Both the position numbers and the translations under genes were made by a program. Positions 1 through 64,000 of a stretch of DNA of 64,000 nucleotides are shown here, one piece after another. The stretch comes from Serinicoccus profundi (lineage in GTDB: Bacteria > Actinomycetota > Actinomycetes > Actinomycetales > Dermatophilaceae): NCBI RefSeq assembly GCF_008001015.1, contig NZ_CP042862.1, positions 1,860,001 to 1,924,000 on the forward strand, given 5' to 3'. Position 1 is the stretch's first letter; every line of letters starts with the position of its first letter. The notes beneath the pieces were generated by a model. The model was not told the origin of the DNA. It did not search any database and saw only the letters and a program-made list of their open reading frames with translations.

Positions 1-658
<658 letters not shown>

Positions 659-660
659 GC

Positions 661-1875
661 TCAGGACTCCTGGGTGGTGGGGGCGGGGGACGGCGCGTCG
701 GCGGTATGCCGCTCCAGCAGGTCCACGAAGCGGTCGAAGAGGTACTCCGCGTCGTGCGGGCCGGCGGCGGCCTCCGGGTGGTACTGCACGCTGAAGGCCG
801 GGACGTCCGTGCACGACAGCCCCTCCACGACGTCGTCGTTGAGGGCCACGTGATTGCAGCGGACCTGTCCGTAGGGGGTGTCCGCCGGCTGGTCGGTGGG
901 TATGCCGTCGGGCCAGGCGATCGCGAAGCCGTGGTTGTGGCTGGTCACCTCCACCTTGCCGGTCTCGCGGTCCAGCACGGGCTGGTTGATGCCGCGGTGC
1001 CCGAAGGCCAGCTTGTAGGTGCCCAGGCCCAGGGCCCGGCCTAGCAGCTGGTTGCCGAAGCAGATGCCGAAGAAGGGGATGCGTCGGTCGAGCACCTCCC
1101 GCAGGAGCTCCACCTCGTGCTCGGCCGTCGCGGGGTCACCCGGGCCGTTGGAGAAGAACACGCCGTCGGGCTTCAGCTCGAGCAGCTCCTGCGCCGAGGT
1201 CCGGCTCGGCAGCACGTGCACCTCGATCCCGCGCTGCGCCATGAGCGCCGGCGTCATGCCCTTGATGCCCAGGTCGAGCGCCGCCACCCGGAAGCGCGTC
1301 GCGACGCCCTCCGGCGGGGACACGACATACGCCTCGGGGGTCGAGACCTCCGCCGCCAGCGCCGAGCCCGCCATGCGTGGCGCCTCCTGCACCTGGCGGA
1401 GCATCTCCGGCGTGCCCTCCTGCGCCGCGTCACCGGAGAAGATGCCGACCCGCATCGCCCCGCGGTCCCGCAGGTGCCGGGTCAGCGCACGGGTGTCGAC
1501 GCCGCTGATGCCGACCACCCCGGCGTGATCGAGGGCCTGGGCCAGGTCGCCCTGGGAGCGCCAGTTGGACGGACGGATCGCCGGGTCGCGGACGACGTAG
1601 CCCGCCACCCAGATCCGCTGGCTCTCCATGTCGGTGGTGTTGACGCCGGTGTTGCCGATGTGCGGCGCCGTCATCACCACGACCTGGCGGTGGTAGGAGG
1701 GGTCGGTCAGCGTCTCCTGGTAACCGGTCATCCCGGTGCAGAAGACCGCCTCACCGACCGTGACGCCGCGGGCGCCGTAGGCCTCGCCGTGGAAGGTGCG
1801 CCCGTCTTCCAGCACCAGGAGGGCCGGCTCTGGCTGTGCGTGGGTCACCCTTGCCTCTTTCGTGTCGTTCGTCAT
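661..1875 (-). CDS. carA: Carbamoyl-phosphate synthase small (glutaminase) subunit
   Basis: 404 aa. Hydrolyses glutamine and channels ammonia to CarB. The N-terminal CPSase small-chain domain starts [16 protein letters not shown]; the C-terminal class I amidotransferase domain shows the nucleophile elbow [12 protein letters not shown] (Cys about residue 272) and the His-Glu pair in [12 protein letters not shown]. The start ATG at 1875 overlaps the pyrC TGA as ATGA, which supports it over an internal GTG nine codons later. An acidic/Pro/Thr tail follows the catalytic domain. The Ile of the GIP triplet near 903 uses the rare codon ATA, inside the word GGCATACC discussed in the findings. Confidence 0.97.
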
Positions 1876-3187
1876 GACGCCGCTCCCCAGACCAGGCCCT
1901 CACGCGCGGTGACCTTGCCCCGGAGCATCGTCAGGTGCACGGCGCCGGTGAGCCGGCGCCCGTGCCACGGGTTGTTGCGGGAGAGCGACCGGGACAGGGC
2001 CCGGTCGACCGTGTGGCTGCGGGTCGGGTCGACGAGGGTGAGGTTGGCCGGTGCCCCGACCCGCAGCCCCTGCCCGTGGCCGGCCAGCCCGGCGATCCGC
2101 GCCGGAGCGCTCGACATCACCCGCGCCACGTCCGACCACCCCATGAGCCCCTCGGCCACCATGACCGTCGAGACGACCGGCAGCGCCGTCTCCAGCCCCA
2201 GCATGCCGAAGGCCGCGTCGGAGAAGGCGTGCTCCTTGTCCTGCCGGACGTGCGGGGCGTGGTCGGTGGCGACCGCGTCGATGGTGCCGTCGGCGAGCGC
2301 CTCGCGCAGGGCGAGCGTGTCCTCGGCCGGACGCAGCGGCGGGTTGACCTTGAAGGTGGGGTCGTAGCCGACGAGCTCGCCCTCGGTCAGCATGAGGTGG
2401 TGCGGCGTGACCTCGGCGGTCACCGCGATCCCCTGCGCCTTGGCCCAGCGGATCACCTCGACGCTGCCCGCGGTCGAGACGTGCGCCACGTGGACCCTGG
2501 AGCCGGTATGCCGCGCCAGCATCACGTCGCGCGCGACGATCGTCTCCTCGGCGACCGAGGGCCAGCCGGGCAGCCCCAGCCGCCCGGACAGCTCGCCCTC
2601 GTGGCAGCAGGCCGTGCCGTCGGCCAGGCGCGGGTCCTGCGCGTGCTGGGAGACGACGCCGTCGAAGGCCTTGACGTACTCCAGCGCCCGCCGCATGAGT
2701 CGCGCGTCGTGGACGCACCGGCCGTCGTCGGAGAACACCCGGACCCGGGCCCGGGAGCGGGCCATGAGCCCGAGCTCGGCCAGCTCCTCGCCGGCCAGGC
2801 CCTTGGTGACGGCTCCCACCGGCTGGACGTCGACATAGCCCGCGCGTCGGCCGAGGTCGAGCACGGTCTCGGCGACCTCCGCGGTGTCCGTGACCGGCGA
2901 GGTGTTGGCCATCGCCAGCACCGCGGTGAACCCGCCCACCGCCGCGGCCTGGGAGCCGGAGTCGATCGTCTCGGCGTCCTCGCGGCCGGGCTCGCGCAGG
3001 TGGGTGTGCAGGTCCACGAGGCCGGGCAGCAGCACCAGGCCGTCGGCGTCCAGGCGCTGGACGCCCTGGGGTGCCTCGGCGGCGGCGTCCGGACCGAGCG
3101 CCCGGAGGGTGCCGTCGACGAGGAGCACGTCCCCGGCGCCGTCCCCGGCGAGATCGGCACCCTGGACGAGCAGGGCGGTGGTGGGGC

Positions 3188-3191
<4 letters not shown>
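1872..3191 (-). CDS. pyrC: Dihydroorotase
   Basis: 439 aa, cytosolic. Cyclises carbamoyl-aspartate to dihydroorotate, step three of UMP synthesis. Amidohydrolase signatures are present: metal site [19 protein letters not shown], then [22 protein letters not shown] and the catalytic aspartate in [10 protein letters not shown]. The [10 protein letters not shown] motif places it in the class of monofunctional enzymes related to B. subtilis PyrC. The start is GTG at 3191, overlapping the pyrB stop as GTGA; a much longer upstream extension in the same frame is Arg/Pro-rich and simply runs through pyrB, so it is rejected. Translationally coupled on both sides. Confidence 0.95.
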
Positions 3192-4767
<1,576 letters not shown>

Positions 4768-4861
4768 CTACCCCCACCGGGGCAGGGTCCCCGCCCCGAC
4801 CCCGCCCCGGGCGGATGCGGAGGCACCTCGCGCAGCAGGCATACCCGAGCGGGGTGCGGGG

Positions 4862-5275
4862 TCAGACGAGGGTGTGCTTGACCTCGGCGATGCGGGCGAG
4901 CAGACCGTTGACGAAGCTCGGTGAGTCGTCGGTGCTCATCCGCCCGACGAGCTCGACCGCCTCGGAGACCGCGACCATGTCGGGCACCTCGTCGTTCCAG
5001 AGGATCTCCCAGGCCCCGACCCGGAGGGCGGCGCGGTCGACCGCGGCCATCCGCTCCAGGCTCCAGCCCTGGGACCAGGTGGCGAGGATCTCCTCGATCT
5101 GCGACCAGTGGAAGATCACGCCCCGCACGATCTCGACGGTGTAGTCCGGCAGGGCGTGCTGGGTGGTCGGCGTCGCGATCCGGGACTCCAGGAGCTCACC
5201 GACGTTGATCCCCCGCTGCTCGGCCTCGAAGAGCAGCTCCAGGGCCCGCTTGCGTGCCCGGGTGCGTGCGGCCAC
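4862..5275 (-). CDS. nusB: Transcription antitermination factor NusB
   Basis: 137 aa. All-helical NusB binds boxA RNA with NusE (S10) and supports rRNA transcription antitermination. The N-terminus MAARTRARKRALELLFEAEQ and the C-terminal SFVNGLLARIAE are typical. The GTG start at 5275 lies 3 nt after the efp stop, so the two are cotranscribed, a common actinobacterial pair. It is followed by a 160-bp gap before pyrR, which holds the pyrR leader and GC-rich sequence without a convincing U-tailed terminator. Confidence 0.95.
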   Translation of the reverse strand: MAARTRARKRALELLFEAEQRGINVGELLESRIATPTTQHALPDYTVEIVRGVIFHWSQIEEILATWSQGWSLERMAAVDRAALRVGAWEILWNDEVPDMVAVSEAVELVGRMSTDDSPSFVNGLLARIAEVKHTLV

Positions 5276-5278
5276 GGG

Positions 5279-5839
5279 TCAGTTCACGCGGCCGAGGTAG
5301 GACCCGTCGCGGGTGTCGACCTTGACCTTGGTGCCGGACTCGAGGAACAGCGGGACCTGGATCTCCGCGCCGGTCTCCAGCGTGGCCGGCTTGGTGCCAC
5401 CCGTGGACCGGTCGCCCTGCAGGCCGGGGTCGGTGTGGGTGATCTCGAGCACCACCGAGGGGGGCAGCTCGACATAGAGGACACGACCCTCGTGCTGGGC
5501 GATCATGGCCCGGTTGTTCTCGAGGAGGTAGTTGGCCGTGGTGCCCATGGCCTCGGGGCTCACCGGGACCTGCTCGTAGGTCTTCTCATCCATGAAGATG
5601 TAGTCGGTACCGTCGTTGTAGAGGTACTGGTAGTCCGAGCGGTCGACCGTGGCCGTCTCCACCTTGGTGCCCGCGTTGAACGTCTTGTCCACGATCTTGT
5701 TGGTGAGGACGTTCTTGAGCTTGGTGCGGACGAAGGCCGGGCCCTTGCCGGGCTTGACGTGCTGGAACTCCAGCACCTGCCACAGCCCGTTGTCCATGTC
5801 GAGGACCATGCCGTTCTTCAGGTCGTTCGTGCTTGCCAC
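5279..5839 (-). CDS. efp: Translation elongation factor P
   Basis: 186 aa, three beta-barrel domains. EF-P rescues ribosomes stalled at polyproline. The tip of domain I reads [12 protein letters not shown], with Lys32 at the position modified in many bacteria; no EpmA/EpmB-type modifying gene is visible here. The GTG start at 5839 follows GAAGGAAG. Unlike the usual aroB-aroQ-pepP-efp-nusB order, the gene upstream is on the opposite strand, so efp must start its own transcript from the 124-bp divergent region 5840-5963. Confidence 0.96.
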
Positions 5840-5963
5840 GTCGCGTGTCTTCCTTCGGTATGCCGGTCGGCGGGTTCAGGGATTTACCGCATCGAGTCTA
5901 CCCGCGCCCCGAGCGCGGCCGGTCGGCGTGATCTGCGTCACGGCATACGGCACAGTGGTCCGC

Positions 5964-7551
5964 ATGACCTCGTGGACCCGACTCGCCGCCGCGCTGCCCG
6001 CCGCCGGCCTCGCCGCGCTGGCGGCGCACGACCTGCTGCAGAAGAAGCACGCGATCCTGCGCACCTTCCCCGTCATCGGGCACGCGCGCTACGCCGTGGA
6101 GAAGATCGGCCCCGAGCTGCGCCAGTACATCGTCGCCGGGGACAACGAGGAGCGGCCCTTCAGCCGCGACCAGCGCCGGTGGGTCTACGCCAGCAGCAAG
6201 CAGGAGAACCCCTACTTCGGCTTCGGCACCGACAACGACATCGAGCACGACGAGGGCTACGCCATCCTCAAGCACGCCACCTTCGCCGAGGTCGCGCCCT
6301 CGGTCGACCCGCACGCCGGGGAGTCCACCGACCTGCCGTGCGCCAAGGTGCTGGGGGCGGCCCGGGGGCGGGCCCGGGCCTTCCGGCCGCGCTCGGCCAT
6401 CAACGTCTCCGCCATGAGCTACGGCTCGTTGTCGGGTCCGGCGATCGAGGCGCTCAACCGCGGCTGCCGCGAGGCCGGGGCGCTGCACAACACCGGGGAG
6501 GGCGGCATCAGCGTGCACCACCAGCACGGGGCCGACCTCGTCTTCCAGATCGGCACCGCCTACTTCGGGTGCCGCGACGACCGGGGCCGCTTCGACCTGT
6601 CGCGGCTCAAGGACCTCGTGTCCGCCAACCCGGTGCGGGCGCTGGAGGTCAAGCTCTCACAGGGCGCCAAGCCGGGCCTGGGTGGTCTGCTGCCCAAGGA
6701 CAAGATCACCGAGGAGATCGCCGGCATCCGCGGCATCTCGCGCGACCGGGACTGCCACTCCCCCAGCCGGCACGCGGAGTTCTCCGACATCGACAGCATG
6801 CTGGACTTCGTCGAGCTGCTGGCCGCGGAGACTGGGCTGCCGGTCGGCATCAAGTCGGCGGTCGGCGACCAGCGGATGTGGAGCGACCTGGCGCGGGCCA
6901 TGGACGGCGGCGCCCGCGGGGTGGACTTCATCACCGTCGACGGCGGCGAGGGCGGCACCGGTGCCGCTCCGCTGCCCTTCGCCGACTCGGTGGCGCTGCC
7001 CTTCCGCGTCGGCTTCCCCCGGGTGTATGCCGAGTTCGCCCGGCGCGGCATCGCCCAGGACGTCGTCTTCGTCGGCGGCGGCAAGCTCGGCCTGCCCACC
7101 AACGCCGCCGTCGCCTTCGCCCTCGGCGTCGACCTGTGCCACGTGGCGCGGGAGGCGATGCTCTCCATCGGCTGCATCCAGGCCCAGCGCTGCCACGACG
7201 ACCACTGCCCGACCGGCGTCGCCACCCAGAACGCCTGGCTGACCCGCGGGCTGGACCCCGGCCTCAAGTCGGTGCGTGCCGCCAACTACCTGCGCTCCTG
7301 GCGGCGGGAGATGCTCAAGCTCGCGGAGGCGTGCGGCGTCGTGCACCCCGCTCATCCGTGGCGACAGCGTGGAGATCCTGCTCGGGCAGCGTCAGGCCAC
7401 GCCGCTGTGGCAGCAGGTCGGCTACGACTCGCCCGACTGGGGTCTGCCGTCGCCGGAGCAGGACGCCGCCCTGCACGAGCTCATGCGCGGCGCCCCGCAC
7501 GGCGGCTCCGCCGAGCCCTCGGCGACGGCGCGGGAGCACCTGCCGCACTGA
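5964..7551 (+). CDS. FMN-binding glutamate synthase family protein (frameshift near 7350)
   Basis: About 528 aa if repaired. It is the central and FMN domains of glutamate synthase standing alone, an FMN TIM-barrel oxidoreductase of uncertain substrate. Visible: N-terminal LLQKKHAILRTFPVIGHARY, SAMSYGSLSGPAIEALNRG, HNTGEGGISVHH, the FMN segment DFITVDGGEGGTGAAPLPF and the three-cysteine segment GCIQAQRCHDDHCPTGVATQ (3Fe-4S type in GltB). The frame breaks near 7349-7351, between GVVHP and LIRGDSVEIL; the C-terminus continues in another frame to 7551. A loss of one GC dinucleotide explains it. It takes the place where aroQ/pepQ usually sit and runs against aroB. Probably intact in the organism. 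Confidence 0.85.
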
Positions 7552-7561
7552 CGACCGGAGA

Positions 7562-7740
7562 GGATGGCTCCTCGTGCACCGATCCTCCCCGGGGACGGGC
7601 GGCATACCGGAGAGGAAGCCCGCGCGTGCACCGATCCTCCCCGGCGACGAGCGGCATACCGGAGAGGATGCCCGCCCATCCTCCCCGGCGACGGGCGGCA
7701 TACCGGAGAGGATCCTTGCGCGTGGACCCGTCCTCTCCGG
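7562..7740 (+). repeat. 52-bp repeat array, locus 1
   Basis: Fills most of the 344-bp gap between two convergent genes. The 19-nt core GTGCACCGATCCTCCCCGG begins at 7574 and again at 7626, exactly 52 bp apart. Each unit continues with CGGCATACCGGAGAGGA. A third, shortened unit starts near 7676 and a fourth, diverged one near 7720. Bases near 7704-7740 form a perfect 10-bp inverted repeat, CCGGAGAGGA with TCCTCTCCGG, around an 18-nt loop. The same core and period recur at 53.8 and 55.0 kb. From 7741 to 7895 I see no gene. Confidence 0.85.
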
Positions 7741-7779
7741 CCGAACGGTCGCCCGCCCCGACTCTCAGCCGCGAGGTCA

Positions 7780-9018
<1,239 letters not shown>

Positions 9019-9022
<4 letters not shown>

Positions 9023-9532
9023 GGCGCCACCCACGCCACGATCTCGTCGGCCACCTGCTCCGGGGTCCGCTGGGCGGTATCGACGCGCAGTCCGCTGACC
9101 GCCTCGTAGGTCGGACGCCGGCCGTTCATGAGCCGGGTCCAGGACGCGCGGGGGTTGACGAGCAGCAGCGGCCGCGAGGCGTCGAAGCCGACCCGCACGG
9201 AGGCGTCGGCGATGCTCACGTCGAGGAACACCACACGGTGCTCCCCCTCACCGAGGGCCTGGGCGACCGGCTCCTGCATCACCGCTCCCCCACCGAGCGC
9301 CACGACGCCGGTCTCCTCGCGCAGGGCGCGGAGCACCTCCGCCTGCTCCAGCGCACGGAAGGCCGCTTCGCCGTCCTCGACGAAGATGTCGCTGATCGAG
9401 CGGCCCTCCCCGGCCTCGACCGCGGCATCGGTGTCGTGCAGCGCCACCCCGAGTCGCTCGGCGAGCACCGCGCCCGACCGTCGACTTGCCAGCCCCGGGC
9501 GGACCGACGAGCACCACGCGCGGGCCGCTCAT
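9019..9532 (-). CDS. aroK: Shikimate kinase (frameshift near 9475)
   Basis: About 170 aa when repaired. Phosphorylates shikimate at O-3 with ATP. Walker [15 protein letters not shown] lies at the N-terminus; after one superfluous base near 9473-9478 the frame continues [17 protein letters not shown], with [10 protein letters not shown] and the lid region FDASRPLLL. The ATG at 9532 overlaps the aroC stop as ATGA. It sits between aroC and aroB as in most actinobacteria. The kinase motifs on both sides of the break are unaltered. Confidence 0.88.
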
Positions 9533-10789
9533 CGCGCCTGCTCCGTCGCCGGGGTGCGCTGGTGCTCCGCGACGGCGGCGAGGTATGCCGCATGGTTGCG
9601 GGCGACCTCCGGCACCGAGTCGCCCGAACTTCTCCAGCACGGCGTCCGCGAGCACGAGCGCCACCATGGCCTCGGCCACGACTCCGGCGGCCGGCACCGC
9701 GCACACGTCGGAGCGCTGGTGGATGGCCGTGCCGGCCTCTCCCGTCGTCGTGTCGACCGTGCGCAGGGCGCGCGGGACCGTCGAGATCGGCTTCATCGCA
9801 GCCCGCACGCGCAACACCTCACCGGTGCTCATGCCCCCCTCGGTGCCACCGCTGCGCAGCGTGGCGCGGCGGATCAGCCCCTGGTCGTCGCGGTCGATCT
9901 CGTCGTGGGCCTCGCTGCCGCGGCGGGCCGCCGTGCGGAAGCCCTCCCCGACCTCCACGCCCTTGATCGCCTGGATGCCCATGAGGGCCGCGGCCAGCCG
10001 CGCGTCGAGCCGGCGGTCCCAGTGCACGTGCGAGCCGAGGCCCGGCGGGAGGCCGTAGGCCAGCACCTCGACGACGCCACCGAGGGTGTCGCCCGCCTTC
10101 TTCGCGGCGTCGACCTCCGCGACCATCGCCGCGGACCGGTCGGCGTCGAGGGTCCGCACGGGGTCGGCGTCGACCCGGTCGACGTCCTCGGGTCGGGGCA
10201 GCGAGTCGGGCTCCGGTGCGTCGTCGTCGATCGCGGGCACGCCGGCGCGTCCGATGCTCACGGTGTGCGAGACCAGCCGGACCCCGACGGCCTGCTCGAG
10301 GAAGGCGGCCGCGACGGCCCCCAGCGCGACCCGGGCCGCGGTCTCCCGCGCCGAGGCCCGCTCGAGGATCGGCCGCGCCTCCTCGAAGCCGTACTTCGTC
10401 ATCCCGACGAGATCGGCGTGACCGGGCCGGGGCCGGGTGAGCGGACGGTTGCGGGCGAGCTCCTGGGGCGCCCCGACGTCGTCGGCACCCTGCAGCGAGG
10501 ACGCGTCCACGGGCTCGGGGCCCATGACCTCCTGCCACTTGTGCCACTCGGAGTTCTCGATCTGCAGCGCGAGCGGTGAGCCCAGCGACAGGCCGTGGCG
10601 CATACCCCCGAGGAAGTGCAGCCGGTCGGCCTCGAAGCTCATGCGCGCCCCACGTCCATACCCCAGACGCCGGCGGGCCAGCGCCCCCTCCACGGCCTCG
10701 CGCTCGACGCGCACCCCGGCGGGGAGACCTTCGAGGACGGCGGTGAGGGCGGGTCCGTGCGACTCACCGGCGGTCAACCAACGCAGCAT
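9529..10789 (-). CDS. aroC: Chorismate synthase (frameshift near 9624)
   Basis: About 419 aa. FMN-dependent last step to chorismate. Signatures: [14 protein letters not shown] at the start, [35 protein letters not shown] and the conserved C-terminal [16 protein letters not shown]. One extra base in the C run 9623-9625 shifts the last 30 codons; in the other frame they read [15 protein letters not shown] and end in a TGA that overlaps aroK as ATGA. I chose ATG 10789 ([12 protein letters not shown]) over ATG 10801 because it matches family N-termini. Confidence 0.9.
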
Positions 10790-10846
10790 GACCGCCATCT
10801 TCCCACGCACCGGGTCACCGGTCCGGCGCGGCCCGGGCGGGACGGC

Positions 10847-11581
10847 TCAGGCCAGCCCGCTCATCGTCGCCGACCCCAGGAGCAGCCCGACCAGGGCCCC
10901 GAGCATCATCGCGGGGCCGTAGGCGAAGTCACCCTTCCAGCTCACCCGCCGGGCCAGGAGCAGCCCCACCGCGAAGAGCCCGCCGACGATGAACCCTGCG
11001 TAGATCCCGAGGATCGCCTCGGCCCAGCCGAACCACCCCAGCCCGGTGCCGAGGACGGCGGCGAGCTTGACGTCACCCAGCCCGAGCGCCAGCGACCCGC
11101 GGGCCAGCGAGAGCAGCGCGATGAGGAGGTAGAACCCGCCGGCGGCGAGCCCGGCCAGCAGGGCACGGACGAGCGGGTCCAGGCCGCCCCCGGCGATCGC
11201 CGCCACGGGAAGCCCGACGAGGAGCACCCCCATGGTCGGCCACATGATGCGGTCCGGCAGCCGGTGGACGTCGAGGTCCATGGCCGCCAGGCACACGCAC
11301 GCCAACGTGACCAGGAGCAGCGTGGGGGTGAGGACCGCGGCCACCGGCCAGCCCGGCACGGCGTCGTCCGGGACCTGCCAGACGCGGTGCATGACCACCG
11401 CCGCGGAGAGCCCGAGGGCGACGGGGACCCACCACCGTCGCCCGGGGTAGGGCACGTCCACCTCGTCGGGCTTGCGGTAGGTCGTCTGCTCGAGCCAGCG
11501 CGCCACGGGCACCCCGAGCAGCGCGACGACGACGGCGACCACGGCGGGCAGGACGAGGTCGGAGACGGGGAGGTCGGTCAC
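10847..11581 (-). CDS. Prepilin peptidase, A24 family
   Basis: 244 aa with about seven hydrophobic segments. A24 aspartic proteases cut type IV pilin or Tad/Flp prepilin leaders at the membrane. The two catalytic aspartates are in place: AAMDLDVHRLPDRI and the GxGD motif LALGLGDVKLAAVLG. It lacks the N-terminal cysteine methylation domain of E. coli PilD-type enzymes. The GTG start at 11581 overlaps the aroE stop as GTGA, so it is translated with shikimate genes although its function is unrelated. No pilin gene is nearby, so its substrates must be encoded elsewhere. Confidence 0.88.
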   Translation of the reverse strand: MTDLPVSDLVLPAVVAVVVALLGVPVARWLEQTTYRKPDEVDVPYPGRRWWVPVALGLSAAVVMHRVWQVPDDAVPGWPVAAVLTPTLLLVTLACVCLAAMDLDVHRLPDRIMWPTMGVLLVGLPVAAIAGGGLDPLVRALLAGLAAGGFYLLIALLSLARGSLALGLGDVKLAAVLGTGLGWFGWAEAILGIYAGFIVGGLFAVGLLLARRVSWKGDFAYGPAMMLGALVGLLLGSATMSGLA

Positions 11582-12405
11582 GACCCCGCCCGGTCGTCCA
11601 GCGCGCCCCGCAACGCGGCGTCCATCGCCCGCGTCGGGGCATCGAGCCCGGTCATCAGCTCCACCTGCCGCACGGCCTGGTGCAGCAGCATGCGCGTTCC
11701 CCTCACGACCCGGACCCTATCGTGCGTCGCCGTGGCGACCACGTCGGCCAGGGCGCTCGGCCACGGGGCGTAACTCACGTCCATGACGACCGGCGGCTGG
11801 GCGCCGGCGGGCAGGACCGGTGGGGCGGGCACCCCGCCCGGCAGGGTGCTGAGGACGACCTCGGTGTCCAGGGGTATGCCCTCGCTCAGCGCTCGTCGGT
11901 GCACGCGCATCCCGAGGCGCTCGAGGAGGGCGTCGGTCGCGGGGCGGGTCCAGTCGCGGACGCAGAGCGTGACCTCCTGCGCTCCGAGGGTGTGCAGCGC
12001 CAAGATCGCCGACCGGGCGGTCGCCCCCGCACCGACGACCACGGCCCGGGAGACCGTGCCGACACCGGCCTCGGTGAGCGCGGCCTGGAGCCCGTGCACA
12101 TCGGTGTTGTCGGCATACCACCCGGTCTCGCGGCGCACGAGGGTGTTGGCGGCGCCGACCGCGCGCGCGGCGGGACCGGTGTCGTCGGCCAGGTCGAGCG
12201 CCTCCTCCTTGCCGGGCATCGTCACCGACAGGCCGACCCACTCCGGGCCCAGCGCCGCGACGTGCGCCGCGAGGGCACCCTGGGGCACCTCGACCCGGTC
12301 GTAGCACCAGTCGGTGAGCCCCAGTGCGGTGTAGGCGGCGCGGTGCAGCACCGGGGAGAGCGAGTGCGCGACAGGGGAGCCGACGACGGCCGCGCGGGTC
12401 AGCAC
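11578..12405 (-). CDS. aroE: Shikimate dehydrogenase
   Basis: 275 aa. NADPH-dependent reduction of 3-dehydroshikimate. The N-terminal substrate domain has VVGSPVAHSLSPVLHRAAY and LSVTMPGKEEAL (catalytic Lys); the dinucleotide domain has AVVVGAGATARSAILAL. The second catalytic Asp is in WYADNTDVHG. The GTG at 12405 overlaps the mltG stop by 7 nt; an in-frame GTG eight codons earlier is possible but lies inside mltG. The upstream neighbours mltG and ruvX are the usual actinobacterial ones. Confidence 0.93.
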   Translation of the reverse strand: MLTRAAVVGSPVAHSLSPVLHRAAYTALGLTDWCYDRVEVPQGALAAHVAALGPEWVGLSVTMPGKEEALDLADDTGPAARAVGAANTLVRRETGWYADNTDVHGLQAALTEAGVGTVSRAVVVGAGATARSAILALHTLGAQEVTLCVRDWTRPATDALLERLGMRVHRRALSEGIPLDTEVVLSTLPGGVPAPPVLPAGAQPPVVMDVSYAPWPSALADVVATATHDRVRVVRGTRMLLHQAVRQVELMTGLDAPTRAMDAALRGALDDRAGS

Positions 12406-13646
12406 TGGTCCGGGTTGTCCTCGCACCACTGGAGGAACTCGTCCTGGTTGGCGAGGTGCTCCTCGTAGGTCTCCGCGAACTTCGTCTCACCGGTGGAGGG
12501 GTTGACGGTCACGAAGTAGACCCAGTCGCCGGCCTCCGGCTCGTTGGCGGCGCGCAGGGCGTCCTCTCCCGGGCTGTTGATCGGACCCGGCGGCAGCCCG
12601 GGGTGGACGTAGGTGTTGTAGGGGCTGTCGTTGGAGCGCTGCTCCTCCGTGGTGCCCGCGCGACCGCGCTCCTGGTAGATGAAGTGGACGGTGGAGTCCA
12701 TCTGGAGGAAACCGCTGGTCTCGGAGTTGCCCTCGATGCGGTTCTCCATGACCCGGGCGATCTTGGGGAGGTCCTCGGCGAACTGCCCCTCACCCTGCAC
12801 GATGCTCGCCTTGACGACCACCTCGCGCAGGTCCTCGTCGGCGATCCCGAGCTCGTCGTAGACCTGCACGCCCTGGTCGATCATGGCCTGCAGCTGCTCG
12901 GCGGGGGTGCTGTCGGGCCCGAACTCGTAGGTGCTCGGGTAGAGGAAGCCCTCGAGCTCGCCCTCAGCCGCCTCCGGCAGCTCGAGGTCCGCCGGGTCCA
13001 CCGCCTCGTAGTCGGCGACGTCGTGCCCGGTGCCCTCGGCCAGGACCTGGAAGGTCTCGTCGACCCACAGGCCCTCGCGCACGGTGACCCCGCTGAACTC
13101 GCGGAACTCCGGGTCCAGGAGGCGGCCCAGCGCCGCCTCCGAGCTCATCTGGTTGGCCATCCGGTAGGTACCCGGCTGGATGGCGGAAGAGTCCGGGTTG
13201 GCCTGCAGCGCCGTGGAGAAGGCCGCCACCGAGCCCACGACGTCCTCCTCGACGAGGATCTCGGCGATCTGTGCGCCGGCCGCACCCTGGGGGATCTCGA
13301 CGATCACCTCCCCGCTGCCCTCACCCTCGTAGTCGGTCGTGGAGACCGCCTCACCAGCCGACAGGTCCGGCAGCAGGGAGCGCATCGACCCGAAGGAGTA
13401 GACACCGGCCACGACGACCACGAGAGCGGCCAGGGTCAGGGCCAGCACCTTGAGCACGGGGTTGCGGTGCCGGCGGCGCCGCTGTCGGTAGTGGTACGCG
13501 TCGGGATCGGCCGGGTCCAGCACGTCGTCCGCGAGGGACTCGTCGTGGTGGCGGGCACCACGCAGGCCGAGCACGTCGTCGTCGAAACGCTCGGCGGCAC
13601 CGCGGGCGTCGTGCTCGTCCCAGTCGTCCTCGGGCGGCTGGCTCAT
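12399..13646 (-). CDS. mltG: Endolytic murein transglycosylase MltG
   Basis: 415 aa. MltG cuts nascent glycan strands at the membrane and sets strand length. A cytosolic acidic N-tail of about 60 residues is followed by a basic patch and one membrane segment (VLKVLALTLAALVVVVAG, about 63-80). The YceG domain shows GTYRM, EGFLYPSTYEF, KASIVQGEG with the acidic residue of the active-site region, FLQMDSTVHF and SPYNTYVHPGLPPGPI. The ATG at 13646 overlaps the ruvX stop as ATGA. The 60-residue acidic N-tail is longer than in E. coli and typical of actinobacteria. Confidence 0.94.
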   Translation of the reverse strand: MSQPPEDDWDEHDARGAAERFDDDVLGLRGARHHDESLADDVLDPADPDAYHYRQRRRRHRNPVLKVLALTLAALVVVVAGVYSFGSMRSLLPDLSAGEAVSTTDYEGEGSGEVIVEIPQGAAGAQIAEILVEEDVVGSVAAFSTALQANPDSSAIQPGTYRMANQMSSEAALGRLLDPEFREFSGVTVREGLWVDETFQVLAEGTGHDVADYEAVDPADLELPEAAEGELEGFLYPSTYEFGPDSTPAEQLQAMIDQGVQVYDELGIADEDLREVVVKASIVQGEGQFAEDLPKIARVMENRIEGNSETSGFLQMDSTVHFIYQERGRAGTTEEQRSNDSPYNTYVHPGLPPGPINSPGEDALRAANEPEAGDWVYFVTVNPSTGETKFAETYEEHLANQDEFLQWCEDNPDQC

Positions 13647-14175
13647 GGGGCGTCCTTCGCGTCAGGGTCGCGAGACCGTCGGGCCCGGGGCTTCCTCGCC
13701 GACAAGGGGACACCGGCGGGACGGCCGGCTCGACGTGAATCCAGGGCTGCCTGGAGGATAAGCACCGCTGCCACCTGGTCCACGACGCCACGCTGGTCGC
13801 GCCCGGGAACGCCGCTGCTGTGCAGCGCCCGGTGGGCGTCGACGGTGGACAGTCGCTCGTCCCAGAGTCGTACCGGCACCTCCAGGCACCGTTGCAGCCG
13901 CTCAGCGTACCCGCGCGCGCGCAGCGCTGCCACTCGTTCGGTGCCGTCGAGGGAACGCGGCATACCCACCACGACCAGCACGGCCTCCCGCTGACGGGCC
14001 TCCTCGGCGATCTGCTCGAGGTCGCTGCCGCCGTCGTGGTCCCGGCGCAGGGTCGCCACCGGGTGGGCGAGCAGACCGAGCGCGTCGGAGGCCGCCACGC
14101 CGACCCGGGCCTCGCCCACGTCGACGCCCAGCAGGACGCCGGTGGCGCTGCTCGCGGGCTCCTCGCGCGGTCCGC

Positions 14176-14179
<4 letters not shown>
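13643..14179 (-). CDS. ruvX: Holliday junction resolvase RuvX / YqgF nuclease
   Basis: 178 aa. RNase H-fold protein linked to Holliday junction resolution and to pre-16S rRNA 5' maturation. Acidic motifs are in [29 protein letters not shown] and [13 protein letters not shown]. The start GTG at 14179 overlaps the alaS stop as GTGA. The C-terminus carries about 30 extra Arg/Lys/Pro-rich residues beyond the usual end. alaS-ruvX-mltG is a conserved order. Confidence 0.93.
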
Positions 14180-16866
<2,687 letters not shown>

Positions 16867-16977
16867 GATCTCCTCGTGTGCCTGGCGCGGGTGCGCCGAC
16901 GGTGCGACTAGGGGCTGATCCACTCTAGACGACCGTGCCACTGCGCATCGAACGCCTTTGCGCGCCAGCCGGTCGGC

Positions 16978-18351
16978 TCAGTCGCGGCCGCGGATGATGC
17001 GCCGCAGCTCGCGCCACCGTGGCCCGAGCCGCTCCTCCCAGCCGCGACCCGTCGGCCGGTAGTAGTCGGCACCGACGAGGTCGTCGGGGAGGAACTGCTG
17101 CTCGCCCACGCCCGCGGGCTCGTCGTGGGTGTAGCGGTAGCCCTCACCGTGGCCGAGGCGCGCGGCACCGGCATACCCCGTCCCGCGCAGGTGCGGCGGC
17201 ACCGGGCCGCCCTTGCCGGCCCGCACGTCGGCGATCGCCGCGTTGATGGCGGAGTATGCCGCGTTGGACTTCGGCGCCAGCGCGTTGTGGACGACCGCCT
17301 GGCCGAGGATGATCCGGGCTTCGGGCATCCCGATCTGCGCGACCGCGTGCATGGCCGCGACGGCGGTCTGGAGGGCCGTGGGGTCACCCATGCCGACGTC
17401 CTCGCTGGCGGCGATGACGATCCGGCGGGCGATGAACCGTGGGTCCTCCCCCGCCTCGAGCTGCCGCGCGAGGTAGTGCAGGGCCGCATCGACGTCCGAG
17501 CCCCGCATCGACTTGATGAAGGCGCTCGCGACGTCGTAGTGCTGGTCGCCGGCGCGGTCGTAGCGCACGGCGGCCTGCGCCATCGCCTGCTCGACCTGGG
17601 CGAGCGTGATCTCCGCGACGTCGTCCTCCCGGCCGGCCGCGCGGTCGTCGGCGGCCACCCCTGCGGCGGCCTCCAGCGTGGTGAGTGCCCGGCGTGCATC
17701 GCCGCCGGCCATCCGCACGACGTGCTCGGTGGCGGCCTCGCCCAGGGTGAACGCGCCATCGAGGCCGCGCTCGTCGGCCAGGGCGCGGGCGAGCACCCCG
17801 CGGACATCGTCGTCGTCGAGCGAGCCCAGCGTCACCAGGACCGAGCGGGACAGCAGCGGCGCGATGATGCTGAAGGACGGGTTCTCCGTCGTCGCCGCGA
17901 CGAGAATGACCGTGCGGTTCTCCACCCCGGGCAGCAGGGCGTCCTGCTGGGCCTTGGTGAAGCGATGGATCTCGTCGAGGAAGAGCACCGTCTGGCGGCC
18001 GTGCAGCGAGCGCTCCCGCACCGCCTGCTCCATCACGGCGCGCACGTCCTTGACACCGGCGGTCACCGCCGACAGCTCGACGAAGGTGCGGTCGGCGGCC
18101 TGGGCGACGAGGTGGGCGAGGGTCGTCTTGCCGGTGCCCGGCGGCCCCCAGAGGATCGCCGAGAGCGGCCCGGCCGCACCACCGTGCCCCTCGATGAGCC
18201 GGCGCAGGGGCGAGCCCGGGCGCAGGACGTCGCGCTGCCCGACGACCTCGTCCAGGGTCTGCGGGCGCATCCGGACGGCGAGCGGGGCGAGCAGCGCACC
18301 GCTCGCGTCGCCGGGGTCCGCGCTCTGGGCGGTGGTGAACAGGTCGGACAC
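16978..18351 (-). CDS. rarA: Replication-associated recombination protein A (RarA/MgsA ATPase)
   Basis: 457 aa. AAA+ ATPase acting at stalled forks. Walker [17 protein letters not shown], Walker [12 protein letters not shown], sensor [10 protein letters not shown] and the arginine finger LLSRS are followed by the MgsA C-terminal tetramerisation region ([22 protein letters not shown]). The GTG at 18351 is 18 bp from the divergent GNAT start at 18370; there is no room for two standard promoters, so their expression is probably linked. A 111-bp gap, with a possible -10 (TAGAGT, 16927-16922), separates it from alaS. Confidence 0.94.
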
Positions 18352-18369
18352 GGATGTCAGGCTAACGCC

Positions 18370-19179
18370 GTGGACCGACTGACCCGGCACGCCGACCTCC
18401 TGGCGCTCTCCGGCGACGACCCGTGGGTGCGGTGGGTGGTCCCCGACCCGCTGCCGGGCGAGGTCTGGGTGCACGAGGGCGTGGCGCTGGTGCAGCGCCT
18501 CGGCGAGCGCCCCGGATTCTGGGTCGCCCCCCTCTCCGGTATGCCGCGCCCTGGTGGGGGTGGCTCCGTCCTGGGCTCCGAGGCGGCGGGCACGACGGAG
18601 CGCGCCCGGGTCCGGGCGGCCCTGGTGGCCCTGCGCGACGGCGGGCATCTCCCCCGCCTCGGAGCCAGGGCGGTGTCGGTGCCCCAGGAGCACGCCGACC
18701 TGGCGCACGAGGTCCTCGACCTCGGCGCCGGGGGTGAGTGGGAGTGGATGTGGACGAGCGTCGAACCGGACGTCGACGATCGCGAGCGCGACGTCATACC
18801 TCTCGACGACCGCCGCGACGCCGCCGAGCTCGAGACCTTCACCCGCGCTCACAACCCTCGCGTGTGGACGCAGATCGGGACGGGGCGGGTCCACCACTGG
18901 GTGGGGCTGCGAGACGGGGCCGGGCGCCTGGTCGCGATCGGTGGCGCCGAGCGCGAGGCCACGGGTGTGGCGCACCTCGCCGGCATTGTCACCGCGCGTG
19001 AGCACCGCGGCACGGGCCTGGCGACGGTCGTCAGCGCCGCGCTCACCCGCTGGGCGGTGGCCGAGCGCGGTGTCTGCACGCTGGGCGTCTTCAGCGACAA
19101 CCTCGCCGCACGGCGGGTGTATGCGCGGCTGGGCTACCGCACGGCCCGCGCCTGGCACTCGCGTCACCTGGTGCCGTGA
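18370..19179 (+). CDS. GNAT family N-acetyltransferase
   Basis: 269 aa. The GNAT core is C-terminal: [20 protein letters not shown] (acetyl-CoA loop R-x-x-G-x-G, about residues 200-219) and [20 protein letters not shown]. The N-terminal 130 residues are not recognisable and may bind the acceptor. The acceptor is unknown. The start GTG at 18370 ([15 protein letters not shown]) is the first plausible codon after the rarA divergent spacer; there is no clear Shine-Dalgarno, so it may be near-leaderless. First gene of a short plus-strand patch inside a minus-strand region. Confidence 0.82.
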
Positions 19180-19219
19180 ACGCCCAGCACGAGCCGCAGG
19201 GCCGACATAGGCTGGCCTG

Positions 19220-19876
19220 ATGCAGGCATCTGACGGCGCAGAATCGATCGAGACCGTCCTGTCGGTGGCGGACAACTTCGACATCGTGCAGTGGCTCCGG
19301 CCCAGAGGTGGTCCCCGCTCGGTGGTCGAGCAGTACCACCAGCTCAGAGGCCTTCCGGTGCGGCCGGTCGGCACCGGTCTACGCCTGGGTGACTTCCTCC
19401 TGGGCGAGGAGGACCCCGAGATCGTCGCCTTCGGCGCAGACCAGCACACCTACTACATGGCCAGTTCCACCATCCTGAACCTGAACCCCCAGAGCGACCC
19501 GTGGCGCAGCCTGGACGTCACCGCCGGGGAGCTGCGGCACGTCGCCCGCAACACCCGGGTCGGCTGGGAGGAGTTCGACTGGTGGATCCGAGGAGACCTC
19601 AAGCGACGCCTGTCCTACGGGCTCGACGAGTCCGAGACCGGGGTCCAGGTGGGTGAACCACCCGAGTTCGAGGCTCCGTTCTGGACCTGGATCGCCAACG
19701 CCGATCCCATCCCCGATGAGGACGGGATCATGCCCGACCGAGAGGGCCTGTGGGTCGAGTTCTCCGACGCCCTCATGGCCACCATGATCAACTCCCTGCT
19801 CAACTTGGACCCGCACGACATGACCGCCTGGGACTGGCCGGTCGACACCTACCACGTCCCGCAGCGCCAACGCTGA
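19220..19876 (+). CDS. Hypothetical protein
   Basis: 218 aa, not recognised. Acidic and rich in Trp ([34 protein letters not shown]). No signal peptide or membrane segment. Codon use looks native (third positions mostly G/C), arguing for a real gene although I know no family. ATG 19220 is the only reasonable start; CATAGGCT about 12 nt upstream resembles a -10, suggesting a short or absent leader. Lies 40 bp after the GNAT gene. Could be an immunity- or SMI1-like protein by composition, but this is a guess. Confidence 0.6.
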
Positions 19877-20003
19877 CGTTGCCCGGGCAGGGCGTCGCCG
19901 TGCACGCCTGGCACTCACGGATGCTGGAGAACGCCACCGGCTGACTCGACCAGCCACGGGTTACGGCGGTGGGTGTGTCGGTGGGCCGCGCTAGACACGT
20001 GGC

Positions 20004-20456
20004 ATGGAGATCAGGACCGTCCTGCCGCCCTTCGCTGTCACCGCGTCCGCGCGCTGTGCGATCGAAGAACTGGGAGGTGCCGTGCGGGTGGACGTCGAGG
20101 ACGGCGGCTGCTGCGGCCGCACCTACGTCTTCGCCCTGGTCGACCCGGAGTCACCGACCGTGGCCCCCGACGCACGCTACGGCTGTCCGGGCGCATGGCT
20201 TGTCGTCTCGCCCCAGGCCGAGGTGGTGCTCACCGGAGCTGAGCTCGACTACGCAGCCAGACTGAGGCCGCCGCGCTTCCGCATCCTCAGGAACCCCACC
20301 ACGGTCGACGTCTGTCCGTGCCGACGGTCCTTCGGCGCACCGTGGCCCGGTCCGCGGCAACCGACGTGCCGGAGCTATGCGCCGATGCCGTGGGATGAGG
20401 AGTTCGACCCTCCGAGGGCGTGGCGGCGACAGACCGAATGGGGCTCGCTGGATTGA
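20004..20456 (+). CDS. Divergent IscA/HesB-like (A-type carrier fold) protein
   Basis: 150 aa. The layout follows A-type Fe-S carriers: an initial strand-helix, then EDGGCCGRTYVFAL at the place of the GGCSGFxY cysteine, VVLTGAELDYAARL matching the L-x-G-x-x-I/V-D-Y motif, and a C-terminal NPTTVDVCPCRRSFG that matches N-P-x5-C-x-C-x-x-S-F. All three ligand cysteines are kept, plus a neighbouring Cys and several extra ones. A 40-residue Pro/Trp tail follows. ATG 20004 lies 5 nt after TAGACA (19993-19998), a leaderless-type arrangement. It is unlike the housekeeping ErpA/IscA of actinobacteria; function unknown. The stop overlaps the -35 of the next gene. Confidence 0.6.
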   Translation: MEIRTVLPPFAVTASARCAIEELGGAVRVDVEDGGCCGRTYVFALVDPESPTVAPDARYGCPGAWLVVSPQAEVVLTGAELDYAARLRPPRFRILRNPTTVDVCPCRRSFGAPWPGPRQPTCRSYAPMPWDEEFDPPRAWRRQTEWGSLD

Positions 20457-20482
20457 CACTCGTACATCTGTTCGATTACACT
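20453..20482 (+). promoter_or_regulatory. Promoter with LexA/SOS box for the DUF222-HNH gene
   Basis: A -35 TTGACA (20453-20458) and a -10 TACACT (20477-20482) are spaced 18 bp. The spacer is filled by TCGTACATCTGTTCGA (20460-20475), which matches the actinobacterial SOS box TCGAAC-N4-GTTCGA with one mismatch. LexA binding there would block RNA polymerase. Transcription would begin near 20489, leaving a very short leader. Confidence 0.75.
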
Positions 20483-20497
20483 GTGGGGAGAGGGTAG

Positions 20498-22054
20498 ATG
20501 ACACCGGGAGGGGGTGCCAGCATGGCGGGGGAACGGGAACCTGCGAGCGTGAGCCAGGTCACGTCGTTGACCGCCCGCCTGGCGCTCCCCCGCCCTGATG
20601 CCACGGACCCGGAGCGGCTGGAACTGATCCGCGCCCTCGAGGATCTGAACCGCGCCAGTGCCGCAGCCCAGGCCGTGCTGTCAGAGGAGTTCGAGCGCTC
20701 CCAACGGGCACAGCAGGAGGCCGAAGGGGTGCCCGCGGAGCGGGTGGGCACCGGAGTCGCGGACGACCTCGCCCTCGCGGGCAAGCTCTCCCCCGCCCGC
20801 TCCTCCAACCGCCTCGCCTGCTCCCGGGCGCTCGCCCGGGAGATGCCGCAGACGTTGGACGCCCTGGCCTCCGGCGTCATCGACCTCGCCCAGGCCGAGA
20901 TCATCACCCGAGCCACTGCGTGTCTCTCGGTCGAGGATCGGGCGACCGTCGACGGGGAGCTGTCGGGCCGGCTGACCGGTCTGTCGACCAAGCAGATCCG
21001 GGACACCGTGAACGCGCTCGTCTACGAGCTGGATCCGCAGGTGATCGTGCGCCGGGCCCGGAGAGCCGCCGAGGACGCCTACGTCTCGATGCGACCAGCG
21101 CCGGACGTCATGTGCGTGATCTCGGCCATGCTGCCAGCGGCCCAAGGTGTCGCCGTGTATGCCGCGCTCAAGCGCCACGCCGAGGGTCTGCGGGCCTCAG
21201 GTGACCCCCGCAACCACGGCAAGATCATGGCCGACACGCTCTACGCCACCCTCACCGGGCTCGACCCCGTGACCCTGCCGGACATCGAGCTCCACCTCGT
21301 GATGACCGATGCGACGCTCATGTCCGGTGACACGGTGGCGGCCTTCCTCGACGGCTACGGGCCCGTGCCTGCCCAGAATGCTCGCGACCTGCTCATCCCC
21401 CCGGCGGCCTCCGAAGGTCCGATGGGTGAGCTCGGCCCGGATGCTGAGCCGGGCCTCGAGCGAGAACTCTGCCCGGAGGGGTCGCAGTGCGCCGACTCGT
21501 CCTGCTCCCGAGTCCACGGGACGGTGGACCACACGGCACAGCCCCAGGCCGAGGGTGAGCCGGCCGAGGACAAGGATGGTCACGAGCCGCCGACCCACGC
21601 GGCGCCCGCGAGCGAAGGGCCAGTCGACGAGGAATCCGTCGACCAGGGATCTGTCGACGAGGAATCAGTCGAGGAGGCCAAGCGGGCGTCGGCGCGGGTC
21701 TTCGTCCGGCGTCTGTATGCCGACTCCCTGACCGGGGAGGTCTTCGCCCGCGACAGCCGGCGTCGGTTCTTCCCGGCCGCGGACCGGGCCCTCATCGTCA
21801 GCCGGGACCGCTACTGCCGGAGTCCCTGGTGCGGCGCCCCGATCAGGCATATCGACCACCGCATCCGACACCGCGACGGGGGCGGCACCTCGACACACAA
21901 CGGGCAGGGTCTGTGTGAGCGCTGCAACCAGGGGCGGGAGCGACCTCGTCAGACCGCGGTCCCACCGACGCTCTACCTCAGAGCCAGCTCGGTGCTCCCG
22001 CGGCTGAGGAGTGCACACCCGCCGGACCACGCCGCGCGGGAAAGGGCGGGCTGA
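20498..22054 (+). CDS. DUF222 / HNH endonuclease signature protein (13E12 repeat family)
   Basis: 518 aa. N-terminal DUF222 (about residues 40-290), a low-complexity acidic linker with repeats of SVDEESVDQGSVDEESVEEA (about 375-394) and a C-terminal HNH motif: CRSPWCGAPIRHIDHRIRHR followed by NGQGLCERCN. In Mycobacterium many 13E12-family genes are LexA-controlled; here too an SOS box sits in the promoter. The biological role of the family is not established. Start 20498 follows GGGGAGAGGG; a second ATG at 20522 with GGGAGGGGG is equally good and fits the predicted transcript start better. Followed by a strong hairpin. Confidence 0.88.
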   Translation: MTPGGGASMAGEREPASVSQVTSLTARLALPRPDATDPERLELIRALEDLNRASAAAQAVLSEEFERSQRAQQEAEGVPAERVGTGVADDLALAGKLSPARSSNRLACSRALAREMPQTLDALASGVIDLAQAEIITRATACLSVEDRATVDGELSGRLTGLSTKQIRDTVNALVYELDPQVIVRRARRAAEDAYVSMRPAPDVMCVISAMLPAAQGVAVYAALKRHAEGLRASGDPRNHGKIMADTLYATLTGLDPVTLPDIELHLVMTDATLMSGDTVAAFLDGYGPVPAQNARDLLIPPAASEGPMGELGPDAEPGLERELCPEGSQCADSSCSRVHGTVDHTAQPQAEGEPAEDKDGHEPPTHAAPASEGPVDEESVDQGSVDEESVEEAKRASARVFVRRLYADSLTGEVFARDSRRRFFPAADRALIVSRDRYCRSPWCGAPIRHIDHRIRHRDGGGTSTHNGQGLCERCNQGRERPRQTAVPPTLYLRASSVLPRLRSAHPPDHAARERAG

Positions 22055-22117
22055 GCGCGGGACCAGAACACGAGAGCCGGCTGAGCGCTGAGACGCGCCA
22101 CGGGGACGACAGAGCAG

Positions 22118-22166
22118 CGCTGCCCGCAGGCCGGACCGGGACTTCCGGTCCGGCCTGCGGGCAGCG
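22118..22166 (+). terminator. 20-bp perfect hairpin after the HNH gene
   Basis: Arm 22118-22137 and arm 22147-22166 are exact reverse complements (20 bp, about 80% GC) with a 9-nt loop. There is no T tract, as is common for GC-rich actinobacterial terminators. It lies 64 bp after the HNH stop and can act on both converging transcripts. Confidence 0.7.
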
Positions 22167-22201
22167 TCCCTGGCTCAGCTCAGCCCACGGGCCCTCGGGT
22201 C

Positions 22202-22304
22202 CCACTCACCGCAGCATCGGGCGCCTGGATCCACTCACCGCCGCATCGGGCGCCTGGATCCACTCACCGCCGCATCGGGCGCCTGGATCCACTCACCGCC
22301 GCAT
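22202..22304. repeat. 29-bp tandem repeat, about 3.5 copies
   Basis: CCACTCACCGC starts at 22202, 22231, 22260 and 22289, an exact 29-bp period. The rest of the unit is CGCATCGGGCGCCTGGAT. Copies 2 and 3 are identical; copy 1 differs by one base. The array ends 20 bp before the aspS stop in a convergent gap. No gene or binding-site family is recognised. Confidence 0.85.
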
Positions 22305-22325
22305 GCCGCGCTCGGCTCAGGCAGA

Positions 22326-24155
22326 TCAGCCCTGCGCGGGGCCCGCGCCGTCCGCCGTCTCCTTTTCCGCCTCGGGCTCGGGCTCGGGCTCGGCGTCCAC
22401 GCCGGCCTCCTTGCGCTGCTCCGGCGTGATCGGGGCCGGAGCCGCGGTCAGCGGGTCGAAGCCGCCACCGGACTTCGGGAACGCGATGACGTCGCGGATC
22501 GAGTCGGTGCCGGCGAGCAGCGCGACGATCCGGTCCCAGCCGAAGGCGATCCCGCCGTGCGGGGGCGCACCGAACTTGAACGCCTCGAGCAGGAAGCCGA
22601 ACTTCTCCTGCGCCTGCTCCGGGGAGAGCCCCATGATGGCGAAGACCCGCTCCTGGACGTCGCGGCGGTGGATACGGATCGATCCGCCACCGATCTCGTT
22701 GCCGTTGCACACGAGGTCGTAGGCGTAGGCCAGCGCCGCCCCCGGGTCCTGCTCGAGGGTGTCGAGGAACTCTTCCTTCGGCGAGGTGAAGGCGTGGTGC
22801 ACCGCCGTCCAGGCCCCGGCGCCGACCGCGACGTCACCCGCCGCGACCGCGTCACCGGCCGGCTCGAAGAGCGGCGCGTCGATGACCCACAGGAAGCTCC
22901 AGGCGCTCTCGTCGACGAGCCCGACGCGCTCGGCGATCTCCTGCCGGGCCGCCCCGAGCAGGGCCCGGGACGGCTTGGTGGCGCCGGCGGCGAAGAAGAC
23001 GCAGTCGCCCGGCGCGGCACCGACGTGCGCCGCCAGACCCTCCCGCTCGGCGTCGGAGAGGTTCTTGGCGACCGGTCCACCGAGCGTCCCGTCCTCGCCC
23101 ACGGTGACGTAGGCCAGACCCTTGGCCCCGCGCTGCTTGGCCCACTCCTGCCAGGCGTCGAACTGCCGACGCGGCTGGCTGCCGCCACCGGGCATGACGA
23201 CAGCACCGACATACTCCGCCTGGAAGACGCGGAAGGAGGTGTCGGCGAAGTAGTCGGTGCACTCCACGAGCTCCACCTCGAAGCGCAGGTCCGGCTTGTC
23301 CGAGCCGTAGCGCCGCATCGCCTCGGCATACGTCATCCGGGGGAAGGGCGTCGTGAGCTCGACCCCGATGGTGCGCCACACCGCCGTCGCGATGGTCTCG
23401 CCCAGCGCGATGACGTCGTCCTGCTCGACGAAGCTCATCTCGATGTCGAGCTGGGTGAACTCCGGCTGCCGGTCGGCCCGGAAGTCCTCGTCGCGGTAGC
23501 AGCGGGCGATCTGGTAATAGCGCTCCATCCCGGCCACCATGAGCAGCTGCTTGAACAGCTGCGGGCTCTGCGGAAGGGCGTACCAGCTGCCCGGCTGCAG
23601 GCGGGCCGGCACGAGGAAGTCGCGCGCGCCCTCGGGGGTCGACCGGGTCAGGGTCGGGGTCTCGACCTCGACGAAGTCACGCTCGGCGAGGACGGTGCGG
23701 GCGGCCGCGTTGACCTTGGAGCGCAGCCGGAGGTTCTGCCCGGCGGACCCGGCACCGGGCCGGCGCAGGTCGAGGTAGCGGTGGCGCAGTCGCGCCTCCT
23801 CCCCCACGGTGACCCGCTCGTCGATCTGGAAGGGCAGCGGTGCGGCGGCGCTGAGCACCTCGATCTGCGTCGCGACGACGTCGATGCCGCCGGTCGGGAG
23901 CTCGGGGTTGACGTCCTTGTCGGCGCGCGCGGTGACCTCGCCGACGACCTTGACGCAGTACTCGCTGCGCAGGTCGTGGGCGGTGCCGGTCAGGACCTCG
24001 TCCCGGGCGACGACCTGGACGACACCGCTGGCGTCGCGCAGGTCGATGAAGGCGACTCCGCCGTGGTCACGGCGTCGGGCCACCCAGCCGGTGAGGGTGA
24101 CGGTCTGCCCGACGTGCGCGGGTCGCAAGGTGCCCGACTCGTGGGTGCGTAGCAT
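22326..24155 (-). CDS. aspS: Aspartate-tRNA ligase
   Basis: 609 aa bacterial-type AspRS with an N-terminal OB fold ([20 protein letters not shown]), class II motif 2 ([20 protein letters not shown]), a GAD insertion domain ([20 protein letters not shown]) and motif 3 ([16 protein letters not shown]). The ATG at 24155 follows GAGGAGAGATC. An acidic tail of Glu-Pro repeats ends the protein. Whether it also charges tRNA-Asn cannot be told. Transcribed from its own promoter through a T-box leader (separate entry). Confidence 0.97.
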
Positions 24156-24387
24156 GATCTCTCCTCTCGGTGCGGAGCGCCGGGGTCGATCGATGCGACG
24201 GCCCGGGCCCGCCATGGCAGCCCGGGAGGTGTGGGCGGGGGCCAGGTCGCGGTGCCACCACACCTTTGTCGAGGGGACCTCGACCTCTCGTCGGTCTCGC
24301 CGGACGCGCGGCCCCGGGTGGTGCGTCCGGAGGTCGGGGTATGCCGCCTCCGTCCGCCCCGGCGGGTCGTCAGGCCGCCCCGGGAAC
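24156..24387 (-). promoter_or_regulatory. T-box riboswitch leader of aspS
   Basis: About 230 nt from a -10 TAGGAT (24399-24394) to the aspS start. The T-box core GGTGGCACCGCG is at 24259-24248 and matches the GGUGGNACCGCG consensus exactly; the wider AGGGUGGNACCGCG matches 12 of 14. The bulge reads UGGC, which would pair with a tRNA ending GCCA; tRNA-Asp has discriminator G73. An upstream hairpin (24379-24361) shows TGACGAC in its loop, a possible GAC (Asp) specifier in a very short Stem I. A CCCGGGC/GCCCGGG hairpin follows the core. Uncharged tRNA-Asp should raise aspS expression. Confidence 0.8.
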
Positions 24388-24444
24388 GCCCCCATCCTAC
24401 GGCGACCAGGCAGTGGACCACGCACACGTGATCCCGACGTCAGG

Positions 24445-25052
24445 TCAGCGATCCCCTCGACGGGTCGCCAGCGCCAGCACGGACAGCATGAGCGGCCCGT
24501 TATGCACCTGACCACCCAGCACCGCGGCCACGGCGTCGGCGAGGCTGACCCAGCCGGACGGCATACCCGCCTCCTCGCCCTCCCGGGCGTGCCGCTGCTC
24601 CGCGGGCACGTCGGTGAGCCCGGTGGCGACGAAGGTGTGGATCGTCTCCGAGAGCCCTCCCGGAGAGGGGGTGAAGCTCACCAGCGGCTCCCAGTGGTCG
24701 GCGTGCAGGTCGGCCTCCTCGGCCAGCTCGCGCCGCGCGGCGTCCACGGGCGCCTCGCCCTCGACGTCGAGCAGGCCCGCGGGGATCTCCCAGTCCTGCG
24801 TCGCGATGGGGTGGCGGTACTGCCGGATGACGAAGATCTCCGGCTCACCGCGGTCCTCGCGCACCGCGAGCACGGCCACGGCACCGGTGTGACGGACGTA
24901 CTCCCGCACCGCCGGGCCGTCGTCCAGCTCGACCTCGTCGCGGTGGACGTTCCAGACGGCACCCTCCAACGCCACCTCGGAACGACGCACCGGCCGGGAG
25001 CCGGGCAGATCGATGAGCTCGGCGAGGGGCAGGCGAGGCGCGGAGAGCGTCA

Positions 25053-25053
<1 letters not shown>
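24445..25053 (-). CDS. Nudix hydrolase, ADP-ribose pyrophosphatase type
   Basis: 202 aa. The Nudix box [21 protein letters not shown] (about residues 92-112) has all catalytic residues (G-x5-E-x7-R-E-x2-E-E). The size and the flanking [18 protein letters not shown] segment match ADP-ribose pyrophosphatases (Mtb Rv1700 type). ATG 25053 overlaps the pyrG stop as ATGA. pyrG-Nudix is a conserved actinobacterial pair. Substrate specificity within the family is inferred. Confidence 0.9.
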
Positions 25054-28014
<2,961 letters not shown>

Positions 28015-28025
<11 letters not shown>

Positions 28026-29649
28026 TCCTCAGCCGTTCCAGGACCGGGGCCATCGCCACGCGGTGGAGCAGCAGCACCGTGGACACCACGACACCCAGCG
28101 CGACGACACCCCGCAGCAGGCCGAGGGCCACCGCACCGGCCATCGAGGTGGGCGCGCCGGGCAGCAGCGCCGCCAGCAGCACGCCGAGCACCGCACCGGC
28201 CGACGCGACCACGAGGGCGCGGGGCACCCCGGTCAGGCTCGTGGACCCCCACGCCCGGTGGACCGACCAGGCGAGGACCACCGCCGAGACCACCATGCCG
28301 AGCGAGGACGCCGCGGCGAGCAGGACGAGGACACCGGCGACACCGGCCTGCGCCGCGGGCCCGGCGCCCGCCAGGGCCACGGCCGCAGCCAGCAGCCAGC
28401 CCGCCGCGGCCCCCGCCGCCGCGGCGCGCGGTCGACCGACGACGTACAGCGCGCGGGTCAGGAGCGCGACGAGACCGAAGCCCACCAGACCAGGAGCCAG
28501 GGCGGCCAGCGCGTCGGGCAGGGATTCCAAGGCCTCCTGGCCCACGCCACCGGCACCCGCGTCGAGCGCGAGGAAGGCCGCACCCACCTCCTCGCGTGCG
28601 GCGACGAGCGAGGCGGCTCCGGCGACCGCGGCGACCGTCACCGCCATCGCCGTGCGGCGCAGCACCGGCTCCGTGCGCTCGACGTCGCCCACGAGGCGGG
28701 GAAAGGCCGCGGTGGCCAGGGGCACGACCAGCACGGCGTAGGGCAGGAGGTAGACCGTCTGGGCGTAGGTCCACACGGTGATGGCCGCGACCCCGGTGCC
28801 GTTGGCGACGACGATGACGACCACGGTGAACAGCTGCTGCGCCCCGACCGTCACCAGCCCCGCCAGGGCCAGGGCGCCGGCCGTCCGGCCCGAGCCCGGT
28901 GGGAACCGCAGTGTGGGCCTCCATCGCACGCCGGCCCGCCGGGTGGGCAGGAGCAGGGGCAGGCTCAGCGCGACGACGCCGAGCGTCGTGCCGCCCGCCA
29001 GCAGCACGATCGCACGGTCGGGGATCTGCGCCAGCGGCACGGTCGGGTCCACGCTCGCTCCGAAGGCGAGGTAGACGGCGATGACGACGATGCTGGAGAG
29101 CAGCGGGGCAGCCGCGGCGGCGAGGAACCGGCGGTGGGCCTGCAGCACGCCGGTGAGCACGATCCCGACGCCGTAGAGCGCGATCTGCGGAGCGAACAGC
29201 AGGAGCATGAGCCGCCCCGTCCGCCCCGCCTCCGCGGGGTCGCAGCCCCCGGTGCCGGCCGAGCCGAGCAGGGCGCCCGTGAGGGGTCCGGCCAGGAGGG
29301 CGGCGAGCAGGGCCAGCGGCAGCAGAACCACGAGCGTCCAGCCCAGGAGCGCGGAGGCGGTCCGGTCGGCGAGGTCCTCGTCGCCGTCCTGCAGGTGCCG
29401 TGCGACGAGGGGGACGGCGACGGCCGCGAGGGCGCCTCCCGCGGCGATCTCGAACAGGACGTTGGGGACCTGGTTGACGGTGACGTAGACCTGCCCGACG
29501 CACGTCGCGCCGACCGCCTCGGAGAAGGCCAGCCACCGCGCGATGCCGGCCACCCGCGCGAGCAGGGTGGTCACCGCGACGATGCCCGCCGCGGCGAGCA
29601 GACCCTGGGTGAGGACGCGCGGGCTCGGCCCCGACGCGGGGCTGCTCAC
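28015..29649 (-). CDS. murJ: Lipid II flippase MurJ / MviN family
   Basis: 544 aa, about 14 membrane segments. MOP-superfamily flippase for lipid II. The N-terminus LLARVAGIARWLAFSEAVGA and VPNVLFEIAAGGALAAVAVP match MurJ, including the conserved first-helix arginines. It lacks the long cytosolic pseudokinase tail of mycobacterial MviN. Start GTG 29649 overlaps the MraY-like stop as GTGA. It is shorter and more Ala/Leu-rich than housekeeping MurJ, so a second MurJ elsewhere in the genome, with this one serving the neighbouring glycan, is possible. Confidence 0.82.
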
Positions 29650-30443
29650 CGTCGACCCCACCGGTCCAGCTCGCGCAGCACGGGAGTGGCGTCGATGACC
29701 CGGGAGAAGCTCACCCGCTCGCTGAGGATCGTGAGGCCCGCGAGCACACCGAGGCAGCGCCAGCGGCCCCCGGCTGACAGTTCGCGCGCCGCCGCGACGC
29801 CCAGCGCCGCCCCGAGGGCGTTGGCCCCGGTGTCACCGAGCATGCTCGTACCCCGGAGGTCGTCGCGCAGCACGGCGAGACCGGCCCCGACGCACGCCGC
29901 TGCCGCGGGCTGGCGCACCGAGAGCGGCACCCCCACGGCCAGCCCGACCTTGAGGGCGCGCCCCGGGCGCAGGTCGAGCAGGTTGGCGAGGTTCGCCGCG
30001 CCGGCGACGATCCCGGCGGCGGCGAGGGTATGCCGGCCCCGCCCCCTGTCGCGGTCGATCGCCCAGGCACTCGCGGCCCCGGCGGCGCTCAGCGCGACGA
30101 TCTTGAGCGTCCCCGTCGTGACCCGGCCGCTCCGCAGCGCCCCCAGGTGTCCGCGCAACCCCTTGACCCCCGTGTCTCCTCCCAGGTCGTCCACCGCACC
30201 GGCTCCGCCGGCCAGCAGCACCGCGAGCGCCGCCGGAGGGTCCGCGAGGGCGAGCGGGGTGGCCGTGCCGACGGCCAGCGCCACCCCTTCGACGAGGGTG
30301 ACGTCGTCGCCCCGGTGGTTGCGCCGGACCCAGCGGCGTCCGCCGCCGGGCAGCACGCCATACCGGTCCATCCGGGTCACCGCGGCGGCGAGGGTCCCGG
30401 CGCCGGTGATGAGGAGACCACCGGTCGGGAGGGTCCGGCTCAC
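29646..30443 (-). CDS. MraY/WecA-like polyprenyl-phosphate sugar-phosphotransferase, short
   Basis: 265 aa, about eight hydrophobic segments. It resembles the glycosyltransferase-4 family (MraY/WecA/TagO), which moves a sugar-1-phosphate to undecaprenyl phosphate: GAVDDLGGDTGVKGLRGHL holds the Asp-Asp metal site, ANLANLLDLRPGRALK takes the place of the N-x-x-N-x-x-D motif, and SMLGDTGANALGAALG matches the M-G-D-x-G-S segment. Key acidic residues are kept but the protein is about 60-90 residues shorter than MraY or WecA. It overlaps steB and murJ by 4 nt. Substrate unknown; an envelope role is inferred from SteAB and MurJ. Confidence 0.75.
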   Translation of the reverse strand: MSRTLPTGGLLITGAGTLAAAVTRMDRYGVLPGGGRRWVRRNHRGDDVTLVEGVALAVGTATPLALADPPAALAVLLAGGAGAVDDLGGDTGVKGLRGHLGALRSGRVTTGTLKIVALSAAGAASAWAIDRDRGRGRHTLAAAGIVAGAANLANLLDLRPGRALKVGLAVGVPLSVRQPAAAACVGAGLAVLRDDLRGTSMLGDTGANALGAALGVAAARELSAGGRWRCLGVLAGLTILSERVSFSRVIDATPVLRELDRWGRR

Positions 30444-31510
30444 GGGTCCGTGGTCGCCGCGGCGTCGTCGGGCACCGGTTCGGTCGCGGGCGGCTCCAGG
30501 CCGCTGCTGCGGGTCGAGCTCAACCTCAGCGGTGGCGGGGCGGGGACGGGAGCCTCCGCCTGCTCCCCCAGCCCGTAGTGCCCCGTCTCCTCCTGCAGCT
30601 CCCAGGCCAGTCCGAGCACCGCCGCGGCGCGGCCGCTCGCGCTCTCGAGGTCGTCGACTGTCGAGACCGCACCGCGCAGGTCGCCCTCGCGCCGGATCGT
30701 CTGGACCAGTCCGTCCTCGCCGCCGCCGTCGGCCAGGGCCTGGGACTCGGTGCCGGCCGCGGCGACGACCAGGGGCAGCCCGAGCGCGTCCAGGGCCCGG
30801 ACGAGGTCCAACCGGGTCTGCAGCCGGGTCTGCTCGGCCTGCTCCTCCCCCGCCTCGAGGCCGTCCGCCGGCACCCCGCTACCGACCACGAGCAGGGCCT
30901 CCGGGGCACGGCGATCGGTCACCTGGGCCTGGTCCTCCTGCCACCGCAGGTCCACGATCCCCTCGTCCTCGAGGCGCTCGCCCGCAGCGAGCCACGCCCC
31001 CACCTCGCCGTCGCGGTCGGCTCCCGCGACCGTCGCGGCCAGCACGGCTCCGAGAGAAGCACCCTCGCCCTCGGCCACGTCGGGAACCTCCAGGGTGCCG
31101 GCCAGTCCTTCAAGGATCCCGTCGTCGATCTCGGCGGCGTCGAAGGACTCATCGACCTCCACCTGGAGCGCGAGGACTCCCCCGGCCTCGCTCAGCCGGT
31201 CCTCGAGCAGCGCGACGTCGTTGCGGTCCGCGCCGGGCAGGACGACCATCGTCACCCGCGTGCCGTTGAGGGTTCCCGCTACCCCGCGCGGGCTGAGCAG
31301 GTCGACGGCCTCGTCCTTGGCCGCGGCCTGCTGGGACTGCACCTCCAGCTCCCGGCGCAGCTCGGTGCGCTCGGTGCGCAGCTGGCCGACCTCCTCGTCG
31401 AGGGTCTCCGAGATCCCCTCGCGCAGCGGCCCCGCACCCAGCACGATCCCGATCGCCAGGGCGATGAAGACCGCGACCAGCGACACCAGGTGGTAGCGGA
31501 AGTCGATCAC
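30440..31510 (-). CDS. steB: SteB / MctB-like membrane protein (DUF3186)
   Basis: 356 aa. One N-terminal membrane helix (LVSLVAVFIALAIGIVLGAG, about residues 8-27), a coiled coil (about 35-70) and an extracytoplasmic domain ending in a Pro-rich tail. The family is annotated as copper transporter (Mtb Rv1698/MctB) but in Corynebacterium SteB works with SteA at the division septum. No Cys/His metal cluster is visible here, so I prefer the division role. The GTG at 31510 (V-IDFRYHLVSL) overlaps the steA stop as GTGA. Confidence 0.87.
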   Translation of the reverse strand: MIDFRYHLVSLVAVFIALAIGIVLGAGPLREGISETLDEEVGQLRTERTELRRELEVQSQQAAAKDEAVDLLSPRGVAGTLNGTRVTMVVLPGADRNDVALLEDRLSEAGGVLALQVEVDESFDAAEIDDGILEGLAGTLEVPDVAEGEGASLGAVLAATVAGADRDGEVGAWLAAGERLEDEGIVDLRWQEDQAQVTDRRAPEALLVVGSGVPADGLEAGEEQAEQTRLQTRLDLVRALDALGLPLVVAAAGTESQALADGGGEDGLVQTIRREGDLRGAVSTVDDLESASGRAAAVLGLAWELQEETGHYGLGEQAEAPVPAPPPLRLSSTRSSGLEPPATEPVPDDAAATTDP

Positions 31511-32685
31511 GATGAGAACAGCCCCTCGATCCAAGCCCAGACGTCATCCCATCGTACGGCCAGCACCCCGAGGAGGGCCCGACCGCCGGGGGTCACCGCC
31601 AGCGCCACGAGCAGCGCCAGGAGCCCGGCCAGCAGCAGCCACACGAGCGAGACGGTGGGGATCCGCGAGCGGTAGAGCAGGCTCACGCCCTTGGCGTCGA
31701 CCAGCTTGCTCCCCACCCGGAGCCGGGTGAGGAAGGTGCTGGCCATCCCCTGCCGGCCCTTGTCGAGGAACTCCACGAGGGTGGCGTGGGTGCCGACGGC
31801 GACGATGAGCTCGGCGCCCAGCTCGTCGGCGAGCAGCATCGCGATGTCCTCGCTGGTCCCCGGCGCCGGCAGCACCACCGCGTCGGTCACCCCGAGGGCC
31901 TCCACGCGCTCCAGCCCCGGGGCGCGGCCGTCGCGGTAGGCGTGGACGACGAGCTCGGCCCCGCAGGTCAGGGCGGCGTCCGACACGGAGTCCATGTCAC
32001 CCACGACCATGTCGGGGGTATGCCCCATCTCCAGCAGGGCATCGGCGCCCCCGTCCACCCCGATGAGGACCGGCCGCGCCTCGCGCAGGAAGGGACGCAG
32101 GGTCTGCAGGTCCTCCTTGTAGTGGTAGCCGCGCACGACCACCAGGGCGTAGCGACCCGTGAAGCTGGTGCGCAACTCGGGAACGCCGATGCCGTCCAGC
32201 AGCAGCTCGCGCTCGGCTCGGACATACTCCATCGTGTTGTGCGAGAACGCCTCGATCTGCTCCGAGAGGTTGCCCCGGGCGTGCTCCTGCTGCTCCTGCA
32301 CCATGGCCGGCGTCACCCACGTCGCCTCCGCCACGACGACCCCGTCGACGCGCAGCTGCTCACCGGTCACCGTCGCGTGGGCGCCCTCGGGCAGCGACAT
32401 CACCTCCGGGCCTGCGGCGTCCAGCAGGGGTATGCCGGCATCCATGAGGATCTGCGGGCCCATGTTGGGGTAGGCGCCTGTCGTCGACCGCGCGGCGTTG
32501 ACGACCGCGGCCGGGGCGCAGGCGACGAGGGCGTTGGCGCTCACCTGGTCCAGGTCGGCGTGGTCGATCACCGCCACGTCCCCCGGCTGGAGGCGGGCCG
32601 TCAGCCGCTTGGTGCGCACGTCGACGCGCACCGGGCCCGCCACGGGCACGGCGGGGTCGGGGGTTCCTCGGCGCCTCTTGCTCAT
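31507..32685 (-). CDS. steA: Cytokinetic ring protein SteA
   Basis: 392 aa. A thiamin-pyrophosphokinase-like domain (VLIGVDGGADALLEMGHTPD and VVGDMDSVSD) follows an N-terminal region, and one membrane segment lies near the C-terminus (VSLVWLLLAGLLALLVALAV, about 343-362). Matches the Rv1697/SteA family, which binds SteB and affects septal peptidoglycan. The kinase activity is not expected. ATG 32685 overlaps the recN stop as ATGA. Conserved order recN-steA-steB. Confidence 0.9.
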   Translation of the reverse strand: MSKRRRGTPDPAVPVAGPVRVDVRTKRLTARLQPGDVAVIDHADLDQVSANALVACAPAAVVNAARSTTGAYPNMGPQILMDAGIPLLDAAGPEVMSLPEGAHATVTGEQLRVDGVVVAEATWVTPAMVQEQQEHARGNLSEQIEAFSHNTMEYVRAERELLLDGIGVPELRTSFTGRYALVVVRGYHYKEDLQTLRPFLREARPVLIGVDGGADALLEMGHTPDMVVGDMDSVSDAALTCGAELVVHAYRDGRAPGLERVEALGVTDAVVLPAPGTSEDIAMLLADELGAELIVAVGTHATLVEFLDKGRQGMASTFLTRLRVGSKLVDAKGVSLLYRSRIPTVSLVWLLLAGLLALLVALAVTPGGRALLGVLAVRWDDVWAWIEGLFSS

Positions 32686-34475
32686 CCGGCGTCAATGGTC
32701 GCACGGCGGGAGAGCAGCTCCCGGGCGTGCTCGAGGGCGGCGTCGGAGTCGGCGACGCCACCCAGCATGCGGGCGAGCTCGGCCTCGCGCGCGGCCCCCT
32801 CGACGACGCTCACCCCGCTGCTCGTCACCTGCCCGTCGGTGCTCTTGCGCACGACGAGGTGGCGGTCGGCGTGGGCGGCGACCTGGCCGAGGTGGGTGAC
32901 CACGATGACCTGGGAGGAGGCCGCGAGACGCGCCAGCCGCGCCCCGAGGTCCAGGGCCGCGGCGCCGCCGACGCCGGCGTCGACCTCGTCGAAGACGTAG
33001 GTCGGCACCGTCCCCTCGCCGCACACCAGCTCCAGCGCCAGCATGACCCGGGACAGCTCACCGCCCGAGGCCGCCTTCGTGACCGAGCGCGCGGGTGCGC
33101 CCGGGTTCGCGGCCAGCCGGATCTCCACGGTGTCGAGGCCCGAGCTCGTGGCCCGCACCGTCGTCCCGTCGGCGAGCTCGACGACGCTGCCACCGGCCTC
33201 CCCCTCGGGGTCCGTGCCGTCGCCCTCGGTCGTCCGCTCCACGCGACGGTGGGCCACGTCGATGCTCACGGTGGCCGACCCCATGGCCAGGTGGGCGAGC
33301 TCCTCGGTGACCTGCACACCGATCCTGCCTGCGGTGTCCCGTCGCAGCCGCGTCAGCTCCGCGCCGATGCGCCCCACCTCACGGCGGAGGCGCGCCACCT
33401 CCTGCGCCAACGCAGAGAGGTCCTCGTCGGAGACGTCGATGGCGTCGAGCTCGGCGGCGGCGTCCCGGGCGAACTCGAGGACGGGGTCCGTGGTGGAGCC
33501 GTAGCGACGCAGCAGGGTCGTGAGCTCCGCGCGTCGCGCGTGCACGGCATCGAGCCGTTGGGGGTCGACCTCCACCGCCGCGGCGTAGGCCGCGAGGTCG
33601 GGGCCGAGGTCAGCGGCGAGATAGGCCAGCTCCTGCAGCCGGGTCAGCAGCCGGGCCAGCTCCTCGTCGTGGTCGGCCGCCGAGGCGAGCGCTGCCGCCG
33701 CCGAGCCGAGCAGGCTGCCCACCGAGGGACCCTCCGCGGCCCCGCTGGCCGGGTCCGCACCCACGAGCGCCTCGTGAGCCCCCTGGGCTGCGAGGCGCAG
33801 CTCCTCGGCATACGTCAGCCGGTCCGCCTCGGAGCGCAGGGAGTCCTCCTCCCCCGACGACGGATCGACCCGCTCGATCTCCTCCAGGGCGGTGCGCAGG
33901 GCTCCCACCCGCAGCGACCGGTCCGTGGCGCTCCGGGTCAGCTCGATGGACCGGGCCCTGGCCCGCTGCCAGGCCTCCCAGGCGCCGGCATACTCCTGGA
34001 GCGCGGTCTCCAGGGCCGCTCCCCCAGCGGTGTCCAGGAGGATCCGGTGCTGCTCGGCGTCCCGCAGCCGCCACTGGTCGGCCTGACCATGGACCGCGAC
34101 GAGGTGCTCCCCGACCTCGGCCAGCACCGAGACCGGCGCGCTGCGGCCGCCGACGCTCGCGCGCGAGCGACCCTCGGCGGCCACGGTGCGGACGAGGATC
34201 AGCCCGTCCTCGGCGTCGCCACCTGCCTCCTCGACGCGTCGGGCGGCCGGGTGGTCGGCGGGCACGTCCACCTCTCCCTCGACCACCGCACGGTCCGCCC
34301 CGGCGCGCACCAGACCGGCGTCGGCCCGCTCGCCCAGCAGCAGCCCGAGGCCGCTGACGACCATGGTCTTGCCGGCCCCGGTCTCACCCGTGATGACGTT
34401 GAGACCGGGGGCCAGGTCGAGCTCGGCCTCCTCGATGACGCCCAGCTGCTGCAGCCGGATCCGACGCAGCGTCAC
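32682..34475 (-). CDS. recN: DNA repair protein RecN
   Basis: 597 aa, SMC-like. N-terminal Walker A VITGETGAGKTMVVSGL, a central coiled-coil region, and C-terminal ABC signature ASGGELSRVMLALEL plus Walker B TYVFDEVDAGVGG. Acts in double-strand break repair. The GTG at 34475 overlaps nadK as GTGA and gives the family start VTLRRIRLQQLGVIEEAEL. No SOS box precedes it because it sits inside the operon. Confidence 0.95.
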   Translation of the reverse strand: MTLRRIRLQQLGVIEEAELDLAPGLNVITGETGAGKTMVVSGLGLLLGERADAGLVRAGADRAVVEGEVDVPADHPAARRVEEAGGDAEDGLILVRTVAAEGRSRASVGGRSAPVSVLAEVGEHLVAVHGQADQWRLRDAEQHRILLDTAGGAALETALQEYAGAWEAWQRARARSIELTRSATDRSLRVGALRTALEEIERVDPSSGEEDSLRSEADRLTYAEELRLAAQGAHEALVGADPASGAAEGPSVGSLLGSAAAALASAADHDEELARLLTRLQELAYLAADLGPDLAAYAAAVEVDPQRLDAVHARRAELTTLLRRYGSTTDPVLEFARDAAAELDAIDVSDEDLSALAQEVARLRREVGRIGAELTRLRRDTAGRIGVQVTEELAHLAMGSATVSIDVAHRRVERTTEGDGTDPEGEAGGSVVELADGTTVRATSSGLDTVEIRLAANPGAPARSVTKAASGGELSRVMLALELVCGEGTVPTYVFDEVDAGVGGAAALDLGARLARLAASSQVIVVTHLGQVAAHADRHLVVRKSTDGQVTSSGVSVVEGAAREAELARMLGGVADSDAALEHARELLSRRATIDAG

Positions 34476-35401
34476 GTCGGGTCCTCCGGCGCGCCGCCGG
34501 CCGGGCCACGCCAGCCCGAGACGGGGAGCGCGAACTTGGCGACGAGGCGGTCGGTGAAGGGTGCCGTGCCGAGGCGGGCCAGGAGGACGGGGGTCGCCGA
34601 CCGCCGCACCTCGATGCGGGCACCGGGAGGCAGCTCGACCGTGCGTCGGCCGTCGCACCACATGACGCCGGTGACGTGGCTGTGCGGGACCACCTCGACG
34701 GCCAGGTGGGCGTCCGGGCCCAGGACCACGGGTCGGGCGAAGAGCGCGTGCGCGGAGATCGGCACGACGAGGAGGGCCTCGACATCGGGCCAGACGATCG
34801 GGCCGCCGCCGGAGAAGGCGTAGGCCGTGGAGCCGGTGGGGGTGGCCATCACGACTCCGTCGCACCCCCAGGTCGACAGTGGTCGCCCGTCGACCTCGAC
34901 CGCCAGCTCGAGCATGCGCTCACGCGCGGACTTCTCCACGCTGGCCTCGTTGAGGGCCCAGTTGTGGCACACGACGCGCCCGTCGTGGACGACGTCGACC
35001 TCCAGGGTCATCCGTCGCTCGACGTGGTAGTCGCCGTCGACGATCCTGGTGACGATGGCGTCGATGTCGTCCTTCTCGGCCTCGGCGAGGAACCCGACGC
35101 GCCCGAGGTTGACGCCCAGCAGCGGGGTTCCCGCGGGTCGGGCGATCTCGGCGCCGCGCAGGATCGTGCCGTCGCCGCCGAAGACGACGACCAGCTCGCA
35201 CCCGGTGGCGTCGACGTGCGCGGGCACCGGGCTCTTGATGGCCACGACCTCGTCGTCGGTGACGACCTGGTGGGTCGGGTCCGCCTCGGGCACGACCTCG
35301 ACCTCGATGCCGTGCCGTCCCAGACGCTCGGCGAACACCCTCGCCAGCCTCGGCACGTCGGAGCGCGTCGGGTGGGTGACGAGCATGATGCGCCGGCTCA
35401 T
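34472..35401 (-). CDS. nadK: NAD kinase
   Basis: 309 aa. Makes NADP from NAD with ATP or polyphosphate. Motifs: VVVFGGDGTILRGAEIAR (GGDGT), LGRVGFLAEAE, ALNEASVEKSARERML and MATPTGSTAYAFSGGGPI. ATG 35401 overlaps tlyA as ATGA. The tlyA-nadK-recN order is conserved across actinobacteria. A long upstream read-through in the same frame only covers tlyA and is not coding. Confidence 0.95.
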   Translation of the reverse strand: MSRRIMLVTHPTRSDVPRLARVFAERLGRHGIEVEVVPEADPTHQVVTDDEVVAIKSPVPAHVDATGCELVVVFGGDGTILRGAEIARPAGTPLLGVNLGRVGFLAEAEKDDIDAIVTRIVDGDYHVERRMTLEVDVVHDGRVVCHNWALNEASVEKSARERMLELAVEVDGRPLSTWGCDGVVMATPTGSTAYAFSGGGPIVWPDVEALLVVPISAHALFARPVVLGPDAHLAVEVVPHSHVTGVMWCDGRRTVELPPGARIEVRRSATPVLLARLGTAPFTDRLVAKFALPVSGWRGPAGGAPEDPT

Positions 35402-36267
35402 CCGTCCTCCTGTGCTCGTGCCCTCAGCAGGGACGCCATGTCGGTCGGCCCTGGACCACAGCCCATCATGCCCTCCGGGTCCGGGCAGGCTCCCGGGTGG
35501 GCGCACCGCCGGAGCCACCAGAGGTACTCCACGTTGCCCGTGCCGCCCCGCACCGGCGAGCGCACCAGGTCCTGCGGGCACATCCCGTGGGCGCGCGCGA
35601 CCTCGTCCAGGTCGAGCAGGACGTCGGCGCGCTGGCGGACGGACCGCACGACCCCCGTGCGGCCCAGTGCCGCTGCGCCGACCTCGAACTGCGGCTTGAC
35701 GAGCAGCACCAGGTCGGCGCCAGGACACGTCAGCTGCGACAAGTGGGGCAGCACGACGGACAACGAGATGAACGACAGGTCCCCGACCGCCAGGTCGAAC
35801 CGACCACCGAGGGCCTCGGGCGTCGCGTCGCGGACCGACAGGCCCGACCGGTCCTGCACGCGCGGGTCCTCCCCCAGCACCGGCGCCAGCTGTCCGTGAC
35901 CGACATCGAGGGCGAGCACCTCTCGCGCGCCGTGCTCGAGGAGGACCTGGGTGAAGCCCCCCGTCGAGGCACCGACGTCCAGCGCGCGTGAGTCCCCGAC
36001 CCGGTCGGCGACCTGGGGCCAGGTCTCGAGCGCGTGGGCGAGCTTGACCGCGCCTCGACCGACCCAGCCCCGCAGGACCCATGCCGACTCCGTCCCCTCG
36101 CCAGAACCGTCCAGCGTGAGGACGGTGGGATCCTCGATACGCTGAGCGGGTCGTCGCACGACCTGTCCGTCCACCCGCACGAGACCGTCACGGATGAGCA
36201 GCTGCGCCTGGGTGCGGCTCGTCGCGAGACCGCGGGCGACGAGGGCCTGGTCGAGCCGGGGTGTCAC
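35398..36267 (-). CDS. tlyA: TlyA family rRNA 2'-O-methyltransferase / hemolysin-like
   Basis: 289 aa. An N-terminal S4 RNA-binding domain (RLDQALVARGLATSRTQAQLLI) and a FtsJ-like SAM domain (RALDVGASTGGFTQVLLEHGA). In mycobacteria TlyA methylates 16S and 23S rRNA and determines capreomycin sensitivity. About 20 residues longer than Mtb TlyA at the C-terminus, with a Cys-containing tail (RRCAHPGACPDPEGMMGCGP). The start is GTG 36267, overlapping the small ORF as GTGA. Confidence 0.93.
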   Translation of the reverse strand: MTPRLDQALVARGLATSRTQAQLLIRDGLVRVDGQVVRRPAQRIEDPTVLTLDGSGEGTESAWVLRGWVGRGAVKLAHALETWPQVADRVGDSRALDVGASTGGFTQVLLEHGAREVLALDVGHGQLAPVLGEDPRVQDRSGLSVRDATPEALGGRFDLAVGDLSFISLSVVLPHLSQLTCPGADLVLLVKPQFEVGAAALGRTGVVRSVRQRADVLLDLDEVARAHGMCPQDLVRSPVRGGTGNVEYLWWLRRCAHPGACPDPEGMMGCGPGPTDMASLLRARAQEDG

Positions 36268-36485
36268 CGGGGTCGCGGTCGGGCGCCCGGCGAGCCCGGC
36301 TCGTCCGAGGTGGCCGGTGTGGTCAGCCTCGACTGGAGCGAGCGGTGCGCCTCGGAGAGCGCGGCCGCTGCGGCCGCCGGGTCCTCGTCAGTGAGTGCCT
36401 CGTCGAGCGCCCGCAGCGTGGCGTCCACCTCCTCGTCGCCGGTGCGCGGTGCGGAGGAGGACTCGGTGTGCGGGTGCTCGGTCAT
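36264..36485 (-). CDS. Small conserved protein between HAD and tlyA (Rv1693-like position)
   Basis: 73 aa, very acidic at the centre (EEVDATLRALDEALTDEDP) and basic at the end. No membrane segment or known motif. A small ORF sits in exactly this position in Mtb (Rv1693) and other actinobacteria, which supports that it is real. ATG 36485 overlaps the HAD stop as ATGA and the end overlaps tlyA as GTGA. Function unknown. Confidence 0.75.
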   Translation of the reverse strand: MTEHPHTESSSAPRTGDEEVDATLRALDEALTDEDPAAAAAALSEAHRSLQSRLTTPATSDEPGSPGARPRPR

Positions 36486-37312
36486 GACGTGCTCCACAGG
36501 TGGGCGAGGTCCAGGATCGTCTCGGCGACGTGGTCGGGACGCTGCGCGTCGGAGGCTGCGTCGACGTCGGCTCGGTCGGACACCCCGGTGAGGACGAGGG
36601 CACTCGGCACCCCGGCTGCGCGCGCTCCGGCGATGTCGGTCTCCAGCCGGTCCCCCACCATGAGGGACTGCTCACGAGGCAGGCCGAGCCGCCGCAGCGC
36701 CACGGTGTAGGCCGGCTCGTGGGGCTTGCCGACCACCAGGGGCGCTGCGCCGGTGGCGTGGGCGACCGCTGCCACCAGCGATCCGTTGCCCGGCGCCAGC
36801 CCCCGCGCCGTCGGCAGGGTGGCGTCGTCGTTGGTGGCGACCCACAGCGCGCCCTCCCTGATGGCGTAGGCGGCCTCCGTCAGGTCGGCCACGGTCAGCT
36901 GCGGCCCGTAGCCCTGCACCACGGCCGCGATCTGGGGTGGCACCCCTCGCTCCCCCTCGTCGCCCGCCTGCACCGGCGTCACCACGTGGAAGCCCGACGC
37001 GGTCAGGGCGTCCGCGACCCCCTCGCCGCCGACGGCGAGCACCGGCGCCCCGCGCAGGAGGTCCGGACGACGCTCGCCGAGCACCTCGGCCGCGACCTGG
37101 GACGCGGTGAGGACCTCCTCGACGTCGGCCTGCACCCCGAGGTCGCGGAGGTGCTGCGCGACCGCAGCCGGGGTCCGGGAGGCGTTGTTGGTCATGAAGA
37201 GGATCTGCAGGCCCGCAGCCCGGGCCTGCTGCAGGCCCTCGACCGCGCCCGGGCAGGCCTCCTGTCCCCGGTAGACGACCCCGTCGAGGTCGCAGAGCAG
37301 CGCCGAGATCAC
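36482..37312 (-). CDS. HAD-IIA family phosphatase (NagD-like)
   Basis: 276 aa. Motif I LLCDLDGVVYRGQ (nucleophile Asp and acid/base Asp), motif II ILFMTNNASRTP, motif III Lys in LVVGKPHEPAY, motif IV MVGDRLETDIAGARAAG, with a C2-type cap between. Homologous by position to Mtb Rv1692, reported as a glycerol-3-phosphate phosphatase, so recycling of polar lipid heads is a possible role. Start GTG 37312 overlaps the TPR gene as GTGA. Confidence 0.9.
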   Translation of the reverse strand: MISALLCDLDGVVYRGQEACPGAVEGLQQARAAGLQILFMTNNASRTPAAVAQHLRDLGVQADVEEVLTASQVAAEVLGERRPDLLRGAPVLAVGGEGVADALTASGFHVVTPVQAGDEGERGVPPQIAAVVQGYGPQLTVADLTEAAYAIREGALWVATNDDATLPTARGLAPGNGSLVAAVAHATGAAPLVVGKPHEPAYTVALRRLGLPREQSLMVGDRLETDIAGARAAGVPSALVLTGVSDRADVDAASDAQRPDHVAETILDLAHLWSTS

Positions 37313-38550
37313 GCCGGACCTCCGGAGCGACCCTCACCATCCTCGCGACGGCGACCCTCCGGCCGCCGGTCGGACTGATCCGTCGGCCGACCACGGCTCG
37401 GCGCGTCGTCCTCGGGCTCCTCGTCGTCACCGAGATCCACGACCCACGCGTCGTCGGCGGAGCCCAGCCGCTGCGCCGCATCGGTCTCGCCGCGCTCGTC
37501 GACCTCGGCCGCGCGGGCATACCACTCCATCGCCTCGTCCTCGCGGCCCGCGCCCTCCAGGGCCGCGGCATAGGCGTAGCGGACCCGTGCCGCCCACGGG
37601 TGGCGGGCCGTGGTGCCACGGGCCAGGTGCTCGAGGTGCTGCACCGCGGCCGCGTGCTGGCCCAGGTCTCCGCGGGCCCCGGAGACGACGATGGCCAGCT
37701 CGACCTGCTCGGGGGCGGCAAGCTGCCGGGCCTCCGGCGTCGCCGCCAGCTCGATGGCACGCTCGGGGCGACCCAGACCTCGCTCGACGTCGGCCATGAG
37801 CGGCAGCAGGTGATGGGAGCCGCTGAGCCGACGCGCGGTCCTGAACTCGGCCAGTGCCTTGGCCCACTCACCGCGCCGGTAGTAGACGACACCCAGCGCC
37901 TCCCGCACGCCTGCGACCCGGCCCGCCCGACGGGCGGCGGCCTCCGCGTGCGCCAGGGCCTGGTCGAAGAGCTCGGCATCCAGGAGCCGACCGACCATCA
38001 CCAGGTGACCACCGACCCCTTCGGCGTTCTCCTTGCTCAGGGTGCGCAGCTCACTGCGCAGGGAGCGGTCGAGACCGCCGGCGTCGGCATCCTCGGGAAG
38101 GGGCGGCTCGGGCACACTCGGCGGGCGGCGCACGTCCGGACGGCCTTCACGGTCTGAGCCCGGGCCTCCGCGATCTCCCCACCGGCCATCGGACCCGCCG
38201 ACATCACGTCCACGTCGCTCTCCCCGACGCCCACGCTCCCGATCCCCGTCTCGCGTCGGGCGGCTGTCGCGGTCACGACCAGGACGCCGATCCGAGTCAC
38301 GATCAGGCCGCCGATCTCCGCGCTCGTCCCGTCGCGGGCGATCCCGGTCACCGTCGCGCACCGGCCGACGGTCCCCGCGCTCGTCCCGTCGCGGGCGATC
38401 CCGGTCACCGTCCCGCACCGGCCGACGGTCCCCGCGCTCGTCCCGACGGGGGCGCTCCCCGTCACGACGCGGGGCATCGCGCCAAACCTCGGCACGGCGT
38501 CCCTCCTCCGCCCCACCCTGGGGCGACGAAACAGGTCGGTCCTGGTCCAC
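37309..38550 (-). CDS. Tetratricopeptide-repeat protein with charged Arg/Asp repeats
   Basis: 413 aa. The N-terminal third is almost only Arg, Asp, Gly, Glu and Pro, with three copies of a 19-residue unit RRDERGDRRPVRDGDRDRP. Residues about 165-370 form TPR-like helix pairs (LDAELFDQALAHAEAAARRA, REALGVVYYRRGEWAKALAE). The GTG at 38550 follows GAGAGGAAC. First gene of the large overlapping operon, Rv1691 position, and directly downstream of the rRNA terminator. The R/D region suggests RNA or phase-separating interactions, but that is inference. Confidence 0.85.
   Translation of the reverse strand: MDQDRPVSSPQGGAEEGRRAEVWRDAPRRDGERPRRDERGDRRPVRDGDRDRPRRDERGDRRPVRDGDRDRPRRDERGDRRPDRDSDRRPGRDRDSRPTRDGDRERGRRGERRGRDVGGSDGRWGDRGGPGSDREGRPDVRRPPSVPEPPLPEDADAGGLDRSLRSELRTLSKENAEGVGGHLVMVGRLLDAELFDQALAHAEAAARRAGRVAGVREALGVVYYRRGEWAKALAEFRTARRLSGSHHLLPLMADVERGLGRPERAIELAATPEARQLAAPEQVELAIVVSGARGDLGQHAAAVQHLEHLARGTTARHPWAARVRYAYAAALEGAGREDEAMEWYARAAEVDERGETDAAQRLGSADDAWVVDLGDDEEPEDDAPSRGRPTDQSDRRPEGRRREDGEGRSGGPA
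38321..38450. repeat. 57-bp in-frame tandem repeat in the TPR gene
   Basis: CGCTCGTCCCG begins at 38321, 38378 and 38435, a 57-bp period. It encodes the 19-residue charged unit. Copies 1 and 2 differ by one base, which suggests recent duplication and possible length variation between strains. Confidence 0.85.
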
Positions 38551-38634
38551 GGGATGTTCCTCTCGATCGCGCACTCCACGTCTGGCGTGGCGGCCATTGT
38601 GTCAGGCCCGGCACACCGAGGACGCCAGGCATAG

Positions 38635-38668
38635 CGAAAGGGCCCGCCCTGGTGGGCGGGCCCTTTCG
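38635..38668 (-). terminator. rRNA operon terminator
   Basis: Perfect 15-bp stem: 38635-38649 (CGAAAGGGCCCGCCC) pairs with 38654-38668, loop of 4 nt. It lies about 10 nt beyond the 5S 3' end in the direction of transcription. Confidence 0.9.
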
Positions 38669-38678
38669 TAAGGGTGGT

Positions 38679-38795
38679 CCGGCGGTGTCCTACTCTCCCA
38701 CACCGTTCCCAGTGCAGTACCATCGGCGCTGTCAGGCTTAGCTTCCGGGTTCGGAATGTGACCGGGCGTTTCCCTGACGCTATGACCGCCGTAAC
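38679..38795 (-). rRNA. rrf: 5S ribosomal RNA
   Basis: About 117 nt. Read on the minus strand it starts GTTACGGCGGTCATAGCG and ends GGACACCGCCGGAC; the two ends pair (CGGCGGT with ACCGCCG). The conserved loop CCCGGAAGCTAAGCC is present. Last gene of the 16S-23S-5S operon. Confidence 0.95.
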
Positions 38796-38850
38796 ATGTT
38801 CGACCTTGTCCAACCGTTGTTGCTGGGTTGGTTGTGGGTCGGGAACCGTG

Positions 38851-38866
38851 CAGTGGACGCGAGCAT
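38851..38866 (-). other. 23S processing stem, 3' arm
   Basis: In the RNA this arm reads ATGCTCGCGTCCACTG and is the exact complement of CAGTGGACGCGAGCAT at 42060-42075 in the 16S-23S spacer. The 16-bp pairing closes the 23S precursor and should be an RNase III target. The remaining spacer bases 38796-38902 show no gene. Confidence 0.8.
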
Positions 38867-38902
38867 GATGTCTGTAAGAGCTTTGAGACTTTGTTGGTTT
38901 TG

Positions 38903-44048
<5,146 letters not shown>

Positions 44049-44159
44049 AAAACAAAACCATTACCGAACAGATAACGATCCCAACAAAAACCACAACCAG
44101 CACCCGGGGGGCGGGCACCAGCCATGGCAAACAAAACATGGCATCAAAAAACAAACACG

Positions 44160-44177
44160 CTGTTGAGTTCTCAAGAA
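44160..44177 (-). promoter_or_regulatory. rrn leader antitermination/processing motif
   Basis: RNA strand CTTGAGAACTCAACAG, the conserved element found ahead of 16S genes in actinobacteria and repeated in the spacer near 42075. It is probably part of the nut-like signal used by NusB (encoded in this window) and of the 16S precursor stem. Confidence 0.7.
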
Positions 44178-44238
44178 TCGGACACACACCATGATCCGTA
44201 CGCTTTCGCGCCGTGATGTCCGGGGCTTTCTTCCTTCA

Positions 44239-44268
44239 AGGTTACGCACCCCGACTTCTGGGAGTCAA
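44239..44268 (-). promoter_or_regulatory. rRNA promoter, proximal
   Basis: -35 TTGACT (44268-44263), spacer of 18 bp, -10 TAACCT (44244-44239) on the minus strand. Gives a precursor leader of about 185 nt before 16S. Confidence 0.75.
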
Positions 44269-44369
44269 ATCCGCCTCCGGGCGATGCTCGGGGCCGAGAT
44301 GCGTACTGCCAGACCCGGGACCGGCCACCTCTCGGTGTCCGTGCCTCCCTGTCGGTGCGGCGAGATGAA

Positions 44370-44399
44370 ACTTTAGGTGACAGTCGGGGGGATCGACAA
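44370..44399 (-). promoter_or_regulatory. rRNA promoter, distal
   Basis: -35 TTGTCG (44399-44394), spacer of 18 bp, -10 TAAAGT (44375-44370). It lies about 10 bp after the tyrS stop. Two promoters in tandem are usual for actinobacterial rrn operons. The rest of 44050-44408 holds only the leader. Confidence 0.7.
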
Positions 44400-44408
44400 A
44401 TCCGCTGG

Positions 44409-45671
44409 TCAGAGGCCCTTGCGCGCCGCGGCCAGGCTCTTGCGGCCGCGCTTGAGGAGGGCCACCTGTCCGTGCAGGAAGTCCTCGTCACCCAGGACGG
44501 CCTCGACATCGTCGACCTTGATGTTGTTGAGGCTCACTCCCCCGTCGCCGATGAGACGCCGCGCCGAGCCGCGGCTCTCGGCCAGCCCGGTGGCGACAAG
44601 GGCCTCCACGAGGGTCGTCCCGGTGCCGACCTGGCCGCCGGGTAGCTCTGCCGTGGCGTCGCGCAGCGTGCCGGCCTCGAGCGCGCCCGGGTCAGCCTTG
44701 CCGAAGAGCACCTGGCTGGCCGCCTCCACCTGGGCGGTGGCCTCGGCGCCGTGGACAAGGGTCGTCACGTCCGCGGCCAGGGCCTTCTGCGCCTCTCTCA
44801 GGTGCGGGCGGTCCCGCGCGGACTCCTCCAGCGCGGCGATGTCCGCCGCACTCCGGTCGGTGAACACCCGTAGCAGCTTGCCCGTCTCGGAGTCCGCGAC
44901 ATTGATCCAGTACTGGTAGAAGGCGTAGGGGCTGGTCATCTCCGGCGAGAGCCAGACCGCGTTGCCCTCCGACTTGCCGTACTTCATGCCGTTCTCGTCG
45001 GTGATGAGCGGGGTCGTGAGGACCTGGACCGAGGCCCCCTCGACCCGGTGGATCAGGTCGACCCCGGCGGTGAGGTTGCCCCACTGGTCCTGGCCCCCCG
45101 TCTGGAGGGTGCAGCCGTACTCCCTGAACAGGTGCAGGTAGTCCAGCCCCTGGAGCAGCTGGTAGCTGAACTCGGTGTAGGAGATGCCCTCCTGACTCTC
45201 CAGCCTCGCCGCGATGGCGTCCTTGCGGATCATCTGGTTGACCCGGAAGTGCTGCCCGACGTCGCGCAGGAAGTCCAGAGCGCTCATCGGCGCGGTCCAG
45301 TCCAGGTTGTTGACCATGATGGCGGCGTTGTCGCCGTCGAAGTCGAGGAAGGGCTGCACCAGCTCCTGGATCTTGGCGACGTTGGACGCGGCCTCGTCCT
45401 TGGTCTTGAGCACCCGTTCCGCGGTGGCCTTGGGATCGCCGATGAGACCCGTGGATCCGCCGACCAGACAGATGACCCGGTGCCCGGCGCGTTGCAGGTG
45501 GCGCAGCACGATGAGCTGGACCAGATTGCCGAAGTGCAGCGACGGCGCTGTCGGGTCGAAGCCGCAGTAGACGGTGAGGGGCCCGTCGTCGAGTGCGTCG
45601 CGCAGCGCGGCCTCGTCGGTGGACTGCGCCACCAGGCCTCGCCACTGCAGCTCGTCGAGGATGTTGCTCAC
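44409..45671 (-). CDS. tyrS: Tyrosine-tRNA ligase
   Basis: 420 aa, TyrRS class with C-terminal S4 domain. HIGH-type motif PTAPSLHFGN, tyrosine pocket YTEFSYQLLQGLDYLHLFRE, TGGQDQWGN and KMSKS-type loop MKYGKSEGNAVWL. The S4 domain begins near residue 355 (LVEALVATGLAESRGSARRL). Conserved position mpg-tyrS before the TPR operon; here the rRNA operon sits between them. No T-box in the 46-bp gap upstream. Confidence 0.97.
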   Translation of the reverse strand: MSNILDELQWRGLVAQSTDEAALRDALDDGPLTVYCGFDPTAPSLHFGNLVQLIVLRHLQRAGHRVICLVGGSTGLIGDPKATAERVLKTKDEAASNVAKIQELVQPFLDFDGDNAAIMVNNLDWTAPMSALDFLRDVGQHFRVNQMIRKDAIAARLESQEGISYTEFSYQLLQGLDYLHLFREYGCTLQTGGQDQWGNLTAGVDLIHRVEGASVQVLTTPLITDENGMKYGKSEGNAVWLSPEMTSPYAFYQYWINVADSETGKLLRVFTDRSAADIAALEESARDRPHLREAQKALAADVTTLVHGAEATAQVEAASQVLFGKADPGALEAGTLRDATAELPGGQVGTGTTLVEALVATGLAESRGSARRLIGDGGVSLNNIKVDDVEAVLGDEDFLHGQVALLKRGRKSLAAARKGL

Positions 45672-45717
45672 CGTACGGCTCCTTCGTCTCGGTCGTGGTC
45701 GACGGCGGCCGACCTCA

Positions 45718-47779
<2,062 letters not shown>

Positions 47780-48283
47780 TCAGGCGCCGTCGCGCGACTC
47801 GGGCTCGGCCGCCAGCGAGAGCAGGCGCTGGGCCGTGTCCGGGCCACCGGCGGGATCGGTGGTGATGACGAGGATGGTGTCGTCGCCGGCGATCGTGCCG
47901 AGGATGTCCTCGGCGTCGCTGCGGTCGATCGCCGACGCGAGGAACTGCGCCGCCCCGGGCGGCGTGCGCAGCACCACCTGGTTGCCGACGGATCGCGCGC
48001 TCACGAGCAGCTCCTGGCACAGACGCGCCAGCCGGTGGCTCACCTCGACCTGGTCCTGCGCCGGGCGCGGGGTGTGGTCGCCGCCCTCGCCGGGCACGGC
48101 ATACACCAGCTGTCGTCCGCGACGCACCTTGACGGCGTCCAGCTCGACGAGGTCACGCGACAGCGTCGCCTGGGTGACCGAGATGCCGTCCTCGGAGAGC
48201 AGGTCCAGCAGCTGCCCCTGGGACCCCACGGCGTGCCGCTCCAGCAGGTCGGTGATGCGCTGGTGGCGTGCAGCGCGGGTCAT
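47780..48283 (-). CDS. argR: Arginine repressor
   Basis: 167 aa. N-terminal winged helix [20 protein letters not shown] and [20 protein letters not shown]-terminal arginine-binding hexamer domain with [15 protein letters not shown] and [13 protein letters not shown] chose ATG 48283 ([10 protein letters not shown]) over GTG 48298 because it fits the family and leaves the operator region outside the gene. It is preceded by two ARG-type boxes, so autoregulation with argH is expected. Confidence 0.93.
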
Positions 48284-48298
48284 GGGGATCGACGTCAC

Positions 48299-48336
48299 GA
48301 TGCACGAGTATACCGGTGGCTGCATGAGTATGCAGT
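48299..48336 (-). promoter_or_regulatory. Two ARG-box-like operators before argR
   Basis: 48321-48334 reads TGCATGAGTATGCA, a perfect 5-bp inverted repeat around 4 bp. A weaker copy, TGCACGAGTATA, lies at 48301-48312. Their centres are about 21 bp apart, two helical turns, the spacing favoured by ArgR hexamers. Confidence 0.7.
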
Positions 48337-48351
48337 GGCCCGGGTGACGGC

Positions 48352-49281
48352 TCAGTCGGCCCGGAGATGCTGCAGCAGGCGCACGGCAGCGTCACCGCGC
48401 GAGCGCTGGAAGGCCCGCAGCGTGGGCAGCCCGGGCGCGGGAGGGCGTCGTGCGGCATCGAGCAGGAAGCCACCCAGCCCGACCACCACACCGGCGATGT
48501 CCTCACGGCTGGCGCCCAGTGCCTCGATCGCCGGCAGATGCGGGCGCAGGTCGACCTCCCCCACCGCCCAGACGTCGACGAGCAGCGAACTCGCGTCGAA
48601 CCAGGCGGCCCCGCGACTCGCCCACGGCCAGTCCACGACCCGGACCCTCCCCCGCGGCTCGACCAGGAGGTTGTCGGCGCGGACGTCAGTGTGGGTGATC
48701 GCGTCCCCCGACAGCCGGCGCACCGTGCGGACGCTGATGTCGTGCAGCTCCTCCAGGCGCTCCACGGCCCACGGGTCGAGGTCGACGGGAGGGTCCTCGC
48801 CCAGCCGGGCCCAACAGCCGAACTCACCGGTGAGCTCCTCGGCCAGGTCGGGCCAGGAGGAAGGTGCTCGATGGGCCGCGATCTCGGTCAACGCCTCCAG
48901 GGTCGCCGCCAGCTCGGCGTCGGTCCACGGCTGGTGCGGGTGCCGCCCCGAGACCTCCTCGGTCATGATCGCGACCCAGTCACCGTCGTCAAAGGAGGCG
49001 AGCAGCGCGGGTGCGACGTCGAGGTCGTCCTCGGCCAGGCTGCGCAGGACGCCGACCTCGCGGCGATGCAGGCCCGGGGTGTCCGGGTTGTGCGCGGTGC
49101 TCACCGCCTTGACGAAGGCGCGGCGCCCCTCCGCCGTGCCCACCCGGTCGGCCGTGCCCGGTGAGAAGCCGCCGGCCTGCGAGACCGCCTCCACCACGGG
49201 CGCACCCAGCGCGTCCTCGGCCCAGGCGTGCACCGACGGCGGAAGGTCCCACCACGAGGCCCGGGTGCCGAACTCGCTCAT
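48352..49281 (-). CDS. Aminoglycoside phosphotransferase (APH) family protein
   Basis: 309 aa. Kinase-like fold: catalytic loop [14 protein letters not shown] (H-x-D-x4-N), then [15 protein letters not shown] in place of the D-x-G/D-x-D metal loop. The N-terminal lobe has [11 protein letters not shown] and FVKAVSTAH with the ATP Lys. Small-molecule kinases of this family have varied substrates; antibiotic resistance cannot be concluded. ATG 49281 lies 2 nt after the SDR stop. Confidence 0.83.
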
Positions 49282-49283
49282 GC

Positions 49284-50048
49284 TCAGCCGGCGACCGGGT
49301 CGTCCTCGCCCCACGGGCGCAGCCGCAGCATCCGCGCGTCGTCCGGGAGGCCGGCGCGGGAGTGTGCCCGCAGGGTGTCCAGGTCGTCGGCCCCAGCCCG
49401 CACCATGCGGCCGGAGAAGCCGTCGAGCTCGCCGGCGGCGAAGGCCAGGAGCAGATCGGTGACGTCCTGCGGGGCGGTCCACTCGGTGCGCCCGTCGTGC
49501 ATGCGCATCGAGTGGGTCATGTCCGTCTCGACGACGCCCGGGGCGAGGTCGAAGGCCAGCACGCCGTGCTCGGCACCGGCGAGGGCGACCCCGCCGGTGA
49601 TCCGGGCCAGCGCCGACTTGGAGCCGCAGTATGCCGTGAGGTCACCGCGCTCCTTCGTGCCGGCGCCGGAGTTGATGTTGACGACGCGCCCGCCGCCGGC
49701 GGTGATCATGTGCGGGACGACGGCGCGGGTCAGCAGGAAAGGGCCTCGCACGTTGGTGACCATGACCTGCCACCACTCGTCGACGTCGGCCTCCCAGAGC
49801 GGCACCTCGGTCTCGATGAGCCCTGCGTTGTTGACGAGCAGGTCGATCCGCCCGTGCCGGTCGATCACCTGACCCACCGTCGTGGCGACCGCGTCGGCAT
49901 CGGTGACGTCGCACGGCATACCCTCCGCGCCGTCGGCGACCGCACCGGAACGGGACAGCCCGACGACGGTCCACCCAGCACCGAGCAGCGCCCGGACGGC
50001 GAGGTCGCCGATGCCGCGCGAGGCACCGGTGACCAGGGCCACGCTCAC
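49284..50048 (-). CDS. SDR family oxidoreductase
   Basis: 254 aa classical short-chain dehydrogenase. Cofactor motif ALVTGASRGIGDLA, LLVNNAGLIETE, catalytic Ser in VVNINSGAG and the YCGSK pair. The C-terminus carries an unusual WGEDDP tail. The GTG at 50048 overlaps the pheT stop as GTGA. Substrate unknown; its place after pheST does not point to a pathway. Confidence 0.88.
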   Translation of the reverse strand: MSVALVTGASRGIGDLAVRALLGAGWTVVGLSRSGAVADGAEGMPCDVTDADAVATTVGQVIDRHGRIDLLVNNAGLIETEVPLWEADVDEWWQVMVTNVRGPFLLTRAVVPHMITAGGGRVVNINSGAGTKERGDLTAYCGSKSALARITGGVALAGAEHGVLAFDLAPGVVETDMTHSMRMHDGRTEWTAPQDVTDLLLAFAAGELDGFSGRMVRAGADDLDTLRAHSRAGLPDDARMLRLRPWGEDDPVAG

Positions 50049-52583
50049 CGCTGCACCGCCCCGTGGTCGGCGGCCGCCCGGCTCACCGCGGCGTCGCGGG
50101 CGGCGTTGACCTCACCGGTGGTGAGGGTCCGGTCGGGTGCCCGAAAGTGCATCCGGAAGGCCAGTGAGTGGCGGTCCTGCGCCACTTGGTCACCGGCGTA
50201 GACGTCGAAGAGCTCCAGGCTCTCCAGCAGGTCACCCGCCCCGGCGCGCAGGGACTCCTCGACCGCGCTGAACCGCACCCCGCGCGGGACCTCGAGCGCG
50301 ACGTCGGAGGTGGCCAACGGGTGCGTGGACAGTGGGCTGACCTGGGTGCGGTGGTCGCTCGCGGCGACGAGCACGTCGAGGTCGAGCTCCGCCGCACTGG
50401 TCCGCGGGGGCAGACCCAGGCGCTGCACGACCTGGGGGTGCAGCTCACCGGCCCAGCCCACGCGGGAGCCGTCGGAGAGCGTCAGGTCGACGCACCGGCC
50501 GGGGTGGAAGGGAGCGCGCTCGCTCTGCTGGCGAAGCACCTCGACCCCGAGCGCGTCGGCGACGGCATGCGCCCACCCGACGACGTCGACGACGTCGACC
50601 GGGCGACCGCGACCCCACCAACCGGCCCGGTCGGCCTGACCGGCAGCCATGATCGCGACGTGCCAGGGCTGCGCCGGGACGGCGGCACGGATCTCGGCCA
50701 GCACGTCGTCGGAGGGTCGCTCGCCGACACCCGGGACCGGGGCCATCGGCTCGCCCTCGGGCAGGGTGACGCTGTCGATCTCGAAGAGCGCGACGTCGCG
50801 GCTGCCACGGGAGACGTTGCGGCGCAGCGCGTCCGGGAGGGTCTGCAGCAGCGCGGTGCGCATGAGCGGCGCCTCGTCGGACAGCGGGTTGGCCAGGGAG
50901 AGGGCACGGCGGTGGGGGTCGTCCTCGGCCAGCCCCAGCTCCTCGAAGCGGTGCGCCCCGACGAAGGGGTAGGTGAGGACCTCCTGCAGCCCCTGACCGG
51001 CGAGGGCCGTCGCGACCGCCCGGCGGGCCCGCTGCCCGTGGGTCAGACCGCGGCCACCGGCGGCGCGCGGCACCACGGACGGGATCTTGTCGTAGCCGTC
51101 GATCCGCGCGACCTCCTCGACGAGGGTGGGCGCGTCGGTGAGGTCGGGTCGCCAGCTCGGCGGGAGCACGGACACCCGGCGCGGGTCGGTCGTGCCGGAC
51201 ACCTCGCAGCCGATGAGCTGCAGGATCTCGCGGACCCGGCCGAGGTCGTAGTTGACGCCGACGTAGCGGCTGGACATCGTCAGGTCGAAGTCGATCGAGG
51301 GCCGTCCGGGTCGCTCGTCGACGTCGGTGATCGCCGCGTCGGCGGTGCCGCCACCGTGCTCGACGAGCAGGTCCACCGCGAGCTGGGCCGCCGCCGCCGT
51401 GACGTCCGGGTCGACGCCGCGCTCGAAGCGCTTGGCCGCCTCGCTCGACAGCTTGTGCCGACGGGAGGTTCGCCCGACGGTGCGGGCGTCGAAGTGCGCC
51501 GACTCGATGAGCACGTCGGTGGTGACCCCGGGGGGTCACCTCACCGTCCTCACCGCCCATGACACCGGCCAGCGCCAGGACGCGGGAGCCGTCGTCGGTG
51601 ATGAGCAGGTCCTCGGGGTCCAGGGGCCGGTCGACGTCGTCGAGGGTGGTGAGCCGCTCCCCCGGGCGCGCGCGGCGGACCACGACGGGGCCGTTGAGGG
51701 TGGCCAGGTCGAAGGCGTGCAGCGGCTGACCGAGCGCCAGCATGACGTAGTTGGTGACGTCCACGGCCAGCCCGATCGGGCGCATCCCGGCCTCGGTGAG
51801 CCGCCGCGCCATCCACTCCGGGGTGGTCCGGGTGAGGTCGATACCGCGCACGACCCGCGCGAGGTAGCGGTCGCAGCCCGGCACCCCCTCGAGCGGCGAA
51901 TCGTCGGCGAGGCGGACGGCATACCCCTGTTCCTCACCCTGGTCCACGGGCAACGACGCCGGGTCGGTGTAGGCCGCGCCGGTGGCGTGGGAGTACTCCC
52001 GCGCGATGCCGCGGATCGAGAAGCAGTAGCCACGGTCGGGGGTGACGTTGACCTCGACCGTCTCGCGGTCCAGGCCGAGCACCCCGATGAGGTCGTCACC
52101 CGGGGAGAGCCCGGCGACGACCGGCTCCGGCAGCAGGCGTGGGAGCACGAGGATCCCGTCGTGGTCCTCCCCGATCCCGAGCTCGCGGACCGAGCAGATC
52201 ATCCCGGCCGAGACGTGGCCGTAGGTCTTGCGGGCGCTGATCGTCAGGGGTCCCTGCGGGGTCGGCAGCGTGCCGCCGGGCAGGATCACCGCGACGAGGT
52301 CGCCGACGCCGAAGTTGTGCGCCCCGCAGACGATGCCCTGCGGCTCGCCGGTGCCGTTGGAGTCGCCCACGTCGACCTGGCACCAGTTGATCGTCTTGCC
52401 GTTCTTCTGCTCCTCGGGCGTCATCTCCAGGACGCGCCCGACGACGAGCGGGCCGCCGACGCCGCTGGAGTGCAGTCCCTCCTCCTCGAGCCCCACGGCC
52501 ACGAGGTCGGCGGCGATCTGCTCGCCGGTGACCCCTTCGGGCAGCGTGACGTAGTCGCCCAGCCAGTCGACCGGAACCCGCAT
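50045..52583 (-). CDS. pheT: Phenylalanine-tRNA ligase beta subunit (frameshift at 51530-51535)
   Basis: About 845 aa when repaired. N-terminal EMAP/tRNA-binding domain (VVGRVLEMTPEEQ), B3/B4 editing domain, B5, a class II-like core (EVLTYPFVGAHRFEELGLAE) and C-terminal ferredoxin-fold anticodon-binding domain (FDVYAGDQVAQDRHSLAFRM). One extra base in a run of six G (51530-51535) breaks the frame between GGEDGEVTP and GVTTDVLIESAHF; both halves are otherwise perfect. ATG 52583 overlaps pheS as ATGA. Essential, so a sequencing indel is the likely cause. Confidence 0.93.
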
Positions 52584-53728
52584 CAGATCTCCATCCCGAA
52601 CTGCGCGTTGAAGCGCACGTCTCCCTCGATCATCTCCCGCATGTCGGCGATCCCGTGCCGGAACATCGCGGTCCGTTCCACACCCATACCGAAGGCGAAG
52701 CCCTGGTAGCGCTCGGGGTCGACCCCGCAGGCGCGCAGCACGTTGTGGTTGACCATGCCGCAGCCGCCCCACTCGATCCAGCCGGTGCCGCCGCAGGTGC
52801 GGCAGGCCGGATTGTCACCGCGGCAGACGAAGCAACGGAAGTCCATCTCGGCGCTGGGCTCGGTGAACGGGAAGTAGGCCGGCCGGAGGCGGCTGACGAT
52901 GCCGGGGCCGAACATCGCCTCGGCCAGTCGGTCCAGGGTGCCCTTGAGGTGGGCCATCGTCAGGCCCTCGTCGATGGCCAGGCCCTCGAGCTGGTGGAAG
53001 ACGGGGGTATGCGTGGCGTCCAGCTCATCGGTCCGGAACGTCTTGCCCGGGACGGCGACGTAGAGCGGCACCCCGCGCTCGAGCAGCGACCGGGCCTGCA
53101 CCGGCGAGGTGTGGGTGCGCAGGACGAGACCTGCCTTGGCCGGGTCGACGAAGAAGGTGTCCTGCATCTGGCGTGCGGGGTGGTCCTTGTCGAAGTTGAG
53201 CGCGTCGAAGTTGAACCACTCCGCCTCGACCTGTGGCCCCTCGGCGATCTCCCACCCCATGCCGACCATGGCGTCGGCCATGCGCTCGGCCGTGACGGTG
53301 AGGACGTGCCGGCGCCCGAGCGGCCGGCGGCCGGGGGCGACGGTGAGGTCGATCGCCTCCTCGACGAGGATGCGCTCGTCGCGCTCGGCCTCCAGCGCCT
53401 CCTGGCGTCGGGCGAGGGCCTGGTTGACCCGGCCTCGGGCCTGGCCGACGAGCTTGCCTGCGGCGGCCTTCTCCGAGCCGGGCAGGGAGCCGATCGACCG
53501 GTTGGCCAGCGCGAGCGGCGAGCGGTCCCCGGCATGCGCGAGCCGCACGTCCTTGAGCTCGTCGAGGTCGGCGGCCTGGTCGATGGCGGTCAGCGCGGCG
53601 GCGACGTGGCCGTCCACGGACTCCTGGGTCAGCTCGCCGCCAGGGGTGGGGTTCGTCGGCCCGCCGGCCGACTGCCCCCCACCCGCCGGCTCGTCGGCAG
53701 CGCTGTCATGACTGTTGGGTTCGGACAC
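52583..53728 (-). CDS. pheS: Phenylalanine-tRNA ligase alpha subunit
   Basis: 381 aa. N-terminal coiled coil, then class II core: HTSPVQARSLLERG (motif 1 region), FRTDELDATHTPVFHQLEG (motif 2) and FAFGMGVERTAMFRHGI (motif 3). A Cys-rich insertion RCFVCRGDNPACRTCGGTGW, common in actinobacterial PheS, could bind zinc. The GTG at 53728 begins V-SEPNSHDSAADEPAGG; the frame stays open upstream into the 52-bp repeats, which are not coding. The leader must lie in the repeat-filled region. Confidence 0.95.
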   Translation of the reverse strand: MSEPNSHDSAADEPAGGGQSAGGPTNPTPGGELTQESVDGHVAAALTAIDQAADLDELKDVRLAHAGDRSPLALANRSIGSLPGSEKAAAGKLVGQARGRVNQALARRQEALEAERDERILVEEAIDLTVAPGRRPLGRRHVLTVTAERMADAMVGMGWEIAEGPQVEAEWFNFDALNFDKDHPARQMQDTFFVDPAKAGLVLRTHTSPVQARSLLERGVPLYVAVPGKTFRTDELDATHTPVFHQLEGLAIDEGLTMAHLKGTLDRLAEAMFGPGIVSRLRPAYFPFTEPSAEMDFRCFVCRGDNPACRTCGGTGWIEWGGCGMVNHNVLRACGVDPERYQGFAFGMGVERTAMFRHGIADMREMIEGDVRFNAQFGMEI

Positions 53729-53774
53729 CTGCGCAAGTCTAGGTGCGCCGTCGCGGCGCTCTCGACCGGGTTTC

Positions 53775-54024
53775 CCGGGGAGGATCGGTACACGCGCACC
53801 CGTCCTCACCGCATACCGGCCCCACCGCGGAGAGGATCCGTACACGCGCACCCGTCCTCACCGCAGACCGGCCCCACCGCGAAGAGGATCCGTACACACG
53901 CACCCGTCCTCACCGCAGACCGGCCCCACCGCGGAGAGGATCCGTGCACGCGCACCCGTCCTCACCGCAGACCGGCCCCACCGCGAAGAGGATCGGTACA
54001 CGCGCATCCAAGCTCACCGCCTAC
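53775..54024. repeat. 52-bp tandem repeat array, locus 2
   Basis: Units start at 53788, 53840, 53892, 53944 and 53996, all exactly 52 bp apart. Each reads roughly GTACACGCGCACCCGTCCTC then ACCGCAGACCGG, CCCCACCGCGGAGAGGATCC. The array opens with CCGGGGAGGATCGGTACAC (53775-53793), the reverse complement of the 19-nt core of loci 1 and 3 with one mismatch. It occupies most of the 356-bp divergent region between pheS and the next gene, where both promoters should be. There are no variable spacers. Confidence 0.88.
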
Positions 54025-54084
54025 TCCCCCCAGCCTGTGGATAGTCGCCGGGTCGCTGCGATGGTTCCTGCCACAGTGAGACCG

Positions 54085-55002
54085 ATGAACTTCGACCCGA
54101 CCCGCCCCTTCCTCTGGGCGACCGGACGGCGGCACGGCATCTCCGATCGACGCCTCCGGTCCTCGGAGTTCGTCCGGCTGGGCTACGGCGCCTACCTCTC
54201 GGCGGAGGTGGCCCTCGATGCCCTGACGCAGGCGCGCACTGCCGTCCTGGTCGGCGGTGCCCACGCCTTCGCCTCCCGCCATCAGGCCGCGCGGTTGTGG
54301 GGCGGCGTCGTCCCGGACACCGACCTGCTGCACTTCAGCGTGCCGGCGGGGCGATCGCGATCCGACCGCCGAGACGTCGCTGCCCACCAGTCCCGTCGGA
54401 CGCCCGTCGTCTTCCGGGGCGTGCCTCTCACCTCACCCACCGACACCTTCCTGGACCTGGTGGACGACCTGGGGTTGGTCGATCTGGTCGTCCTCGGCGA
54501 CTCTCTCGTCCGTCGCGGCCGCGCGACCCCGGAGGGCCTCGTGGCTGCCGCGGCCGCTGAACCGGTCAGCAACCGCCGGCTCGCCCAGCGGGCGGCGTCA
54601 CTGGTCCGCGCTGGGGTCGACTCGGCCATGGAGACGCGGGCTCGGCTGCTTCGGGTGCTCTCGGGCCTGCCCGAGCTGGAGACCGACATCCGGTTCTACG
54701 ACGCGCAGGGGCGGCTCACCCGGCGACTCGATGCCGGCGACCGCGCCACGAGGACGGCGGTGGAGTACGACGGGAGGCACCACATCCAGCGCGAGGACCA
54801 GTGGGTCGCTGACCTGGGCCGGCGCGAGGGGTTCGAGGATGACGGGTGGCGGCTGGTGACGCTCGTCTCCCCCGACATCTACCGGACTCCTGGGAAGACC
54901 GTCCACCGACTGAAGCGGATCTTCCGCGCACGCGGTATGCAGGTCGGTCGGCTCTCCGACGAGTGGCGGCGGCACTTCCCGGACCGTCCAGGGCTGCCGT
55001 GA
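54085..55002 (+). CDS. AbiEi-like / DUF559 endonuclease-fold protein
   Basis: 305 aa. The N-terminus (about 1-60, HGISDRRLRSSEFVRLGYGA) resembles the winged-helix domain of AbiEi-type antitoxins; the middle is the associated linker; the C-terminal 90 residues are a DUF559/Vsr-like nuclease fold with LDAGDRATRTAVEYDGRHH (D and E-x-D of PD-(D/E)xK type) and REGFEDDGWRLVTLV. Such stand-alone proteins are frequent and variable in actinobacteria; role unknown, defence is an inference. ATG 54085 (MNFDPTRPFLW) chosen over ATG 54061. Flanked on both sides by 52-bp repeats. Confidence 0.75.
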   Translation: MNFDPTRPFLWATGRRHGISDRRLRSSEFVRLGYGAYLSAEVALDALTQARTAVLVGGAHAFASRHQAARLWGGVVPDTDLLHFSVPAGRSRSDRRDVAAHQSRRTPVVFRGVPLTSPTDTFLDLVDDLGLVDLVVLGDSLVRRGRATPEGLVAAAAAEPVSNRRLAQRAASLVRAGVDSAMETRARLLRVLSGLPELETDIRFYDAQGRLTRRLDAGDRATRTAVEYDGRHHIQREDQWVADLGRREGFEDDGWRLVTLVSPDIYRTPGKTVHRLKRIFRARGMQVGRLSDEWRRHFPDRPGLP

Positions 55003-55019
55003 CCGCAAGCAGGGCGATG

Positions 55020-55125
55020 AGCATGGGGGCGCGTGCACCGATCCTCCCCGGCAGGGCGGCCTTCAGCGAAGAGCATGGGCGCGCGTGCACCGATCCTCCC
55101 CGGCAGGGCGGGCCTCAGCGACGAG
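55020..55125 (+). repeat. 52-bp repeat array, locus 3
   Basis: Two units. The exact 19-nt core GTGCACCGATCCTCCCCGG lies at 55033 and 55085, 52 bp apart. The second unit runs into the stop codon of the convergent methyltransferase gene. Same core and period as locus 1. Confidence 0.87.
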
Positions 55126-55942
55126 CACGGCTGGCGCGGGTGGCGGCCGAGGCGTGCAGGCAGACGGTTGCCGCCATCGCGAGGTTGAGCGACTCGGCCC
55201 GGGCGATGGGGATCGACACGACCTGGTCGCAGCCGTCCAGGACCTCGGGAGCCAGGCCCCAGGCCTCGTTGCCCATCACCCAGGCGTGCGTGCCGCTCAG
55301 GTCGGCATCGGGCAGGGGCGTGGAGCCCGAGCCGTCGGCCGCGAGCAACCGGATCCCCCGCTCCCGGCAGGCCTCGAGCAGCTCCGCCACGGGTATGCCG
55401 ATGCTCACCGGCAGGTGGAAGAGCGCGCCCACGGTGGAGCGCACGACCTTGGGGTTGTAGACGTCAACAGACGCATCACTCACGAGGACCGCGGCCGCCC
55501 CGAAAGCACTGGCCCCGCGCAGCACCGTGCCGGCGTTGCCGGGGTCGCGCACGTGAGTGAGGACGACCACGGTGTCACCGTCGCCGATGGCGTCCAGCAC
55601 GTCCGGGAGCGGTGCGTCCACGCGGTCGGCCACGGCCACCATGCCCTGGGGGGCGCCGGTGTCGGCCATGGCGGCGAGCACCTCCTCGGTGCACGTCCAG
55701 ATCGGCACGCCCGCGGCCAGCGCCACGTCGGCGATCTCGGCGTGCCGCTCCTCGGCGGTGGCGGTGAGGTAGAGCGCCCGGGCGGCGGAGGCGGCATACC
55801 CCAGGAGTTCGCGCACCGCCTGCGGTCCCTCGACCAGGAACGTGCCGGACCGCTCCCGGGCAGCACGACGCCCCAGCGCCGCGACCTGCTTGACGCGCTC
55901 GCTGCGAGGGTTGCTCAGCAGCGGACGGTCAGCCGCGCTCAT
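55115..55942 (-). CDS. TrmH/SpoU family RNA 2'-O-methyltransferase
   Basis: 275 aa. SPOUT motifs: HVRDPGNAGTVLRGASAFGA (motif 1), HAWVMGNEAWGL (motif 2) and IPIARAESLNLAMAATVCLH (motif 3). N-terminal L30e-like substrate domain [20 protein letters not shown]. Position after rplT equals Mtb Rv1644 (TsnR), so a 23S rRNA target is likely. ATG 55942 begins MSAADRPLLSNP; the longer frame upstream overlaps rplT antisense to sense and is rejected. Confidence 0.9.
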   Translation of the reverse strand: MSAADRPLLSNPRSERVKQVAALGRRAARERSGTFLVEGPQAVRELLGYAASAARALYLTATAEERHAEIADVALAAGVPIWTCTEEVLAAMADTGAPQGMVAVADRVDAPLPDVLDAIGDGDTVVVLTHVRDPGNAGTVLRGASAFGAAAVLVSDASVDVYNPKVVRSTVGALFHLPVSIGIPVAELLEACRERGIRLLAADGSGSTPLPDADLSGTHAWVMGNEAWGLAPEVLDGCDQVVSIPIARAESLNLAMAATVCLHASAATRASRARR

Positions 55943-55976
55943 GCGCTGGGGCGTCGTGGGGTGCCGTGGGCGAGGC

Positions 55977-56357
55977 TCAGGCGGCGGACTCGGCGCCGGC
56001 CGCCGGGACGTTGGCCCGGGACATCTCCACCAGAGCCGTGAAGGCGGCCTCGTCGTGCACCGCGAGCTCGGCGAGCATGCGGCGGTCAACCTCGACACCG
56101 GCGGCCTTGAGGCCCTGGATGAACCGGTTGTAGGTCATGCCGTTGGCGCGGGCGCCGGCGTTGATGCGCTGGATCCAGAGGCGACGGAAGTCACCCTTGC
56201 GGGCCCGGCGGTCGTTGTAGCTGTAGACCAGGCTGTGGGTGACCTGCTCCTTGGCCTTGCGGTAGAGCCTGCTGCGCTGCCCGCGGTAACCGCTGGCGCG
56301 CTCCAGGACGACCCGACGCTTCTTGTGGGCGTTGACCGCCCGCTTCACGCGTGCCAC
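55977..56357 (-). CDS. rplT: 50S ribosomal protein L20
   Basis: 126 aa. [20 protein letters not shown] and [24 protein letters not shown] are diagnostic, split here as [12 protein letters not shown] then [12 protein letters not shown]. 23S-binding assembly protein. Short Ala-rich C-terminal extension. Third gene of infC-rpmI-rplT, 56 bp after rpmI. Confidence 0.97.
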
Positions 56358-56413
56358 GTGAGTACTCCTTGACTAGTTCTTCAGGGGGGTGAGTTCGAGG
56401 GGGAGGATCCCGG

Positions 56414-56608
56414 TCAGAGACCGAGCATCTTCTTGACCTTGCGGACGTCGCTGGGCGCGACCTCCTTGTCGTTCACGAGCCGGCGCGCGGCCTGGCTCGT
56501 GCGCTCCTGGAACTTGTGCACGTGGCGCGCACGCTGGTGCATGATCTTGCCGGTGCCGGTGACGCGGAAACGCTTCTTGGCGCCGCTGTGGGTCTTCATC
56601 TTCGGCAT
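56414..56608 (-). CDS. rpmI: 50S ribosomal protein L35
   Basis: 64 aa, full length. [20 protein letters not shown] at the start and [20 protein letters not shown] at the end match L35. AAGGAGAT lies before the ATG. Second gene of infC-rpmI-rplT, 102 bp after infC. Confidence 0.97.
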
Positions 56609-56710
56609 GAGCCGATCTCCTTACGTCCTTCGTCTCGCCCGGGGTGCCGGGCGGTGTTCTGGGGGTATGCCGTCGGTCAGGGCCGTGAGCACGGGTGCTC
56701 GGCCCGTGAT

Positions 56711-57325
56711 TCACGGGGTGTCGGTCGCCAGGGTGGTCTCGTCGACGCTCACGTCGGCGGGCTGCTCGTCGTGGGCGCGCTCGGCGTCACGGCGCTTGGC
56801 CTGCCGCACCTGGGCCTTCTTGGCGGTGGGTCCGAGCACCATGACCATGTTGCGGCCGTCCTGCTTGGGCGCGCTCTCCACGTGACCCAGCTCGATGACG
56901 TCCTCGGCCAGTCGCTGCAGCAGCCGGAATCCGAGCTCGGGACGCGACTGCTCGCGCCCGCGGAACATGATGGTGACCTTGACCTTGTCGCCGGCCTTGA
57001 GGAAGCGGACGACGTGGCCCTTCTTGGTGCCGTAGTCGTGGTCGTCGATCTTGGGGCGGAGCTTGATCTCCTTGATGACCGTGTTGACCTGGTTCTTCCG
57101 TGCTTCCCTGGCCTTCATGGCGGCTTCGTACTTGAACTTGCCGTAGTCCATGAGCTTGGCGACCGGAGGGCGCGCCATCGGGGCCACCTCGACTAGGTCG
57201 AGGTCGGCCTCGGCCGCCAGTCGCAGCGCGTCCTCGACGCGCACGATGCCGACCTGTTCCCCGTTGGGGCCCACCAACCGCACTTCCGGGACCCGGATGC
57301 GGTCGTTGATGCGAGGCTCGCTGAT
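56711..57325 (-). CDS. infC: Translation initiation factor IF-3 (ATC start)
   Basis: 204 aa. N domain [20 protein letters not shown], linker [21 protein letters not shown] domain [17 protein letters not shown]. The start is the rare codon ATC at 57325 ([12 protein letters not shown]), with AGGAG (57337-57333) 7 nt upstream; no ATG or GTG fits. Rare start codons are typical of infC and let IF-3 repress its own translation. The longer upstream frame to 57460 is Arg/Ser-rich leader. A 25-residue acidic tail follows the C domain. Confidence 0.95.
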
Positions 57326-57560
57326 GTGCCTGCTCCTTCGTCGTCGTGTCCTGACCCCCAGGCACCAGAAAGGCCTCCTGGCACCGGGTGCGCAAGAGGC
57401 CGACGACGACGGTCCACGCCAGGTATGCGCGTGGGCGCCGCACTCGCTCCGTGCGGACACGGCGCGAGACCAGGACCCGGCGACCTCTCGGTCATCGCGG
57501 GTGGAGGCGAAGGCCTCTCTTGCACGTCGGGCGTGCGAACGCCCGACTGGTCAAGTCACC
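57326..57560 (-). promoter_or_regulatory. infC leader with terminator-like hairpin
   Basis: About 230 nt leader. Bases 57401-57372 form GGCCTC ... GAGGCC with an inner GCAC-CCG-GTGC stem, followed by TTTCT, which looks like an attenuator. Operons of infC-rpmI-rplT commonly have such L20-responsive leaders. A possible -10 TACCCT is at 57566-57561, without a good -35. Confidence 0.5.
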
Positions 57561-57573
57561 AGGGTAGCAGACG

Positions 57574-57610
57574 GCGGTGGCCCGCCCCGAACGTCGGGAC
57601 GGGCCACCGC
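57574..57610 (-). terminator. Terminator of the subtilase gene
   Basis: 17-bp stem 57574-57590 with 57594-57610, one G-U pair, 3-nt loop. It lies about 30 nt after the stop of the protease gene and right before the infC leader. Confidence 0.75.
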
Positions 57611-57642
57611 GCTCCGCGTCGACCGGTGAGGTCAGCGCGCGG

Positions 57643-62022
<4,380 letters not shown>

Positions 62023-62270
62023 GTCCCTCTTCCTTGAGAGCATCGTTGTCCCGACCCGGCGGTCCCGCCGGTTCGTCACTGCGTCGCCCAGGGCCGCCCC
62101 ACGCGGCCTACCACCCTCCCCACGTCCGCCCGTGGTCCGCACCGGGACGTTCTGTCCCGGTGCCCCTCGACCCTAGGGAGGGGCGCTCGTGGAGGGCAAC
62201 GAACTTGACGCACTCCATACCAAACCTTTGCCGCAGGCAGACCGGAGCCGGCGCCACGCCGCGTCGTGCA

Positions 62271-62285
62271 CTTGAATCATTCAAG
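62271..62285. promoter_or_regulatory. Fur/PerR-like operator before furA
   Basis: CTTGAATCATTCAAG, a perfect 7-1-7 palindrome, ends 21 bp before the furA ATG. The size and symmetry fit Fur-family boxes (7-1-7). Autoregulation of furA-katA is expected, as in mycobacteria and Streptomyces. The rest of 62023-62270 has no gene. Confidence 0.75.
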
Positions 62286-62306
62286 ATTTCGTGATCGGGT
62301 GAGCCC

Positions 62307-62765
62307 ATGACCTCGACCACCGCGCCACCCGCCGCCGCCCTCCGGGCCGCTGGTCTCCGGGTGACGTCGCCGCGGCTGGCGGTGCTCGACACGCTCGAGC
62401 GCCACCCGCACGTGGAGGCGGCGGAGGTCGTCCACCTCACCCGCGCCCGACACCAGGGCGTCTCCGTCCAAGGGGTGTATGACGTGCTGGCCGCCCTCAC
62501 GGCGGCGCGCCTGGTGCGTCGCATCGAGCCGGCGCACGCGGTCGCCCGCTACGAGCTGGACCGGGGTGATAATCACCACCACGTCGTCTGTCGCGACTGC
62601 GACGTGCTGGTGGACGTGCCCTGCCCCGTCGGGTCGGCGCCCTGCCTCGATCCGGCCGGGGCCCAGTCCCTCGGGTTCACGGTGGACGAGGCCGAGGTCA
62701 TCTACTGGGGGCGGTGCCCGCAGTGCCAGAACACCACCGACAGCACGACGAAGGAGAAGCCATGA
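62307..62765 (+). CDS. furA: Fur family regulator, FurA/PerR-like
   Basis: 152 aa. Winged helix [20 protein letters not shown] and [20 protein letters not shown]; metal site [11 protein letters not shown]; two CxxC pairs (CRDC, CPQC) for structural zinc. In this group regulators next to catalase sense peroxide through metal-catalysed oxidation. The ATG overlaps nothing upstream; the stop overlaps katA as ATGA, so regulator and catalase are coexpressed. Confidence 0.93.
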
Positions 62766-64000
62766 GCAGTCATCCCGGCTACGTCAATGCCGAGCACAGC
62801 GGTGAGGGGGTGGCCCCCGAGGGGTCGACCACCAGCAACGGCGCGCCCAACGACTCCGACCGCAACAGCCTGTCGGTCGGCGCCAACGGTCCGCTCCTCC
62901 TGCACGACGTGACCCTCATCGAGAACCTCGCGCACTTCGACCGCGAGAAGGTGCCGGAGCGACTGCCGCACGCCAAGGGGTCGGGCGCCTTCGGCGTCTT
63001 CGAGACCACCGAGGACGTCTCGGCCTACACCAAGGCCGGGATCTTCCAGCAGGGCGCGAGCAGCGAGGTCATCACCCGCTTCTCCACCGTCGCCGGTGAG
63101 CAGGGCTCCCCCGACACCTGGCGCGACGTCCGCGGCTTCTCGGTGCGCCTCTACACCGACGAGGGCAACCTCGACATCGTCGGCAACAACACCCCGGTGT
63201 TCTTCGTCCGCGACCCCATGAAGTTCCCCAACTTCATCCGCTCGCAGCGGCGGATGCCCGACAGCGGCCTGCGCTCGCCCAACATGCAGTGGGACTTCTG
63301 GACCGCCAACCCCGAGTCCGCGCACCAGGTCAGCTACCTCATGGGCGACCGCGGCCTGCCGCGCACGTGGCGCGAGATGAACGGCTACTCCTCCCACACC
63401 TACATGTGGGTCAACGAGTCGGGTGAGCGCTTCTGGGTGAAGTACCACTGGCACAGCGACCAGGGTGTGGCCAACATCACCAACGAGGAGGCGGAGCGCC
63501 TCGCCGGGGCCGACGCCGACCACCACCGTCGCGACCTCTTCGAGGCCATCGACCGGGGTGACCACCCGAGCTGGACGCTGTCGGTGCAGGTCATGCCCTA
63601 CGACGAGGCCAAGACCTACCGCTACAACCCGTTCGACCTCACCAAGGTGTGGCCGCACGCCGACTACCCGCTCGTCAAGGTCGGCCGGATGACCCTCAAC
63701 CGCAACCCAGAGAACTGGTTCGCCCAGATCGAGCAGGTGGCCTTCAGCCCCTCCAACCAGGTCCGCGGCACCGGCGTCTCCCCCGACAAGATGCTGCTGG
63801 CCCGGGTCTTCTCCTACCCGGACGCCCAGCGGCACCGCATCGGCGCCAACTTCACCCACCTGCCGGTGAACCAGCCCAAGACCCAGGTCAACGCCTACCA
63901 GTTCGACGGCCCCATGGCCTACCTCCACTCGGGCAGCCAGCCGACGTATGCCACCAACGCCTACGGGCGTCCGTGGTCGGACACCACCGGCCCGGTGGAG
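62762..64000 (+). CDS. katA: Heme catalase (clade 3 type), truncated by window end
   Basis: First 413 codons; the end is missing. Monofunctional catalase that removes hydrogen peroxide. Catalytic His in [15 protein letters not shown], Asn in [18 protein letters not shown] and the proximal heme Tyr in [17 protein letters not shown] are present. A 40-residue Ser/Gly/Asn N-tail precedes the core. ATG 62762 overlaps furA as ATGA. No KatG signature, so unlike mycobacterial furA-katG it pairs FurA with a monofunctional catalase. Confidence 0.96.

Follow-up and report, generated by a model that had tools for sequence, protein, structure and literature searches.

The leader of aspS

To begin with, the window (the whole stretch of 64,000 nt of Serinicoccus profundi DNA that was analysed) carries aspS on its minus strand, preceded by a leader of about 230 nt (Table 1). 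Tail to tail with aspS lies a plus-strand open reading frame of 518 aa (window 20498-22054), the C-terminal stretch of which we take to be HNH-like. Three rRNA genes (5S, 23S and 16S; minus strand, window 38677-44048) were the only matches of Rfam models at gathering thresholds in the 64-kb window. An earlier note on this DNA had proposed a T-box in front of aspS, pointing to the sequence GGTGGCACCGCG at 24259-24248 of the minus strand and to a short hairpin at 24379-24361 whose loop contains TGACGAC, and both are present there.

The putative transcription start was placed near 24387 from the position of the -10-like TAGGAT, and 43 of the 44 aspS leaders compared below have a TANNNT string no more than 20 nt ahead of the element. 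Stem I, the hairpin whose loop carries TGACGAC, is 19 nt long and lies at or close to the inferred 5′ end of the RNA. It is enclosed by a helix here termed P0, the strands of which pair in the window in a register that is shifted or bulged relative to the one most common among relatives. Further downstream, the helices A1 (AGGUGUGG/CCACACCU) and A2 (GCG/CGC) have the bulge UGGCACC between them, which is the layout of a T-box antiterminator.

Table 1. Features of the aspS locus in window coordinates.
Feature	Position	Strand	Evidence
aspS (AspRS, 609 aa, bacterial type)	22326..24155	-	NF001750, 838.8 bits (cut-off 443)
-10-like box TAGGAT	24394..24399	-	sequence
P0 helix, 5′ strand GUUCCCGG	24380..24387	-	double changes at 8/8 pairs, 92.3% of cells paired, n=44 leaders
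Ultrashort Stem I hairpin GGCGG-CCUGACGAC-CCGCC	24361..24379	-	98.2% of cells paired, one double-change pair
Specifier GAC (Asp), then G	24369..24371	-	GAC in 44/44 aspS leaders
Variable junction arm	24319..24360	-	4 to 67 nt among relatives
P0 helix, 3′ strand	24311..24318	-	alignment of leaders
IIA hairpin (CGC..GCG) and likely IIB pseudoknot CGUC/GACG	24289..24310	-	nearly invariant
Stem III	24268..24284	-	double changes in 5/7 pairs, 97.7% of cells paired
Antisequestrator A1, bulge, A2	24227..24265	-	A1 and A2 100% paired in 44 leaders
7-nt bulge UGGCACC	24251..24257	-	kept in 44/44 aspS leaders
GC-rich stretch from A1 to Shine-Dalgarno, containing a hairpin	24172..24226	-	hairpin covaries across 44 leaders
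Shine-Dalgarno GAGAGGAG	24161..24168	-	sequence

Conservation, covariation and match to tRNA-Asp

The contigs of 84,980 species were scanned, and the best 80 aspS loci were taken. Among these, GTGGCACCGCG appeared about 100 nt before aspS in the six closest (L001-L006, Serinicoccus/Ornithinimicrobium) and was absent from the other 74, a few of which have less than 400 nt of upstream DNA. The 12-mer alone was uninformative, as 146 of the 149 family genomes contain it and this genome has it four times, against six copies of the backwards pattern. Seven leaders were aligned, and RNAalifold recovered P0, Stem I, Stem III and A1 from them unprompted; the named structure was paired in 97.7% of their cells, versus 36.7-48.2% when slid.

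The structural model built from these seven leaders (R1) had matches in 74 of the 186 family genomes, which spread over 27 of its 53 genera and include 26 of the 31 genomes of the genus, the remaining five having no match. A total of 76 matches were obtained, of which 44 lay before aspS, 26 before AspS2 and six before neither; the latter (L182-L187) were weak (23.5-25.7 bits) and were set aside. The 44 aspS leaders scored 86-153 bits, with full-length matches down to 3.3e-29 per genome, and the proteins that follow them were 78-100% identical to the AspRS of the window, 100% being this genome itself; one of the 44 (L130) was counted from 18 residues at a contig end.

In the alignment of the 44 aspS leaders fitted to R1, 97.5% of 1,495 cells were paired, versus 38.5-48.1% when slid, and double changes occurred at 15 pairs and in 90 cells, versus 7.9 and 29.3 in shuffles, values that none of 500 shuffles reached. 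Covariation was found in all pairs of P0 and in most pairs of Stem III (Table 1). Moreover, the two strands of P0 matched better within than between genomes (317 versus 286 for the best of 5,000 permutations, totals that include some misparsed rows, such as L112, L122 and L134). A1, A2 and IIA/B yielded little covariation evidence, as they are too conserved: double changes in A1 amounted to two pairs across 84 sequences, the A1 and A2 pairs otherwise hardly varied, and IIA was 100% paired, with its IIB partner conserved and hardly varying, so that covariation support for the nearly invariant IIA/B was little or none. Taken singly, the leader of the window folded no better than its shuffles (z -1.04; 32 of 200 equally stable), and its minimum free energy structure differed from that of the model.

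The proposal of a T-box in front of aspS was confirmed by comparison of sequences, GAC and the UGGCACC bulge being kept in all 44 aspS leaders, and so was the expectation that relatives would conserve the core. A chance motif in GC-rich DNA, which the commonness of the 12-mer in genomes might suggest, is refuted by the full-length model matches, 44 of them before aspS, and by the covariation, leaving this explanation a negligible probability.

Regarding the amino acid, the GAC specifier that had been suspected in the ultrashort Stem I was followed by G in 42 of the 44 aspS leaders and by A in two. The loop in the window holds two GAC triplets. Since UGAC is invariant in the 44 leaders while the second triplet varies (GACGCC, GACAAA, GACACC), the first GAC (24371-24369) is, on this comparison, the specifier, and the second was rejected. 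The one tRNA-Asp matched by the search pattern in this genome has the anticodon GUC and G73; the C of the UGGC bulge is complementary to this discriminator and would be expected to face it, as the earlier note had predicted from the bulge. A tRNA-Ile reading fails on both the specifier (GAC) and the bulge base (C). Comparison at the sequence level shows the RNA, its helices, the specifier, the bulge, G73 and the linked gene.

The Rfam T-box model, proposed earlier as a check, did not find the element. RF00230 gave no match in the window at the gathering threshold, and none at the relaxed limits of E≤5 (801 nt around the aspS leader) and E≤10 (whole genome), which, taken literally, is one of the outcomes that the earlier note had named as a refutation. 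We read this silence as insensitivity of the model, because it was equally silent at E≤1 on the seven short-form loci scanned, while three relatives with a long Stem I scored 50.8 (L229), 54.2 (L230) and 56 bits (L188), with a cut-off of 93; two of these three were read as preceding AspS2. The sole Rfam match in the 801 nt was RF03169 (c-di-GMP-II-GAG, 18.1 bits), which would make the leader a c-di-GMP-II-like riboswitch; at E 1.3 and far below the gathering score of 40 bits, and overlapping IIA/B and Stem III, which the T-box accounts for, this reading was rejected as extremely improbable.

Sister T-boxes and the output step

The 26 R1 matches before AspS2 precede a protein about 32% identical to the AspRS of the window, and the four of these proteins that were typed pass NF003483 (aspartate--tRNA(Asn) ligase, AspS2). 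In a search covering 184 of the 186 family genomes, AspS2 was found in 26, which are exactly the genomes whose R1 match lies before AspS2; the 44 genomes with an aspS T-box are not among them. A total of 24 of the 26 AspS2 genomes also have AspS1 over the cut-off, one being cut by a contig end, and the AspS1 leaders of seven two-gene genomes showed no T-box (best match 9.3 bits, partial). Given this distribution and the T-box-free AspS1 leaders, the T-box sits on AspS2 where both genes are present and may sit on aspS where AspS2 is absent.

The AspS2 T-boxes of the family share the GAC specifier (26/26, within the strings UGAC in 21 and AAGAC in five) and the discriminator core with the aspS element. 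They differ in the gene downstream, in a clear Shine-Dalgarno sequestrator and in architecture: 20 of the 26 have a Stem I of 31 nt and a linker of 10-12 nt to Stem III, with P0 and IIA not read in them, while five carry markers of a long Stem I and L165 fits neither expression. In L158-L178 and L180, with the 31-nt Stem I, 10-12 nt to Stem III and neither Stem II nor IIA read, we perhaps have the smallest T-boxes of this analysis. Furthermore, the bulge ends as UGGCACA, rather than with the usual ACC, in 21 of the 26 (within L160 and L162-L181).

Beyond the family, R1 matched 24 of 347 genomes of the order, eight of which belong to the family itself. Of the others, 13 genomes held 14 T-boxes, each in front of an AspS2 gene (61.6-68% to the AspS2 of L158), and three had weak matches only, in which the T-box core was absent; the matches L215, L216, L217 and L219 of this search were set aside for lacking that core. 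By eye, P0, the GAC hairpin and IIA/B could be read in L200-L205, from other families of the order, as in the aspS element; these differ from it in preceding AspS2 and in a short sequestrator adjoining A1. A second model (R2), comprising the discriminator region and Stem III and trained on short forms, matched 25 of 394 genomes of the class: three before aspS of the own family, 21 before AspS2 and one before serS. A T-box before a bacterial-type aspS was not seen outside the family in these order and class samples. The matches of R2 include L229 and L230, class members with a long Stem I that RF00230 scores as well, providing a bridge of homology between the short and long forms; L188 (Amycolatopsis rubida) likewise has a long Stem I, and its gene was judged AspS2-like from its translation. 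Two side observations come from these searches. The serS locus (L234, genome G720; TIGR00414 362.2 bits) has a long-Stem-I T-box with the specifier loop GAAUCCAC (UCC, Ser), which may be an actinomycete T-box for Ser, and the AspS2 T-box L242 has the bulge UGGU in place of UGGC.

A different explanation for structural conservation ahead of a tRNA synthetase gene would be that the leader binds AspRS or another protein for autoregulation and only resembles a T-box, tRNA binding by the latter being itself a prediction. Against it, the specifier codon, the purine that follows and the discriminator base all fit tRNA-Asp, the same core stands before AspS2 and, with a UCC-like specifier, before serS in L234, and the long-form kin match RF00230, which makes this explanation very unlikely.

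Our main reading, to which we assign a probability of roughly 85%, is that the aspS mRNA leader is a tRNA-Asp T-box, in which charged tRNA would lower AspRS translation through pairing of the Shine-Dalgarno. The GAC of the Stem I loop would pair with the GUC anticodon of tRNA-Asp, and when this tRNA is uncharged, its G73-CCA end would pair with UGGC in the antisequestrator bulge, stabilizing A1/A2. Charged tRNA-Asp would be excluded from the bulge, A1 would open, and its freed 3′ strand (ACCU...GGG) could pair toward the Shine-Dalgarno (CC..AGG), so that less AspRS would be translated. From the known behaviour of such cores and from the relatives we infer tRNA binding, a response to charging and an output in translation rather than in transcription.

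The evidence on this output differs between the two groups. For the AspS2 relatives translational control is well supported by computed pairing, as in 26/26 of them the region of the A1 3′ strand can pair with the Shine-Dalgarno (-15.9 to -21.6 kcal/mol), which would make a direct switch. For the aspS of the window, translational control is favoured by analogy, owing to its kinship with the AspS2 T-boxes. The aspS leaders allow the same pairing, with ACCU-N1-4-GGG in 44/44 and a CCGARAGG-like stretch in 39/44. Nevertheless, covariation between the A1 3′ extension and the Shine-Dalgarno was not detected in the aspS group (permuted partners were equal or better in 499 of 500), alifold found no long conserved helix in the stretch from A1 to the Shine-Dalgarno, and the computed openness of the Shine-Dalgarno changed little (0.32 without and 0.24 with the A1 3′ strand). 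The hairpin that lies downstream of A1 and ahead of the start codon, on the other hand, covaries strongly across the 44 leaders (own arms -958.1 versus a permuted mean of -650.3, reached by 0 of 500 permutations). These two results would suit a tRNA-Asp T-box acting on transcription, through termination or Rho access, instead of ribosome binding; no U-run follows this hairpin in the aspS leaders inspected, a Shine-Dalgarno sequestrator that overlaps A1 is clear in the AspS2 kin, and a transcriptional output is considered unlikely. The output step of aspS may differ from that of its AspS2 kin, since the Shine-Dalgarno region is paired by a hairpin situated closer to the start codon, a pairing that only 4 of 300 permutations reach.

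Comparison with known T-box architectures

That the T-boxes described from Actinobacteria belong mainly to ileS, as the earlier note remarked, agrees with the portion of PMC1262725 consulted, and his-gene T-boxes have been reported in Actinobacteria as well, according to the portion seen of PMC9413887. Among titles and abstract openings, no report of an actinobacterial aspS T-box was found, a scope that leaves out Sherwood 2015, Vitreschak 2008, Gutierrez-Preciado 2009 and TBDB. Beyond what the earlier note had seen, the present analysis brought out the sister T-boxes of AspS2, the enclosing P0 helix and the lack of a recognizable S-turn Stem II.

T-box tRNA binding is augmented by an IDTM, by an S-turn Stem II or by both, as outlined in the available part of PMC10482949, and the layout of the aspS element matches none of the four classes given there. 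The long Stem I with IDTM of Classes I and II is lacking from it. Strings typical of the S-turn (TAGA[AC]C, GAAGAAC) were found in 0 of 44 aspS aptamers versus 8 of 8 ileS leaders, a comparison by sequence only, and the longer junction arms could hold an S-turn of other sequence. The loci L189-L196 presumably precede ileS, as assigned from a motif in their translations. The spacing between Stem I and P0 is down to 4 nt in L148 and 5 nt in L152, which leaves no room for a Stem II, and P0, as the 5′-end helix, surrounds the specifier hairpin and lies directly next to the IIA/B element.

The novelty of the element is in its architecture, that is, in P0 and in the lack of any sign of an IDTM or S-turn. 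We consider it moderately probable that this represents a fifth T-box architecture, with neither IDTM nor S-turn Stem II, in which a 5′-end P0 closes the junction around the specifier hairpin, stacks on IIA/B and replaces Stem II geometrically, and which arose first with AspS2 and was then handed to the aspS of family members without AspS2. An element seemingly devoid of both augmenting modules would offer a test of the minimal requirements of T-boxes. Moreover, it adds control by tRNA-Asp to Actinobacteria beyond ileS, in a form missed by the standard Rfam model, and its relatives provide a natural series for the same amino acid within one bacterial class, comprising forms with a long Stem I, with a K-turn-like short Stem I and with P0.

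Regarding known systems, the closest likeness is to the Class III translational ileS T-boxes of Nocardia farcinica/Mycobacterium, which, in the parts of their description available, also have a short Stem I that presents the specifier in its apical loop, followed by an IIA/B-like element, an ACGAGAGG-like sequence, Stem III, a UGGN bulge and A1/A2. In contrast to these, the aspS element has GAC rather than AUC as specifier, C rather than U as the last base of UGGN, a specifier loop of 9 nt rather than 5-6 and a Stem I placed inside P0. The Class II glyQS T-box resembles it in working without Stem II, but relies on a long Stem I with IDTM, as far as the accessible part of PMC10482949 states, whereas the aspS element has a Stem I of 19 nt and keeps the likely IIA/B.
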